Assembly: GCF_000143885.2 (NCBI RefSeq)
Contig: NC_018581.1
Span: 3,720,001-3,784,000, forward strand
Direction of reading: 5' to 3'
Length of the DNA: 64,000 nucleotides
Origin: Gordonia sp. KTR9
GTDB lineage: Bacteria > Actinomycetota > Actinomycetes > Mycobacteriales > Mycobacteriaceae
Shown here: piece after piece, positions 1-64,000 of the stretch
Position numbering within the stretch: the first letter of the stretch is position 1
How the letters are laid out: each line of letters begins with the position of its first letter
Notes under the pieces: model-generated
The model's database searches: none
The model's input: only the letters and a program-made list of their open reading frames with translations
Told to the model about the DNA's origin: nothing
Program-made: the position numbers and the translations under genes

Positions 1-1
1 T

Positions 2-226
2 TTCGCCGCGGCCGCGGTCATGGTGGCGGTGTTCTTCACCTTCGCATTGGCCGAACCGCTTCCCCCCAAGGAGATGGGCATCATCCTGGGTGTCGCGGTT
101 CTGCTCGACGCCGTCCTCATCCGTCTCACTCTCCTCCCGGCGTTGCTGCGGATCACCGGCCGGGCCGCGTGGTGGACGCCCGCCTGGTTGCGGCGGGTAC
201 TCCCCTCGATCAGCTTCTCGCATTGA
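2..226 (+). CDS. MMPL/RND-family transporter, C-terminal end only
   Basis: This is the last 74 or so codons of a gene that begins before the window, read in frame 2 and ending in TGA at 224-226. The visible part has two hydrophobic stretches (AVFFTFALAEPL... and ILGVAVLLDAVLIRLTLLPALL) and ends in a short basic tail with Trp-Trp and Arg-Arg. A last membrane helix carrying LLDAxLxRxxLLPAxL followed by a W-rich tail is typical of MMPL (MmpL/YdfJ type) exporters of actinobacteria, which move lipids or drugs across the inner membrane. The substrate cannot be told from this fragment. An internal ATG at 20 is not likely to be a true start. Confidence 0.75.
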   Translation, partial: FAAAAVMVAVFFTFALAEPLPPKEMGIILGVAVLLDAVLIRLTLLPALLRITGRAAWWTPAWLRRVLPSISFSH

Positions 227-282
227 ACCCACCCGAACCGGGTAGACCATCGACCTGAACGGTCGGAGAGAAAGGAAACACG

Positions 283-687
283 ATGTCACTTGCACTGGCC
301 ACCACACTGACTGTCCCGTTCGACGAGGCGGTCGAACGGACTCGGACCGCACTCGCGGACCAGGGGTTCGGTGTCCTCACCGAGATCGACGTCCAGGCGA
401 CGCTGAAGACAAAACTCGACGAGGACATGGAGCCGTACCTCATCCTCGGCGCCTGTAACCCACCCCTGGCACACCGTGCGCTGAGCGTTCGACGACAGAT
501 CGGACTGTTGTTGCCCTGCAACGTCGTCGTCCGGGCCGACCCGGACAACCCGGGCAGCACTCTGATCGAAGCGATGGATCCCGGTCTCATGGTGCAAGTC
601 TCGGGTGAGCCAGGACTCGAACCGGTCGCCCGTGACGCCGCAGAGAAGCTGCGCGCCGCGATCGACGCCCTGTCCACACAGTCCTGA
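283..687 (+). CDS. DUF302 domain protein
   Basis: A 134-residue cytoplasmic protein preceded by a good ribosome binding site (GAAAGGA, 6-7 bases before the ATG). The pattern is that of DUF302 (TT1751-like fold): an N-terminal strand, FDEAVERTRTALADQGFGVLTEIDV, then a KLDEDMEPYLILGACNPPLAHRAL core, followed by LLLPCNVVVR. Family members are small, often metal- or redox-associated, and of unknown biochemical role. The Cys in GACNPP and the Cys in LPCNV are the conserved ones. It lies just upstream of a DsbA-like protein in the same direction (33-bp gap), so the two may be co-transcribed and share a redox or stress role; that is inference. Confidence 0.85.
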   Translation: MSLALATTLTVPFDEAVERTRTALADQGFGVLTEIDVQATLKTKLDEDMEPYLILGACNPPLAHRALSVRRQIGLLLPCNVVVRADPDNPGSTLIEAMDPGLMVQVSGEPGLEPVARDAAEKLRAAIDALSTQS

Positions 688-720
688 CCACCGGGCCCCC
701 GCCCCTACCGAGGAGTTCTC

Positions 721-1329
721 ATGACGGCTCACTTCGACTTCTACTTCGACCCCGTGTGTCCCTTCGCCTGGGCGGCCTCGCGGTGGCTCACCGACCAGGC
801 AGGCGCGCACGGCGCGACCGTCGACTGGCATGTGATGAGTCTCGCGATCCTCAACGAAGACCAGGAACCGGACTCCGACGAGCAACGTCGGCAGCTCGAC
901 ACATCCCGGCGACTCGGTCGTGTGTTCATGGCGGCCGTCGAGAAGGGCGGTGCGGAATCGGTCGAACCCCTGTACGCCGCGATCGGCGCCCGGTTACACC
1001 ATGCAGGCGATGAGATGACGCCCGCTGCGGTTGCCGAGACCCTGGCCGCGGACGGCCTCCCCGCGGAACTGTCCGACGCAATGGACGACGAGTCATTCGA
1101 CGACGCACTGCGGGAGTCGCACCGCCGAAGCCAGGATGCGCTGGGCGAGACCGGCGGCAGCCCGATCTTGGGTGTCGACGGGACGCACTTCTTCGGTCCC
1201 GTCCTCTCCGACATCCCGACCGATGACGAAGCGAACGCACTCTTCTCGTCGCTGGTGACGCTCGCGGGCGTGTCGGTGTTCTCACAGGTGAAGCGGCCTG
1301 CGGGAGGACCTCCGACGTTCTCGGACTGA
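721..1329 (+). CDS. DsbA-family thioredoxin-fold oxidoreductase
   Basis: A 202-residue soluble protein starting at an ATG behind GAGGAG. The N-terminus (FDFYFDPVCPFAWAASRW) is the beta-strand plus active-site segment of the DsbA/FrnE fold, followed by a helical insert and a C-terminal strand with a cis-Pro loop (GGSPILGVDG). The active site is CPFA, so only one cysteine remains; this looks like the actinobacterial subfamily related to the mycothiol-dependent nitroreductase Rv2466c or to FrnE-like isomerases. No signal peptide is seen, so it should act in the cytoplasm, plausibly with mycothiol. The substrate is unknown. It follows the DUF302 gene closely. Confidence 0.8.
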   Translation: MTAHFDFYFDPVCPFAWAASRWLTDQAGAHGATVDWHVMSLAILNEDQEPDSDEQRRQLDTSRRLGRVFMAAVEKGGAESVEPLYAAIGARLHHAGDEMTPAAVAETLAADGLPAELSDAMDDESFDDALRESHRRSQDALGETGGSPILGVDGTHFFGPVLSDIPTDDEANALFSSLVTLAGVSVFSQVKRPAGGPPTFSD

Positions 1330-1404
1330 ACTCGGCGCGCATCCCGCCCGTCACCCGCCTACTGTGACGCCGGTACGGATGTCCGACGACGGGAGTATCG
1401 CGAA

Positions 1405-1743
1405 GTGGCGTGGCTTGTCCTGGTGACCGCGGGTCTGGTCGAGATCATCTACATGGCAGCCCTGGAGAAGTCGAACACCTTCACACGCCCGCTGTGGACG
1501 GCCGTGTTCGTCGTGGGCGTCGTCATCAGCATGGCCGGTGTCGCCTATGCGATCCGTTCGATCCCGCTCGGCACGGCCTATGCGGTCTGGGTCGGGATCG
1601 GCGCGGTCGGCACGGCGATCTACGGCATCCTGTACCTGCGCGAACCCGCCGGTCTCGCTCGCCTGGGATGTATCTTCCTGATCCTGATCGGGGTCGTCGG
1701 ACTGAATCTCCTGCACAACACGGCGGGCGCGGAGGCGCACTGA
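1405..1743 (+). CDS. SMR-family exporter, Gdx/SugE (guanidinium) type
   Basis: A 112-residue protein with four membrane helices and the intramembrane Glu at position 13 that all small multidrug resistance proteins use for proton-coupled export. The segment GTAYAVWVGIGAVGTAIYG matches the Gdx/SugE branch (AYAxWxGIGAVG), known to export guanidinium, rather than the EmrE branch. The GTG start at 1405 has GGGAG nine bases upstream; the ATG at 1453 would delete helix 1. Gdx proteins work as antiparallel homodimers, so one gene is enough. A small CCG-ACGA-CGG hairpin overlaps the ribosome binding site (see findings). The gene converges on the HNH gene, with only 2 bp between their stops. Confidence 0.85.
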   Translation: MAWLVLVTAGLVEIIYMAALEKSNTFTRPLWTAVFVVGVVISMAGVAYAIRSIPLGTAYAVWVGIGAVGTAIYGILYLREPAGLARLGCIFLILIGVVGLNLLHNTAGAEAH

Positions 1744-1745
1744 CG

Positions 1746-2534
1746 CTATCCCCCGCACCGCAACGCCTCGGACAAGACGCGACGTGATGGTTCGTCGATC
1801 GCCAATCCGTAGGCGGCGGTGACGATCACGAACTGGATTGCGTACTGGCACCAGAAGCCCGTCGCGGGCGGCATCCATCGCGCCGGTTCCGAGTCGCTCT
1901 TGTCCTGATTCGAATGCCCGTCGACAGCAACGAGATTGGCCGGATCGTTCGCGAAGTCCAGTCTCTTGGCGGCCGTCCACGACCACGCACCCATGTCCCA
2001 GGCGTACGACAGCGGGACGATGTGGTCGATCTGTACCGCAGACGCGCCTCGGTCTCGTCGGAAGACGACGAAGTCGCCGGTGTAGGGACTCCGCAGCTCG
2101 CCGACCAGCACCGCGCGCGGGCAACTCGACACCGGGCCGGCGTCGACCTCGCGCAGGTCTCGCGCCAGAACGTCGTTGCGCGTGTCGCATCCGTTGGCAC
2201 TCCCGGGTACGGACGCGGCGTCGGACCAGGCACTGCCGAACGCGGACCGGTCGTAGTCCTCGCGGTCGGTACGGCTCGCAGAGACCGGTATCGCGGCCAG
2301 GGACGCTGCCGCCTCACTCGCCATCGCTCGTATCCTCGGACCGACGTCGGGATCGGCCCGAAAACCGTCGACGCCGACCGCGACCGCCACCGCTGTCACG
2401 ACGACAGCGACCAGCGCCGCCCACCGGCGCGTCGGCCAGGACGGCGCGTTCCGCGGATTCGAGAGCATCCATCGCACCCGCATGCGCAGGCGCCGCAGTG
2501 CCGGCGAACGCAGCCGAAGATCACGCACCACCAT
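1746..2534 (-). CDS. membrane-anchored HNH endonuclease-family protein (DUF1524/GmrSD C-terminal type)
   Basis: A 262-residue protein with one membrane or signal segment at about residues 40-56 (ALVAVVVTAVAVAVGV) and an outside domain with the DUF1524 pattern: YDRSAFGSAW, GCDTRNDVLARDL, a Cys pair, SPYTGDFVVFRR, then the catalytic VQIDHIVPLSYAWDMGA and FANDPANLVAVDGHSNQDKSD. The His of IDHIVPL and the downstream Asn/His are the HNH metal-site residues. Family members in actinobacteria are secreted or cell-wall nucleases, possibly for DNA scavenging. The start is uncertain: ATGs at 2534, 2483 and 2468 are in frame, and the later ones would still keep the membrane segment. Confidence 0.8.
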   Translation of the reverse strand: MVVRDLRLRSPALRRLRMRVRWMLSNPRNAPSWPTRRWAALVAVVVTAVAVAVGVDGFRADPDVGPRIRAMASEAAASLAAIPVSASRTDREDYDRSAFGSAWSDAASVPGSANGCDTRNDVLARDLREVDAGPVSSCPRAVLVGELRSPYTGDFVVFRRDRGASAVQIDHIVPLSYAWDMGAWSWTAAKRLDFANDPANLVAVDGHSNQDKSDSEPARWMPPATGFWCQYAIQFVIVTAAYGLAIDEPSRRVLSEALRCGG

Positions 2535-2653
2535 GCATGCTCAGACGCACGCGATGCGCATCCGGTTCCGTCGGGAACGCGGTCGCGCGCAGGTGCCGCA
2601 GATCGTGGCGCCCCGCGCAACGGCGCACTACGACTGAGCGCCGGTCGTGTCCG

Positions 2654-4900
2654 TCAGGACTTGTCGAGGTACGCGATCTTGTGCGGGACGAGGATGCCGT
2701 CGACGAGGTCGGCGAGAGGCCGATGCTCGAGCAACGTGATGTCCTCGCTCACAACGTCTTCCGCGAGTTCGCGCGCATCTTCGATGACCTCGACGTCCTC
2801 GAGCAGCGAGAGGAACCGCAACGAGGTGTTCACGCCCGACTGCAGCGACCCGAGCAGATCGCCCTCCCGCCGCTGTTCGAGATCGACTCGCGCGAGTTCG
2901 AATCCGTCGTTCGATCCCGCGACGGCACGCAGGCGGTCCATCGACGGAGACGTGTCCCGGGCGTTCGTCATCAGCAGGCACAGTCCGGCATGCCGACCGC
3001 GCCCCACGCGACCGCGTAACTGGTGCAGCTGGCTCACGCCGAAGCGATCGGCGTCGACGATGACCATCGTGGTCGCATTGGGTACGTCGACACCCACTTC
3101 GATGACGGTCGTCGACACCAGGACGTCGATCTCGCCCCGGCCGAACGCGTCCATGACGGCGTTCTTCTCGTCGGCGGGCAACCGGCCGTGCAAGAGTTCC
3201 ACCCGCCGGTGTGCGAACGGTCCGGAGACGAGGGCCTCGTACTGCTCGAGCACCGACGTCGTCTTCGGGCCCTTCTCCTCGTCCCCGTCCGGTTCGGGTT
3301 CGGGACCGTCGCCGATGCGCGAACAGACGACGTAGACCTGGCGACCCTCCGCGATCTCCTCATTGGCGCGCGACCAGACCCGGTCGACCCACGAGGCTCT
3401 GCTCGTGGGCACCACGGAGGTGGTGATCGGCTGACGGCCGCGCGGTAGTTCCCGGAGTACCGAGGTGTCCAGGTCGCCGAAGGCTGTCATGGCGACGGTT
3501 CGCGGGATGGGCGTCGCGGTCATCACGAGGAAATGCGGAATGCGTCCGTTGCGCCCCTTGCCGCGCAGGACGTCTCGCTGCTCCACACCGAATCGGTGCT
3601 GTTCGTCGATCACGACGAGGCCGAGGTCGAAGAACTCCACCTTGTCCTCGAGGAGCGCATGCGTCCCGATCACGATCCCCGCCTGCCCGGTGACCACGTC
3701 GAGCAGCGTTTCGCGCCGGCCCTTGGTCTTCATCGAACCCGTCAGCAGCGCGATTCGCGTCGCACCTTCGGCGGCGGTCAGCTCACCCGCCTCGGCGAGG
3801 TCGCCCAGCATCGTCCTCATCGTCCGATGATGCTGAGCGGCAAGAACTTCCGTCGGCGCCAGGATCGCGCACTGAAATCCGTTGTCGACCACCCGGAGCA
3901 TCGCGAGCAACGACACGAGGGTCTTGCCGGAGCCGACCTCACCCTGCAGCAATCGGGACATCGGCTGCGCGCGGGCGAGATCCTCGGCGAGCTCCTCCCC
4001 CACCTCGACCTGACCATCGGTCAGCGTGAACGGGAGTCGGTCACGCAACTTGTCCTCGAGACCGCCGGGGACACGCGGACACGGTGGCGCCGACTCATTC
4101 CGTCCCGCCAGCCGACGCTGGGCGAGCACGGTCTGGATGGCCAGCGCCTCGTCGAACTTCAGCCGATGGGACGCGATCTTCACGTCGTCCTCGGACTCGG
4201 GCAGATGGATCTTGCGGATCGCCTCGTCGGTGCTCACAAGCCCCCGCGCCCGTCGTTCGGACTCGGTGAGCGCATCGGGGATCGGCGCACTCTCGCTCAG
4301 CACCCGCCGGACCGCACCGAGGATGTCCCAGGTCTGAATGTTCTTGTTGGCCGGGTACATCGGCAGGATGTCCCGGTCGAACATCGTGATCAGCGGATGG
4401 TCACCGTGCTCTCCGGTGACCTGCTCCTCGATCGCGTACATCTCGGTCAGCATCTTGGAACCGACGACGTCCTCGATCTCCGGGTCGCCGTCGGGAAGGA
4501 TCATCCATTCCGGATGGGACAACTGGATCTGGTCGCGGAAGTACTTGACCGCGCCGGCCATCATCACCCGCGCACCGGGACGCAGCAGTCCCTTGATCCG
4601 GTAGGGGTTGAAGAAGCTGGCCTCGTAGACGTCGTTGTCGTCGGTGATCTTCACCTTGAGGAACGATCCCTTGCGGCTCCTCATCTTGATGAGATCGGAC
4701 TTGGTGATCCGCCCGACGATCGTCAGCCACTCGCCGGGCTCGGGACGTTCGTGGTCGGCCACGTGGCCGCGTCGTATGTATCGGCGCGGCGTGTACCGCA
4801 GCAGTTCGCCGACCGTGTGCACTCCGACGGTGGCGAGTTGTTCGGCGGGCTTGACCCCCAGCACGTCGGCCAGCGAATCCGACAGCATCAGCTCCGTCAC
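2654..4900 (-). CDS. recG: ATP-dependent DNA helicase RecG
   Basis: RecG remodels stalled replication forks and branch-migrates Holliday junctions. The 748-residue product has the N-terminal OB/wedge region (about residues 50-140), Walker A QGEVGSGKT near 319-327, the DEQH box near 432-435, MTATPIPRT, and the C-terminal VIEVGVDVPNAT and LRGRVGRG motifs. I chose the GTG at 4900 because its GTGA overlaps the stop of the upstream kinase gene and the protein then begins TELMLSDSLADVLG, like other RecG proteins. An open frame continues upstream to 5209, but that part is arginine-rich shadow of the kinase gene. The residues between motifs IV and V include a short acidic insert (PEPEPDGDEEKG). Confidence 0.97.
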   Translation of the reverse strand: MTELMLSDSLADVLGVKPAEQLATVGVHTVGELLRYTPRRYIRRGHVADHERPEPGEWLTIVGRITKSDLIKMRSRKGSFLKVKITDDNDVYEASFFNPYRIKGLLRPGARVMMAGAVKYFRDQIQLSHPEWMILPDGDPEIEDVVGSKMLTEMYAIEEQVTGEHGDHPLITMFDRDILPMYPANKNIQTWDILGAVRRVLSESAPIPDALTESERRARGLVSTDEAIRKIHLPESEDDVKIASHRLKFDEALAIQTVLAQRRLAGRNESAPPCPRVPGGLEDKLRDRLPFTLTDGQVEVGEELAEDLARAQPMSRLLQGEVGSGKTLVSLLAMLRVVDNGFQCAILAPTEVLAAQHHRTMRTMLGDLAEAGELTAAEGATRIALLTGSMKTKGRRETLLDVVTGQAGIVIGTHALLEDKVEFFDLGLVVIDEQHRFGVEQRDVLRGKGRNGRIPHFLVMTATPIPRTVAMTAFGDLDTSVLRELPRGRQPITTSVVPTSRASWVDRVWSRANEEIAEGRQVYVVCSRIGDGPEPEPDGDEEKGPKTTSVLEQYEALVSGPFAHRRVELLHGRLPADEKNAVMDAFGRGEIDVLVSTTVIEVGVDVPNATTMVIVDADRFGVSQLHQLRGRVGRGRHAGLCLLMTNARDTSPSMDRLRAVAGSNDGFELARVDLEQRREGDLLGSLQSGVNTSLRFLSLLEDVEVIEDARELAEDVVSEDITLLEHRPLADLVDGILVPHKIAYLDKS

Positions 4901-6546
4901 TCCACACCCACCTGGACGAGATCGGTGCGCTGCCCGGTGCGATACACCGCCAGCTCGATACCGGGGTAACTGCGCCTCATCTGTTCGGCGACGGCCTCGA
5001 GGGCGGCCTCGTCGACGTCGACGCCGGCGAGCACCGTGACGAGTTCGCCTCCGGTGGAGAGCATGAGGTCGACGAGGGCGGTGCACGCCGACGTCTGATC
5101 CGGCGCGACCACGAGCACGTCGTCGCCGATCAACCCCAACACGTCGCCGACGTCGCTCATCCCGGCCAGCGTCATCATCCTCGTGGTCGCCGACTGCAGC
5201 GAGCCCCACCGCGCACCGGCCGCGGCCTCGGCCATCGCGTAGGCGTCGACGTCGGGCACCTCACTCGGATCGTGCACGGCGAGCGCCGCCAGGCACTGGG
5301 TCATCGAGGACGTCGGCAGCATGAGTACCGAACGCTGGGTGGAGCGCACCTCGGTGGCCACCGTGACGAGATCCTGAGATGTCAACGCCCCGTTGGCCAT
5401 GACGACGACATGCGCACTGTCGGTGTCGCGGATCGCCCGCCCCAGGTCGTGGGCGGACAGACCCTCGTCGGCGCGCAGCACGACCGCGCCGGCCTCGCCG
5501 AACAACTCGGCCGCACCGTCACCGGACACGACGACCACCACCGCACGCTTGTGCCGAGGCGGGGGCTCCGACGAATCAGCCTGTGCCCGAATGGCGTCGA
5601 GCGCGAAGCAGCTGATCCGGACGTCCGAGAGCCGGCCGATCCCGGCGCCGGCCTCGACCGCCGCACCCGGATCGCAGGTGTGGACGTGCACCGAGAAGCG
5701 TTCGCCCTCACCGCTGGAACTGTCGCCGACGATCACCACGGCATCACCGAGGTCGTCGAGCCGGGCGCGGAGTTCGGCGATCTGCTCACCGGCCGCCCCG
5801 TCCAGGAGGTACATGACCTCGAAGTCCTGGTCACTGCCGTCGACGCAGCTGTCGTCCGGCCCGTGTCCGAGCGTGGTGCTGTCGGTGAGGATGCCCCGGT
5901 AGCGGCGCCGGCGGTGGGAGACGCCGGTGATCACCTTGACCATGGCGTCGACGATCGCGAGGAATCCGCGTCCGCCCGCATCCACCACACCCGCGTTCGC
6001 GAGCACCGACAGCTGTTCCGGAGTGCGTTCGAGCGCCTCGGCGCAGTCGTCGGCCACCGCGCGCACCTGGTCGGCCGGCGACTCGCTCTCGTGTGCCGCG
6101 GCCGACTCGGCGGCCACCCGCACGAGGGTGAGGACCGTGCCCTCACGCGGCTCGCTCACGGCGCGGGTCGCGGCGAGCGAACCGAGCCGGAGACCCAGCG
6201 TCGACAGTTCGGCGAAGGTCAGCGCGTCGGTGTCGCCCAGGATCTCCGCACCGTCGGCGAAGCCGACGAGGACCTGGGACAGGATGATCCCCGAGTTGCC
6301 GCGCGCCTGCGCCACCGCACCGTCGGCCATCGCACGCGCCACCTCGGGCAGGGATGCGTCGGGCGGGGTCTTCTCCACTGCCTCGGCCGCCGCGCGCATC
6401 GTGAAGAGCATGTTGCTGCCGGTGTCCGAGTCCGGGATCGGGAAGACATTCAGGTCGTTGATCTCACCGCGCAGCGACTCGAGCTGGTCGACCGAGGCAC
6501 GGGCCCAGTCGCGCAGCAACTGCGGGTTGACGGTGCGGGCGATCAC
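4897..6546 (-). CDS. DAK2/DhaL-domain kinase, FakA/YloV-like
   Basis: A 549-residue protein with an N-terminal DhaL (DAK2) ATP-binding domain (about residues 1-200) and a C-terminal DegV/FakA-like region. The nucleotide and metal motif NVFPIPDSDTGSNM at about 33-46 is the DhaL signature; the usual Gly of PDGDTG is Ser here. In Firmicutes FakA phosphorylates fatty acids bound to FakB; an equivalent partner is not in this window, so fatty-acid kinase activity is an inference. The GTG start follows AAGAAAGAG. It overlaps recG by four bases, the same DAK-recG pairing seen in mycobacteria (Rv2974c-Rv2973c). Confidence 0.88.
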   Translation of the reverse strand: MIARTVNPQLLRDWARASVDQLESLRGEINDLNVFPIPDSDTGSNMLFTMRAAAEAVEKTPPDASLPEVARAMADGAVAQARGNSGIILSQVLVGFADGAEILGDTDALTFAELSTLGLRLGSLAATRAVSEPREGTVLTLVRVAAESAAAHESESPADQVRAVADDCAEALERTPEQLSVLANAGVVDAGGRGFLAIVDAMVKVITGVSHRRRRYRGILTDSTTLGHGPDDSCVDGSDQDFEVMYLLDGAAGEQIAELRARLDDLGDAVVIVGDSSSGEGERFSVHVHTCDPGAAVEAGAGIGRLSDVRISCFALDAIRAQADSSEPPPRHKRAVVVVVSGDGAAELFGEAGAVVLRADEGLSAHDLGRAIRDTDSAHVVVMANGALTSQDLVTVATEVRSTQRSVLMLPTSSMTQCLAALAVHDPSEVPDVDAYAMAEAAAGARWGSLQSATTRMMTLAGMSDVGDVLGLIGDDVLVVAPDQTSACTALVDLMLSTGGELVTVLAGVDVDEAALEAVAEQMRRSYPGIELAVYRTGQRTDLVQVGVE

Positions 6547-6695
6547 ACGGTGACTCTTTCTTGCAGACGCGGCGCGCGACGGGCAGTGCTCTCGCGGGCG
6601 ACGTGACCGGCGGGTGAGGTTGTGTGCAAGGCTACTCGGGGTGTCCGACCGTGCGACGCGACCGAGCTGGACCGCGTGCCGGGATCGACCCGGAT

Positions 6696-6725
6696 TTGGT
6701 CACGCCCCCACGACCTGGTTATCCT
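6696..6725 (+). promoter_or_regulatory. candidate promoter of rpmB
   Basis: TTGGTC (6696-6701) and TATCCT (6720-6725) are separated by 18 bases, a good fit to a SigA-type actinobacterial promoter. Transcription would begin near 6732 and give a leader of about 95 bases before rpmB. The rest of the 281-bp divergent space shows nothing else I can name. This is read by eye only. Confidence 0.4.
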
Positions 6726-6827
6726 TGCAGGGTTGCCTTTCGCCTCGGGCGTGCACACCTCCAGGTGGTGCCGATCGATCCGAGAGGCTGACCACAGACC
6801 ATGATCATCTACCAAGGGAGTTCGACG

Positions 6828-7019
6828 ATGGCTGCCGTCTGCGATATTTGCGGCAAGGGCCCGGGCTTCGGCAAGTCGGTGTCTCACTCGCACCGCCGTA
6901 CCAACCGACGCTGGAACCCGAACATCCAGTCCGTTCGCGTGGAGGTCGCCCCCGGCAACCGCAAGCGCAAGAACGTCTGCACTTCCTGCCTGAAGGCCGG
7001 CAAGACCGCAGCTGTCTGA
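6828..7019 (+). CDS. rpmB: 50S ribosomal protein L28, zinc-binding form
   Basis: A 63-residue L28 protein of the large ribosomal subunit. It begins [20 protein letters not shown] and carries CxxC pairs at CDIC and CTSC, the zinc-ribbon form of L28; many actinobacteria also have a zinc-free paralogue used under zinc starvation. The start is the ATG at 6828, preceded by AAGGGAG at 6814-6820; an upstream in-frame ATG at 6801 would place the ribosome binding site inside the gene. The gene stands alone, divergent from the kinase-recG pair, with a hairpin terminator downstream. Confidence 0.96.
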
Positions 7020-7056
7020 TCTTCCGCACCCCCGCGGGTGCAGAAGCCGAGACGCG

Positions 7057-7099
7057 AGACCCGGTGCCGCGAGCGCAAGCTCCCCGGCGTCGGGTCTTT
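7057..7099 (+). terminator. terminator after rpmB
   Basis: AGACCCGGTGCCG (7057-7069) pairs with CGGCGTCGGGTCT (7085-7097) at 11 of 13 positions, followed by TT. It lies 37 bases after the rpmB stop and ends 27 bases before the enoyl-CoA hydratase start. Confidence 0.6.
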
Positions 7100-7125
7100 G
7101 TCGTGTGCGCGATAGGGTTTCGCAC

Positions 7126-7974
7126 ATGGCCTCATCGAACCACGCCGCCCCCACCGCAACCGCCGCCGAGGCGGACACCGACGCCCTGGTGACCGAACAC
7201 AACGGAGTACTCACCCTCGCGGTGTCGACCACGGGCGCGGGCAACTCGCTCGACGACGCGGCGGTCGCCGCGGGCACACAGGCGCTGCGCGAGGTCGCGC
7301 GCGGTCAGCGCGACGTCGGTGCCGTCCTGCTGGTCGGGCCGGGCAAGAACTTCTGCGCCGGTGGGAACGTCCGCGCCTTCGCCGGCGCCGACGACCGTCC
7401 GACCTATCTCCGCGAGATCGCCGACAACTTCCATCGGCTCGTCGGCGCCCTCTACGAGGCCGACCGACCCGTCGTCGTCGCGGCCAAGGGCTGGGCCGCC
7501 GGCGCCGGCATGTCCCTGGTTCTGCACGCCGACGTGGCCATCGGCGGTTCGTCGACCAGGCTCCGGCCCGCCTACCGCGGCATCGGGTTGACCCCCGACG
7601 GTGGACTCACGTGGACACTCCCGCGCGCCGTCGGCGCCGCCCGTGCGCGACAGATCATCCTGACCGACCGCGTCATCACCGCGGAGGAGGCCCAGCAGTG
7701 GGGGCTGCTCTCGGAGATCGTCGCCGACGACGAGGTCGAATCCGCCGCGCGCACGGCAGCCGAGACCATCGCGTCGGGCCCCCGCGCCGCCGACGCCGCC
7801 ACGAAACATCTGCTGGCCGTCTCCGCCGACACCACGCTGATCGAGCACCTCGCTCTCGAGGCCCGCTCGATCTCCGAGCGGTCCGGGCTGCCCGAGGGCA
7901 TCGAGGGTGTCGACGCCTTCGTCGGCAAGCGTGCACCGGACTTCACCCGCGGGCGCGCCGACACTGCTCCCTGA
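7126..7974 (+). CDS. enoyl-CoA hydratase/isomerase family protein
   Basis: A 282-residue crotonase-fold protein. The oxyanion-hole segments are visible as GKNFCAGGNVRAFAG (about residues 80-95) and AAKGWAAGAGMSLVLHADVAI, followed by FRLPAYRGIGLTPDGGLTW-like sequence (LRPAYRGIGLTPDGGLTWTL). The Glu that hydratases use for catalysis after GLTP is replaced by Asp-Gly-Gly, so the exact reaction (hydratase, isomerase or other acyl-CoA chemistry) is open. It probably acts in fatty-acid or steroid-type degradation. I chose the ATG at 7126; a GTG at 7105 would extend it by seven codons. The stop at 7974 is followed closely by REP-like repeats. Confidence 0.85.
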   Translation: MASSNHAAPTATAAEADTDALVTEHNGVLTLAVSTTGAGNSLDDAAVAAGTQALREVARGQRDVGAVLLVGPGKNFCAGGNVRAFAGADDRPTYLREIADNFHRLVGALYEADRPVVVAAKGWAAGAGMSLVLHADVAIGGSSTRLRPAYRGIGLTPDGGLTWTLPRAVGAARARQIILTDRVITAEEAQQWGLLSEIVADDEVESAARTAAETIASGPRAADAATKHLLAVSADTTLIEHLALEARSISERSGLPEGIEGVDAFVGKRAPDFTRGRADTAP

Positions 7975-8007
7975 TCCCAGAGAACCGTCAGACGCGCTGG
8001 CCCGCCT

Positions 8008-8088
8008 GCTCACTCAGGTACGAGGAGCGCGAGCGTCGCCCCCGGCTCCCTGAGCTGCGAGGAGCGCGAGCGTCGCCCCCTGCTCCCT
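8008..8088 (+). repeat. REP-like 37-bp tandem units, left of IS110 copy 1
   Basis: Two 37-bp units (8008-8044 and 8045-8081) share the frame GCTCxCTxAGxTxCGAGGAG followed by CGCGAGCGTCGCCCCC. A third unit starts at 8082 (GCTCCCT) and is cut by the IS at 8088. The array lies directly after the enoyl-CoA hydratase stop. The same GCTCCCT...GAGGxGCGAG motif flanks the second IS copy, so this is a dispersed intergenic repeat family that the element uses as target. Confidence 0.75.
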
Positions 8089-8130
8089 TCAGTGTCAGGG
8101 TTGTGGAGCCACGTGAGTGGTGATTGGGTT

Positions 8131-8290
8131 TCGTCCACCAGGTGTTTGGCTCTCTTGCTCCCTGCCACCCCTGCTGGGTTGGTGTTGCCTCATCGTGCCG
8201 ACATCTGGTGTGACGGACCGGCCGGCGTGACTTGATAGGAGCGTGGCAGCGCCCCTCCACTGAAGTATGTCCACCGACCGGCCCGACTGT
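8131..8290 (+). ncRNA. candidate IS110 bridge RNA, copy 1
   Basis: Folding the leader by hand gives two internal-loop hairpins. In the first, stem 8138-8150/8197-8208 (one bulge) encloses a loop with TTGCTCCCT at 8155-8163 on one side and GCCTCAT at 8187-8193 on the other, with an inner stem between. TGCTCCCT is identical to the left target flank, and GCCTCAT is the complement of ATGAGGC at the right flank. In the second, stem 8220-8231/8270-8283 encloses ATAGGAGC at 8235-8242, identical to the element's right end, and CACTGAAG at 8258-8265, the complement of CT plus the left end TCAGTG. The order target loop then donor loop is that of the IS621 bridge RNA. The transcript ends are guesses. 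Confidence 0.72.
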
Positions 8291-8321
8291 CCGCCCACCC
8301 TGTGACAGGAAGGCAAGCTCC

Positions 8322-9371
8322 ATGATCGTCATCGGTGCTGATGTTCACAAGCGCTCCCACACCTTTGTCGCCGTCGATGACGTCGGCCGCAAACTCGGAT
8401 CCACGGTCGTACCCACAACGACCGCCGGTCATCACACAGCACTGCGCTGGGCCAACGAGACGTTCGGTCACGAACTGCTCTGGGCCATCGAGGACTGTCG
8501 CAACATGTCCGCCCGCCTCGAACGCGACCTACTCGGCGCAAAGCAGAAGGTCGTGCGGGTCACCCCGCGGTTGATGGCCGAACACCGCCGTACCGGGCGT
8601 GAACGTGGTAAGTCCGATCCCATCGACGCGTTGGCTGTGGCGCGGGCCGCCGCCCGTGAACCTGATCTGCCGGTGGCCTCCCACGATGAGGTGTCGTATG
8701 AGGCCAAGGCGTTGGTGGACTATCGGGAAACCCTTGTGCGGGAACGCACGTCGAAGATCAACCGGGTGTTGTGGCGGGTGCATCAACTCGACCCCGAATA
8801 CCACATTCCTCGGGGCGGGTTGACGCTGAACAAACACCAGAACAACCTCGCGGCGTGGCTGGTCGACCGCCCCGGGATCGATGCCCGACTGGCCCGCCAC
8901 GAGGTCGCCGCGATCATCGCGTTGACCGCTGAGATCAAACAGGTCACCCGCGAGATCACCACCCTGGCGCGCGACGCCGTGCCGACGTTGATGGCGATGC
9001 CCGGTTGCGCGGAACTGACCGCGGCGAAACTACTCGGCGAATCCGCCGGCATCACTCGCTTCGGTACCGAGGCGCAGTTCGCCCGGAACGCCGGTGTCGC
9101 ACCCGTGCCGGTGTGGTCAGCCAACCCCGGCCGCCACCGCCTGACCCGCTCAGGGAACAGACAGCTCAACGCCGCCCTGCACCGGATCGCTTTGACTCAA
9201 GCCCGCATGCCCGAGTCCCTCGGCCACACCTACTACCAACGCAAACGCGACGAAGGCAAAACCAAACGCGAAGCCATGCGCTGCCTCAAACGACGTCTGG
9301 CCCGCGTCGTCTACAACAACCTCACCCTCGACCACCACAACCGCACAACCCCACAACAAGACGCCGCTTGA
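8322..9371 (+). CDS. IS110-family transposase (bridge-RNA-type recombinase)
   Basis: A 349-residue recombinase with an N-terminal RuvC-like DEDD domain and a C-terminal Transposase_20 domain. Candidate DEDD residues are D7 (GADVHK), E57 (WAIEDC), D99 and D102 (SDPIDA); the spacing E to D of 42 and 45 matches that reported for IS621. The C-terminal region contains FARNAGVAPVPVWSANPG, where S266 is the likely nucleophilic serine, and RSGNRQLN. The start at 8322 follows AGGAAGG; an upstream ATG at 8232 lies within the bridge-RNA region and is not used. The protein is identical to that of the second copy at 46441-47490. Confidence 0.95.
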   Translation: MIVIGADVHKRSHTFVAVDDVGRKLGSTVVPTTTAGHHTALRWANETFGHELLWAIEDCRNMSARLERDLLGAKQKVVRVTPRLMAEHRRTGRERGKSDPIDALAVARAAAREPDLPVASHDEVSYEAKALVDYRETLVRERTSKINRVLWRVHQLDPEYHIPRGGLTLNKHQNNLAAWLVDRPGIDARLARHEVAAIIALTAEIKQVTREITTLARDAVPTLMAMPGCAELTAAKLLGESAGITRFGTEAQFARNAGVAPVPVWSANPGRHRLTRSGNRQLNAALHRIALTQARMPESLGHTYYQRKRDEGKTKREAMRCLKRRLARVVYNNLTLDHHNRTTPQQDAA

Positions 9372-9381
9372 CATAGGAGCT

Positions 9382-9419
9382 ATGAGGCGCGAGGAGCGAT
9401 AGCGACGAGCCTCGAAGGG
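9382..9419 (+). repeat. REP-like unit, right flank of IS110 copy 1
   Basis: ATGAGGCGCGAGGAGCGATAGCGACGAGCC and a few more bases, the right part of a split repeat unit. The same sequence with two or three changes lies beside the right end of copy 2 (complement of about 46393-46430). It ends directly at the ung stop codon. Confidence 0.7.
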
Positions 9420-10103
9420 TCAGGGCAGGCGCCAGTCCACCGGCTCCGCGCCGAGATCGAGCAGTTCCTCGTTGGCCCGGCTGAAGGGCCGGGAGCCGAA
9501 GAAGCCGCGCGAGGCCGACAGCGGCGACGGATGCGCCGACACGATGGTCGGTACATCGGGAAGCCATTTCTCCAGACCCGCGGCGTCCCGGCCCCACAGG
9601 ATCGCGACGAGTGGTTCGTCGCGAGCCGCGAGCGCCTTGATGGCGCACTCGGTCACCGTTTCCCAGCCCTTGCCACGATGGGAGGCCGGTTCGCCGGGCG
9701 CCACCGTGAGCACACGGTTGAGCAGGAGCACACCATTGTCCGCCCAGGGCGTCAGATCACCCGTGGTCGGTGTCGGGTAGCCGAGATCCGCACAGTACTC
9801 GGTGTAGATGTTCGTCAGTGAGCGAGGGATCGGACGCACGTCGGGCGCCACCGAGAAGCTCAGTCCGACTGCGTGTCCGGGCGTGGGGTACGGATCCTGC
9901 CCGACGATCAGGACGCGCACGTCTTCGAAGGGACGCGTGAATGCCCGCAGGACATGTTGTCCCGCAGGCAGATAGCGGCGCCCCTCGGTGATCTCCGTGC
10001 GCAGGAACCGGCCCATCTCGGTGATGAGCGGCTCGACCGGGGCCAGCGCCTGCGCCCAACCCGGGTCGATCAGTTCGGCGAGGGGTTTGGGTGGTGCGGT
10101 CAC
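9420..10103 (-). CDS. ung: uracil-DNA glycosylase, family 1
   Basis: Ung removes uracil from DNA to start base-excision repair. The 227-residue protein has the family 1 water-activating loop [18 protein letters not shown] (Asp and His-containing motif A) and the minor-groove loop [17 protein letters not shown] (motif B), with normal length. The ATG at 10103 gives [12 protein letters not shown]. It lies 26 bp downstream of the carbonic-anhydrase-like gene and may be transcribed with it and thiL. The stop is only 38 bp from the IS110 right end, so the insertion spared the coding sequence but replaced whatever lay downstream. Confidence 0.96.
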
Positions 10104-10129
10104 TCGATTGCCTCCGTCGTGCGTGGTCG

Positions 10130-10651
10130 TCAGTCCAGTCGTTTGAGCGCGGTGCGGTAGTGCTGTGCGTTCTGGAAGTACATCTCACAGTTGAGTTCGG
10201 TGTGCCCCTGCGGGACCTCGTAGCCGTCGCGCAGCCGTGCCGGCACACCGAGCGCCATCCGTCGCGGCGGGACGTCGAACTTGAACGGGACCACCGCGCC
10301 GGCGCCGACGATCGCGCCGTCGCCGACCGTCGAGCCGTTCAAGACCACCGAGCCCGATGCGATGAGGCAGTCGTCACCGATCGTCGCGCCCTCGATGTGG
10401 GCGTTGTGGCCGACGACGCACCGCTCGCCGATCACTGTCGGTTCGAACACCGTGCAGTGGATGACGGTGCCGTCCTGGATGTTGGTGCGAGCACCGACGG
10501 TGATGGTCCCGTAGTCGCCCCGCAGGACCGCGCCCGGCCACACCGACACCCCGTCGCCCAGGGTGACCGCGCCGATCACCACCGCGTCCGGGTGCACGTA
10601 GGTATCCTGTCCCAGGACCGGTTCTCGATCGTCGAGTGCGTAGATCGCCAT
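10130..10651 (-). CDS. gamma carbonic anhydrase-like hexapeptide protein
   Basis: A 173-residue left-handed beta-helix protein with regular hexapeptide repeats (for example [22 protein letters not shown]). In gamma carbonic anhydrases three His residues bind the metal at trimer interfaces. Two are visible (VIHC and VGHNAH), but the third, normally in a GHxAxxHG pattern, is Glu here (GHNAHIEGA), with a His two residues earlier. Activity as a carbonic anhydrase is therefore doubtful; related proteins include PaaY and CaiE types. It sits between thiL and ung on the same strand, 26 bp from thiL and 26 bp from ung. Confidence 0.85.
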
Positions 10652-10677
10652 GACGGCGACTCTAGTGGGGCGTCTCG

Positions 10678-11718
10678 CTAGTCACCGGTCGGGTCGGCGA
10701 AGGACTGCCACCCGTGCAGGTCCGGTCCGTCGGGCCCGCCGACGCGCCGGCCGTCGATCCAGACCTCGGGCGCCGACGACGACCTCGCACCGACCGAGCC
10801 GATCGCACTCCAGCCCGGGGGCACCGACGTCGCTTCGAACGCGGCGAGCAGGTGATGGTCCTCGCCCCCCGCGAGAACCCACCGCGCGACGTCCACCCCG
10901 AGCCGGTCTGCCGCCTCGGCCAGATCGGGGCGTCGCGGCACGGCATCGTAATCGACGGTCATCGTGAGCTCCGCGGCTCTCGACATCGTGAGCAGTTCTT
11001 CGACCAGACCGTCGGAGATGTCGGTCATGGCGCGCGCGCCCGCCGCTGCGGCGACCGGCCCCTGGGTGAGGTCGGGAGCCGGCACACGATGCAGCGCAAC
11101 GAGTTCCGGCCAATCCTCGTCGGCGGCACGCGGATCGGACAGCACCGCGAGCCCCGCCGCGCTGGCTCCGAGCGGACCGCTCACGGCAAGGACGTCACCG
11201 GTTCGCGCGCCACCCAGCGACACCGGGCGGCGGTCCTCCAGGGCACCGACCGCGGTGACACTCACCACCACCTGACCCGCGGCGACCAGATCACCGCCCA
11301 GTACCCGCGCGCCCAGGTCGTGCGCCGCACGGACCACGCCGTCGTTGAGGTCGAGGACCACGCCGACCGGCGTTTCCGCCGGACATGCGATGGATACGAC
11401 GAGACCCGTTGTGCGACCACCCATCGCGGCGACATCGGCCGAACTCTGCACCACCGCGCGGGCACCGACCTGTTGTGGCGTCGACCAGTCGAACCGGAAA
11501 TGGCGACCCTCGACGACGGTGTCGGTGCTGATCACCGCCGACCCGCCGATGTCGAGAACGGCTGCGTCGTCACCTGATCCGATCACGATGTCCTGCGTGG
11601 GCTCACCAGATGTCGCGGATGCGGTCAGCGCCGCGATCACGGCACGCTCACCGATCGCACCGACCGTGGCGGTCCGGTCGATCGGGAGATCGGACCGACC
11701 GGTCTCGTCGAAGGTCAC
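10678..11718 (-). CDS. thiL: thiamine-monophosphate kinase
   Basis: ThiL phosphorylates thiamine monophosphate to the cofactor thiamine pyrophosphate with ATP. The 346-residue protein has the PurM-like fold with IGSGDDAAVLD and STDTVVEGRHFRFDWSTP near the N-terminus, ADVAAMGG, GGDLVAA, TDISDGL and a C-terminal VLAGGEDHHLLA. I chose the GTG at 11718, with AGAGGAAAGG about 12 bases upstream, because the protein then starts shortly before the conserved region. An open frame runs on to 12255, but it crosses the divergent AsnC-type gene and is not coding. Confidence 0.95.
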   Translation of the reverse strand: MTFDETGRSDLPIDRTATVGAIGERAVIAALTASATSGEPTQDIVIGSGDDAAVLDIGGSAVISTDTVVEGRHFRFDWSTPQQVGARAVVQSSADVAAMGGRTTGLVVSIACPAETPVGVVLDLNDGVVRAAHDLGARVLGGDLVAAGQVVVSVTAVGALEDRRPVSLGGARTGDVLAVSGPLGASAAGLAVLSDPRAADEDWPELVALHRVPAPDLTQGPVAAAAGARAMTDISDGLVEELLTMSRAAELTMTVDYDAVPRRPDLAEAADRLGVDVARWVLAGGEDHHLLAAFEATSVPPGWSAIGSVGARSSSAPEVWIDGRRVGGPDGPDLHGWQSFADPTGD

Positions 11719-11952
11719 TCGTCGGGCCTTTCCTCTTCCGGTCGCGCGCGCACGGGGTTGTCGGTGACAATGTGTGCCACAGTGTATGGGCCGCCGGGCG
11801 AGACCGGTTCGGAGCAGACCCCGGGTCGGCCGACGGCGTCGTACACTGCCCGACGATCGTGCACGCGCCGAGCCGCCGGTATCGACAGCCCGTGTCGGCG
11901 ATGTGCCCCAGATGATGGTGGCCCGGGTACGACACAGACGGAGAGGATGTCC

Positions 11953-12192
11953 GTGGTTCAGGCATACATACTGATCCAGACCGAGGTCGGCAGGGCCGCA
12001 CTCGCGGCGGCGACCATCGCCGAGATCGCCGGGGTCGCCTCGTCCGAGGAGGTCAGTGGGCCGTACGACGTGATCGTCCGGGTCGATGCGGCCGATGTCA
12101 CGCATCTGACCGAGAACGTGGTTCCGCAGATCCAGAAGGTCGACGGGATCACCCGTACCCTCACCTGCCCGGTGGTCACGACCACACGCTGA
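11953..12192 (+). CDS. stand-alone Lrp/AsnC ligand-binding (RAM) domain protein
   Basis: A 79-residue protein consisting only of the effector-binding domain of Lrp/AsnC regulators, with no helix-turn-helix: VQAYILIQTEVGRAA, then GVASSEEVSGPYDVIVRVDA and VQKVDGITRTLTCPVV. Such proteins oligomerise and bind small molecules, often amino acids; a partner regulator is not seen here. The GTG at 11953 is preferred because GGAGAGG lies six bases upstream; the ATG at 11947 would touch that site. Divergent from thiL across a 234-bp space in which I see no clear element. Confidence 0.88.
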   Translation: MVQAYILIQTEVGRAALAAATIAEIAGVASSEEVSGPYDVIVRVDAADVTHLTENVVPQIQKVDGITRTLTCPVVTTTR

Positions 12193-12276
12193 CCTTCGGC
12201 GGCCGCCGTCCGCGCGCATCTCCGGGCGACAGGTCCCCGCGCGCGGGTCCGACAATCGGACTCCTACTGTTGTGGG

Positions 12277-12879
12277 GTGACGTCAGCAGGTTCGGATGAC
12301 ACTCCGCAGAGCCCCCTCGGCAGCGATCCCGACGACCCCACCGAGGACACCTCGCGGTACGGCGGCGGCGGGCGGCTCAGCCCGGCACTCGTCGCGACGC
12401 TGGTCGCCATCCCGGTGATGGTGCTCGCCGGGTTCATCGTGTTCGCCGCGCTGCGTCCCGACCCGGTGACCCCGATCGAGTCCTACGACTCCGCCGGCCC
12501 GGTCGCCGAGGGGTGCAGCCGACTCCTCGCCGAAGCACCGGAGACCTTCGAAGGATTCGGCCCGAAAGAGGTGTCCGGCGACAGCGCGACGTGGCCGGCG
12601 ACCGGCTCTGGCGACGACATGACACTGCGGTGCGGGGTGACCCGGCCGGCGGAGCTGTCTCCCACGAGCAATCTCCAGGAGATCCACGCGGTCGGTCAGG
12701 CCGGCGTCCAGTGGTTCATCACCGACACCGTCGACGGCTCGGGCCAGGCCTACGTGTGCGTCGATCACCGGCCGTATGTCGCGATGTGGATTCCGGCGAA
12801 TGCCGGCAACGGACCCATCACCGACATCTCGGGCCTGATCGACCGCACCCTCGAACGAGGACCGCTCGACTTCGGCTGA
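12277..12879 (+). CDS. DUF3515 family membrane protein
   Basis: A 200-residue protein with a disordered acidic N-terminus (residues 1-33), one membrane segment at about 36-60 (ALVATLVAIPVMVLAGFIVFAAL) and an exported C-terminal domain with two or three Cys (GCSRLL, RCGVTRP, YVCVD). This is the DUF3515 family, found next to thiL, ddl and gpsA in mycobacteria; its function is unknown. GTG start. It ends 18 bp before the end of the convergent gpsA, with no visible strong terminator between. Confidence 0.85.
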   Translation: MTSAGSDDTPQSPLGSDPDDPTEDTSRYGGGGRLSPALVATLVAIPVMVLAGFIVFAALRPDPVTPIESYDSAGPVAEGCSRLLAEAPETFEGFGPKEVSGDSATWPATGSGDDMTLRCGVTRPAELSPTSNLQEIHAVGQAGVQWFITDTVDGSGQAYVCVDHRPYVAMWIPANAGNGPITDISGLIDRTLERGPLDFG

Positions 12880-12897
12880 TCCTCCGAGCCGGGGAGA

Positions 12898-13905
12898 TCA
12901 GTCCCGGTAGATCTCCGGCTTGGTACTGCGGCCGAGCAGCGAGTCGACGGCGTCGGCCACCGACATCCCCTCGTGGCAGACCTGGTGGACCGCGTCCGTG
13001 AGGGGCATCGGCACCTGATGCCGCTCGGCCAGCGCGCGCACCGACGAGCACGACTTGACGCCTTCGGCTACCTGTCCGTTCGTGGCCTCCTGAGCCTGCG
13101 CCATGGTGGCGCCCTCCCCCAGCCGTGCACCGAACGACCGGTTGCGGGACAACGGCGACGAGCACGTCGCAACGAGGTCCCCGATCCCGGCCAGGCCGGC
13201 CAAGGTCTCGATCTGCGCGCCCACCGCGACACCCAGGCGGATCGTCTCGGCGAGCCCGCGCGTGATGATCGTCGCCAACGTGTTCTGACCGAACCCGATG
13301 CCGCTCGCCATCCCACAGGCCAGCGCGATGACGTTCTTGGCCGAACCGCCGATCTCGCATCCGACGACGTCGGTGTTCGTGTACGGCCGGAAGTACCGCG
13401 TACTGAACGCACTCTGCAGAGTCACCGCCCGCGCCTCGTCGGCGCAGGCGATGACCGTCGCCGCGGGCTGCCCCTCGGCGATCTCACGGGCCAGGTTCGG
13501 ACCGGTCAGCACCGCGATCCGGTTGTCGTCGACGCCGGTCACCTCGGCGATGACCTCGCTCATCCGTAACAGCGTGTTCGATTCGATGCCTTTGGCGAGC
13601 GACACCAGGGACGCATCCGAACCGATGTACGGGGTCCACTGCGTCAGGTTGGGGCGCAACGACTGCGAGGGCACACCGCAGACGACGATGTCGGCACCCA
13701 TCAGGGCGTCGACCGCCGAACTCGTCGCCGTCAGAGCACCGGGCAGCGTGATCCCGGGTAGGTAGTCGGCGTTGACGTGCTCGGTGTTGATCGCCTCGGC
13801 GAGCTCGGGGCGTCGGGCCCAGATCACGGTGTCCGTCCCGGCATCCACGAGCACCTTCGCCACCGAGGTTCCCCAGGAACCCGCTCCCATCACCGCCGCG
13901 CGCAC
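12898..13905 (-). CDS. gpsA: glycerol-3-phosphate dehydrogenase [NAD(P)+]
   Basis: GpsA reduces dihydroxyacetone phosphate to sn-glycerol-3-phosphate for phospholipid synthesis. The 335-residue protein starts [19 protein letters not shown] with the Rossmann GxGxxG loop, and contains [46 protein letters not shown] with the catalytic Lys, and [16 protein letters not shown]. Length is normal for the family. In mycobacteria ddlA (D-Ala-D-Ala ligase) follows gpsA; here DUF3515 is the neighbour and ddl is not in the window. Confidence 0.96.
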
Positions 13906-14049
13906 CGCAACCTCCCACCGGGCAAGCCCAATTCCACATCCACACCGGCGGCCTCCTGGCCGTGGCGACCCTGCTCACCCTAGTGCCCTCCCCGGTGTGA
14001 CCGACCCGGAATGTCACCGGCCATCGGTCGGTGCATCATGATGGTCTGC

Positions 14050-14781
14050 ATGGAACACGGCACTGTCGGCGCGGACGCCGACCCGACGATCGTCGACGCC
14101 GGGGGCAGCGAGCCCGTCGCGCCGACCGTCGCGGCTGTGCTGGCGGTGAAGAGCCTGCATCGCGCGAAGTCGCGATTGGCCGCAACCCTGTCCACCGCGT
14201 TCGAAGGCGATGATCCGGTCACCCGCGGCTCGCTGGTGCTCGCGATGTTCCTCGACACCGTCGACGCCCTGCGCGGCGCGGGGATCTCCCGCATCGTCGT
14301 CGTCAGCCCCGACGACGAGGTCCTCGCCGCGGCGCGGCGTTCGGGCATGCGCGGCCTGCGGGAGTCGGCGGCTCCTGCGGCTGCGGGACTCAATGCCGCA
14401 TTCGTCGACGGCGCACGATGGGCACGCGAGGCCTGGCCCGAGTCGACGGGCATGATGTACGTCCAGGCGGACCTGCCCGCCGCGACGAGCACGTCGATCA
14501 CCGCCGTGCTGCGTGAGGCACAGCACCATCGATCCAGCTTCCTCACCGACCGCGACGGCACCGGGACGGTCCTGTTGCACGGAACCGTCGCCGACGACGC
14601 GGCACCGCGCTTCGGCCCCGGTTCCGCGGCCGCACACCGATCGGCCGGCGCCGTCGAACTCGATCCCGCGGGCCGGAACTGGCCCGACCTGCGCACCGAC
14701 GTCGACACCGCGACGGACCTCGCCGTCGCCCGCGAACTCGGTCTCGGACCACACACCACCGCTGCGCTGCGTCATCTCTGA
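14050..14781 (+). CDS. fbiD: phosphoenolpyruvate/2-phospho-L-lactate guanylyltransferase (coenzyme F420 synthesis)
   Basis: The enzyme joins GTP to phosphoenolpyruvate (FbiD, actinobacteria) or 2-phospholactate (CofC, archaea) to make the side-chain precursor of coenzyme F420. The nucleotidyltransferase core starts [20 protein letters not shown] and continues with [41 protein letters not shown], the C-terminal [13 protein letters not shown] and [12 protein letters not shown]. The start is uncertain among in-frame ATGs at 14011, 14038, 14041 and 14050; I give the last because the N-terminal region is poorly conserved. gpsA-fbiD-ppk1 is the mycobacterial order. Confidence 0.9.
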
Positions 14782-14837
14782 CCCGCACACGGCATCGATC
14801 CCGGTCTATCCGGCGGGCGTGTACGCCGAGGACCGAG

Positions 14838-17054
14838 ATGGGTCATCATTGGGGGGTGAGCCCCGCCGACGACGACTCCTCCAAGACCACCACCACGTTC
14901 ACCATGTCACCGATACCCCACGCACCGCCGGCCGCCACCTTGGTTCCCGACGAGTCCGCCGACCTGCCCGAGGACCGCTACCTCAACCGGGAATTGAGCT
15001 GGCTGGACTTCAACTCCCGCGTGCTCGCGCTCGCCGAGGACACCTCGTTGCCGCTCCTCGATCGCGCGAAGTTCCTCGCGATCTTCGCCTCGAATCTCGA
15101 CGAGTTCTTCATGGTCCGGGTGGCCGGGCTGAAACGTCGTGACGAGACCGGCCTGTCGGTTCGGTCCGCGGACGGGCTGTCGCCTCGAGAGCAGCTCATG
15201 CGGATCGCCGGCCGTGCCCAGACCATCGCCGACCGCCACGCGCGCGTATTCCTCGACTCGGTCCGACCGGCGTTGGCCGACAACGACATCTACGTGGTGA
15301 CCTGGTCACAGCTCACGGACGAGCAGCAGGCGCGGATGACGGACTACTTCCAGGACGAGGTCTTCCCGGTCCTGACGCCGCTGGCCGTCGATCCCGCTCA
15401 CCCGTTCCCGTACATCAGCGGGTTGTCGTTGAACCTCGCCGTGACGGTCCGCGACGTCAACGAGAGCGGCGAGCATTTCGCGCGGGTCAAGGTCCCCGAC
15501 AACGTGAACCGCTTCATCCGGGTCGACCGGTTGTCGCCGTATCGGGGCACCGACGACAAGGCGGCCAAACGCGCGGTGTATCTGCCGCTGGAGAGTCTGA
15601 TCGCGGCCAACCTCGGCAATCTGTTCCCGGGGATGGAAATCGTTGAGCACCACGTGTTCCGGATCACCCGTAACGCCGACTTCGAAGTCGAGGAGGACCG
15701 GGACGAGGATCTGCTCCAGGCCCTGGAGCGTGAACTCGCCCGGCGCCGGTTCGGCTCCCCGGTGCGGCTCGAGGTGGCCGATGACATGACCGAGCACATG
15801 CTCGAGTTGTTGCTGCGCGAGCTCGAGGTGGACCCCGCCGATGTCATCCAGGTGCCCGGACTCCTCGATCTGTCATCACTTTTCGAGATCTACGCGCTCG
15901 ACCGCCCGCACCTGAAGGACCGCCCGTTCGTCCCCGCCACCCATCCGGCGTTCGGCGAGCGGGAAACACCCAAGAGCGTGTTCTCGACACTGCGCGACGG
16001 CGACGTGCTCGTGCACCATCCGTACGACTCGTTCTCGACGAGCGTCCAGCGATTCATCGAGCAGGCCGCGGCCGACCCCCAGGTACTCGCCATCAAGCAG
16101 ACGCTGTACCGCACTTCCGGCGACTCCCCGATCGTCAACGCGCTCATCGACGCCGCCGAGGCCGGCAAACAGGTCGTCGCCCTGGTCGAGATCAAGGCAC
16201 GCTTCGACGAGCAGGCGAACATCAAGTGGGCACGCAAGCTCGAGCAGGCCGGCGTCCACGTCGTCTACGGCCTCGTGGGACTCAAGACCCACTGCAAGAC
16301 CTGCCTTGTGGTGCGTCGTGAGGGCTCGACGATCAAGCGGTACTGCCACATCGGCACCGGGAACTACAACCCGAAGACAGCACGGCTCTACGAGGACGTG
16401 GGCCTGCTGACCGCCGCACCCGACATCGGCGCCGATCTGACCGACCTGTTCAACACCCTGACCGGTTATTCACGCAAGCAGGAGTACCGCAACATCCTCG
16501 TTGCGCCGCACGGCATCCGGGCCGGCATCATCAAGCGGATCCACCGCGAGATCGAGCTCTTCCGCGAGGGGGACACTCGAGCGCGGATCCAGCTCAAGGC
16601 GAATGCCCTTGTCGACGAGCAGGTGATCGATGCGCTCTACCGAGCCTCCCAGAGCGGGGTACCGGTCGATGTCGTCGTCCGGGGCATCAGCGCCCTGCGG
16701 CCCGGGGTCGAGGGTTACAGCGACAACATCCACGTGCGGTCGATCCTGGGGCAGTTCCTCGAGCACTCGCGAATCCTGTACTTCGGTGCGCAGAACCAGT
16801 ACTGGTTCGGCAGCGCGGACATGATGCATCGCAATCTGGATCGGCGCGTCGAGGTGATGGTGAACGTCCGTGATGAACGTCTGGCCGGCGAACTCGGCGA
16901 CATCTTCGCCTCCGCGCTCGACCCCCGAACCCGCTGCTGGGTTCTGCATTCCGACGGGAGCTGGGTCGCCTCACCCGCCGAGGGCGAGGAGGTGCGCGAC
17001 CATCAGCGACAGATGATGCGGCGCAATCGACGTCGGCCGGAGACCAGTTCGTGA
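14838..17054 (+). CDS. ppk1: polyphosphate kinase 1
   Basis: PPK1 reversibly transfers the terminal phosphate of ATP to polyphosphate. The 738-residue protein has the N domain ([19 protein letters not shown]), the head domain, and the two phospholipase-D-like C domains with the autophosphorylated His in [11 protein letters not shown] and [15 protein letters not shown], and the second site in [10 protein letters not shown] and [13 protein letters not shown]. The ATG at 14838 has GAGGA five bases upstream; a later ATG at 14904 is possible because residues 1-30 are not conserved. It precedes mutT1 by 44 bp, as in mycobacteria, so co-transcription is likely. Confidence 0.97.
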
Positions 17055-17098
17055 CCGGCACCGACGCGTAACCTTCGGCCTCTACCATCACCACCGAT

Positions 17099-18016
17099 AT
17101 GGCGAAGAAGACGAATGAGGTGTGGGCCGCGGGCGGCGTGGTCTGGCGGCCGGGGGTCTCCGGTTCCGCCGAGACCGACGGTGTCGAGATCGCGGTCGTC
17201 CACCGCCCGAAGTACGACGACTGGACGCTGCCCAAGGGAAAGGCCGAGCCGGGCGAGACGCTCATCGACACCGCGGTGCGCGAGATCGCCGAGGAGACCG
17301 GACAACACGTCGTCCTCGGCAGGCACCTCGACGACGTCCACTACGACCTCGGTGGCGCGCGCAAGCATGTGCGCTACTGGTCGGCGCGGGCCATCGACGG
17401 GGCTTTCGTCGCCGGCAGCGAGGTCGACGATCTGCACTGGCTCTCGGTCGACAGGGCCCGGGAGGCCTTGAGCTACCCGCTCGACCGCACGATCCTGGAG
17501 GAGTTCGTGCGACTACCCGCGGACCTGCACACGTTTTTGTTGGTCCGGCACGCCAAGGCCGGCCGGCGCTCGACGTACAAGGGCGACGACCGGTTGCGCC
17601 CCCTCGACAAGCTGGGCCGGGCGCAGGCCGCCGCCCTCGTCCCGTTGCTGCTGGCGTTCGGGGCGGGCCGCATCCACTCGGCTGATCGCGTGCGATGCGA
17701 GCAGACCCTGGAACCGTTGCGCGACCGCCTCGGCGTCGAGCTGCATGCCGAGCCGGACCTTTCGGAGGAGACGTACCGGACGAATCCGGCAGCGGCGCAA
17801 CACCGGATCCTTCGACTCGCGGCCGACACGACGTCGACCCTGGCGGTCTGCAGCCAGGGCAAGGTGATTCCGCCCCTCATGGAGTGGTGGGCCGACCGGG
17901 ACTCGATCTCGCTTCCCAAGGCGTCCAATCGCAAGGGGAGCGTATGGGTTCTGTCCCTGTACGACGGCCGCCTCGTGGCGGCCGACCACATCGCCGGACC
18001 GCTTCCCGCAACCTGA
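17099..18016 (+). CDS. mutT1: MutT1-like Nudix hydrolase fused to histidine phosphatase domain
   Basis: A two-domain 305-residue protein. The Nudix domain (about 1-145) carries the box GKAEPGETLIDTAVREIAEETG, matching Gx5Ex7REUxEExG. The C-terminal histidine phosphatase domain (about 150-305) starts LLVRHAKAG with the catalytic RH and has a second His region and a C-terminal segment. Mycobacterial MutT1 cleans 8-oxo-GTP and diadenosine polyphosphates in this way, preventing oxidised nucleotides from entering DNA. The same fusion and position next to ppk1 are found in mycobacteria. A strong bidirectional terminator follows. Confidence 0.93.
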   Translation: MAKKTNEVWAAGGVVWRPGVSGSAETDGVEIAVVHRPKYDDWTLPKGKAEPGETLIDTAVREIAEETGQHVVLGRHLDDVHYDLGGARKHVRYWSARAIDGAFVAGSEVDDLHWLSVDRAREALSYPLDRTILEEFVRLPADLHTFLLVRHAKAGRRSTYKGDDRLRPLDKLGRAQAAALVPLLLAFGAGRIHSADRVRCEQTLEPLRDRLGVELHAEPDLSEETYRTNPAAAQHRILRLAADTTSTLAVCSQGKVIPPLMEWWADRDSISLPKASNRKGSVWVLSLYDGRLVAADHIAGPLPAT

Positions 18017-18069
18017 GTCGGAGTCGGCACGCGGACGACACCGCCTCCGGTGATCGTCCGAACACAGCT

Positions 18070-18102
18070 CAGCCCCCGGCGGGGGAAGTACGCCGGGGGC
18101 TG
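18070..18102. terminator. bidirectional terminator between mutT1 and hupB
   Basis: Perfect 12-bp stem CAGCCCCCGGCG (18070-18081) and CGCCGGGGGCTG (18091-18102) with a 9-base loop. It sits between two convergent genes and can serve both strands. Confidence 0.85.
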
Positions 18103-18134
18103 AACTGTGGTTGTCGACCGCGGTAGTCCGCGGG

Positions 18135-18761
18135 TCAGCGACGGGTGGTCTTCTTGGCTGCGGTCTTCTTTGCAGGAGCCTTCTTGGCCGGAGCCTTCTT
18201 CGCGGCCGTGGCCTTCTTTGCCGGCGCGGCCTTCTTGGCCGGAGCCTTCTTCGCGGCCGTCGTGGTCTTCTTGGCCGCCGTGGTCTTGGCCGGAGCCTTC
18301 TTGGCCGCGGTAGTCTTCTTGGCCGCCGTGGTCTTGGCCGGAGCCTTCTTGGCCGCGGTGGTCTTCTTGGCCGCGGTGGTCGCCTTCTTGGCGGCGGTCT
18401 TCTTCGCCGGCGCAGCCTTCTTGGCTGCCGTGGTGGTGGTTCCGCTGCCGCGCTTCACAGCCGGACCGGTGGCGGACAGCTTCTGCTTGCCGGCCACAAC
18501 GGCTTTGAACTGAGCTCCCGGACGGAATGCCGGAACAGATGTTGCGCGGACCTTCACGGTCTCGCCGGTCCGCGGGTTGCGGGCGACGCGCGGTGCGCGC
18601 TTCCGCTTTTCGAATACGCCGAAGCCGGTGATCGTCACGCTCTCGCCCTTGTTGACTGCGCGCACGATCGTGTCGACGACGAGCTCGACCGCTTCTGTCG
18701 CAGTCTTGCGATCCGCGTCGAGCTTCTTGGTCAGCTCATCAATGAGCTCCGCCTTGTTCAT
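18135..18761 (-). CDS. hupB: HU-family nucleoid protein HupB with long lysine/alanine tail
   Basis: HupB compacts the nucleoid. Residues 1-90 are the HU domain ([58 protein letters not shown]). Residues about 110-208 form a low-complexity tail of PAKKA, AAKKT and TAAKK repeats like the histone-H1-like tail of mycobacterial HupB, which binds DNA non-specifically and is acetylated and methylated. The DNA of the tail is a set of imperfect repeats, so length variation between strains is expected. A strong ribosome binding site (GGAGGT) precedes the ATG. Confidence 0.96.
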
Positions 18762-18934
18762 GAGTACCTCCGCAAGCTGATCTGACCGAGTTTCGGCCAG
18801 CTACCAACACACGGTAAACGTCGGATGTGAAAACGTCCATCTTCCACGCCAATTAGGATGCCGTGTTGCGAAATGGCATGGCAGCTCACGACGGTGCCGC
18901 CGCGACGGGATCGCCCCGCCGCGGCAGCGAGAAA

Positions 18935-19528
18935 TCAGCCCGCCAGGGTGCGCGGCTTGAAGCCAGGCCGCGTCGACTCGTACTCGGAAATCGCGTCTAC
19001 CTGGCGCAACGTGAGGCCGATGTCGTCGAGACCCTCCATCAGACGCCACCGCGTGTAGTCATCAATTGCCAACGGCACCACGAGGTCTCCAGCGGTGACC
19101 GTCTTATCGACAAGGCTCACCGTCAGTTCGAGGCCCGGAGTCTCCTCGAGCCGCTTCCACAGCAGCTCGACATCGGACTGCTCGACCTGGGCGGCCACCA
19201 GACCCGCCTTGCCCGAGTTGCCGCGGAAGATGTCGGCGAAGCGGGACGAGATCACCACGCGGAAGCCGAAATCGGACAGGGCCCAGACCGCGTGCTCACG
19301 CGAGGAGCCGGTGCCGAAGTCGGGGCCGGCGACCAGGACCGACCCGCGGCTCCAGGGCTCGTTGTTGAGGATGAAGTCGGGATCGGTTCGCCAGCCGGCG
19401 AAGAGACCGTCTTCAAAGCCGGTGCGCGTCACCCGCTTCAGATAGACGGCCGGGATGATCTGGTCGGTGTCGACGTTGCTGTGGCGCAGCGGGACGCCGA
19501 TGCCGGTGTGTTCGGTGAACGGTTCCAT
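18935..19528 (-). CDS. leuD: 3-isopropylmalate dehydratase small subunit
   Basis: LeuD pairs with LeuC to isomerise 2-isopropylmalate to 3-isopropylmalate in leucine synthesis. The 197-residue swivel domain has [39 protein letters not shown] and [18 protein letters not shown], all standard. It lies 51 bp after leuC on the same strand and is surely in the same operon. Between leuD and hupB (18762-18934) is a space holding the hupB promoter, which I could not place confidently. Confidence 0.97.
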
Positions 19529-19579
19529 GAGAATGCCCCTGTTCGAATGATGTGGCCGGGATGTGGTTCGGACCGTGAC

Positions 19580-21043
19580 TCAACCGAGATCGGCGGTCGC
19601 CGGCAGTGAGTCCAGATCGGCGGGCGCGGACAAGGTGCCGCGCAGGGCGGTGGCCGCCGCCACTGCCGGTGACACGAGGTGGGTTCGACCACCCTTGCCC
19701 TGGCGCCCTTCGAAATTGCGGTTCGAGGTCGACGCGCACCGCTCACCCGGGGCGAGCTGATCCGGGTTCATGCCCAGGCACATCGAGCACCCGGCCTGCC
19801 GCCACTCGGCGCCGGCGGCGACGAAGATCTCACCCAGTCCTTCTTCCTCGGCCTGCGCGCGTACGCGCATCGAGCCGGGGACGATCAGCATCCGCATGCC
19901 GTCCGCGACCTTGCGCCCCTTCAGGATGTCGGCGACCTCGCGCAGATCCTCGATCCGGCCGTTCGTGCACGAGCCGACGAAGACCGTGTCGACCTTGATG
20001 TCGCGCAGCGGCGTTCCGGGCTCCAGGCCCATGTACTCCAGCGCCTTCGCCGCGGCGCCTGCCTTGACCTCGTCGCCGTAATCGGCCGGGTCCGGTACCG
20101 CGGCGCCGAGCGGCGCGCCCTGGCCCGGGTTGGTTCCCCACGTGACGAAGGGGGTCAGCGTGGAGGCGTCGATGTGCACCTCGGCGTCGAAGGTGGCGTC
20201 GGGATCGGTGCGCAGGCTGTCCCAATAGGCAACCGCGGCATCCCAATCGGCACCGGCCGGGGCATGCGGGCGCCCCTTCAAGAACTCATAGGTGGTCTCG
20301 TCGGGCGCGATCATCCCCGCCCGGGCCCCTGCCTCGATCGACATGTTGCACACCGTCATCCGGGCTTCCATGGACAGCTTCCGGATGGCCTCGCCGCGGT
20401 ACTCCAGCACGTAGCCCTGTCCGCCGCCGGTGCCGATCTTCGCGATGATCGCGAGGATCAGGTCCTTGCTCGTCACACCGGGCGGCAGCTCGCCGTCGAC
20501 GTTGATGGCCATCGTCTTGAACGGCCGCAGAGACAGGGTCTGTGTCGCGAGCACGTGCTCGACCTCGCTGGTGCCGATTCCCATCGCGATCGCTCCGAAG
20601 GCGCCGTGTGTCGACGTGTGGCTGTCGCCGCAGACGACGGTCATGCCGGGCTGGGTCAGGCCCAGCTGCGGCCCGACGACGTGGACGATGCCCTGCTCGG
20701 CATCACCCATCGGATGCAGGCGGATGCCGAACTCCTCGCAGTTGCTGCGAAGTGTGTCGACCTGAGTGCGCGAGACCGGGTCGGCGATGGGCTTGTCGAT
20801 GTCCATCGTCGGGACGTTGTGGTCCTCGGTCGCGATCGTCAGGTCCGGTCGCCGGACCGGTCGCCCGGCGAGACGCAGGCCCTCGAAGGCCTGCGGACTG
20901 GTGACCTCGTGTACGAGGTGGAGGTCGATGTAGATCAGGTCGGGATCGTTGGTGCCCGACGCGTCGGCGCCACCGGGGACCACGACGTGATCGCGCCACA
21001 CCTTCTCGGCGAGAGTTAGCGGCTGGGCTGGGCTGTTGCTCAT
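19580..21043 (-). CDS. leuC: 3-isopropylmalate dehydratase large subunit
   Basis: LeuC carries the [4Fe-4S] cluster of isopropylmalate isomerase. The 487-residue aconitase-fold protein contains [25 protein letters not shown], the cluster cysteines in [12 protein letters not shown] and [10 protein letters not shown], and [20 protein letters not shown] chose the ATG at 21043 ([16 protein letters not shown]); the open frame extends far upstream to 22387, but that stretch is the antisense of the IclR and PPOX genes. The divergent IclR-type gene starts 108 bp away. Confidence 0.97.
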
Positions 21044-21125
21044 GGCTGCACTCGTTATCTGTCTCGGGTTCTTCGGACTCTGCACGCGGTCTCGACGTTC
21101 TGGCTGGCTTTCGAACGTGCATCTC

Positions 21126-21143
21126 ACTATTTGGACAGCTAGT
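21126..21143. promoter_or_regulatory. candidate operator/promoter between leuC and the IclR-type gene
   Basis: ACTA (21126-21129) and TAGT (21140-21143) form an inverted pair around TTTGGACAGC. A TAGTAT at 21140-21145 is seven bases before the regulator ATG, which would fit a -10 box and a leaderless or nearly leaderless mRNA. In actinobacteria NdgR/IclR-type regulators bind this leuC intergenic space, so autoregulation and leuCD control are plausible, but the site is only a visual candidate. Confidence 0.3.
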
Positions 21144-21151
21144 ATCGTCCT

Positions 21152-21886
21152 ATGGGAAAGGATACCGCATCTGCGGTCAGCAGCGGAATCGGCGTGCTCG
21201 ACAAGTCCGTGGCGGTGCTGCACGCGATCGCCGAGGCCCCGTGCAACCTGTCGGAGCTCTGCGAACGAACCGGCCTGCCGCGGGCGACGGCGCACCGGCT
21301 CGCGGTCGGGCTCGAGACCCACCGCTTCCTCACCAGGGACGTCACCGGGCGCTGGCAGCCCGGCCCCGTCCTCGGCGAACTCGCCTCCTCGGCACACGAT
21401 CCCATCACCGAGTCGGCCCTGATGGTCCTCCCCCGGCTCCGCGACATCACCGGCGAATCGGTCCAGGTCTATCGCCGCGAAGGAGCCGAACGCGTCTGCG
21501 TCGCCGCGATGGAACCACCGACCGGACTGCGCGACACCGTGCCGGTGGGCACCCGCTTCCCGATGAGCGCGGGGTCGGCGGCGAAGGTCCTGCTCGCCTG
21601 GGCCGATCCCGCGACCCAACGTGCGCTCTTGCCGGACAGCATCTTCAGCGAGCGCGCGCTCCACGAGATCCGCCGCCGCGGGTGGGCGCAGAGCGCAGGC
21701 GAACGCGCCGCCGGAGTGGCGAGTGTGTCGGCTCCCGTGCGCGACGGCAACGGTGACGTCGTCGCCGCGATCTCGGTGTCCGGGCCGATCGACCGCATGG
21801 GCCGCCGGCCGGGTGCGCGCTGGGCCGCCGATCTGCTCGCCGCCGCGGACGCCATCCACAAACGCCTCCAGGCGGCACGCCCCTGA
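21152..21886 (+). CDS. IclR-family transcriptional regulator of leuCD type
   Basis: A 244-residue regulator with an N-terminal winged helix ([40 protein letters not shown], about 12-50) and a C-terminal ligand-binding IclR domain ([45 protein letters not shown]). The position divergent from leuCD is that of mycobacterial Rv2989 and Streptomyces NdgR, which control leucine and other amino acid genes. Repression or activation of leuCD is therefore the most likely role; the ligand is unknown. Confidence 0.92.
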
Positions 21887-21946
21887 CCCAGAGCCGTTGC
21901 ACCCGGTGCCGTTCCGATGCACCCGTCGGTGGGCTAGCGTCGGGGA

Positions 21947-22444
21947 ATGGGAGTCAATCAACGCAGTCAGATCGTCATGTCCGAGGCCGAGATCACCGAG
22001 TTCGTCGCGCGCAGCCGGACCGCCACCCTCGCCACGACCGGACCCGACGGGAACATCCACCTGGTGGCGATGTGGTACGGGATCGTCGACGGCGACATCT
22101 GGTTCGAGACGAAATCCAAGTCGCAGAAGGCCGTCAACATCCGCCGCAACAGCCGGTGCTCGGTGATGATCGAAGACGGCGACACCTACGACACCCTCCG
22201 GGGCGTCGCGTTCGAGGGCAACGCGGAGATCCTCGACGACCCCGACTCGTGCCTGAAGGTCGGCATCAGCGTCTGGGAGCGCTACACCGCGCCCTACACC
22301 GAGGAATCGCGGCCCTTCGTGGAGCAGATGATGAACAAGCGCGTGGCCGTCCGGATCAGACCGTCCCGCACTCGTTCCTGGGATCACCGCAAGCTCGGCA
22401 TCCCCGAGATGCCCGCCTCCGGGAGCACCGCCGAGTTCCTGTGA
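21947..22444 (+). CDS. PPOX-class flavin/F420-binding protein
   Basis: A 165-residue split-barrel protein of the pyridoxamine-phosphate-oxidase-like superfamily: [37 protein letters not shown], then [21 protein letters not shown]. In mycobacteria the gene at this place (Rv2991) belongs to the F420-dependent reductase group, and fbiD nearby shows the cofactor is made. The cofactor and substrate here are inferred, not proven. Starts at an ATG at 21947 without a strong ribosome binding site. Confidence 0.83.
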
Positions 22445-22535
22445 CCCGACGACGGTGACAGACGCCGACCCAGCTCCGTCCGCGTCGCGCTGTGATCAGC
22501 GTGACTCAGACGAGATGGCCTGTGGCGCATAGCAA

Positions 22536-22570
22536 AACACCCTCCCCCTGCAGTGCAGAGGGAGGGTGTT
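22536..22570 (-). terminator. terminator after tRNA-Glu
   Basis: An 11-bp perfect stem AACACCCTCCC / GGGAGGGTGTT (22536-22546 and 22560-22570) with a 13-base loop. Read on the minus strand it starts six bases after the tRNA-Glu 3' end and is followed by TTTT, so it is a classic intrinsic terminator. Bases 22445-22535 between it and the PPOX stop hold nothing I recognise. Confidence 0.85.
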
Positions 22571-22575
22571 TCTCG

Positions 22576-22648
22576 TAGCCCCGACGGGATTCGAACCCGC
22601 GCTACCGCCTTGAGAGGGCGGCGTCCTAGGCCGCTAGACGACGGGGCC
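22576..22648 (-). tRNA. tRNA-Glu (anticodon CTC)
   Basis: A 73-base cloverleaf can be read: acceptor GGCCCCG paired with CGGGGCT, D arm GTCTAGCGGCCTAGGAC, anticodon stem CCGCC/GGCGG around loop CTCTCAA giving anticodon CTC (reads GAG), T arm GCGGG-TTCGAAT-CCCGT, discriminator A. CCA is not encoded. It lies beside tRNA-Gln and gltX on the same strand. Confidence 0.93.
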
Positions 22649-22702
22649 ATGGGAACTTCCGGCGATCAAGACCTTAGCACGGTCTCGATCTCCTTCTGTC
22701 CG

Positions 22703-22774
22703 CTGGGGTACCAGGACTCGAACCTAGAATGGCGGTACCAGAAACCGCTGTGTTGCCAATTACACCATACCCCA
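22703..22774 (-). tRNA. tRNA-Gln (anticodon CTG)
   Basis: A 72-base cloverleaf: acceptor TGGGGTA with TACCCCA, anticodon stem GCGGT/ACCGC around loop TTCTGGT giving CTG (reads CAG), T loop TTCGAGT, discriminator G. CCA is not encoded. In bacteria without glutaminyl-tRNA synthetase this tRNA is first charged with Glu by GltX and then amidated by GatCAB; both enzymes are encoded in this window. Confidence 0.93.
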
Positions 22775-22860
22775 TTGGCGTGGTTCTCCTTGCGGAAAAC
22801 TGCCGAGAAAGAGAGTATCAAAGGGTTGCCGGAAGTCCACAAACGTGCAGCTCAGACCCC

Positions 22861-24339
22861 TTATTCGGCTGCAATCCGCCGGGCCGAGGCCAGCCTCGCG
22901 AGCGTCTTGTCGCGACCCAGGATCTCCATCGACTCGAACAGCGGAGGACTGATCTGCGAACCGGTCACGGCCACGCGCACCGGACCGAACGCCTTGCGCG
23001 GTTTGAGTCCCAGATCGTCCACCAGGGCGGCGTTCAGCGCGTCCTGCAGCGCGGTCGTGGTGAAGGAATCCAGCGACTCGATCGCGGCGATGGTGGCGTC
23101 CAGAACCGGCACGGCGTCGGCACCCAGGTTCTTGCTCGCCGCCTTCTCGTCGATCGTGAAGTCGGCGTCCGAGACGTAGACGAACCGGATGAGATCCCAG
23201 GCGTCACCCAGGACCTGGATGCGCGTCTGCACCAGTTCGGCCAGAGCTGCGAAGGTCTCGTCGTCGGCGGTCTCGGCGAGCTTGCCCTGCGCGACGAGAT
23301 ACGACTTGAGCCGGGCGGTGAAGTCGCCGAGGTCCAACCGGCGGATGTGCTCGGCGTTGATGGCGTCGGCCTTCTTCTGGTCGAAGCGCGCGGGGTTGGA
23401 ATTGACCTGCCGCACATCGAAAGCCGCGATCATCTCGTCGAGGCTGAAGACGTCGACATCACTCTTGTAACCCCAGCCGAGCAGCGCGAGGTAGTTGAGC
23501 AGGCCTTCGGGGATGAACCCGCGGTCGCGGTGGTGGAACAGATTCGACTGCGGGTCGCGCTTGGAGAGCTTCTTGTTGCCCTCCCCCATGACGAACGGAA
23601 GGTGGCCGAAGGACGGAACCGAATCGGCGACGCCGATGCGGATCAGCGCGTCGTACAGTGCGAGCTGGCGCGGGGTCGACGAGAAGAGGTCCTCGCCGCG
23701 CAGCACATGCGTGATCTTCATCATGGCGTCGTCGACCGGATTGACCAGGGTGTAGAGCGGATCGCCCGAGGCGCGCGTGAGGGCGAAGTCCGGCACGGTC
23801 CCGGCCTTGATGGTCGTCGTACCGCGCACGAGATCGTCCCACGAGATGTCGGTGTCCGGCATGCGCAGTCGGACAACGGGTTTGCGCCCCTCGGCCACGT
23901 ACGCAGCGCGCTGATCGGGAGTCAGGTCGCGGTCGAAGTTGTCGTAACCCAGTTTCGGGTCACGGCCGACGGCGCGATGACGGGCCTCGACTTCCTCGGG
24001 TGTGGAGAAGGCCTCATAGGCCTCGCCCGCTGCGAGCAGCCGGGCGACGACGTCGGCATGGAGTTCCCGACGCTCCGACTGCCGGTAGGGCCCGTAGGGT
24101 CCCCCCACCTCGGGCCCCTCGTCCCAGTCGAGTCCCAGCCAGCGCAGCGCGTCGAGGATCGCCGCGTAGGACTCCTCGCTGTCGCGCGCGGCATCGGTGT
24201 CCTCGATGCGGAAGACGAAAGTGCCGGCGTCGTGGCGGGCCTGGGCAAAGTTGAACAGCGCGGTCCGCACGAGCCCCACGTGCGGCGTCCCCGTCGGAGA
24301 CGGACAGAATCGGACGCGCACACCCTCAGTACTGGTCAT
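22861..24339 (-). CDS. gltX: glutamyl-tRNA synthetase
   Basis: GltX charges tRNA-Glu and, in organisms with GatCAB, also mischarges tRNA-Gln. The 492-residue class I enzyme has the HIGH-type motif [10 protein letters not shown] near residue 13, [12 protein letters not shown], and the KMSKS-type loop KLSKRD near 240. I chose the ATG at 24339 ([15 protein letters not shown]); a start at 24366 would add nine residues with no homology expected. It is transcribed towards the two tRNA genes on the same strand, with an 86-bp gap to tRNA-Gln. Confidence 0.97.
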
Positions 24340-24385
24340 TGGCTCAGGGTATCGAAGCCGTGCCACGCCCCGGACATGCCCGCCG

Positions 24386-25210
24386 TCAGGCCCGGTGCGC
24401 CTCGCAGAACTCGACGAGGACCCGATTCACCTCGGCCGGCTGTTCGAGATACCCGAAATGACCGGCTCGTTCGATCTCGACGTATTGCGCGCCCGGAATG
24501 GCCTCGGCGACTTCGCGCGCCAGCTTCGCCGGCAGCGTCCGATCGTCGGCGAAACCGACGACCAGGGCGGGCCGGGTGATGCCGCGGTAGGCCGCGAGGC
24601 GGTTGGACTCCTTGTTGTGGAGTTCGAGCTGCGCACGCACACCCGGGGTGATCGTCTGCGGGGAGAACCCGATGATGTCGAGCCAGTCGCGCGCGGTGCG
24701 GTCGTCGTCGAGCGTGTGTGGCGACAGGTTCAGATGGGCGGTGATCGCGGCCTCGTACTCGGGCGGCAGCTTGATCTTGTTGTCGTAGAGCGCCCGCTCC
24801 CCGGCCGAGATCGCCTCCTGCAGTGGAGTGTTGCGGCCATAGGTCGCGACCATCACCGCCGCTTTGACCACATCCGGCCGCGCCAGCGCCAGCTCCTGGG
24901 TGATCCGGGCGCCGAGCGAGGTACCGATCACGATCGCCGGACCGCGACCGAGGTGCTCGATCAGGGCGGCTGTGTCGGCGACCATGTCGTCGAGCGTGAA
25001 TCCCTCGGCACACTCCGATGACGGGGCGACACCGCGGTTGTCGAAGGTCACCACGGTGAATCCGGCCTTGACCAACGCCGGTTCCTGGTGGGCCTTCCAC
25101 ACGCGTCCGGGGCTACCGGTCCCCATCACCATGACGACCAGCGGGCCCGAACCGGCCACGCTGTAGGAGATGTCGATGCCGTTGACTCGTGCCGTGCTGG
25201 GAGCTGTCAC
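24386..25210 (-). CDS. alpha/beta hydrolase
   Basis: A 274-residue alpha/beta hydrolase. The nucleophile elbow is GTSLGA (Ser near residue 98), the oxyanion loop is MGTGSPG, and the catalytic His is in [11 protein letters not shown] close to the C-terminus; an Asp of FADDRTLP is the likely acid. A GTG start overlaps the stop of the FAH-family gene by four bases (GTGA), so the two are translationally coupled. A FAH hydrolase paired with an alpha/beta hydrolase suggests a degradation step for a ring-cleavage product, but the substrate is unknown. Confidence 0.87.
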
Positions 25211-25977
25211 TTGTCCACCACCGGGTTGGAGAGCGTACCGATTCCTTCGACGGTCACCGAGACGCGCTGGCCGGCGACCATCGGCCCCACACCTTCCGGG
25301 GTGCCCGTGAGGATCACGTCACCCGGCAGCAGGGTCATGACGCGGGAGATCCACTCCACGATCTCACCGACGTCGTGGAGCATCAACGACGTCCGGGTCC
25401 GCTGCTTGACCTCGCCGTCGAGTTCGGTCACGAGTTCGACATCGGCCGGGTCGAACGCGGTGTCGATCCACGGACCGAGCGGACAGAAGGAGTCGTAGCT
25501 CTTCCCCCGGGTCCACTGCCCGTCGGCCTGCTGGTGGTCGCGGGCGGTCACGTCGTTGGCGACCGTGTAACCGAGGATCACGTCCTTGGCCTGCGCGGCC
25601 TTCACGTCCTTGCACGCACGTCCGATGACGATCGCCAGTTCACCTTCGTAGTCCACGCGTTCCGACGACGGCGGGCGCACGATGGGCAGCTCGGGCCCGA
25701 TGATCGAGGTGTTGGGCTTGAGGAAGATCACCGGATCGGCGGGCGCCTCGCCACCCATCTCCGCGGCGTGCGCGGCGTAGTTCTTCCCGATGCAGATCAC
25801 CTTGCTGGCCAGGATCGGTGCCAGAATCCGCACATCTGCCGCCTTCCACGAGCGGCCGGTGAACGTCGGCGTGCCGAAGGGGTGCTCAGCGATCTCCTTC
25901 ATCACGGCGTCGTCACCATCGCCCTCGACGGACACGAATGCCACGCCGTCAGGACTCGCAATTCGACCTAAGCGCAT
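25207..25977 (-). CDS. fumarylacetoacetate hydrolase (FAH) family protein
   Basis: A 256-residue FAH-fold enzyme, the mycobacterial Rv2993c type. The metal-binding acid residues sit in DYEGELAIVIGR and in ANDVTARDHQ; KNYAAHAAEMG and PVIFLKPNTS are also standard. Members hydrolyse acylpyruvates or act as 2-hydroxyhepta-2,4-diene-1,7-dioate isomerases or oxaloacetate decarboxylases, so the reaction is open. The start is the ATG at 25977 (MRLGRIASPDG); an open frame reaches 26070 but adds unlikely sequence. Upstream of gltX in the same orientation, as in mycobacteria. Confidence 0.93.
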   Translation of the reverse strand: MRLGRIASPDGVAFVSVEGDGDDAVMKEIAEHPFGTPTFTGRSWKAADVRILAPILASKVICIGKNYAAHAAEMGGEAPADPVIFLKPNTSIIGPELPIVRPPSSERVDYEGELAIVIGRACKDVKAAQAKDVILGYTVANDVTARDHQQADGQWTRGKSYDSFCPLGPWIDTAFDPADVELVTELDGEVKQRTRTSLMLHDVGEIVEWISRVMTLLPGDVILTGTPEGVGPMVAGQRVSVTVEGIGTLSNPVVDK

Positions 25978-26126
25978 GTCCCAGACCTTATCGCACCGTC
26001 GATCCCACACGTTGGGAGCCGAGTTGGCAGACCTCCGAGCCGGTTTTAGAATGTGGACGCAGAGTTTCATATATTGAGATCCGCACCACGGGCGTCCGTC
26101 TGATCAGACTGCGAGGTGAGCAGAAC

Positions 26127-27356
26127 ATGACCCATGTCGACGACATCACCACTGCCAGAAGGTGGGTCATCCTCGGCTGCTCGCTCCTCGCCGCACTCAC
26201 CACGACGTGCGTGGTCAGCGGTGTCGCCTACCTGATCCCGGCGCTCCACACCGACGCCGGACTCTCATTGACCGAGGCGTCGACGCTCGCCGCGATCCCG
26301 ACCATCGGCCTGATGGCCGCGACGATCCCTTGGGGGATCCTGTTGGACCGCTACGGCGAACGCCGCATCCTGTTGCTGTCGCTGTCGATCTCCCTCAGCG
26401 GCGCGATCGCGGCCGCGGTCGCCGCGGCGGCCGACGCGTCGTACCTCGTCGTGGGCGCCGCACTCTTCGTGGGCGGTCTCGGTTCGGGAGCTGCCAACGG
26501 GGCCAGCGGCCGCATCGTCGTCGGCTGGTTCCCCGCCCATCAGCGCGGGACCGCGATGGGCATCCGACAGATGGCCCAGCCGCTGGGAATCGGCGTGTGC
26601 GCACTCACCATGCCGGTCGTCGCGGCGAGCTCGGGACCTGCTGCGGCACTGGCGATCCCAGCGATCGTGACTGCCGCAGGCCTGGTCGCGGTGATCATCG
26701 GCATCACCGACCCACCGCGCCGCACCACTCCCGCCGCGGTGGTCGACGACTCTCCCGCGCGTGCGAATCCCTACCGCGGCAACTCTTTCCTCGCGCGTGT
26801 CCACATCGTCAGCATGCTGCTCGTCATCCCGCAGTCGATGCTGTGGACCTTCGTACCCACCTGGCTCATCGTCGCGCACGGATGGTCACCGGCCGGCGCC
26901 GGCACGCTGATCACGGTGACCCAGGTCATCGGTGCGCTGGGCCGGATAGTCGCCGGACGATGGTCGGATGCCTGGTTGTCGCGGATGCGACCCGTACGGG
27001 TGATCGCGGTCGCCGGTGTCGCCGCCATGTCCGCGCTGGCGATCGCCGACTGGTTCGACAGTCCGCTGGCACCCGCCCTCATGGCGGTGGCGAGCATCAT
27101 CTCCGTCGCCGACAACGGCTTGGCGTTCACCGCCATCGCCGAATACGTGGGACCGGAATGGAGCGGGCGCGGCCTCGCCGTCCAGAACACCGGGCAGTAT
27201 CTGGTCACCGCGGCCACCACACCGCTACTGGGGGCACTGATCGCGGCGGTCGGCTTCCCCATCGCGTTCGCGGCGACCGCCCTCGCGCCGCTCGTCGCGA
27301 CACCGCTGGTCCCCCGCGATCGGTCGCCGGGAGCCGACGACTTGGTGGACGCGTGA
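26127..27356 (+). CDS. MFS transporter (CynX/NimT-like)
   Basis: A 409-residue carrier with 12 predicted membrane helices. After helix 2 comes the MFS loop motif GILLDRYGERRILLLS (close to GxLaDrxGrR), and a related loop GRIVAGRWSDAWLSR follows helix 8. It matches the place of mycobacterial Rv2994. The ATG at 26127 has AGGTGAG upstream; earlier in-frame ATG codons lie in the FAH promoter. A TATATT at 26070-26075 in an AT-rich patch is a possible -10 box. Substrate unknown. Confidence 0.9.
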   Translation: MTHVDDITTARRWVILGCSLLAALTTTCVVSGVAYLIPALHTDAGLSLTEASTLAAIPTIGLMAATIPWGILLDRYGERRILLLSLSISLSGAIAAAVAAAADASYLVVGAALFVGGLGSGAANGASGRIVVGWFPAHQRGTAMGIRQMAQPLGIGVCALTMPVVAASSGPAAALAIPAIVTAAGLVAVIIGITDPPRRTTPAAVVDDSPARANPYRGNSFLARVHIVSMLLVIPQSMLWTFVPTWLIVAHGWSPAGAGTLITVTQVIGALGRIVAGRWSDAWLSRMRPVRVIAVAGVAAMSALAIADWFDSPLAPALMAVASIISVADNGLAFTAIAEYVGPEWSGRGLAVQNTGQYLVTAATTPLLGALIAAVGFPIAFAATALAPLVATPLVPRDRSPGADDLVDA

Positions 27357-27423
27357 ATGCAGAGCTGTTCTGACAGAACGGGATGCGCGAACGTCCTGTG
27401 CTGAATACCAACCCGACCGATGA

Positions 27424-27475
27424 ACCTCATCTCGACTGGTGGACTTCGATCGAAGTCCACCAGTCGAGTTGAGGT
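27424..27475. terminator. 52-bp near-perfect palindrome, bidirectional terminator
   Basis: Every base from 27424 to 27449 pairs with 27450 to 27475 except one T-T mismatch (27430/27469); there is no spacer at the centre (CGATCG). It lies between the convergent MFS and leuB genes, so it most likely ends both transcripts. Its length and lack of a loop are unusual (see findings). Confidence 0.75.
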
Positions 27476-27512
27476 CTGTCGGTCGCGAGAGTGGTCGGCG
27501 CGGGGGCCGGAA

Positions 27513-28520
27513 CTACAGCCGCTCGCGGATGCGTGCCCCGATCTCAGCGGTGCCGAACGTGCCGCTGCGATCGGCGAGGTCGTCGGCGACGGCCTTCTCG
27601 ATCCGGGCGGCGGCGTCGAGGTCGCCGAGATGCTGGAGCAGGAGTGCGACCGACAGGATCGCGGCGGTCGGATCGGCCTTGCCCTGACCGGCAATGTCGG
27701 GAGCCGACCCGTGGACGGGCTCGAACATCGACGGGTTGGCACCGGTGGCGTCGATGTTGCCCGATGCGGCCAGTCCGATGCCGCCGCTCACCGCAGCGGC
27801 GATGTCGGTGATGATGTCGCCGAACAGGTTGTCGGTGACGATGACGTCGAATCGCCCGGGATCGGTGACCAGATAGATGGTCGCCGCGTCCACATGGCAG
27901 TAGTCGGTCGTCACGTCCGGGAACTCGGCGCCGACCTCGTCGACCGCGCGACTCCACATCGACCCGGCGAAGGTCAGGACGTTGGTCTTGTGGACCAGCG
28001 TCAGCTTCTTGCGACGTTGCTGCGCGCGCTGGAAAGCGTTGCGCACCACGCGCTCGACGCCGAAGCGGGTGTTGACGCTGACTTCGGTGGCGACCTCGTT
28101 CGGGGTGCCGACCCGGATGGCACCGCCATTGCCCGTGTAGGGACCCTCGGTCCCCTCCCGGACCACCACGAAGTCGATGTCGGGGTCACCGGCGAGCGGC
28201 GAGGAGACACCGGGGAAACGACGCGACGGGCGCAGGTTGACGTGGTGGTCGAGGGCGAATCGCATGGTGAGGAGCAGCCCGCGCTCCAGCACACCCGACG
28301 GCACCGATGGATCTCCGATGGCGCCCAACAGGATTGCGTCGTGACGGCGGAGGGACTCGAGGTCGTCCTCGGTCAGCAGTTCGCCGTTGCGGTGGTAGCG
28401 GCGCGCTCCGAGATCGAACTCGGTGGTGCTGACCGACGGAACGACCGCCTCGAGGACGCCGAGCGCCTCCCCGATGACCTCGGGTCCGATGCCGTCGCCG
28501 GCGATGACTGCGAGTCTCAT
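27513..28520 (-). CDS. leuB: 3-isopropylmalate dehydrogenase
   Basis: LeuB oxidises and decarboxylates 3-isopropylmalate to 2-oxoisocaproate, the third step of leucine synthesis. The 335-residue protein starts [15 protein letters not shown], has [15 protein letters not shown], the catalytic KTNVL Lys and Asp pair in [15 protein letters not shown], and the NAD site [15 protein letters not shown]. Length is typical of the short actinobacterial form. Its ATGA start overlaps the serA stop by four bases. Confidence 0.97.
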
Positions 28521-30118
28521 GCGAGGTCGACCTGTTCGATGAGGGTTGCCGAGACCGCGTCACCGATCGCGGCGACGACGTCGTCGTCGACGACACTGCT
28601 CACGCGCAGCATCATCGTGGCGCCGCCGCCCTCTGCGTCCTGCGACAGGCCGGCGGCGAGGATGTCGACGCCGGCGTTGCCGAGCAGCGTGCCGATCTTG
28701 CCCAGCGAACCCGGCTGGTCGGCGTAACTGACGATGAGGTTGTGGCCTTCGGCGCGGAGGTCGAAGTTGCGGCCGTTGATGTTGACGATCTTCTCGACGA
28801 GACGCGGCTCGGTGAGGGTGCCCGACACGTTGTGCACCGAACCGTCGGCGAAGACGGCCTTCACGTCGACGACACTGCGGTGGTTGGGGCTGTCCGGTGC
28901 GGTGGTCACCTCGCTGGTGACGCCACGGCTCTCGGCGACGGCCGGGGCGTTGACGAACGTGACGGGCTCGTCGAGCACGGCGGAGAACAGGCCACGCAGC
29001 GCCGACAGACCGAGCACCTCGACGTTCTTCGCGGCCAGTTCGCCGCGGACATCGACGACCAGCGACGTCGGCGGTTCCTTGCTGATGGCACCGACGAGGA
29101 CGCCGGCCTTGCGGGCGACCTCGAGCCACGGCGCGACCTCTTCGTCGACGGCGCCGCCGGTGATGTTGACCGCGTCGGGGACGAAGTGTCCGGCCAGCGC
29201 GAGCCGCACGCTCTTGGCGACGTCGGTGCCGGCGCGGTCCTGCGCCTCGCTGGTCGACGCACCGAGGTGCGGGGTCACGACGACCTGCGGGAGCTCGAAC
29301 AGCGGCGAGTCGGTGCAGGGCTCGGTGGCGAAGACGTCGAGTCCGGCGGCGCGGACCTGACCGGAGGTGATCGCGTCGGCGAGGGCCTGTTCGTCGATCA
29401 GGCCACCGCGGGCGGCGTTGACGATGACCACGCCCTTCTTGGTCCGGGCGAGCTGCTCGGCGCCGATGAGACCCAGGGTCTCCGGCGTCTTCGGCAGGTG
29501 CACGGTGATGAAGTCGGCGCGCTCGAGCAGTTCGTCGAGGCTGACCAGCTCGATGCCCAGCTGGGCCGCGCGGGCGGGCGACACATAGGGGTCGTAGGCG
29601 ATGATGTGGGTCTCGAAAGCGGCCAGCCGGGCAGCCACGAGCTGACCGATCCGGCCGAGCCCGACGACGCCGACGGTCTTGTCGAAGATCTCGACGCCGT
29701 TGAACGACGAACGCTTCCAGGTCTTCTCACGCAGGGTTGCGTCAGCAGCGGGGATCTCACGCGACGCCGACATCAGCAGCGCGATGGCGTGTTCGGCGGC
29801 AGTGTGGATGTTCGAGGTCGGGGCGTTGACGACCATGACGCCGCGCTCGGTGGCCGCGGGGACGTCCACGTTGTCCAGACCGACACCCGCCCGGGCGATG
29901 ATCTTCAGCTTCTTGCCCGCGTCGAGGACCTCGGCGTCCACGGTCGTCGCGGAGCGGACCAGGATGGCGTCGGCGTCGACGACCGCCTCGAGCAACTTGG
30001 GACGATCCGGACCGTCGACCCATCGCACCTCGACACCGTCACCGAGTGCTTCCACGGTGGACGGCGCCAGCTTGTCGGCGATGAGTACAACCGGGCGGCC
30101 AGCAGAGCTCACAGTCAT
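28517..30118 (-). CDS. serA: D-3-phosphoglycerate dehydrogenase
   Basis: SerA starts serine synthesis by oxidising 3-phosphoglycerate. The 533-residue protein has the split catalytic/NAD domain (about 1-315; [11 protein letters not shown], the catalytic Arg-Glu-His triad region ending VTPHLGAST), an intervening allosteric-substrate-binding domain (about 320-455), and a C-terminal ACT domain ([26 protein letters not shown]), the long mycobacterial form inhibited by serine. Upstream of and coupled to leuB, as in mycobacteria. Confidence 0.97.
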
Positions 30119-30454
30119 TTCTCCAGATTCGGGGAGTGCGGTTTCACGATCGGCGATGCGGAGTGTCGGTGACGACTCCGTACGACAGCTTAAAGGTGTG
30201 GTAGGTGCCGCCGAGCACGTGGCCTACCCCGAATTCGGAGTCCTGTCCTCCTGCATGGGTAGAGTGTGACCCGCATTACGGTTACCTTGCATGGAGCATC
30301 ACGGAAGTGTTGCAAACCGACCGCGGGTCGATCCCACGCAGCCGTGAGCGCCCGGGGGGACCGGTACGGTGTGCTTGCCGCCAGTTTCGAAGTCCCGACG
30401 GGTGGCCGAATGCCCGTGACCGAGAACTGGTTGGACCCGAGAAGTGGAGTGCGG

Positions 30455-31120
30455 ATGACGAAGAAGCTGACAGTGCTGTTGGCGGTTTTGGCTGCGACGG
30501 TGCTGGCCGGCTGGGGAGGGGGCGTCGCGGTCGCCGCACCGGCGAAGATCTTCCTTGGAGGTGGCTCCGGGATCCTGGTGCTCAAGGGCGGCAATTCGGC
30601 GGCGGCCTGCACGATGACCACCATCGGCCGCTCGAAGACCAACAAGCTCATCGGCGTCACCGCGGGACATTGCGGCACACCCGGTCAGAAGGTCTACTCC
30701 GAGACCTTCCAGGATCGCGGCCAGGCGGGCACCATCACGTACACCGCTCCCGATCTCGACATGGCGATCATCGAATTCGACGCCTCGCGCGTCGTGCCGC
30801 TGCGTACCGTGCGCGGCGTGACGATCCGCTCGGTCGACCCGAAGCCCCTCGCCTTCCCGACGATCGCCTGCAAAGAAGGCCGGACCACCGGCAACACCTG
30901 CGGTATCGCCTGGTTCTCCGATGGCGACGTCCACGTCAGCCAGATGTGCGTGATCGAAGGTGACTCCGGCAGCCCGGTCGTCGTCGGCGATCGCCTCGTC
31001 GGAATGGTCAACGCCTACTACTTCCTCGGCTGCCTCGGCCCCGAGACCGGTACCAACATCCAGCCGATCCTCAAGCGGATCGCTTCGCTCGACGCCTACC
31101 GGGGCTTCCGGGTCGCCTGA
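30455..31120 (+). CDS. secreted trypsin-like serine protease
   Basis: A 221-residue secreted S1-family peptidase. The first 30 residues (MTKKLTVLLAVLAATVLAGW...AAAPA) are a signal peptide with an Ala-x-Ala cut site. The catalytic triad is visible: His in VTAGHC, Asp in DLDMAIIEF, Ser in EGDSGSPVV. Five Cys suggest disulfides. The ATG at 30455 follows GGAG; the open frame upstream to 30266 lacks homology. It is the first gene of a non-conserved block inserted between serA and ilvC. Substrate unknown; related proteins include Streptogrisin-like and chymotrypsin-like actinobacterial enzymes. Confidence 0.9.
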   Translation: MTKKLTVLLAVLAATVLAGWGGGVAVAAPAKIFLGGGSGILVLKGGNSAAACTMTTIGRSKTNKLIGVTAGHCGTPGQKVYSETFQDRGQAGTITYTAPDLDMAIIEFDASRVVPLRTVRGVTIRSVDPKPLAFPTIACKEGRTTGNTCGIAWFSDGDVHVSQMCVIEGDSGSPVVVGDRLVGMVNAYYFLGCLGPETGTNIQPILKRIASLDAYRGFRVA

Positions 31121-31142
31121 CGACTCCGAGTCCCACCCCCAC

Positions 31143-31175
31143 CGACGCCCCGGATGATTCTCCTCCGGGGCGTCG
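31143..31175 (+). terminator. terminator after the protease gene
   Basis: A perfect 12-bp stem CGACGCCCCGGA / TCCGGGGCGTCG (31143-31154 and 31164-31175) with a 9-base loop, 22 bases after the stop. Confidence 0.75.
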
Positions 31176-31187
31176 TCGTGTTCTGGG

Positions 31188-31560
31188 GCGGATCTCGTGC
31201 ATCCGTGAGTGGATCGTCGTGAGCGGGACGGCGCCGCCCGCGGCGATGGGCGCGTCGTTGTACCGACGAGTGCGACGACGTCGGTGACTCGGATCCCGCG
31301 TTCCCGCCCAGCTCCGATCGCAGCGAAGTCATTTGTCGCGAAGACAGGCCGGGACAGCTGCTCGACGGCGGCACGACCGCCGGCCGGGTCGGAGCACGAA
31401 TAGACGATATGGTCGCCCGGGATCTCGATGGCCGCATTATCGATGTAGTCACCTGGCTTGCCATCAAAGGCGTTGTCTCAGTTGATATTGCGAGTCGGCG
31501 AAGCCGAGTGTCATCGCCAAGTCGCAGTCGATGGCCCGAGACCGCCGGACGCGGGGGTGC
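31188..31560 (-). pseudogene. decayed LacI-family regulator, C-terminal effector-binding fragment
   Basis: The minus strand holds pieces of a LacI/periplasmic-binding-like effector domain in three frames. In order they read LGFADSQYQLRQRL, then after a one-base shift FDGKPGDYIDNAAIEIPG and GGRAAVEQLSRPVFATNDFAAIGA (the RPxAVFAxNDxxAxGA signature), RERGIRVTD.VALVG, and after another one-base shift near 31264 YNDAPIAAGGAVPLTTIHSRMHEI (the PLTTxxxxMxEx signature). No start, no helix-turn-helix and no proper stop remain. No other gene is supported between 31121 and 31752; the rest of that space shows no clear feature. Confidence 0.7.
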
Positions 31561-31746
31561 TGGTGACCGAATCCTCGAACCCGGAGCGGCAGCCGAGATC
31601 ACCGATTTGTCCGGACTCGGCCGATAGTGTCTGGACAGCAGGCCCGGCGCGGCACCCCGGCACACATCCAACCGTTCGGGGGATGGCGGTAGGTCGCAAT
31701 CCTCGGCATGGCCGGCCGCGCTGCGCCGCCCATCGCCGGCGGGCGG

Positions 31747-31752
31747 CCTAGG
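31747..31752. repeat. target-site duplication CCTAGG, left of the IS481 element
   Basis: CCTAGG directly precedes the element's TGTACT end; the same six bases follow its other end at 32867-32872. IS481-type elements are known to favour NCTAGN targets. Confidence 0.85.
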
Positions 31753-32866
31753 TGTACTAACCACGGACGTTAGGTACGGCGTGGCGGGATGACATGACGA
31801 AGACCTCCGAGTGAGAGTGCGAACTGCCTAGGTAACGCACCCGCTCAACCGGAGGTCTTCGTGTCCCACCGTAACGCCCCGCTGACCGAAACAGGTCGTC
31901 TGCGTCTGGCCAAGTGCATCGTTGAGGACGGTTGGTCGATCCGCCGTGCCGCTGAACGCTTTCAGGTCGCCCCGACGACCGCCCAACGCTGGGCCCGCCG
32001 CTACCGCGGCCACGGGCCGGCCGGGATGGTCGATCGCAGCAGCCGCCCGCATGTCAGCCCCAACCGCACACCGACCCGCACTGAACGCCGCATCATCAAA
32101 GTCCGTGTCCTGCGCCGCTGGGGACCCGCACGCATCGCCTACCTGCTCGGCCTTAACCCCTCGACTGTGCACCGAGTGCTGTCTCGCTACGGCCTGGCTC
32201 GTTTGCGCTGGCTGGATCGCCCCACCGGGCGGGTTATCCGTCGGATGAAGTCGGCAACCCCAGGTGAACTGGTGCATGTCGACGTCAAGAAACTCGGCAA
32301 GATCCCCGCCGGCGGTGGCTGGCGCAAACTCGGCCGCACCGCCGGCCGCCGTAACAGTCGCGCCGACAAGAGCAGCGGGAAGCAGAACAAGTACCGCAAC
32401 CCCGTGCGCGGTTATCACTTCCTGCACACCGCCATCGATGCCCACTCACGGTTGGCGTACTCGGAGATTCTGGCTGATGAACGCAAAGAGACCGCCGCCG
32501 AGTTCTGGCTGCGTGCCCAGCACTGGTTTGCCGAGCGCGGTATCGAGGTTCGGAAAGTGTTGACTGACAACGGTTCTTGCTACAAGTCGCATGCATTCGC
32601 CGATGCGCTCGGGCCATCGATCATCCACCGCCGAACCCGGCCGTATCGGCCGCAAACCAACGGCAAGGTCGAACGGTTTCACCGCACCCTGGCCGACGAA
32701 TGGGCCTACGACCGGCTCTACACCAGCGACACCGAACGCTGCGCACAGTTCCCGATCTGGCTGCACCACTACAATCACCACCGCGGTTACAATCACCACC
32801 GCGGTCACACAGCACTCGGAGGACAACCACCAGCCAGCCGCGTACCCAACCTCTCAGGTCAGTACA
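31753..32866 (+). mobile_element. IS481-family insertion sequence
   Basis: A 1114-bp element starting TGTACTAACC and ending GGTCAGTACA. The first and last 26 bases are imperfect inverted repeats (20 of 26 match), with the TGT...ACA ends of the family, and CCTAGG is duplicated on both sides. It encodes one DDE transposase. The intact duplication and full-length gene suggest a recent insertion. It sits exactly at the stop codon of the neighbouring minus-strand membrane-protein gene. Confidence 0.92.
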
Positions 32867-32871
32867 CCTAG
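31861..32871 (+). CDS. IS481-family DDE transposase
   Basis: A 336-residue transposase: N-terminal helix-turn-helix (about 5-60, RRAAERFQVAPTTAQRWARRY), second HTH (GPARIAYLLGLNPSTVHRVL) and an rve catalytic core with Asp in HVDVKKLG, Asp in LTDNGSCY and Glu in GKVERFHRT. Starts at GTG. Two oddities: an 18-bp direct duplication at 32770-32805 repeats YNHHRG just before HTALGG, and the last codon and TAG stop are made partly from the target duplication CCTAGG, outside the element. Confidence 0.93.
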   Translation: MSHRNAPLTETGRLRLAKCIVEDGWSIRRAAERFQVAPTTAQRWARRYRGHGPAGMVDRSSRPHVSPNRTPTRTERRIIKVRVLRRWGPARIAYLLGLNPSTVHRVLSRYGLARLRWLDRPTGRVIRRMKSATPGELVHVDVKKLGKIPAGGGWRKLGRTAGRRNSRADKSSGKQNKYRNPVRGYHFLHTAIDAHSRLAYSEILADERKETAAEFWLRAQHWFAERGIEVRKVLTDNGSCYKSHAFADALGPSIIHRRTRPYRPQTNGKVERFHRTLADEWAYDRLYTSDTERCAQFPIWLHHYNHHRGYNHHRGHTALGGQPPASRVPNLSGQYT

Positions 32872-32872
32872 G
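32867..32872. repeat. target-site duplication CCTAGG, right of the IS481 element
   Basis: Second copy of the six-base target. The TAG inside it is read as stop codon by the transposase on the plus strand and by the membrane-protein gene on the minus strand. Confidence 0.85.
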
Positions 32873-33638
32873 GACCGCTGTCGACGAACTTCTCGTCGTC
32901 GAGCCGTTGGACAGCACGACCGTCCGCCAGCTCGATTCGCGACCCGGCATTCATCCAGTAGAAGCGCAACATCGAATACAGCGCCGTGCCGCCCGGCGTG
33001 TAGCAGGGCGCGTCACCCAGCGCGTAGGGTCTGGACGTTTCCGTCGTTTCGATGAGCACCACATCGCGCTTCGGCCATGAGCCGATCCTTTCGGCGTCGA
33101 TGCGAGTGATGTCGTCCCAACGAAACGACGTTTGCGACGAAGTTCGATTGATTTCCAAGGCATTCATGTCGAATGTGATCCTCGGCGGCCCATGTTTGTG
33201 GCGCGCATACTCGCCATAGATCGCGGCAATGACGATGACGCCGACAGCCACTGGAAAGAAAGTCCGCTGACCGGGTGTCAGCGACAGGGCGAGCTTCCCG
33301 ATCGGGACGAGTGCCACGAACACGAGGCCGCCTGCGGCCCCCAGAGCGAGCGCCACACGGGATAGACGATCGAAGATACGATCGTATCTCAGCGTGATAA
33401 GTCCGACGGACGTGTCGGCATTCGGTTTCACCTGTTCGAAGACACGCGTTCGCAGCCCTCCGGCCAATAATGCGCACACCGCGAGCGCAAAGGTCACGGC
33501 GACAAACACCGTCGGCGCATCCTGCGACCGAAACGCCGTCACCAACAAAGCGACCACCGCCGGTGCCATCAGCGCGACGAACAAAACACCGGTGACACGG
33601 CCACCTCGCCACTCAGCGGGTCTGGGAATGTTTGTCAT
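32868..33638 (-). CDS. four-helix membrane protein, candidate immunity protein
   Basis: I do not recognise a named family. The 256-residue product has four predicted membrane helices at about 15-35, 43-63, 95-115 and 126-142, then a soluble C-terminal domain (about 150-256) with a strand-rich, PH-like look (ITFDMNALEINRTS, FRWDDITRIDAERIG, IELADGRAVQRL). The ATG at 33638 has AAAGGA six bases upstream. It is the third gene of the EspC-like/effector cassette, 62 bp after the effector stop. A multi-pass partner directly after a glycine-zipper effector suggests immunity to membrane damage; this is inference. Its stop codon lies in the IS481 target site. Confidence 0.75.
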   Translation of the reverse strand: MTNIPRPAEWRGGRVTGVLFVALMAPAVVALLVTAFRSQDAPTVFVAVTFALAVCALLAGGLRTRVFEQVKPNADTSVGLITLRYDRIFDRLSRVALALGAAGGLVFVALVPIGKLALSLTPGQRTFFPVAVGVIVIAAIYGEYARHKHGPPRITFDMNALEINRTSSQTSFRWDDITRIDAERIGSWPKRDVVLIETTETSRPYALGDAPCYTPGGTALYSMLRFYWMNAGSRIELADGRAVQRLDDEKFVDSGP

Positions 33639-33700
33639 GACGTCCTTTATCGTAAGTGCGAGATACGGATGCCGCGCCCAAGCGGGTTCGTGTGGCTGAG

Positions 33701-35062
33701 TCACGATGTTGGTGACGGGCACACCGCTTCGCCGACCTTGGTTCCAACCAACCCGAATATCCAGCTGCCGGCCATCGAACCGACCGCCGCACCGCCCACT
33801 GCGAGCGGACCTCCCGCGGAGGAAAATCCGCCGCCGGCGACACCGCCTGCGTATCCGCCGGCGACTCCGAGCGCCGCCGAGATACTGGCAACGCACTTGT
33901 CCTCGGCCACCACCACGTCGTAGATGCCGACGCCGATCGCCAAGGCGGGACCACCGTACTTGGCACCGACACCAATGTTTTCGACAGCGGCGGCCGAAAC
34001 ACGCGGAATACTGTGACCGTCGGCTGCGTACTTGTCGACCCCGCTGAGGGCGCCCCCGATGGTCGTCTCGATCGGATGCGTGAAAAACGGGCTGCTGGCC
34101 GGAATGTCTCCTGTGCGGCCGTCCGGCGTTGTGACCCGACCGCTCTTGTATCCGTCCGCCCACTCCTCCACATAGGCCGTCGTTCCGTCTGCCCATGTGG
34201 TCGAAAGCCTCTTGGTGCCGCTGAGGTCTTCCCACGAGTGCGCAGTCGAGATCACCTCTCCATCTCGCCCGTAATGCTTCACAGTCGTTTCAGAGAGCTT
34301 CATCGATGGCATCGACGCCCGATACGGATTCCATTCAGTGATCACCTGACGAGTGCCGTCCTGCATGTAGAGGACCTTGTGCCGACCTTGATCGTCCTCG
34401 AATTTTTCGGTTGCTCGTACCGTCATCGCCATGTCCTCGGCACGCACCATCAACTGTTGCCGGAGGCCGAAGAGTGTGCCCGGGTTGGGCACTTGATCAG
34501 TAGGGGCCACAAGCCCGGGGATGGGGACGAAAGTGTTCGCAGTCGGATTCGTCCACCCATGCTTGCCCGCCGCGGATTGGATCGCTTGTGCGACCGAGTC
34601 ATCAGCTGCATCGACTGCAAGCAGGAGGCGGTTGACCTCCCCCTGCTGCCTGTTCGCTTCTTCAGCGAGACGGTCGGCTTCCTCGAGAGTCAGCGCGATG
34701 GGATCGATCAGAACCACCCACGCGTCCGTGACCCACAGTTTGCTCGCGTCGACGGCATCAGCCTTGGAAAGGAGGTCTGTTCGCGCTTTCCCAAGCGTGT
34801 ATGCGCCCTCCGAAAGCGCCGAACCCACCGATGCCGCAAATGACGCCAGGGCGGTGGCTGAGTTGCCGGCCCGTCGGAACGCTGCCGTCCCGGCATCGTG
34901 GCTCTCGCCGGTCCACGCCCTCAGCGAGGGCAGACTCTGACACGCTGTGTATACCGACCCCACGTCGGACTCGACCGACGTTCCCGCTGCGGCAACCAAC
35001 TCGCCACCCCCGGAGAGTGACCCAGGATTCCAGCCGGTCAATTGCGGCCGAGTTGGCAGCAT
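33701..35062 (-). CDS. WXG-type helical protein with glycine-rich C-terminus, candidate type VII secretion effector
   Basis: A 453-residue protein of no named family known to me. Residues 1-170 are helical with W50-T-G52 (RAWTGESHDAGTAAF), resembling the WXG turn of type VII substrates and long-helix N-domains of such effectors. Residues about 225-320 are strand-rich with repeated DGxxxVxxEW/WADG patterns (DGTRQVITEW, WADGTTAYVEEWADG). Residues about 366-445 are glycine/alanine-rich and hydrophobic (AGGYAGGVAGGGFSSAGG, GSMAGSWIFGLVG), like glycine zippers of membrane-active toxins. The ATG at 35062 starts one base after the stop of the EspC-like gene, so they are coupled. Secretion and toxicity are inference. 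Confidence 0.75.
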   Translation of the reverse strand: MLPTRPQLTGWNPGSLSGGGELVAAAGTSVESDVGSVYTACQSLPSLRAWTGESHDAGTAAFRRAGNSATALASFAASVGSALSEGAYTLGKARTDLLSKADAVDASKLWVTDAWVVLIDPIALTLEEADRLAEEANRQQGEVNRLLLAVDAADDSVAQAIQSAAGKHGWTNPTANTFVPIPGLVAPTDQVPNPGTLFGLRQQLMVRAEDMAMTVRATEKFEDDQGRHKVLYMQDGTRQVITEWNPYRASMPSMKLSETTVKHYGRDGEVISTAHSWEDLSGTKRLSTTWADGTTAYVEEWADGYKSGRVTTPDGRTGDIPASSPFFTHPIETTIGGALSGVDKYAADGHSIPRVSAAAVENIGVGAKYGGPALAIGVGIYDVVVAEDKCVASISAALGVAGGYAGGVAGGGFSSAGGPLAVGGAAVGSMAGSWIFGLVGTKVGEAVCPSPTS

Positions 35063-35063
35063 G

Positions 35064-35366
35064 TCACTTTCCCCCGGGACCGAACTCGAGTCTTTCGAAT
35101 GTCCCGGCGAGTGCCTCGTCCTCGACCTCAAAGGTGTTGCCGGCACCCCGAACTGCGGCGCCGATGGCGGTAATGCTCTCGGAGATCGACTCCGCCCGCG
35201 AGCGGAGTTCCATTGCGACGAGTCGTGCGGCCCACTGTGTCGACGATCCGTCGACACAGTCGGCAGCACGTTGGGCCTTACCTCCGAGATCAGCTGTCAC
35301 AAGAGCCGAAGCAGCGTCGTCGGCTTGGTTCGCAAGCGAACGGAGCACGTCTGGATCTACCCGCAT
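35064..35366 (-). CDS. EspC-like (DUF2580) type VII secretion-associated protein
   Basis: A 100-residue helical protein beginning MRVDPDVLRSLANQADDAAS, the MxVDPDxLRxxAxxxxxAA opening of the ESX-1 EspC family (type VII secretion target). Two long helices are predicted (about 5-20 and 30-85). Such small proteins are co-secreted with, or act as partners of, larger effectors encoded next to them, here the 453-residue protein one base downstream. I chose the ATG at 35366; an earlier ATG at 35468 adds unrelated sequence. No ESX core genes (eccC and so on) are in the window. Confidence 0.82.
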   Translation of the reverse strand: MRVDPDVLRSLANQADDAASALVTADLGGKAQRAADCVDGSSTQWAARLVAMELRSRAESISESITAIGAAVRGAGNTFEVEDEALAGTFERLEFGPGGK

Positions 35367-35592
35367 CACACCCCCATTGATGTTCGTAGGCGACCGTAGC
35401 AGTCCCCGCCACGCCACGTCGCAGGCCATCCACAGCCGATCCCGGTCGTTGACGACGCCGCCGACCAAAGCCTGCGCCGGGGAGGGACTCCCAGCGCCAA
35501 CTGACCGCTAGCCAGATCCACCCTTTTTCGGTATTTCCTCCCCCCGAAATCCCGGTGGGTTTGACGAAAAGGGGTGGGTTTGTGGAAACGAA

Positions 35593-35624
35593 AGCGGGCC
35601 CGCACCTTCCGGTGCGGGCCCGCT
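35593..35624 (-). terminator. terminator of ilvBNC
   Basis: A perfect 14-bp stem AGCGGGCCCGCACC / GGTGCGGGCCCGCT with a TTCC loop; on the minus strand it is followed by TTTCGTTT, 12 bases after the ilvC stop. The space from 35367 to 35592 also has an imperfect inverted pair (CCACCCTTTTTCG at 35519-35531 against CGAAAAGGGGTGGG), perhaps part of the control region of the EspC-like gene. Confidence 0.88.
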
Positions 35625-35636
35625 CGTCGTTGCGAC

Positions 35637-36734
<1,098 letters not shown>

Positions 36735-36766
36735 TCAGATGCGCACCACGACAGCGGGATTCTCTG

Positions 36767-37270
36767 TCAGCGGTTGGCCGACATGCTCTTCGGTCCTCGA
36801 CCGAGGGTCACCGCACCTGATTGCGCGATCTCCCGGATTCCATACGGATCGAGCATCCGCAGAAGTGCTTCGAGCTTTTCCGACGTACCCGTGGCCTCGA
36901 TGGTGAGCGACTCGGGCGAGACGTCGATGACCTTGGCGCGGAACAGATTCACGACCTCGATGACCTCGGTGCGCACCGTCGAGTCCGAGCGCACCTTGAC
37001 CATCATCAGCTCGCGCGAGACCGAACTCCCCGGGTCCTGCTCGACGATCTTGATCACGTTGATCAGCTTGTTGAGCTGCTTGGTGACCTGCTCGAGCGGG
37101 AAGTCCTCCACGGAGACCATGATCGTCATCCGGGAGATGCCCTTGAGTTCGGTGGGGCCGACAGCGAGCGACTCGATGTTGAACCCGCGCCGCGAGAACA
37201 ACGCCGAGATGCGCGCCAGGACGCCGGGCCGGTCTTCGACCAGGACGCTGAGGGTATGGGTGGTGCTCAC
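36767..37270 (-). CDS. ilvN: acetolactate synthase small (regulatory) subunit
   Basis: IlvN activates IlvB and gives valine feedback inhibition. The 167-residue protein has an N-terminal ACT domain ([35 protein letters not shown]) and a C-terminal regulatory domain (SRELMMVKV to LGRGPKSM). GTG start at 37270 overlaps the ilvB stop by four bases (GTGA). Full length for the family. Confidence 0.97.
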
Positions 37271-39231
37271 TGCTCGTCCTTCTCGGTTGCGCGGTCGGCC
37301 GGTGCGTTCTCGACCGTCTGATGGCCGTCCATCGTCTGGTGGATCTCCACCGGACCCGACGCCGACTCCTCGTCGTCGAACAGCGGCCGGATGTTGCGTG
37401 CGGCCATGATCTCGTCGTTGCCGGTACCGGCGGCGACCATCGGCCAGACCTGGGCGTCCTTGCCGACGATGAAGTCGATGACCACCGGACGGTCGTTGAT
37501 CTCCCGGGCCTTCGCGATCACCTCGTCGACGTCTTCTTCCCGTTCGACGCGGAATGCCACGCAGCCCAGCGCCTCCGAGAGCTTGACGAAGTCCGGGATC
37601 ATCCGCGAGTGGGTCGACAGATCGGTGTTCGAGTACCGCTCCTCGTAGAAGAGCGTCTGCCACTGACGAACCATGCCCAGGTTGCCGTTGTTGATCAGCG
37701 CCACCTTGATCGGGATTCCCTCGATCGCGCAGGTCGCGAGTTCCTGATTGGTCATCTGGAAGCAGCCGTCACCGTCGATCGCCCACACCTCGGCGTCGGG
37801 GTCGGCGGCCTTGGCGCCCATGGCGGCGGGCACCGCGTAGCCCATCGTGCCCAGACCGCCGGAGTTGAGCCACGTGCGCGGCTTCTCGTAGGAGATGAAC
37901 TGCGCGGCCCACATCTGGTGCTGGCCGACGCCCGCGCAGTACACCGCGTCCGGTCCGGCGGCCTTGCCGAGGGCCTGGATGACGAACTCCGGCGACATCG
38001 AACCGTCGGTCTGACGGTCGTAGCTCAGCGGGTAGGTCCGTCGCAGGTTGTCGAGGTAGGACCACCACTGCGAGATGTCAGGAGTCGAGCCGCTGGTCGC
38101 CCGCTCGTCGCGCAGGGCCTCGGTGAGCTCCTCGATGACCGCCTTGCAGTCACCGACGATCGGCACGTCGACCGGCCGGTTCTTGCCGATCTCCGCAGGG
38201 TCGATGTCGGCGTGGATGACCTTCGCGTTCGGCGCGAACGACGACAGCTGGCCGGTGACCCGGTCGTCGAAGCGCGCTCCCAGGGTGATCAGCAGGTCGC
38301 TGCGCTGCAGACCCGCGACCGCCGCCACCGTGCCGTGCATGCCCGGCATGCCCAGGTGCTGCTGGTGACTGTCGGGGAACGCGCCGCGCGCCATCAGAGT
38401 CGTGACCACCGGGATACCGGTGAGCTCGGCCAGTTCGAGCAGTTCCGCCGACGCGTTCGCCTTGATGACACCGCCGCCGACGTAGAGCACCGGCGACGTC
38501 GCGGCGTTGATCAGGCGGGCCGCCTCGCGAACCTGCTTGCCGTGCGGCTTGGTGACCGGACGGTAGCCGGGCAGGTCGATCTGCGGCGGCCACGAGAACG
38601 TGGTCTGCGCCTGCAGGATGTCCTTGGGGATGTCGACCAGGACCGCGCCGGGACGACCGCTCTCGGCGATGTGGAACGCCTCCGCGATGGTCTTCGGGAT
38701 GTCGATCGCCCGACTGACCAGGAAGTTGTGCTTGGTGACCGGCATGGTGATACCGGAGATGTCGGCTTCCTGGAACGCGTCGGTGCCGATCAGCGCGCGT
38801 CCGACCTGGCCGGTGATCGCGACGACGGGCACCGAATCCATCTGGGCGTCGGCAAGCGGGGTCACCAGGTTGGTGGCACCGGGACCGGACGTGGCCATCA
38901 TGACGCCTGCGCGTCCGGCGACCTGGGCGTACCCGGTCGCGGCGTGGCCGGCGCCCTGCTCGTGACGGACGAGGACGTGCCGGACCTTCTGTGAGTCCAG
39001 GAGCGGGTCGTAGACCGGCAGGACCGCGCCACCCGGAATGCCGAAGACGACCTCGACACCGAGTTCCTCGAGGGAACGAACCACAGACTGGGCGCCGCTG
39101 ACGCGCTCGGGCGCAACGGTGTGCTGGTTTACCGCACGGAGGTTGCCCGCCGCCGGAGACTGCTGCCGCAGTCCTGCGTTACGCGACGGCTCGGTGCGGC
39201 CGGCGTCGGTGCGTGCTGTTGGTGCGCTCAC
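37267..39231 (-). CDS. ilvB: acetolactate synthase large subunit
   Basis: IlvB makes acetolactate or acetohydroxybutyrate from pyruvate with TPP, Mg and FAD. The 654-residue protein has the catalytic Glu in [41 protein letters not shown], and the TPP motif [12 protein letters not shown]...NNGNLG. The start is set at the GTG at 39231 ([11 protein letters not shown]); residues 1-45 are not conserved, so a later start cannot be excluded. A leader peptide, terminator and promoter are visible upstream, so the operon is probably controlled by attenuation. Confidence 0.97.
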
Positions 39232-39289
39232 TGCACGATCCTCATCTTGGTTGTGGAATCCGATATCGGTGATGGAAGTACCTGGCATG

Positions 39290-39323
39290 AAAAAACCCCC
39301 GACAGCTTCCGCTGTTCGAGGGT
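39290..39323 (-). terminator. attenuator hairpin in the ilvB leader
   Basis: On the minus strand ACCCTCGAACAGC-GGAA-GCTGTCGGGGGT folds with two internal mismatches and is followed by six Ts (39290-39295). A second segment GACCCCCAACCGG (complement of 39336-39348) lies between the leader peptide and this hairpin; its ACCCCC could pair with GGGGGT of the terminator, forming the antiterminator. This is the standard layout of ribosome-mediated attenuation. Confidence 0.75.
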
Positions 39324-39362
39324 GGCGCGTCGATGCCGGTTGGGGGTCTGCGAGGTGACCGG

Positions 39363-39410
39363 TCAGGCGAAGACGCGCCAGCCGATTACTACGAGGATCC
39401 CGTTCTGCAT
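39363..39410 (-). CDS. ilvB operon leader peptide
   Basis: A 15-residue peptide [15 protein letters not shown] with seven or so branched-chain or hydrophobic residues, of which Ile-Leu-Val-Val-Ile are nearly consecutive. It lies between the operon promoter and the attenuator hairpin, as do the ilv leader peptides of Corynebacterium and Streptomyces. Stalling at these codons when charged Ile, Leu or Val tRNA is scarce would favour antitermination. The ATG is about 9 bases from the -10 box, with no ribosome binding site, so it may be leaderless. Confidence 0.78.
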
Positions 39411-39419
39411 CACGCGTTC

Positions 39420-39449
39420 ACGGTAGGACTGTGTTCGGTTCTGAGTCAA
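39420..39449 (-). promoter_or_regulatory. promoter of ilvBNC
   Basis: TTGACT (complement of 39444-39449) and TACCGT (complement of 39420-39425) separated by 18 bases. Transcription would start close to or at the leader peptide ATG at 39410. Confidence 0.6.
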
Positions 39450-39578
39450 ACTCCGGACCATGCCGTCCCACACTGTGGGAACGCACAGGTCGTGCCGGTC
39501 GCTTCCGCAGTGCCCATCGGGTCCGGCGCGACGAACCCGTCGACAGGGAGACTCCGACGAGGTTGGCACAATGGACGG

Positions 39579-40058
39579 GTGCCGACAGATTCCACCGACC
39601 CCGCAGACCCGAAGACCGCCACGACAGACCCGAAGACCAGCACGGCCCCGGCCGACGACGACGTCACGTTCGACTACCCGGTGACGTTCCGTATCAATCG
39701 GATCGCCTACTTCACGGTCCCGATGGTCGCCCTGGTGGTCGTGCTGCTGGTCGGCGCCTCTCCGTGGTTCACCTTCGCCCTGGTCGTGCCGGTGGTGCTG
39801 TGGCTGTGGATCCACCGGCTGCGGACCGTGGTCACCGAGGACGGCCTGCGCGCCGTCCGGATGTTCTCCACGACCGAGATCGCCTGGCCGGAGGTCGCGG
39901 GGCTGCAGTTCCCGAAATGGAGTTCGGTGCGGGCGGTGCTGACCGACGGCAGTCGAGTCCGTCTGCCCGCCATCGGTTTCCGTGATCTCCCGGCGTTGTC
40001 GATCGTCAGCGGCGGTCGAATCCCGGACCCCTTCGAGGCGGCCCGTTCCGCCGAATAG
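39579..40058 (+). CDS. PH-domain membrane protein (Cfp6-like)
   Basis: A 159-residue protein with an acidic N-terminus, two adjacent membrane segments (about 47-85, FTVPMVALVVVLLVGASPWFTFALVVPVVLWLW) and a C-terminal bacterial PH domain (LRTVVTEDGLRAVRMFSTTEIAWPEVAGLQFP, VRAVLTDGSRVRLPAIG). It corresponds to mycobacterial Rv3004 (Cfp6) next to ilvB. Function unknown, probably cell-envelope related. GTG start at 39579, divergent from ilvB. Confidence 0.86.
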   Translation: MPTDSTDPADPKTATTDPKTSTAPADDDVTFDYPVTFRINRIAYFTVPMVALVVVLLVGASPWFTFALVVPVVLWLWIHRLRTVVTEDGLRAVRMFSTTEIAWPEVAGLQFPKWSSVRAVLTDGSRVRLPAIGFRDLPALSIVSGGRIPDPFEAARSAE

Positions 40059-40155
40059 TCGTCGGCGGCACGCGCGATCGGAGAGCACCGCCGCGCCTTC
40101 TTCTGATCTCGTTCCCTCATCTCGTCGCCCGGCGTGGCGGCGATAGAGTGCGGCC

Positions 40156-41502
40156 GTGGAGCACGCCCGAACACTCGACGCCGGTGAACTCGACGAACTG
40201 ATCTCGGCAGGACGCCTCGCAGACGCCGGGACGATGCTGTCAACGCTGCCGGCGGGCGACATCGCCGCCCTGCTCGACCGGCTCCCCCACAAATCCCGCG
40301 GGGTCGCGTTCCGCCTGCTGGCCAAGGAACTCGCGGTCGAGGTGTCCGACGACCTGTCCGCCGGCTCGCAGCGCCGCCTCATCGACGATCTCGGAACCGC
40401 CGAGGTGGCCGCCGCCTTCGACCGTCTCGACCCCGACGACCGCGCCGAGTTGCTGGACGAGCTGCCCGCGGGAGTCGCCAAGTCGCTGATCCAGCAACTC
40501 TCCCCCGCCGAACGCGACATGACCGCCGTCGTCCTCGGCTATCCGAGAGGTTCGGTGGGGCGCCGGATGAGTCCCGAGTTCGTCCACGCGCGCGAGGACG
40601 AATCGGCCGGCGACGCCCTGGCTCGCGTGCGCGAACGCGGACACGCCGCGGAGACGATCTACACCGTCCCCGTCCTCGACGGTTCCCGTTCCCTGTGCGG
40701 TGTGGTCAGCCTGCGCGATCTCCTCCTGGCCGATCCCGCCGACTCCGTCCGCGACCTGATGAACAAACCGATGTTCGCGCATGCCGACGACGATGCCGAG
40801 GCCACCGCGCAGCGGTGCGTGGACCGCGGAATTCTCGCGATGCCGGTCGTCGACAACGACCGGCGCCTGGTCGGAGTCCTGACCATCGACGACGCCGTCG
40901 AAGTCGTCGAGCAGGCCCGCGACACCGACGAGGCTCGGGCCGGCGCGCGCGAACCGCTCCGCGATCCCTACCTGTTCGCCTCCATCCTGTCGATCACCCG
41001 AGCCCGGATCGTGTGGCTGTTCGTCCTCGCGGTGTCGGCCATCCTCACCGTCAACGTCCTGGAGATCTTCGAGGGCACCCTCGAACAGCGGGTCGCGCTG
41101 GCCCTGTTCATCCCCCTGCTCACCGGGATCGGCGGCAACACCGGTTCGCAGGCGGCGACGACCGTGACCCGCGCACTCGCCACCGAGGAGGTCGCCCCAC
41201 GCGACGTCGCCCGCGTCGCCGCCAAGGAGGTCCGCGTCGGACTGACCATGGGCGCACTGCTCGGACTGGCCGGCTTCACCGTCGCCGCACTCGTATACGG
41301 CCTCGACATCGGTGTGGTCATCGGTTTGACGATCCTGTCGGTGTGCGCGCTGGCCGCGACCGTGGGCGGCGTGATGCCGCTGGTCGCGAAGTCCATCCGC
41401 GTCGATCCCGCGGTCTTCTCCACCCCGTTCATCTCCACGTTCTGCGACGCCACCGGGCTCCTCGTCTACTTCTCGATCGCCAAAGCGGTGCTGGGGATCT
41501 GA
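40156..41502 (+). CDS. mgtE: MgtE-family magnesium transporter
   Basis: A 448-residue channel. The N domain (about 1-125) is built of MgtE superhelical repeats (DIAALLDRLPHKSRGVAFRLL, AAAFDRLDPDDRAELLDELP); two CBS domains follow (about 130-255; MNKPMFAHADDDAEAT and VVDNDRRLVGVLTIDDAVEVV) that sense cytoplasmic Mg; five membrane helices follow with the signature GIGGNTGSQAATTVTRALA. GTG start at 40156. The 97-bp leader shows no M-box-like fold that I can see. Confidence 0.94.
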   Translation: MEHARTLDAGELDELISAGRLADAGTMLSTLPAGDIAALLDRLPHKSRGVAFRLLAKELAVEVSDDLSAGSQRRLIDDLGTAEVAAAFDRLDPDDRAELLDELPAGVAKSLIQQLSPAERDMTAVVLGYPRGSVGRRMSPEFVHAREDESAGDALARVRERGHAAETIYTVPVLDGSRSLCGVVSLRDLLLADPADSVRDLMNKPMFAHADDDAEATAQRCVDRGILAMPVVDNDRRLVGVLTIDDAVEVVEQARDTDEARAGAREPLRDPYLFASILSITRARIVWLFVLAVSAILTVNVLEIFEGTLEQRVALALFIPLLTGIGGNTGSQAATTVTRALATEEVAPRDVARVAAKEVRVGLTMGALLGLAGFTVAALVYGLDIGVVIGLTILSVCALAATVGGVMPLVAKSIRVDPAVFSTPFISTFCDATGLLVYFSIAKAVLGI

Positions 41503-41554
41503 CACCGCCGCGACGCGGCGCCGGCGAGGTCGTGCCGGGCACGTCCGAATCGTT

Positions 41555-41584
41555 TTGTTCCCCCATGTCACGGCGGAGTAGCCT
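41555..41584 (+). promoter_or_regulatory. candidate promoter of ilvD
   Basis: TTGTTC (41555-41560) and TAGCCT (41579-41584), 18 bases apart, would give a leader of about 185 bases. Within that leader CAACACC/GGTGTTG (41669-41675 and 41685-41691) can form a small hairpin. No leader peptide rich in branched-chain codons is visible. Confidence 0.35.
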
Positions 41585-41775
41585 GACTTCTCGGCGCTCC
41601 CCCACGCCCACCCTCAGCGAGGCGGCGCCCGTCAACACAGCCTCGTCCCGGCCACAGCCCGTGGGAAACAACACCCGGGGTCGCGGTGTTGAGCCGAAGA
41701 GTCCGGCGCCGGTCCGTCATCGCACGTCCGATCGCGCCGGGCCCACCCGAGCCAGACGATCGATTCGAGGAAGCC

Positions 41776-43620
41776 ATGCCTGCCCTGAGGTCACGCACCA
41801 CCACCGTCGGCCGTGAAGCCGCCGGCGCCCGCTCCCTGTGGCGCGCCACCGGGATGACCGACGACGATTTCGGCAAGCCGATCGTGGCGATCGCCAACTC
41901 CTACACCCAGTTCGTGCCGGGGCACGTGCATCTGAAGGATGTCGGCGACATCGTGGCCGAGGCCGTGCGGGCTGCCGGTGGCGTGCCTCGCGAGTTCCAC
42001 ACCATCGCCGTCGACGACGGCATCGCGATGGGTCACGGCGGCATGCTCTACTCGCTGCCCAGTCGCGAGATCATCGCCGACTCTGTCGAATACATGGTCA
42101 ACGCCCACACCGCGGACGCGCTCGTGTGTATCTCGAACTGCGACAAGATCACCCCGGGCATGCTCAATGCCGCGATGCGCCTGAACATCCCGACCGTGTT
42201 CGTCTCGGGCGGACCGATGGAGGCCGGCAAGGCCGTCGTCGTCGGCGATGTCGCGCACCCGTCGTCGGATCTGATCACCACCATCTCCGCGTCGGCCAAC
42301 AGCGACGTCGACGATGCGGGCCTGAGCGAGGTCGAGGCGGCGGCATGCCCGACCTGCGGATCGTGTTCGGGCATGTTCACCGCCAACTCGATGAACTGCT
42401 TGACCGAGGCGCTCGGGCTCGCCCTGCCCGGCAACGGCTCGACCCTGGCCACGCACGAGGCACGTCGCGCCCTGTTCCGGCGCGCCGGCACCGTCGTCGT
42501 CGACGCCGCGACGCGCTGGTACCGCGACGACGACGCGTCGGTGCTCCCGAGGAACATCGCGACGCCGACCGCCTTCCGTAACGCCATGGCACTCGACGTC
42601 GCGATGGGCGGCTCGACCAACACCGTTCTGCACATCCTCGCCGCCGCGCAGGAGGGCGAGGTCGCCGACTTCGACCTCACGGTCATCGACGAGATCAGCC
42701 GGAACGTCCCGTGCCTCTCGAAGGTCTCGCCGAACTCCGACTACCACATGGAGGACGTCCACCGGGCAGGCGGAATCCCGGCCATCCTCGGCGAATTGCG
42801 GCGCGCGGGTCTGCTCGACGACACCGCCTCGACCGTCCACACCCCGACGATGGCCCAGGCGCTCGACGACTGGGACATCCGCGGCGGCAAGGCGATCGAC
42901 GAGGCCGTCGAACTCTTCCACGCAGCACCGGGCGGCGTCCGCACCACCACCCCGTTCTCGACGGCCAACCGGTGGAGTTCGCTCGACACCGACGCCGAGG
43001 GCGGATGCATCCGAGACCTCGAGCACGCCTACACCGTCGAGGGCGGGTTGTGCGTGCTCCGCGGCAACCTCGCGCCCGACGGGGCGGTCCTGAAGACCGC
43101 GGGCATCGACGAGGACCTCTGGCACTTCGAGGGCCCGGCCCGCGTCGTCGAGAGCCAGGAGGACGCCGTCCAGGTCATCCTGTCCAAGACCATCCAGGCC
43201 GGCGAGGTCCTCGTGGTGCGTTACGAGGGTCCCGCGGGCGGCCCCGGAATGCAGGAGATGCTCCACCCGACGGCCTTCATGAAGGGCACCGGGATGGGCA
43301 AGAAGTGCGCCCTCATCACCGACGGCCGGTTCTCCGGCGGATCGTCGGGTCTGTCGGTCGGCCACATGTCTCCCGAAGCCGCGTCGGGTGGTGCCATCGG
43401 GCTCGTCGAGGACGGCGACCGGATCCTCATCGATGTCAAGACCCGCCGTCTCGAGGTCCTCGTCGACGACGACGTGCTCGCCGAGCGCCGCGCCAAGATG
43501 GAGGCCTCCGAACGTCCGTGGCAGCCGAAGGACCGCCAGCGCACGGTCACCACCGCGCTGCGCGCCTATGCCAAGCTCGCGACGTCGGCCGACCGGGGCG
43601 CGGTGCGTCAGGTCGACTGA
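41776..43620 (+). CDS. ilvD: dihydroxy-acid dehydratase
   Basis: IlvD dehydrates dihydroxy acids to 2-keto acids, the step after IlvC. The 614-residue protein is of the IlvD/Edd family with the iron-sulfur cysteines in [11 protein letters not shown] and [29 protein letters not shown], and [20 protein letters not shown]. The ATG at 41776 is preceded by GAGG; the frame opens upstream at 41686 without conserved sequence. In M. tuberculosis ilvD is elsewhere, so its place beside ilvBNC here is a local difference. A strong terminator follows. Confidence 0.97.
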
Positions 43621-43632
43621 CCCCTCACCACA

Positions 43633-43675
43633 GAATGCGGGGTACGTGTCGGATTCCGACACGTACCCCGCATTC
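43633..43675. terminator. bidirectional terminator between ilvD and DoxX gene
   Basis: A perfect 20-bp stem (43633-43652 with 43656-43675; ends GAATGCGGGG) around a three-base ATT loop, between convergent genes and 12 bases after the ilvD stop. Confidence 0.88.
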
Positions 43676-43689
43676 GTTGTCCGCTCGGG

Positions 43690-44892
43690 TCACACCAGTG
43701 GATTGCTGCCGTTCGCGAGCACCCAGACCGCGACGGCCGCGGCCGCGCCGACGATGAGCCAGAGGAACGAGCCGACGAACGGCCGCCGCGCCCAGCCTCG
43801 GGGATAGTCGAGCGAGTACAGACCCGGTCCGGTCAGGATGACGACCGCCGCGGCCACCGCGAGGAAGAGCTCGAACTCGACTCCGCCGGCAGCGGCGAAG
43901 AACGAGAAGCCGTCCGCCATCGACATCTTGAAGGCCGCGGCGACGAGCATCGTGCCGAGGATCGCCGACGCCCCGATCGGCGTCAGGAGGCCGAGGATCA
44001 CCATGAGTCCGCCGATCGTCTCCGACAGGGCGCCGACGATCGCGAGGATCTGCGCATAGTCGGCGGTGAACCCGGCGTCGACGAGCATCGACTCGAATCC
44101 GCTGAGTCGCGGGCCGTTCCACAGTCCGAAGAGCTTCTGCAGCCCGTGGGCGCCGACCAGACCGCCGAGCGCGACGCGCAGTACCAGCAGACCCAGGTCG
44201 ATCGTGCCGCGCCGCGACTTCGCGAGGGCTTCCTCCAGGTCGTCGTCGGCCGCCGCGTCCGGCCGGACGTCGGTGTCGTCGTCGGTTCGGCGACGGCCGA
44301 ACCGACGTCGCGCGCGAGGCTCGTCGTCCACTACCTCGGTGGCCGCCGACTCGTCGCGGGCACGGGTGCGGGATGACGCATCGTCGTCGTCATCGAGGAA
44401 GTCGTAGCGCGCGGTGCCGGCCGGCGGGAGTGCGGGCTCAGGGGTGGTGACCGCGTCGTCCGCGGGCTGTACACGTGCGGGTCCGGGAGGCGTCGCGAAC
44501 TGGACGGTCTCGAAATCGTCGTCCGCCGGCGCTGCGGGGCCCGGGGCCGGTGCGGCGGAGCGTGGGGGCGTTGCGGCAGGCCTCGAGGTCGTCGGCGGCC
44601 CCGCGGCGGCGGGGCGGGTCTCCACGTCGCCGGGATCGAGGTCGTCGAGGTCGTCCACTCGCGAATAAGGTGCCGGCGACCGACGGGCGTGCCGGTTGTA
44701 GAAGTCGTCGCGGTCGGTCACCGCCGGTGGTGTCGGCGGACCGGCCTCGGGACGCGCGGCCCCCGGGCCGGTTCCCGCGCCGGGCACTCCACCCCCGGCA
44801 CCCGGGACCGGAATCTGTCCGGTCGGTTCGTCGTAGGGACTCGTCGCCGGTGTGTCGCGCCCGCTGGTGCCCGACGTGTCGCGTTCGCTCAC
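43690..44892 (-). CDS. DoxX-family membrane protein with long disordered N-terminus
   Basis: A 400-residue protein. Residues 1-245 are low-complexity, rich in Pro, Ala, Asp and Arg (for example GAGGGVPGAGTGPGAARP, FLDDDDDASSRTRARDE). Residues about 250-400 are a four-helix DoxX domain (LGLLVLRVALGGLVGAHGLQKLFG, ETIGGLMVILGLLTPIGA). Mycobacterial DoxX Rv3005c lies in the same place beside lppZ and forms a membrane oxidoreductase complex with SodA and SseA; partners are not seen here. I chose the GTG at 44892; it could start later within the disordered part. Confidence 0.86.
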   Translation of the reverse strand: MSERDTSGTSGRDTPATSPYDEPTGQIPVPGAGGGVPGAGTGPGAARPEAGPPTPPAVTDRDDFYNRHARRSPAPYSRVDDLDDLDPGDVETRPAAAGPPTTSRPAATPPRSAAPAPGPAAPADDDFETVQFATPPGPARVQPADDAVTTPEPALPPAGTARYDFLDDDDDASSRTRARDESAATEVVDDEPRARRRFGRRRTDDDTDVRPDAAADDDLEEALAKSRRGTIDLGLLVLRVALGGLVGAHGLQKLFGLWNGPRLSGFESMLVDAGFTADYAQILAIVGALSETIGGLMVILGLLTPIGASAILGTMLVAAAFKMSMADGFSFFAAAGGVEFELFLAVAAAVVILTGPGLYSLDYPRGWARRPFVGSFLWLIVGAAAAVAVWVLANGSNPLV

Positions 44893-44999
44893 ACGCCCGA
44901 CTCTAGAGGCTCGCGCACCGCGGCCCTCGCACCCCGGCGGGGTGAGTCGGGGCACCACGCTCGGGCACCACGAGCCGGGGCACCACTACTGTGGACGCC

Positions 45000-46196
45000 A
45001 TGTGGAAGGGGCGCCCGACGGGCACGCGCGGTCATGCCGGCCGGCCGAGTTCACCCGCCTCGGCGGATCGACGGGTACGGGTTCGCTGGCGCACCCTGCT
45101 GACGGTGCTGACCGCGGTGGTCGTCCTGGTCGGCGGCTGTGCGGATTTCACCGCGCAGGACAACCAGCGCGAGGCCGGCGCGTTCAGCCCCAACAACCGG
45201 CCGAGCGGCCAGCCCGAGCCGACTCCGCCCCCCGAGACCCCTCGGGAGACACAGCCGCCGCCGACCGGTCCGTGCGTCGACCCCGACCCCGCGGTCATCG
45301 CCACCTGCCTCGCGTCGACCGGCGGTGTGATGCCCGGCGACGAGCAGGGCGAGGTGACGGTCGTCGCCGAACGCACGACCGGAAAGATCCTCACCACCAA
45401 GCGCTACGGTCCTGCCCGGACCCTGGGCGAGGCGCCGGTCGACGCGTCCGGTGACGGCGGTCTGATCGATTTCGCCTTCTCCCCCACCTACTCCCAGGAC
45501 CGGTTGATCTACGCCTACATCACGACCCCGTCGGACAATCGGATCGTCCGCCTGGCGCCGGGTGACGTGCCCAAGCCGATCCTCACCGGCATCCCGAAGG
45601 GCGCCACCGGGAACATGGGCGCGATGTACTTCCGGTCGCCGACCGAACTCGTGGTCGCCACTGGCAATGCCGGGAATCCCGCGGCCGCCGACGATCCGTC
45701 TTCGCTTGCCGGCAAGGTGCTGCTGGTCACCTCGTTCACCTCGGGCGCGAGTCCCCGTCCGGCGATCCTCGCGTCCGGTTTCGGGTCCACGGTGTCGTTG
45801 TGCCCCAACGCTTCCACCGGGACCGTCTACGTCGCCGACCAGACGGCCACCGAGGATCGCGTGCAGGTGCTCGAAGAAGGTGGACCCAAGGTGCTGTGGA
45901 CCTGGCCCGACCGGCCACAGATCGCCGGGTGCGGTGTCGCCGCCGGCAGCATCTTCGTGTCGACGACGCGGACGCAGCGCATCGAGGCCATCAACGAGCC
46001 GACGCGTGAGGAGCCGACGATCACCGCACCGGCCGTCGTGCTCGAGCGCCGGTACGGCGCACTCGGCCGGATGGCCGCGCTGCCCAACGGGTTGCTGCAG
46101 GTGGCGACCGTCAACAAAGAAGTGGGGACACCGAAGCCCACCGACGACCGCGTGTTCCGCTTCCTGCCCGCCGGGGGCGGCAACGACCGGACGTGA
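45000..46196 (+). CDS. lppZ: lipoprotein LppZ, PQQ-dependent sugar dehydrogenase-like beta-propeller
   Basis: A 398-residue exported lipoprotein. The signal ends VVVLVGGCADF, a lipobox with Cys at about residue 44. The mature part is a beta-propeller of the soluble PQQ glucose/sorbosone dehydrogenase family (AFSPTYSQDRLIYAYITTPSDNRIVRL, MYFRSPTELVVATGNAGN, AALPNGLLQVATVNKEV). Activity is not established for LppZ proteins. ATG at 45000 preferred; GTG at 44991 is in frame. Matches Rv3006 next to Rv3005c. REP-like repeats begin just after its stop. Confidence 0.88.
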   Translation: MWKGRPTGTRGHAGRPSSPASADRRVRVRWRTLLTVLTAVVVLVGGCADFTAQDNQREAGAFSPNNRPSGQPEPTPPPETPRETQPPPTGPCVDPDPAVIATCLASTGGVMPGDEQGEVTVVAERTTGKILTTKRYGPARTLGEAPVDASGDGGLIDFAFSPTYSQDRLIYAYITTPSDNRIVRLAPGDVPKPILTGIPKGATGNMGAMYFRSPTELVVATGNAGNPAAADDPSSLAGKVLLVTSFTSGASPRPAILASGFGSTVSLCPNASTGTVYVADQTATEDRVQVLEEGGPKVLWTWPDRPQIAGCGVAAGSIFVSTTRTQRIEAINEPTREEPTITAPAVVLERRYGALGRMAALPNGLLQVATVNKEVGTPKPTDDRVFRFLPAGGGNDRT

Positions 46197-46236
46197 GCTC
46201 TGCTCTCAGTTACCGCGGACCCGCACACCCTCTGTC

Positions 46237-46430
46237 CCCGAGGTGCGAGGAGCTATAGCGGCCCCAACCGCTCCCTGAGGTGCGAGCGAAGCGCCCCATT
46301 GCTCCCTGAGGTGCGAGCGAAGCGGCCACCTTCTGCTCCCTGAGGTGCGAGCGAAGCGAGCCGCGAAGGGCTCCGAAACCTGCGTCACCAAGCCCTTCGT
46401 GGCTCGTCGCTATCGCTCCTCGCACCTCAT
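46237..46430 (+). repeat. REP-like repeat array at the right end of IS110 copy 2
   Basis: Three direct units GCTCCCTGAGGTGCGAGCG+AAGCG start at 46270, 46301 and 46335; a partial one (GAGGTGCGAGGAGCTATAGCG) lies near 46238. The last unit (46341-46372) and an inverted unit (46391-46429) can fold into a long imperfect hairpin. The inverted unit abuts the element: on the minus strand it reads ATGAGGTGCGAGGAGCGATAGCGACGAGCC, almost the same as the right flank of copy 1. Confidence 0.78.
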
Positions 46431-46440
46431 AGCTCCTATG

Positions 46441-47490
46441 TCAAGCGGCGTCTTGTTGTGGGGTTGTGCGGTTGTGGTGGTCGAGGGTGAGGTTGTTGTA
46501 GACGACGCGGGCCAGACGTCGTTTGAGGCAGCGCATGGCTTCGCGTTTGGTTTTGCCTTCGTCGCGTTTGCGTTGGTAGTAGGTGTGGCCGAGGGACTCG
46601 GGCATGCGGGCTTGAGTCAAAGCGATCCGGTGCAGGGCGGCGTTGAGCTGTCTGTTCCCTGAGCGGGTCAGGCGGTGGCGGCCGGGGTTGGCTGACCACA
46701 CCGGCACGGGTGCGACACCGGCGTTCCGGGCGAACTGCGCCTCGGTACCGAAGCGAGTGATGCCGGCGGATTCGCCGAGTAGTTTCGCCGCGGTCAGTTC
46801 CGCGCAACCGGGCATCGCCATCAACGTCGGCACGGCGTCGCGCGCCAGGGTGGTGATCTCGCGGGTGACCTGTTTGATCTCAGCGGTCAACGCGATGATC
46901 GCGGCGACCTCGTGGCGGGCCAGTCGGGCATCGATCCCGGGGCGGTCGACCAGCCACGCCGCGAGGTTGTTCTGGTGTTTGTTCAGCGTCAACCCGCCCC
47001 GAGGAATGTGGTATTCGGGGTCGAGTTGATGCACCCGCCACAACACCCGGTTGATCTTCGACGTGCGTTCCCGCACAAGGGTTTCCCGATAGTCCACCAA
47101 CGCCTTGGCCTCATACGACACCTCATCGTGGGAGGCCACCGGCAGATCAGGTTCACGGGCGGCGGCCCGCGCCACAGCCAACGCGTCGATGGGATCGGAC
47201 TTACCACGTTCACGCCCGGTACGGCGGTGTTCGGCCATCAACCGCGGGGTGACCCGCACGACCTTCTGCTTTGCGCCGAGTAGGTCGCGTTCGAGGCGGG
47301 CGGACATGTTGCGACAGTCCTCGATGGCCCAGAGCAGTTCGTGACCGAACGTCTCGTTGGCCCAGCGCAGTGCTGTGTGATGACCGGCGGTCGTTGTGGG
47401 TACGACCGTGGATCCGAGTTTGCGGCCGACGTCATCGACGGCGACAAAGGTGTGGGAGCGCTTGTGAACATCAGCACCGATGACGATCAT
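46441..47490 (-). CDS. IS110-family transposase, copy 2
   Basis: Identical in sequence to the 349-residue protein at 8322-9371, with the same DEDD candidates (D7, E57, D99, D102) and candidate Ser 266. The start at 47490 has the same AGGAAGG. Nothing in the sequence suggests inactivation, so both copies may be mobile or may exchange by homologous recombination. Confidence 0.95.
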   Translation of the reverse strand: MIVIGADVHKRSHTFVAVDDVGRKLGSTVVPTTTAGHHTALRWANETFGHELLWAIEDCRNMSARLERDLLGAKQKVVRVTPRLMAEHRRTGRERGKSDPIDALAVARAAAREPDLPVASHDEVSYEAKALVDYRETLVRERTSKINRVLWRVHQLDPEYHIPRGGLTLNKHQNNLAAWLVDRPGIDARLARHEVAAIIALTAEIKQVTREITTLARDAVPTLMAMPGCAELTAAKLLGESAGITRFGTEAQFARNAGVAPVPVWSANPGRHRLTRSGNRQLNAALHRIALTQARMPESLGHTYYQRKRDEGKTKREAMRCLKRRLARVVYNNLTLDHHNRTTPQQDAA

Positions 47491-47521
47491 GGAGCTTGCC
47501 TTCCTGTCACAGGGTGGGCGG

Positions 47522-47681
47522 ACAGTCGGGCCGGTCGGTGGACATACTTCAGTGGAGGGGCGCTGCCACGCTCCTATCAAGTCACGCCGGCCGGTCCGTC
47601 ACACCAGATGTCGGCACGATGAGGCAACACCAACCCAGCAGGGGTGGCAGGGAGCAAGAGAGCCAAACACCTGGTGGACGA
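47522..47681 (-). ncRNA. candidate IS110 bridge RNA, copy 2
   Basis: Same leader as in copy 1. Guide segments on the minus strand: left target guide at 47649-47657, right target guide 47619-47625, left donor guide 47570-47577, right donor guide 47547-47554. The left target guide TTGCTCCCT matches all nine bases of the left flank of this copy (complement of 47724-47732). Confidence 0.7.
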
Positions 47682-47723
47682 AACCCAATCACCACTCACG
47701 TGGCTCCACAACCCTGACACTGA

Positions 47724-47850
47724 AGGGAGCAAAGGACCTGCAGCTCACTCGAATCAGGGAGCAAAGGACCTGCAGCTCACTCGAATCAGGGAGCAATGGA
47801 CTTATTGCCCATTCGGATCAGGGAGCGGGGCGAAGCTCGCTCCTCAGGGA
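47724..47850. repeat. 32-bp tandem repeat array at the left end of IS110 copy 2
   Basis: Three contiguous 32-bp units, each starting AGGGAGC: 47724-47755, 47756-47787 (identical to the first) and 47788-47819 (diverged after AGGGAGCAA). A shorter fourth starts at 47820 (AGGGAGCGGGG) and another at about 47846. On the minus strand every unit ends in GCTCCCT, the left target of the IS. The array stops about 20 bp before the gatB stop. Confidence 0.8.
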
Positions 47851-47872
47851 GCGGGAGTTCCGCGGTCAGCCG

Positions 47873-49378
47873 TCAGGAACAGGCCGCGATGACCAGTTCT
47901 TTCACGCGAGCCGGGTCTGCTTGTCCGCGAGTCGCTTTCATGACATCGCCGACGATCTTGCCGGCGGCCTGGACTTTTCCGCCGCGGATCTTCTCGGCGA
48001 TGTCGGGGTTCGCGGCGAGGGCGTCGTCGACGGCCTTCTGGAGAGCGGAGTCGTCGCGAACCACCTCGAGACCGCGGTCGGCGACGATCTGTGCGGGTTC
48101 ACCCGCACCGTCGAGGACGGCGGTCGCGACCTGCTGCGCGAGCTTGGTGGTGAGCTTGCCCTCGTCGACCATCCCGATGATCTCGGCGACCTGGCCGGGC
48201 GTGATGGGCAGGTCGGCGAGTTCGACTCCACGCGAGTTCGCTTGCTGCGCAAGGAAGGACACCCACCATCCGCGTGCGGCCTCGGGTGATGCCCCGGCGT
48301 CGACGGTGGCGATGATGAGGTCGACCGCGCCGACGTTGACGAGGTCACGCATCACCTCGTCGGACACTCCCCACTCCTCCTGGATGCGGGCACGACGCAG
48401 CCACGGCAGTTCCGGCAGGGTCGCTCGGAGTTCCTCGATCCACGCCGAGTCCGGCTGCACCGGCGGCAGATCCGGCTCCGGGAAGTAGCGGTAGTCCTCC
48501 GCGGTCTCCTTGCGACGGCCGGCCGAGGTGGTGCCGTCGGTCTCGTGGAAGTGCCGCGTCTCCTGGACGATCTCACCCCCGGCCCGCAGGATGGCGCCCT
48601 GGCGGCGCATCTCGTAACGGACGGCCACTTCGACGCTCTTGAGCGAGTTGACGTTCTTGGTCTCGGTGCGGGTGCCGAATTCGGTGGCGTCCTTCGTCTT
48701 CAGCGACAGATTGACGTCACAGCGCATCGACCCCTGGTCCATGCGCACGTCCGACACGTCCAGCGATTTGAGCAGATCACGCAACGCCGACACATACGCC
48801 CTGGCGACCTCCGGCGCACGTTCCCCGGCACCCTCGATGGGCCGCGTGACGATCTCGACGAGCGGCACGCCGGCGCGGTTGTAGTCGAGCAGCGAGTGAC
48901 TGGCCCCGTGGATCCGGCCCGTGGACCCGCCGATGTGCAGAGACTTTCCGGTGTCCTCCTCCATGTGGGCGCGCTCGATCTCCACCCGCCATGTGGTGCC
49001 GTCACCGAGCACGACGTCGAGGAAACCGTCGTAGGCAATCGGCTCGTCGTACTGCGAGATCTGGTAGTTCTTCGGCTGATCCGGGTAGAAGTAGTTCTTC
49101 CGCGCGAACACACTCGACGGCCGGATGGCGCAGTTGAGTGCCAGGCCGATGCGGATCGCGGACTCGATGGCCTTGGCGTTGGCGACCGGGAGCGAGCCGG
49201 GGAGGCCGATGCACACCGGGCAGACCTGGGTGTTGGGGTCGGCGCCGAACTCGGTGGGGCACCCGCAGAACATCTTGGTCGCGGTGCCCAGCTCGACGTG
49301 CACCTCGAGGCCCATCACCGGATCGAAACCGGCGAGGACGTCGTCGTAGTCCAACAGGTCGACGGCTGCGGAAGTCAT
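47873..49378 (-). CDS. gatB: Asp/Glu-tRNA(Asn/Gln) amidotransferase subunit B
   Basis: GatB binds misacylated tRNA and activates the side chain for amidation by GatA-derived ammonia. The 501-residue protein has [21 protein letters not shown] with cysteines of the zinc site (CGC, CPVC), [20 protein letters not shown], and a C-terminal YqeY-like tail (about 350-501). The ATG at 49378 begins [14 protein letters not shown]; the frame upstream to 49519 is not conserved. gatB is separated from gatA-gatC by about 5.7 kb, with pfkA and other genes between. Confidence 0.97.
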
Positions 49379-49511
49379 GGCAGTCAGTTTATGCGGCGAT
49401 ATCCCAGGGGCACGTTCAGGGTGATCACCGATGCCGGAAAGGTGCGCCCGCTCGTAGCGTCGACGACATCGACGGACAACGTCGCAACGGACGCCCACCC
49501 AGGAGGACGAG

Positions 49512-49745
49512 ATGACCACCCCACAACCCGCCTACACGGGCCCACGCCTGATGCGTTCACGCACCAATTCCTGGCTGGGCGGTGTGTGCGGCGGCATCGC
49601 CGAACGCTGGGGCTGGGACCCGACGCTCGTCCGCGTCCTGTTCATCCTGTCGATGCTGCTGCCGGGACCCCAGGTGCTGCTCTACCTGGCACTCTGGATC
49701 ATCATCCCGCGCGAGCCCGCCGCGACGGCCGCGCCCGTCGCCTGA
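49512..49745 (+). CDS. PspC-domain membrane protein
   Basis: A 77-residue protein made almost only of a PspC domain: [38 protein letters not shown], then [13 protein letters not shown]. PspC proteins sit in the inner membrane and take part in envelope-stress responses, but small stand-alone members in actinobacteria are uncharacterised. The ATG at 49512 follows AGGAGGACGAG. The gene is divergent from gatB and ends 14 bp before the pfkA stop. Confidence 0.88.
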
Positions 49746-49759
49746 CGCGGCCACCGAGC

Positions 49760-50794
49760 TCAACCGAAGATGACCCGGATCTCCTTGTACTGATCCAGCG
49801 GCACGGTCTTGAGTTCGCCGAGCGCCTCGTCGAAGGTGATCCGCGCGATCTCGGTGCCGTGCAGGGCGACCATCTGCCCCCAGCCCTTCTCGGCGACGAG
49901 GTCGGCGGTCGCCATCCCCATCCGTGTCGCCAGGACCCGGTCGTAGGCCGACGGCACCCCGCCGCGCTGGATGTGCCCGAGAACGGTGGCGCGGGTCTCG
50001 ATGCCGGTCCGCTCCTCGATGAGCGGGGCGAGCACCTCGGCCACACCGCCGAGCCGGGGGCGGTTGAAGCCGTCGAGGCCCTTGGTGGAGTGGGCCTCCT
50101 TCATCTCCGGGAGGGTGAAGCCCTCGGCGACGACGACCATCGGTGAACGGCCGCGCGACTTGACGCTGGTGACCCAGGCGCAGATCTGGTCGAGGCTCTC
50201 CGGATTCTCCGGGATCAGGATCACGTGCGCGCCGCCCGCGATCCCGGAGTGCAGGGCGATCCAGCCGGCGTGGCGGCCCATCACCTCGAGCACCATGCAC
50301 CGCTTGTGCGAATTGCCGGTGGTGCGAAGCCGGTCGATGGCCTCGGTGGCGATCTCCACGGCCGTGTTGAACCCGAACGTGTAGTCGGTGGCGGCGATGT
50401 CGTTGTCGATGGTCTTGGGAACCCCGACGATGTTGATGCCGTCGTCGAACAGTCTCTTCGACGCCGCCGCTGTGCCCTCGCCGCCGATCGCGATCACGCC
50501 GTCGATCTCGAGGTTCTTCAGCACCTTCTTGATGTTCTCGGGTCCGCCGTCGGGTTCGGAGTAGGGACCGAACCGGCTCGTGCCCAGGATGGTGCCGCCC
50601 TGGTTGGACAGGCCGCGTACCGTCGACCGGTTCAGTTCGACGATGTCGCCGTAGACGAGTCCGGCCCAGCCGTCCCGGAACCCGACGAACTCGTGGCCGT
50701 ACACGGTCTCACCTTTGAGCACTGCGCCGCGGATCACCGCGTTCAGTCCGGGGCAGTCTCCCCCGGACGTCAGAATGCCGAACCTCTTGGCCAT
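49760..50794 (-). CDS. pfkA: 6-phosphofructokinase
   Basis: PfkA phosphorylates fructose 6-phosphate, the committed step of glycolysis. The 344-residue protein has GILTSGGDCPGLNAVIRG, IAIGGEGTAAASKRL, PKTIDNDIAATDYTFGFNTA and the substrate segment MGRHAGWIALHSG. GGEGT (Gly after the Glu, not Asp) is the ATP-type reading; the Lys in PKTIDND is common in actinobacterial enzymes of either type, so ATP use is likely but not certain. The order gatB, pfkA, gatA matches mycobacteria. Confidence 0.95.
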   Translation of the reverse strand: MAKRFGILTSGGDCPGLNAVIRGAVLKGETVYGHEFVGFRDGWAGLVYGDIVELNRSTVRGLSNQGGTILGTSRFGPYSEPDGGPENIKKVLKNLEIDGVIAIGGEGTAAASKRLFDDGINIVGVPKTIDNDIAATDYTFGFNTAVEIATEAIDRLRTTGNSHKRCMVLEVMGRHAGWIALHSGIAGGAHVILIPENPESLDQICAWVTSVKSRGRSPMVVVAEGFTLPEMKEAHSTKGLDGFNRPRLGGVAEVLAPLIEERTGIETRATVLGHIQRGGVPSAYDRVLATRMGMATADLVAEKGWGQMVALHGTEIARITFDEALGELKTVPLDQYKEIRVIFG

Positions 50795-50942
50795 CTGGTG
50801 AGACCACCCTCCCTGTCGTCATCCGTCGAACCTGCATCATCTCCGGAGCCTTGACGTCATCTCCGGGACACGGCCGGTGCCGAGCACGCGGCACGAACAT
50901 CCCCAATCTAGTGCCCCGGTGAGCCGGGCGCTGGCCGCGAAA

Positions 50943-51593
50943 TCACTTGATGCCGTTCTCGTAGGCGAACACGACCGCCTGGGCTCGGTCCCGGAGTCGG
51001 AGTTTGTTCAGGAGGCTGCTCACGTGCGTCTTGACCGTCTGTTCGGTGACGAACAGGTCGGCACCGATCTCTGCGTTGGACTTGCCGTCCGCCACCAGAT
51101 CGAGGACCTCGCGTTCCCTCGGGGTCAGGGTGTCGAGCTTGTCGTCCCGCGACGGTCGACGACGGTTGGCGGTGACCTCGGTGATCAGGCGCCGCGTGAT
51201 CGACGGCGCCAGCAAAGCCTCGCCCGCGGCCACCACCCGCACCGCCCGCACCAGCTCGTCGGCGGGTGCGTCCTTGAGCAGGAAGCCCGAGGCACCGATC
51301 CGCAGGGCTTCGTACACGTAGTCGTCGATGTCGAAGGTCGTGAGCATCAGCACACGCGTGGGCGGTTCCGACGACGACGCGAGGATCTGTTCGGCCGCCC
51401 ACAAACCGTCCTTGCGCGGCATGCGCACATCCATCAGGACGACGTCGGGACGGACGCGGCGACACACCTCGACGGCCTCGACCCCGTCGGCGGCGTCGCC
51501 GAGGACCGAGAGATCGGGCTGCGCGGCGAGCAGAGCCGAAAAGCCCTGACGCACCATGGCCTGGTCATCTGCGATGACTACGGTGATCGGCAC
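50943..51593 (-). CDS. NarL/FixJ-family response regulator
   Basis: A 216-residue regulator with an N-terminal receiver domain (phospho-acceptor Asp in VVLMDVRMPRKDG, acidic pair in IADDQAM, Lys in FLLKDAP) and a C-terminal LuxR-type helix-turn-helix (LTPREREVLDLVADGKSNAEIGADLFVTEQTVKTHVSSLL). GTG start, nine bases after the kinase stop, so it is the partner of that kinase. Targets unknown. Confidence 0.95.
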   Translation of the reverse strand: MPITVVIADDQAMVRQGFSALLAAQPDLSVLGDAADGVEAVEVCRRVRPDVVLMDVRMPRKDGLWAAEQILASSSEPPTRVLMLTTFDIDDYVYEALRIGASGFLLKDAPADELVRAVRVVAAGEALLAPSITRRLITEVTANRRRPSRDDKLDTLTPREREVLDLVADGKSNAEIGADLFVTEQTVKTHVSSLLNKLRLRDRAQAVVFAYENGIK

Positions 51594-51602
51594 GCCGTTA
51601 CG

Positions 51603-52895
51603 CTACCGTCGTCGCGACCGCGGCTCACCGGAACCCGACGAGGTCACGATCGGCTCGGGAACGACGACCTCACGTCGCGGCGACGCCGGGATTCGGGCGC
51701 GTACCTCGAATCCCCCGGCCGGGGTCGGCGAGGCGATGAGCGAACCGCCCACTGCCTGAGCACGATCGATCATCCCGGGGATACCCACACCGCTCCCACC
51801 GATCTGCAGCGGCTCGGCGGTCGCGGCAGTGTTGACGACGGCGACGTCGACGAGGCCGTCGTCGGTCCGCGACACCTCGACGTCCACGCGTCCGCCGGGG
51901 GCGTGTCGGGTCGCGTTGGCCAGCGACTCCTGCACGATTCGATAGATCACCAGGGCAGCCGATTCACCGACCTCGTCCGCGTCGACGTCGAGTACGAGCG
52001 CGACCTCGGCGCCGGCGCGTCGTGTCTCGGCGACCAGCGAATCGAGTTCGCCCAGGCCCGGATTCGGTGCCGGCGAGGCGTCCGTACCCTCGACGCGCAG
52101 GACCCCGAGCAGTTGCCGGACCTCATCGAGGGACGTACGTGCCGCGTCGGCGATCGCGTCGAATTCCGCTGCGGCCGAGGGACTCACATCCGGCAGGCGA
52201 TATCTCGCGGTCTGCGACATCACCACCACCATCGACATCCGGTGAGCGACCACGTCGTGCAGGTCCCGGGCGATGCGTGCCCGCTCCTGGAGAACGGCTG
52301 CCTCTGCTTCGGCGGCCTCGGTCTGCTCGGTGCGAACCGCCAGCTGCCGGCGGGAGGCCATCAGGCCGCGCAACAACGCGACCACGACCGCGAGCACGGA
52401 GATCCCGAAGACCCACCCGACGCGCGCGGTCGGCTGCACGGCGAACGCGATGACGATGGAGGTCGAGACCCAGACCACCGGAATCCACCGCAGCGGGCAC
52501 TTGAGAAAGGCCATGAACGTGAGGACCAGCAGTTCGATGAGATGGGTCACCTGGATCGTCAGCTCCCACGTACCCCGAACCGGGACGACGATGCCGATCA
52601 GTTGCGCGGAGACCACCGAGATCGCCCATCCCAGCAGCGGGGCCGACCACGCGAGGGCGATCGGCAGGGCGGCGAAGGCGGCGACCACGGGGAGCACGAA
52701 CACCGGCATGGAGTGGGTGATGGGCAGTGTCGGCCAGGCGACCGAGTACATGACGAGCGCCACGAACAGGAAGAACCAGTTCAGGCGCGACGAGAAGTAG
52801 TGCCGCACCGCGGGGTCCTGGGCCACGGGTGCGGTCGACACCCATTCCAGTGAGGACGCCCCCACCGCGCGGAGCTTCTTACGGTATCCGAACAT
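51603..52895 (-). CDS. sensor histidine kinase (HisKA_3 type)
   Basis: A 430-residue membrane kinase. Residues about 35-185 hold several membrane helices; the dimerisation and phospho-accepting segment is RARIARDLHDVVAHRMSMVV (His in DLHD), and the ATPase domain has ESLANATRHAPGG and GGSGVGIPGMIDRA. This is the NarX/DesK-like subfamily that works with NarL-type regulators such as the one directly downstream. The signal is unknown; membrane-embedded sensing is likely because no large outside domain is seen. Confidence 0.93.
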   Translation of the reverse strand: MFGYRKKLRAVGASSLEWVSTAPVAQDPAVRHYFSSRLNWFFLFVALVMYSVAWPTLPITHSMPVFVLPVVAAFAALPIALAWSAPLLGWAISVVSAQLIGIVVPVRGTWELTIQVTHLIELLVLTFMAFLKCPLRWIPVVWVSTSIVIAFAVQPTARVGWVFGISVLAVVVALLRGLMASRRQLAVRTEQTEAAEAEAAVLQERARIARDLHDVVAHRMSMVVVMSQTARYRLPDVSPSAAAEFDAIADAARTSLDEVRQLLGVLRVEGTDASPAPNPGLGELDSLVAETRRAGAEVALVLDVDADEVGESAALVIYRIVQESLANATRHAPGGRVDVEVSRTDDGLVDVAVVNTAATAEPLQIGGSGVGIPGMIDRAQAVGGSLIASPTPAGGFEVRARIPASPRREVVVPEPIVTSSGSGEPRSRRR

Positions 52896-53054
52896 GCACT
52901 CACCCTAGGCCCGTCGACCACCCGAAGACCTCATACTTTCGAGGGAGACGACCCGATACCGGCGTACGGGTCCGGCGCCGGCGGACCGGCCTGGGGACGA
53001 CCTCGGACGGCTCCGCGGAGCGATGTGCCGGTCGGGTCCGACCTCATAGCGTCG

Positions 53055-53762
53055 ATGACCATGACCGGATCACAGGACTTCCGAAAACCACCTTCGGACA
53101 ACGGCTTCCACGGTTCCCTCGATTCCTTCGCACCGGGCCGCCGGCGGCGCTCGCACTGGTGGGCCGCGATGCTCACCCTCACCGCGCTCCTCGCCGGGCA
53201 GTGGGTCTCGACCGCGCACGCCGTGGCGGGTCCGCTTCTCAGAGCGACGAGCACGTCGGTGGCGGCGCCATCGGACGATGCGCACAACCCCTACGCGGCC
53301 GTGGTCGTCGCCCTCGTGGGACCGCACCCGGCCACCGCGGTGACGCTCCTTCCTCCGACCTTCGTCGTGGCGCAGGGATACTCGCCCCGGATCGTCGACG
53401 GATACCCGGTCGACCCGGACGGGGACTGCTCGTCACCGGTCCCCCTGCCGGCGCAGTTCACATCCCTGTGTCGCACCCATGATCTCGGCTACGACCTGCT
53501 GCGGGTGGCCGAGCGAGACGGTGCACCGCTCGGCGCGTGGGCCCGGATCGCGCTGGACCGCATGCTGATCGACCGGATGTACGCCTCCTGCGGCTCGCCC
53601 GCCTGCACGATCGCCGCGCACGGGGCCCGCATCGGGCTGGCGTGGAACACCTGGCGTCAGTACGGCGGTCCCCCGGCCCGGGGCGAGTCGCTGCCCGCGC
53701 TGGTCGGCACGACCATCGAGCGCGCCCTGGTCGACCCCGACGAGTACGAGGTGCGGCGATGA
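53055..53762 (+). CDS. secreted phospholipase A2-domain protein
   Basis: A 235-residue exported protein: a signal or membrane segment at about 37-57 (WWAAMLTLTALLAGQWVSTAHA), then a domain with the prokaryotic phospholipase A2 core: GDCSSPVPLPAQFTSLCRTHDLGYDLLR, with the catalytic His-Asp pair and four Cys that can form the usual disulfides (Cys-Ser-Ser ... Cys-Arg-Thr-His-Asp; SCGSPACT). Bacterial PLA2s cleave sn-2 esters of phospholipids. The ATG at 53055 or 53061 may be the start. It overlaps the next hydrolase gene by four bases (ATGA). Confidence 0.82.
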   Translation: MTMTGSQDFRKPPSDNGFHGSLDSFAPGRRRRSHWWAAMLTLTALLAGQWVSTAHAVAGPLLRATSTSVAAPSDDAHNPYAAVVVALVGPHPATAVTLLPPTFVVAQGYSPRIVDGYPVDPDGDCSSPVPLPAQFTSLCRTHDLGYDLLRVAERDGAPLGAWARIALDRMLIDRMYASCGSPACTIAAHGARIGLAWNTWRQYGGPPARGESLPALVGTTIERALVDPDEYEVRR

Positions 53763-55003
53763 CGTCGCACCGGGACGCGCGGTGGTTGCGCGACAGCACT
53801 TTCCGATCGTGGCCGCACCCGGCCGTCAGTGTCACCGCCACGCTCGGTCACCTCGTCGCGCTCTACCCGGGCACACTGCCACGCGACGCGACGACGACGG
53901 CGATCCTGACCGTTGTGCTCAGCGCTTTGGGAGCGTGCACCGGCATGATTCTCGCGCGGCGTACCCGTCGGCAGCCGGAGGAACAGGCCCGACGCGTCGT
54001 CTTCGGCTCGTGCGTGGTGATCCTCGGATGCGCGGTCGGCGTAGCGCTCTGGTGGCAGAACCTCATCCGGTCGGCGGTCGACGCCGCACCCGCGGGTCTC
54101 GGGTGGTGCGCTGCGGCGGCGTTGCCGTCCGCGCTGATCGTGGCGGCGATCGTGGCCGTCCCGCGGATCACCGCGATGGCCGCTGCCGGTGGCCTCGCAC
54201 TCACGGCCGGATTGCTGGCGCCCGCCGACGCCGGGGCCGACGGGCAGCCGTTGCCGGTCTCGTCGTCGGCGCAGCAGGATTCGGGTATCGTGCTGCGCGG
54301 CGAGCTCAGGGACGGCCGATTCGACGATGCCGCAGCGGAACTGACGCGGACGTGGGCGGTGTCGGACGGACCCTCGGCGCGCGCGGTCGTGGTCGCGGTG
54401 CCGACCGGATCGGGGTGGGTCGATTCCGCAGCCGTCGACGGTTACGCCAGCCGTTTCGCCGACGATGTCCGGGTTCTCACCCTCCCGTACGCCCAGGTGC
54501 CGTCCTGGCAGGCCTTCCTGTCCGACCGGACCAGGGCCGCGGAATCGGCGATCGCCGTGGTGTCGGCGCTGGCGACCGTACTGGATCGTGTGCCCGAGCA
54601 CGAACGTCCGCGAGTGGTTCTCTACGGGCAGAGTCTCGGCGCCGTGGGTGCCGACGCCGCCCGGGTGTGGCTGGAGAACGAACATCCCGCGCTGCTCGAC
54701 GAGACCGTGCTGGTCGCGCCGCCGGCGGGCACCGTCGCCGCGGTGTCCCGTACCCCGCGAGCGGTCCTCGCCAATTCCAGCGATCCGGTCGTGCGCTGGT
54801 CGTTCGCCGAACTGTGGCGACCGCACCGGGCGACCGGCGACACCCACATCCGTGGTCCGCGGGTGCCCGACGCACCGTGGCTACCCGTGGTCAGCTTCGT
54901 GCAGACGAGCATCGACCTGCTCGGCGCGCTCGACGGGGCGGCCGGCGTCGGCCACCGATACGGGTCGGAACAGGCCGGGCCGCCACATCCGTTGCGCGGC
55001 TGA
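53759..55003 (+). CDS. membrane alpha/beta hydrolase
   Basis: A 414-residue protein with four or five membrane helices in the first 175 residues and an outside alpha/beta hydrolase-like domain afterwards. The nucleophile elbow is YGQSLGAVG; ARAVVVAVPTGSGWVDSAAVDGY precedes it. This fits the actinobacterial alpha/beta-hydrolase family with an N-terminal membrane domain (substrates unknown, possibly lipids or esters). Start ATG at 53759 overlaps the phospholipase stop, so the two are translated together. Confidence 0.82.
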   Translation: MTSHRDARWLRDSTFRSWPHPAVSVTATLGHLVALYPGTLPRDATTTAILTVVLSALGACTGMILARRTRRQPEEQARRVVFGSCVVILGCAVGVALWWQNLIRSAVDAAPAGLGWCAAAALPSALIVAAIVAVPRITAMAAAGGLALTAGLLAPADAGADGQPLPVSSSAQQDSGIVLRGELRDGRFDDAAAELTRTWAVSDGPSARAVVVAVPTGSGWVDSAAVDGYASRFADDVRVLTLPYAQVPSWQAFLSDRTRAAESAIAVVSALATVLDRVPEHERPRVVLYGQSLGAVGADAARVWLENEHPALLDETVLVAPPAGTVAAVSRTPRAVLANSSDPVVRWSFAELWRPHRATGDTHIRGPRVPDAPWLPVVSFVQTSIDLLGALDGAAGVGHRYGSEQAGPPHPLRG

Positions 55004-55044
55004 CGGTCCGCCGGCCGGCACACCGATGAGCCGTGCAGTGCCGG

Positions 55045-56546
<1,502 letters not shown>

Positions 56547-56550
<4 letters not shown>

Positions 56551-56858
56551 TGTTCTTCTCCCAGGATCTGCGGGACGGCGAAACGGTCCTGCTCCACCGC
56601 CGGTGCACCGGACAGGGCGGCGTCGGTCGTCAGCCCGGGGACCACGACATCCGGACGCAGCACATTCGCGAGTTCGGCCGGGTGAGCGGTACCGGGCACG
56701 TCGTCGGCTGCCACCTCCGACACCGACGCGACGTGAGTCAGGATCGAGTCCAGCTGCTCGGCGTAGACATCGAGTTCGTCCTCGCTCAGGGCCAGTCGTG
56801 ACAATCGCGCCAGATGCGCGACCTCATCCCGCGATATGGACTTCGGTTCGCCAGCCAC
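56547..56858 (-). CDS. gatC: Asp/Glu-tRNA(Asn/Gln) amidotransferase subunit C
   Basis: GatC stabilises the GatA-GatB complex. A 103-residue protein with [33 protein letters not shown], standard for the family. The GTG at 56858 is preceded by GGAAGGA; earlier starts would add unrelated residues. The short gene runs straight into gatA. Confidence 0.96.
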
Positions 56859-57034
56859 TGCAGCGTCCTTCCTCACATCACTGTTCGTTCGTCTGTCGTC
56901 ATCTGTGCTCGCCTCATCGCGTCGTAGACACGGCTCGCACAACGTCTCCAGACTATGGGAACCCACGAGAGGGACTCACCCCAGCCACCGGTTGCGCCGC
57001 GGGCGCTGCGCGCGGCACGCACGCGGGTGCGAGA

Positions 57035-57703
57035 ATGTCGCACGTGTCCTACCTGTTGCGGGTCTACCTCGAAGACCGGCCGGGCAGCCTCGGCGTGCTC
57101 GCCGTGCAGCTCGGCTCGGTCGGTGCAGACATCCTGTCACTCGAGGTCGTCGAGCGCGGCAACGGCTACGCCGTGGACGATCTCGTCGTCGAGGTGGCGC
57201 CCGGTTCGCTTCCCGACAGCCTGATCACCGCGGCCGAGAAGGTCAACGGTGTCCGCGTCGACTCGATCCGGCCCTACTCCGGTGTCCTGGACACCCACCG
57301 CGAACTCGAGCTGGTCGACCGGGTGGCCACCGCCGGTCGTGACCGGCTACAGGTCCTGGTGGACAACGCACCTCGGGTGCTGCGCGTCTCGTGGGCGATG
57401 GTGATCACCCCCGCCAGCGGCGGCGTGCTGCAACTCTTCGGCTCATCGGGAGCCCCGGAGACCCCGTTGACCAGGGCCGACTGGCTTCCTCTGGAGAGAG
57501 CCACCGAGCTCGACGCCGAGGGTGACTGGGTTCCGGGTGCGTGGCAGGAGATGGACACCCGCCTTGCCGCGGCGCCGCTGGGTTCGGAGTCGAAGGCGAT
57601 CCTGCTCGGACGCATCGGCGGGCCGGACTTCCGGCCGTCGGAGGTCGCCCGGCTCGGTTACCTCGCCGGGATCGTCAGCACCGTCCTACGCGCCGAGAGT
57701 TAG
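57035..57703 (+). CDS. ACT-domain amino-acid-binding protein
   Basis: A 222-residue protein with an N-terminal ACT domain (SYLLRVYLEDRPGSLGVLAVQLGSVGADILSLEVVERG) and a second ACT-like or related region. It corresponds to Rv3013 beside gatC in mycobacteria. ACT domains bind amino acids; no catalytic domain is seen, so a regulatory role is likely but unproven. Divergent from gatC. Start: ATG at 57035, or a GTG at 57044 giving VSYLLRV, which is closer to the mycobacterial N-terminus. Confidence 0.86.
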   Translation: MSHVSYLLRVYLEDRPGSLGVLAVQLGSVGADILSLEVVERGNGYAVDDLVVEVAPGSLPDSLITAAEKVNGVRVDSIRPYSGVLDTHRELELVDRVATAGRDRLQVLVDNAPRVLRVSWAMVITPASGGVLQLFGSSGAPETPLTRADWLPLERATELDAEGDWVPGAWQEMDTRLAAAPLGSESKAILLGRIGGPDFRPSEVARLGYLAGIVSTVLRAES

Positions 57704-57732
57704 TCCCGACGGTCGTCGGGCATCATGGACAT

Positions 57733-58248
57733 ATGACGTCCATCACGCTGGTTCAGGGCGACATCACGACGCAGTCCGTCGACGCGATCGTCAATGCCGC
57801 CAATTCCACCCTGCTCGGTGGCGGCGGGGTCGACGGCGCGATCCACCGGCGCGGCGGCCCGGCGATCCTCGCGGAGTGCAAGGAGCTACGCGCGGGCGCC
57901 TACCGCCGCGGACTGCCGGTCGGCGAGGCGGTGGCCACCACCGCGGGAGACCTGCCTGCGCGCTGGGTCATCCACACCGTCGGACCGGTCCACTCCTACG
58001 ACGAGGACCGCTCCACCCTCCTCGTCTCCTGCTACCGCGAATCACTTCGTGTCGCAACCGAACTCGGGGCCACCACGATCGCCTTCCCGGCGATCTCGAC
58101 CGGCGTCTACGGCTGGCCGATGGAGGACGGCGCCCGCAAGGCGGTCGACACGGTCCGTGCCGCGGTGCCGGACACCTCGATCGAGGAGGTCCGGTTCGTC
58201 CTCTTCGACCAGCGCGCCTACCGAGCGTTCGAGGCCGCACTGGCCTGA
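57733..58248 (+). CDS. macro-domain protein, probable O-acetyl-ADP-ribose deacetylase
   Basis: A 171-residue macro domain of the MacroD/YmdB type: TLVQGDITTQSVDAIVNAANSTLLGGGGVDGAIHRRGGP, then IAFPAISTGVYGWP. The Asn-Ala-Ala-Asn and Asp/His of GGGGVDGAIHRRGG bind and hydrolyse ADP-ribose esters in this family. Removal of ADP-ribose from proteins or O-acetyl-ADP-ribose turnover is the likely role. It lies 29 bp after the ACT gene and converges on ligA. Confidence 0.93.
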   Translation: MTSITLVQGDITTQSVDAIVNAANSTLLGGGGVDGAIHRRGGPAILAECKELRAGAYRRGLPVGEAVATTAGDLPARWVIHTVGPVHSYDEDRSTLLVSCYRESLRVATELGATTIAFPAISTGVYGWPMEDGARKAVDTVRAAVPDTSIEEVRFVLFDQRAYRAFEAALA

Positions 58249-58252
58249 TCGG

Positions 58253-60403
<2,151 letters not shown>

Positions 60404-60610
60404 TCGTCGTTGACGCGACGACCGAGCTGCGCCAAGGCTGATCCTGGCCGTAAGGCTGAGCCTGTCGCCCTGCGTCCTGGATCAGAACACCAGCTGTCAC
60501 AGGCCTGTTGTCACGAGACACCTGGGGGTCTGGTCGTCCATTGCACACTGTGGAGTTGTCAAAGGTCGTGTGGCGTCGGAGTCGATGCCGGAGGGTCTGA
60601 GGGGGGGCGG

Positions 60611-61855
60611 TCAGACGGGCGCGTCGTCGAGTCGCATGGTGCGCCGGTTATAGGCCGGGCGGGGTGAGCGTCGCGGGTCGACGTCGGCCGGCGGGATCAG
60701 CCAGGGATGCCGGTCGGGACCCATCACCACTTGCCACCCGTGGTGGTGGACCTGAGTGTGACATCGTTGACACAGCAGGCACCCGTTGTCCAGATCGGTC
60801 GGGCCACCGTCAGCCCAGTGGACCAGGTGATGTACTTGTGAATGTGCTGCTGGTGCACCACATTTCACACAGCACAAGTCCCGCACGATGATCGCCTGCC
60901 GCAGATGGTGCGGAAACAACCGCTTCGTGGTGCCCATCCGCAACGGCACGCCCTCGGTGTCGAGAATGATCTCGGCGACTCCGCTGTCACACGACAACCG
61001 CTGCGCTGACGCGGCCGATATTGCCCCGACCCACGGCAACCGTGCCGGATCGACGCCGTCGGCTGGAACGGTGACCAGCACTTGGGTGCGTGGTGCTCCG
61101 GCGGTGGTCATCGCCGCGCCGATCGCCGCCTGATCCAGCAGCAACTCCAACCCGTCCGCGCGGCGTTCTCCGACACTGCGACGATCCTCGGCTCCGTCGG
61201 GTTCGGGACGCGGACCGGATCGTTCGTCGATCATCGACAGAAACTTCTCCCCGATCACCGCACTCACATCCGCGCTGATCGCGACCCGCCCCTCCTCGGT
61301 CACCCTGGTGTGCACGGTGTTCAACGACGCATCATCAGCCGCCGGAACCGTGTCGGGATCAGCGTCTGCGACACGCACCGCGACACCCCGTGCGCGGGTG
61401 TCGATCTCCGCGGGAGTGGCACCGGAGAACGCCAGCGTGAGCAGTTCGGTCTCGAACGCCCGACGGTCGTCGTCGGAAAGCGCTGCTGCAGCGCGTCGGT
61501 CGATGAGAGCGATCCCTCGAACGACCGCGTCGACGCACTCGGCAGCCAGGTACCCGTCGGCGGCGCAGTCGGCGACCTTCGGCAACAAGGCCAGGCCGCC
61601 GGCGATCCGCACACCACGGTGGGCGACCGATGGTGGCATCCCCATCTCGATCAGCCACGACCGTGTCGTCGATCCCGCACGGGCCGCCGCACCCGACGCG
61701 TCCAGAAGAGCTACGTGCACAGCGATCTGATGATCCAGCACGTTGCGCAACACACGCAGTTCGTCGAGTCGGTCGAACACCGCGCGACCACTCCCGTCCT
61801 CGGGCGGTGGAGCGAGGAAGACGAGGGTGTCGCGGAACTCGGTGATCGAGGGCAT
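60611..61855 (-). CDS. DUF222/HNH endonuclease-domain protein (13E12-type)
   Basis: A 414-residue protein with an N-terminal DUF222 helical domain (about 1-260; AHRGVRIAGGLALLPKVADCAADGYL) and a C-terminal HNH nuclease domain: CVKCGAP, HSQVHHLVHWADGGPTDLDNGCLLCQRCHTQVH, with two Cys pairs for zinc and His-His plus His for catalysis. The family is abundant in mycobacteria and Gordonia, sometimes within 13E12 repeats; role unknown. The start is the ATG at 61855 (MPSITEFRDTL); the frame opens to 61945. Confidence 0.87.
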   Translation of the reverse strand: MPSITEFRDTLVFLAPPPEDGSGRAVFDRLDELRVLRNVLDHQIAVHVALLDASGAAARAGSTTRSWLIEMGMPPSVAHRGVRIAGGLALLPKVADCAADGYLAAECVDAVVRGIALIDRRAAAALSDDDRRAFETELLTLAFSGATPAEIDTRARGVAVRVADADPDTVPAADDASLNTVHTRVTEEGRVAISADVSAVIGEKFLSMIDERSGPRPEPDGAEDRRSVGERRADGLELLLDQAAIGAAMTTAGAPRTQVLVTVPADGVDPARLPWVGAISAASAQRLSCDSGVAEIILDTEGVPLRMGTTKRLFPHHLRQAIIVRDLCCVKCGAPAAHSQVHHLVHWADGGPTDLDNGCLLCQRCHTQVHHHGWQVVMGPDRHPWLIPPADVDPRRSPRPAYNRRTMRLDDAPV

Positions 61856-62089
61856 GACACCCAAGGTACTCGCCAGAACGTTCGACGACGAGATTTCTCC
61901 ACAACCCCGCTTCGACCAATATGACTGCGCTGCAATTGATATCACTCACGCCTCAGCGGTGAACCGTGGTGGACTGTGGTGGACTGAAACCTCACCAGTC
62001 ACATTGCCGCCGAAGGCACCCTGAAGCCGCGCAACCAGGAACGCCTGCAGCCCCCAGAGTACGAATCCGAGTGCCGACATCTGTGCCGG

Positions 62090-63319
62090 TCAATCCGGGA
62101 CTATGAAGAGGTTCTCGGAGAACGACTCGTTGAGTATCACGTTTCTGAGCTCTTCGGTACGGCCGCTGCTCTCGGCTCGCAGCGGGATGCCGGTGTTGGC
62201 GTCGAACGCAACCGCCACCGGGCCGAAGATATAGGGAGGAAATACGAACTCCCACGCTCGGCGCCCGCCTACCTCGGTGACCGTTCCAAGACCGGTGGGA
62301 TCGATCACCAAACGAAACGAGGTCAACTGATCCCAGCGACGATGAATCGCGACCAGCTGATCGGGCCACGTACTGGGTGCATAAGGCCCGCGGTGCCAGA
62401 GGCGCCCCGAGGAATCGCTCACCGAGAGCAACCCGTCGTCGTCGGCCTGCCTCACTCCCTCGAACGGCGAGTACCAGAACTCCACCTCGAGGCGCTCCTC
62501 GCTACCGCCCTGATCCTCGGAGAGCACCATGGTCGCGTGGACGGTCGACTCGCCGGCCGACCGATACAGCTGGTGCACCTCGCTCCAGGTCGCTCGCTCC
62601 CCCAGCAGCGGAACTCGGGGCGGCATCTCGTGGGCGTAGGGCGCCTGAGGCTCCGTGGTGGTGGGCACCAGAGCGACGGTGAACTCCGCGGACTCGATCA
62701 GCTCCTTGGTGACAGCAATCCCGGTGCGCCGCTCGGCAAGTGCGAAACTGGCCTCGATGTGGAAGAACTCGTCTCGGGGTTCGTCGGTCTCCTCGAGCTC
62801 GAATCCGCCGACTTCGGACATCAGGTCGAACACTGACGACGATCCGGTGGTCGTAATCGACCTGGCCCGGTCGAGATCCCGGGAAGGGAACATCGGCTCA
62901 AACGAAATCTGTTGCCGCCCATCGCGCCACCACACAAAGCGTGAGTTTGCGTTGACGTTGCTGAAGTGGCTGACGATCTCATGGTTGTCGATGACGGACT
63001 TGTACAGGTCATCTGTGACGCCGAGGTACTCACTGTTGTGCTGAATCAGCAGCACCCACCCGCCGCCGATGTCGGCAACCCCCACGGTTTGCACGGCCTG
63101 CGACATCATGGGAGCCAGGCCCAACAGTTCGAACTCCGTCGACCGTTTACCGAACCCCTCCAAGCCGACCCCGTGGGGACGTCGGCTGTAGGCGGACAGA
63201 GCATCAAGGACACCGTCAGCAGTGGCATCGCGAATCAGGCTGACAACGTGGCCGTTCGCTCGCCAGCCGGCGAACTCTTCATCGTTGAACCACAGAAAGT
63301 CCCGGTAGGTTGCCGCCAC
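62090..63319 (-). CDS. DUF6461-type protein with extra C-terminal domain
   Basis: A 409-residue protein. The N-terminal part (about 1-195) matches DUF6461: VADIGGGWVLLIQHNSEYLGVTDDLY, VVSHFSNVNANSRFVWWRDG and FEPMFPSRDLDRA. The C-terminal part (about 230-409) is strand-rich with Trp and Arg (SGRLWHRGPYAP, FRLVIDPTGLGTV, SENLFIVPD), and I cannot name it. No signal or membrane segment. DUF6461 proteins are common in actinobacteria and of unknown role. GC is a little lower than in neighbours, suggesting transfer. The 234-bp space to the DUF222 gene contains a 10-bp tandem (GTGGTGGACT) twice near 61966-61985. Confidence 0.75.
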   Translation of the reverse strand: MAATYRDFLWFNDEEFAGWRANGHVVSLIRDATADGVLDALSAYSRRPHGVGLEGFGKRSTEFELLGLAPMMSQAVQTVGVADIGGGWVLLIQHNSEYLGVTDDLYKSVIDNHEIVSHFSNVNANSRFVWWRDGRQQISFEPMFPSRDLDRARSITTTGSSSVFDLMSEVGGFELEETDEPRDEFFHIEASFALAERRTGIAVTKELIESAEFTVALVPTTTEPQAPYAHEMPPRVPLLGERATWSEVHQLYRSAGESTVHATMVLSEDQGGSEERLEVEFWYSPFEGVRQADDDGLLSVSDSSGRLWHRGPYAPSTWPDQLVAIHRRWDQLTSFRLVIDPTGLGTVTEVGGRRAWEFVFPPYIFGPVAVAFDANTGIPLRAESSGRTEELRNVILNESFSENLFIVPD

Positions 63320-63369
63320 TGTTCCACCATCTCAGGAATCGCTCTTGCTGATCGAGAGGACTGTCCGCT

Positions 63370-63756
63370 TCACAAGGAATCGAGCTTGGCCAGCGACCGC
63401 TTCGGTGCGATCTGGCGGTAGCTCGTGTCGAGGAGTTCGGCGACCTCGTCCCAGTCGGTGTCGTCGTCGAGGATCAGGCCCACCCAGCCGGCGGGGCCGA
63501 GGTAGGCGGGCAGGAAGAATCGCGGATCGTCCAGCAGGGCGGGCCGTTCGGAATCGTCGGCGAGGACCAGGATCGACTGGTCGTGACGGATCTTGCTGCC
63601 CTTGACCCCGCCGCCGTAGTTGCCGAACATCTTGCCGCAGCGGAAGGTCGGGCGGCCGTGCGCGACGACCTCGGTCGCGTCGGGCAGCGCGAGCGCGATC
63701 GTCCGTACGCGGACCAGGTAGGGGTCCGCGTCGTCGAACATGATCGGGTGCGGCAT
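63370..63756 (-). CDS. MmcQ/YjbR-family protein
   Basis: A 128-residue protein of the YjbR fold: ALPDATEVVAHGRPTFRCGKMFGNYGG, then LDDPRFFLPAYLGPAGWVGLILDDDTDWDEVAELLDTSYRQIAPKRSLAKL. YjbR proteins look like DNA-binding folds but their function is unknown. The ATG at 63756 gives MPHPIMFDD; a second frame (63332-63853) is its shadow. It is 41 bp after the edge gene in the same direction. Confidence 0.88.
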   Translation of the reverse strand: MPHPIMFDDADPYLVRVRTIALALPDATEVVAHGRPTFRCGKMFGNYGGGVKGSKIRHDQSILVLADDSERPALLDDPRFFLPAYLGPAGWVGLILDDDTDWDEVAELLDTSYRQIAPKRSLAKLDSL

Positions 63757-63797
63757 ACCGACGAGGATAGGTCTGCGAGGTCGGGCCTGCAGGGGTT

Positions 63798-64000
63798 TCA
63801 GAGTGCCGACGGATCGCTGCCGAGTAGCTGACCGGCTTTCGCGGTGACCGCAAGCGCCGTCTTGGCCCAGCTCGTCGACGCGCCGGCCAGACCGCAGGTC
63901 GGGGTCACGATGATGTTGTCCGACAACACTTTCCGGCTCAGACCGATGCGATCGGTGAGCGCGGCGAGTTCGGTCGCCACGTGTTCGGCGGCCAACGGGC
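63798..64000 (-). CDS. MetE-like (methionine synthase II-type) protein, C-terminal end only
   Basis: The gene enters from the right edge and stops at 63798. The visible 67 residues contain ELAALTDRIGLSRKVLSDNIIVTPTCGLAGAS, in which PTCGLAG matches the zinc Cys loop of the cobalamin-independent methionine synthase C-terminal fold. This is the position of mycobacterial Rv3015c, a MetE-like protein of unknown substrate. An internal ATG at 63995 is not thought to be the true start. Confidence 0.65.
   Translation of the reverse strand, partial: PLAAEHVATELAALTDRIGLSRKVLSDNIIVTPTCGLAGASTSWAKTALAVTAKAGQLLGSDPSAL

Follow-up and report, generated by a model that had tools for sequence, protein, structure and literature searches.

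Among the described systems closest to the element studied here is IS621 of E. coli. According to PMC11208160, IS621 encodes a bridge RNA in its left end, ahead of the recombinase gene, with left and right target guides (LTG, RTG) followed by left and right donor guides (LDG, RDG) on two internal loops; a -35 half in the right end and a -10 half in the left end are joined in the circle, and the element inserts into genomic repeats (REP). The same paper describes a strong preference for a CT core in both target and donor; in that work, Durrant et al. defined cores as repeated sequence near the ends, required concordant cores on extension and kept CT-core guides for motif analysis (PMC11208160). 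The handshake bases of the IS621 guides face the other DNA: position 7 covaries on both sides, and matching the opposite DNA aids exchange (PMC11208158). In the seekRNA elements of the IS1111 and IS110 types, RNAs of 70-100 nt match both target strands; the IS1111 RNA is usually located downstream of the gene, whereas IS110-type elements have most of their non-coding region upstream and a guide order reversed relative to IS1111 (PMC11187229). The REP-targeting ISPpu9 and ISPa11 use extragenic repeats as insertion sites (PMC1525189), and IS900 is an IS110-family element inserting without target duplication at the motif CATGNNNNNNTCTCCTT (PMC8141618).

The window, i.e., the whole stretch of 64,000 nucleotides of Gordonia sp. 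KTR9 DNA that was analysed, harbors two copies of an element sharing with IS621 the recombinase family, the location of the RNA, the guide order, the (here predicted) promoter halves joined in the circle, the insertion into repeats and handshake bases facing the other DNA. It differs from IS621 in that its target and donor cores are unlike dinucleotides, the RTG-side complement of the donor end includes the core, and, among its sisters, the LTG finds its best match at 0-3 nt from the cut. A short RNA matching both target strands and a mainly upstream non-coding region with the IS110-type guide order are also shared with the seekRNA elements, which differ in RNA length and, for IS1111, in RNA position. 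ISPpu9 and ISPa11, having other hosts and repeats, are set beside it by description, as is IS900, which bears on the start-codon sisters described below. The reading that we favor, with a probability of about 0.92, is that of a bridge-RNA element whose left end (8089-8321) would encode a target and a donor loop, and which would insert between CT and GAGG with unequal cores. In the literature read, which did not extend to subscription papers and preprints, neither IS110 elements with unequal cores nor the targeting of leaderless promoters was met; since cores were defined as repeated or concordant, elements with unequal cores could have been missed by Durrant et al. Bridge recombinases are under development as programmable tools for DNA rearrangement, and a natural clade with unequal cores, multi-copy elements and empty sites makes it possible to test directly what pairings recombination needs.

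Element anatomy and leader RNA

The features of the element are the following (a slash marks a junction).

8089..9383, + strand: whole IS110-group element, copy 1, TCAGTG...GGAGCTAT, 1295 bp; ends set by comparison of identical copies and of empty sites
46429..47723, - strand: copy 2, identical to copy 1, with the putative bridge RNA at 47528-47676 (-)
8322..9371, + strand: IS110 recombinase, 349 aa; PF01548, PF02371, NF033542; PDB relatives ISCro4 and IS621
9368..9373, + strand: TTGACA, -35 half of a promoter that the sequence predicts at the circle junction
8096..8101, + strand: CAGGGT, predicted -10 half, 17 nt from TTGACA over the joined ends
8078..8088, + strand: left target CCCTGCTCC and target core CT (8087-8088), from the repeat GCTCCCT/GAGG in empty sites
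9384..9392, + strand: right target GAGGCGCGA, from the same empty sites
9376..9383, + strand: left donor end GGAGCTAT with donor core AT (9382-9383), from ATGAGGYGCGAGGAGCG counts and empty alleles
8136..8284, + strand: putative bridge RNA core with both loops; 143.3 bits with model R1, among whose 17 sequences it is itself
8136..8150, + strand: target-loop stem, 5' arm, pairing with 8197-8210; 98.7% of cells paired, double changes in 6/14 pairs
8197..8210, + strand: target-loop stem, 3' arm, from covariation
8215..8231, + strand: donor-loop stem, 5' arm, pairing with 8269-8283, from covariation
8269..8283, + strand: donor-loop stem, 3' arm, from covariation
8153..8163, + strand: LTG TCTTGCTCCCT; 8/10 scored bases match the left flank in each of three copies; covaries over 29 elements
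8187..8192, + strand: RTG GCCTC, followed by the A that serves core position 9, complement of T/GAGGC; covaries over 24 elements
8193..8195, + strand: TCG, handshake bases facing the end of the element itself; pairs form with A8 and C6 and none with T7
8235..8242, + strand: LDG ATAGGAGC, with the same letters as 9373-9380 in the right end; sisters were picked by this motif
8258..8265, + strand: RDG CACTGA plus AG, complement of 8087-8094, AG complementing the target core CT

Across 1295 bp, copy 1 (8089-9383, +) and copy 2 (46429-47723, -) show no difference. A third copy (G000:C2:2762546-2763846) is located elsewhere in the genome; it is 98% identical, falls short of the others by 1 nt and has a transposase match ending at residue 316, which suggests a frameshift.

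Among the matches of the 349-aa recombinase are PF01548, PF02371 and NF033542 ("IS110 family RNA-guided transposase"), as well as solved ISCro4 (PDB 9t56, compared by protein alone; E 2.9e-9) and solved IS621 (E about 3e-9). D7, E57, D99, D102 and S266, placed by motif, are likely the catalytic residues, giving a DEDD recombinase with the conserved serine of the IS110 group. The left end holds 233 non-coding nt, the right end lies 12 nt past the stop codon, and empty alleles and the repeat family reveal insertion without target duplication. An RNA in the right end, as in the IS1111 group with its subterminal inverted repeats of 7-17 bp, is ruled out because only 12 nt follow the stop codon, too short for one. 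On its sequence, the element is thus of the IS110 group, with a recombinase resembling those guided by bridge RNAs; it is a variant, not a copy, of IS621. The nearest named relative is an element of Gordonia amicalis (L097), with a recombinase 88% identical; transposase fragments in G202 are 96% identical. The genome contigs contain 29 loci related to the recombinase, mainly distant or fragmentary.

Joining the ends in a circle would rebuild a TTGACA-N17-NANNNT promoter, as in IS621: NANNNT stands 17 nt from TTGACA in 24/25 elements, and in 0-3 elements at spacings of 12-16 and 18-23 nt. The single miss is G282a, whose contig ends within the right end.

The leader RNA was analysed by aligning 17 leaders, among them this one, over 165 columns. 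The consensus consists of a target-loop stem with an apical hairpin on it and a donor-loop stem with an inner hairpin, i.e., two covarying stem-loops holding internal target and donor loops, as in IS621. In this structure, 98.4% of cells are paired (94.3% in shuffled alignments), 13 pairs show double changes (4.2 shuffled) and 26 cells carry them (5.5 shuffled), each value being reached in 0/500 shuffles; slid versions of the structure leave just 30-49% of cells paired. Model R1, built from this alignment, finds in the window the two element copies and nothing else; it matches 44 of 401 family genomes at E 1e-4 or better, in some cases with distant hits. At the Rfam gathering cut-off, the window yields two tRNAs and no family in the leader. 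The fold energy is ordinary for both the whole leader (z -1.10; 26/200 shuffles equally good) and 8136-8284 (z -1.20; 28/200). The case for a bridge RNA leans on covariation.

The matches of the four guides to the element's flanks and ends were compared with 2000 shuffles of 8129-8321 in which dinucleotides were kept. Taken alone, the left-flank match is reached in 272 shuffles, the right-junction match in 159, the right-end match in 36 and the left-end match in 43, and all four together in 0/2000; single matches are therefore weak and the set of four is not. If the AT of the element is removed from the right target, that match is only 5 nt long and is reached in 1711/2000 shuffles.

The earlier note on this DNA had read the leader as an IS621-like bridge RNA with four guides, and most of this reading holds. 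The matches lie where it had placed them (TTGCTCCCT at 8155-8163, GCCTCAT at 8187-8193, ATAGGAGC at 8235-8242 and CACTGAAG at 8258-8265), the consensus returns its two closing stems as 8136-8150/8197-8210 and 8215-8231/8269-8283 (by a mapping of alignment columns onto bases), and the guide order LTG-RTG-LDG-RDG is that given for IS621 in PMC11208160. The folding that it had suggested as a check came out no better than shuffles; of the covariance models, those of Rfam gave no hit at cut-off in the leader, and R1, built on an alignment that includes this leader, matches it. On the whole, the leader is very probably a bridge RNA.

Insertion site and unequal cores

The target belongs to an extragenic repeat family, GCTCCCTGAGGTGCGAG, seen in the window at 46200-46360 and 47724-47850 and often arranged in tandem at about 30-44 nt. 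The pattern GCTCCCT N(0-3) GAGGYGCGAG is matched 124 times across the genome, against 0 for its reversed control, and no spacer separates GCTCCCT from GAGG among the 100 matches listed of the 124. In the wider form GCTCCCT N(0-3) GAGGNGCGAG, the repeat is present in 20/59 Gordonia genomes, with 154 matches in this one. It is thus abundant in its own genome and spread through Gordonia. Elsewhere in the window, 18145-18439 contains degenerate direct repeats with spacings mainly of 15 and 18 nt.

The right junction was located through empty sites. The orthologous locus, traced by the right-hand gene and compared in three (L188, L189, L190) of 11 loci from other genomes, reads GCTCCCT/GAGGTGCGAG in L188 (G348) and L189 (G202) and GGTACT/GAGGTGCGAG in L190 (G364); AT ahead of GAGG is absent in all three. 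These loci are to be regarded as empty alleles and not as base-for-base ancestors, since their number of repeat units differs from that of this genome. ATGAGGYGCGAGGAGCG is found three times in the genome, each time as an element end. On the basis of the repeat matches, these counts and the orthologous empty loci, the element ends with ...GGAGCTAT and the target is TGCTCC-CT/GAGG. The AT at the right junction belongs to the element; the target has CT as its core and the donor AT, a difference at position 8. The CT core that the earlier note had placed at both junctions therefore stands on the left; on the right, the junction is shifted by two bases, and neither a right CT core nor the flank ATGAGGC agrees with the empty sites of this genome and of L188 and L189. 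A search of this genome for an empty TGCTCCNNATGAGG site with one mismatch allowed gave 13 matches (47 in the reversed control), none exact.

An identical CT core in target and donor, as in IS621, is missing also in G224, where AC stands against AT. Its element copies read AC/TCAGTG and CAAT/GCACG, and all 11 matches to the empty-site pattern read ...ACAC/GCACGCTCGCGGA, with AC joined straight to GCACG (reversed control, 0); the geometry of this lineage is the same as that of the present element. The cores of G291 look alike (AC or CC against AT), with 8/11 pattern rows of the expected form, representing seven distinct places; this support is weak because the reversed control (10) nearly equals the pattern count (11).

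By analogy with IS621, we infer the following cycle. Excision would join ...GGAGCTAT to TCAGTG..., with a predicted circle junction ...ATAGGAGCTAT/TCAGTG.... The circle would rebuild the TTGACA-N17-CAGGGT promoter, from which bridge RNA and recombinase mRNA might be transcribed. In the presumed complex of RNA and protein, LTG and RTG would set the complex on the repeat and LDG and RDG on the circle junction, so that the recombinase could place the circle between CT and GAGG. The end bases of the RTG side partially complement the element end and those of the RDG the target core, and they could therefore pair only after the top strands have been exchanged; handshake pairing would accordingly follow this step, if the order of exchange is that of IS621 and the element is presently active.

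Guides, targets and product-like pairing

The covariation between guides and targets was evaluated on 29 element types, including this one, in a table of 63 rows, four of which represent right ends only; an offset freedom of 0-3 nt was granted equally to true and shuffled partners. Only elements whose leader contains TTGAT[AG]GGAGCGTG and whose right end carries TTGACATAGGAG were taken, and the constancy of these two motifs is therefore no result. Rows L030, L079 and L082, without the LDG motif, were omitted, as were the left flanks of L050 (left end duplicated) and L061 (TCAGT duplicated) and distant R1 matches whose ends follow other motifs (G166, G222, G123, G238, G326, G214, G139 and others).

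The LTG matches its own left flank at 8.47/10 nt over the 29 elements (shuffled 4.44, sd 0.26; 0/5000). In the 24 elements whose right side could be read, the RTG matches the first five right-flank bases at 4.38/5 (shuffled 2.33; 0/5000), and 4.82 of seven bases (null 2.67; 0/5000); in this element, it pairs with the right target at 4-5 of the seven. The RTG register is fixed, and the distance from the cut to the best LTG match varies by 0-3 nt. As examples, the LTG TCTTGCTCCCT of this element faces the flank TTGCTCCCT in two copies and CTGCTCCCT in one, the G202 LTG TCCTGCTCCCT is accompanied by CCTGCTCCCT in 4/4 left flanks, and the G. amicalis LTG AATCGCTCCCT by CATCGCTCCCT; the lowest row is G282b, matching its flank at just 4/10. 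The target guides thus match the insertion site and shift with it, as in IS621 and as the earlier note had expected of sister copies. Because sister guides change along with their targets, the same note's proposal of a bridge RNA programmed for a repeat of its own genome is supported, together with the covarying structure and the 124 pattern matches. The donor guides match the element's own ends, which are nearly invariant in a set of sisters selected by LDG and right-end motifs. The 29 types illustrate natural reprogramming among close relatives and provide a ready list of actinobacterial guide-target pairs.

The RTG side continues in a fixed register and complements the last four bases of the element (donor positions 6-9), partially so in this element, where position 7 is unpaired (CGAT predicted, CTAT present). 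Over the 24 elements, the agreement with the donor end is 0.875 at position 6 (null 0.459, 0/2000 as high), 0.875 at position 7 (null 0.626, 0/2000), 1.0 at position 8 (invariant, and so without a test) and 0.833 at position 9 (null 0.515, 2/2000). Against the target, the values at positions 6, 7, 8 and 9 are 0.25, 0.125, 0.333 and 0.642, with 828, 1491, 2000 and 82 of 2000 shuffles as high. The 47 copies with both junctions were counted at positions whose donor and target bases are unlike; there, the RTG side agrees with donor/target/neither in 35/4/0 copies at position 6, 37/0/6 at position 7, 29/0/0 at position 8 and 22/7/0 at position 9. The corresponding RDG counts are 25/5/9, 31/0/12, 0/18/11 and 10/19/0; RDG agreement with the target exceeds shuffles at position 8 (0/2000) and position 9 (29/2000), and at positions 6 and 7 the RDG covaries with neither donor nor target in these copies. 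In the 18 copies where position 8 is common to donor and target, the RDG fits neither. The pattern, in which guides are written for the recombination products, is clear for the target loop; in the donor loop, it concerns the core bases only and fails at positions 6-7.

The rival readings of the leader and of the junction fare unequally. That the leader might be an ordinary 5' untranslated region or attenuator, with guide matches arising by coincidence in a repeat-rich genome, draws on the frequency of the target and on how often shuffles reach the left-flank match alone, but it is extremely improbable, given that the four matches never occur jointly in shuffles and that covariation extends over 29 elements with many distinct targets. 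The exact IS621 geometry, with one CT core common to both junctions and ATGAGGC as right target, would need an empty allele GCTCCCTATGAGG or a circle junction ...ATAGGAGCT/TCAGTG without AT. The guides do suit it, since ATAGGAGC equals the left donor plus the C of CT, CACTGAAG fits CT-TCAGTG and GCCTCAT fits ATGAGGC, so that in that register the donor guides fit CT without mismatch; nevertheless, CT/GAGG without AT in the 100 listed of the 124 matches and in L188 and L189, the confinement of ATGAGGYGCGAGGAGCG to three element ends and the direct joining of AC to GCACG in the G224 empty sites (11/11; reversed control 0) make it very improbable. A former bridge RNA now decaying, with copies no longer mobile, would account for the mismatch at position 7 and for the shorter third copy with its transposase match ending at residue 316; it appears unlikely in view of two copies at separate sites, identical over 1295 bp, with the 349-aa frame intact.

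The meaning of the pairing beyond the target is less settled. It is possible, though the balance tips slightly the other way, that the bridge RNA is written for products joining two different core dinucleotides, so that post-exchange pairs, and not a shared core, would decide the sealing of the junction; the 3' strand of the target loop would then complement element-end positions 6-9 plus the right target, and the end of the 3' strand of the donor loop would complement the target core plus the left element end. This interpretation is weakened by what the RDG counts show at positions 6-7 and by the control for G291. Alternatively, the complementarity of the RTG to its own end might be a clade marker, inherited side by side and without a role, with the RTG ending at core position 9. 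On a recombinase tree of 19 elements (others being left out where the frame was unfound by motif or the fetched piece was short), the right-end classes at positions 6-7 require seven changes, the minimum (shuffled mean 9.8; 0/200 as low); since these classes cluster on the tree, the element shuffles overstate independence. The match is also broken at position 7 here and at positions 6 and 9 in G029b, and the RDG side is without such a pattern at positions 6-7. We nonetheless consider the marker explanation doubtful: matched changes are found across lineages (ATAC with ATAC in G160, CTA with CTA in G279 and G386, CAAC with CAAC in G092), their number being unsure because the tree leaves its deep forks unsettled and places G160 on a long branch; at positions 6 to 9, the RTG side goes with the donor in 35/39, 37/43, 29/29 and 22/29 of the copies in which donor and target are unlike; and such pairing matters in IS621 experiments (PMC11208158).

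Start-codon sisters and altered left ends

Twelve sisters end in GGAG-A[AT]AC, and in all 22 copies ATG or GTG follows right behind two bases past the junction (0/29 in other classes).

L016, L020, L023, L026, L027, L050-L053, L057, L058, L061, L062, L065-L068, L158-L161, L165: GGAG-A[AT]AC right junctions

In 19/22 of these junctions, the frame is at least 60 codons long or still open where the fetched DNA ends, and in the other three it stops after 7, 10 and 11 codons. The LTG has the form N-TANNNT in 9/12 of these elements versus 0/12 of other classes. Their guides look programmed for a -10 box with a leaderless gene's start codon behind it; a Shine-Dalgarno-like GGAG, supplied by the element end, would then lie six bases from that codon. 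A precedent for start-codon targeting is reportedly IS900 (Doran, 1997, cited in PMC8141618).

Two copies have unusual left ends. In L050 (G197), a 78-nt tandem duplication reaches the LTG region, as if the element had struck its own guide sequence, or as if recombination had duplicated it; in L061, one G267 copy, the left end is duplicated and altered, reading TCAGTCGTCAGTATC.
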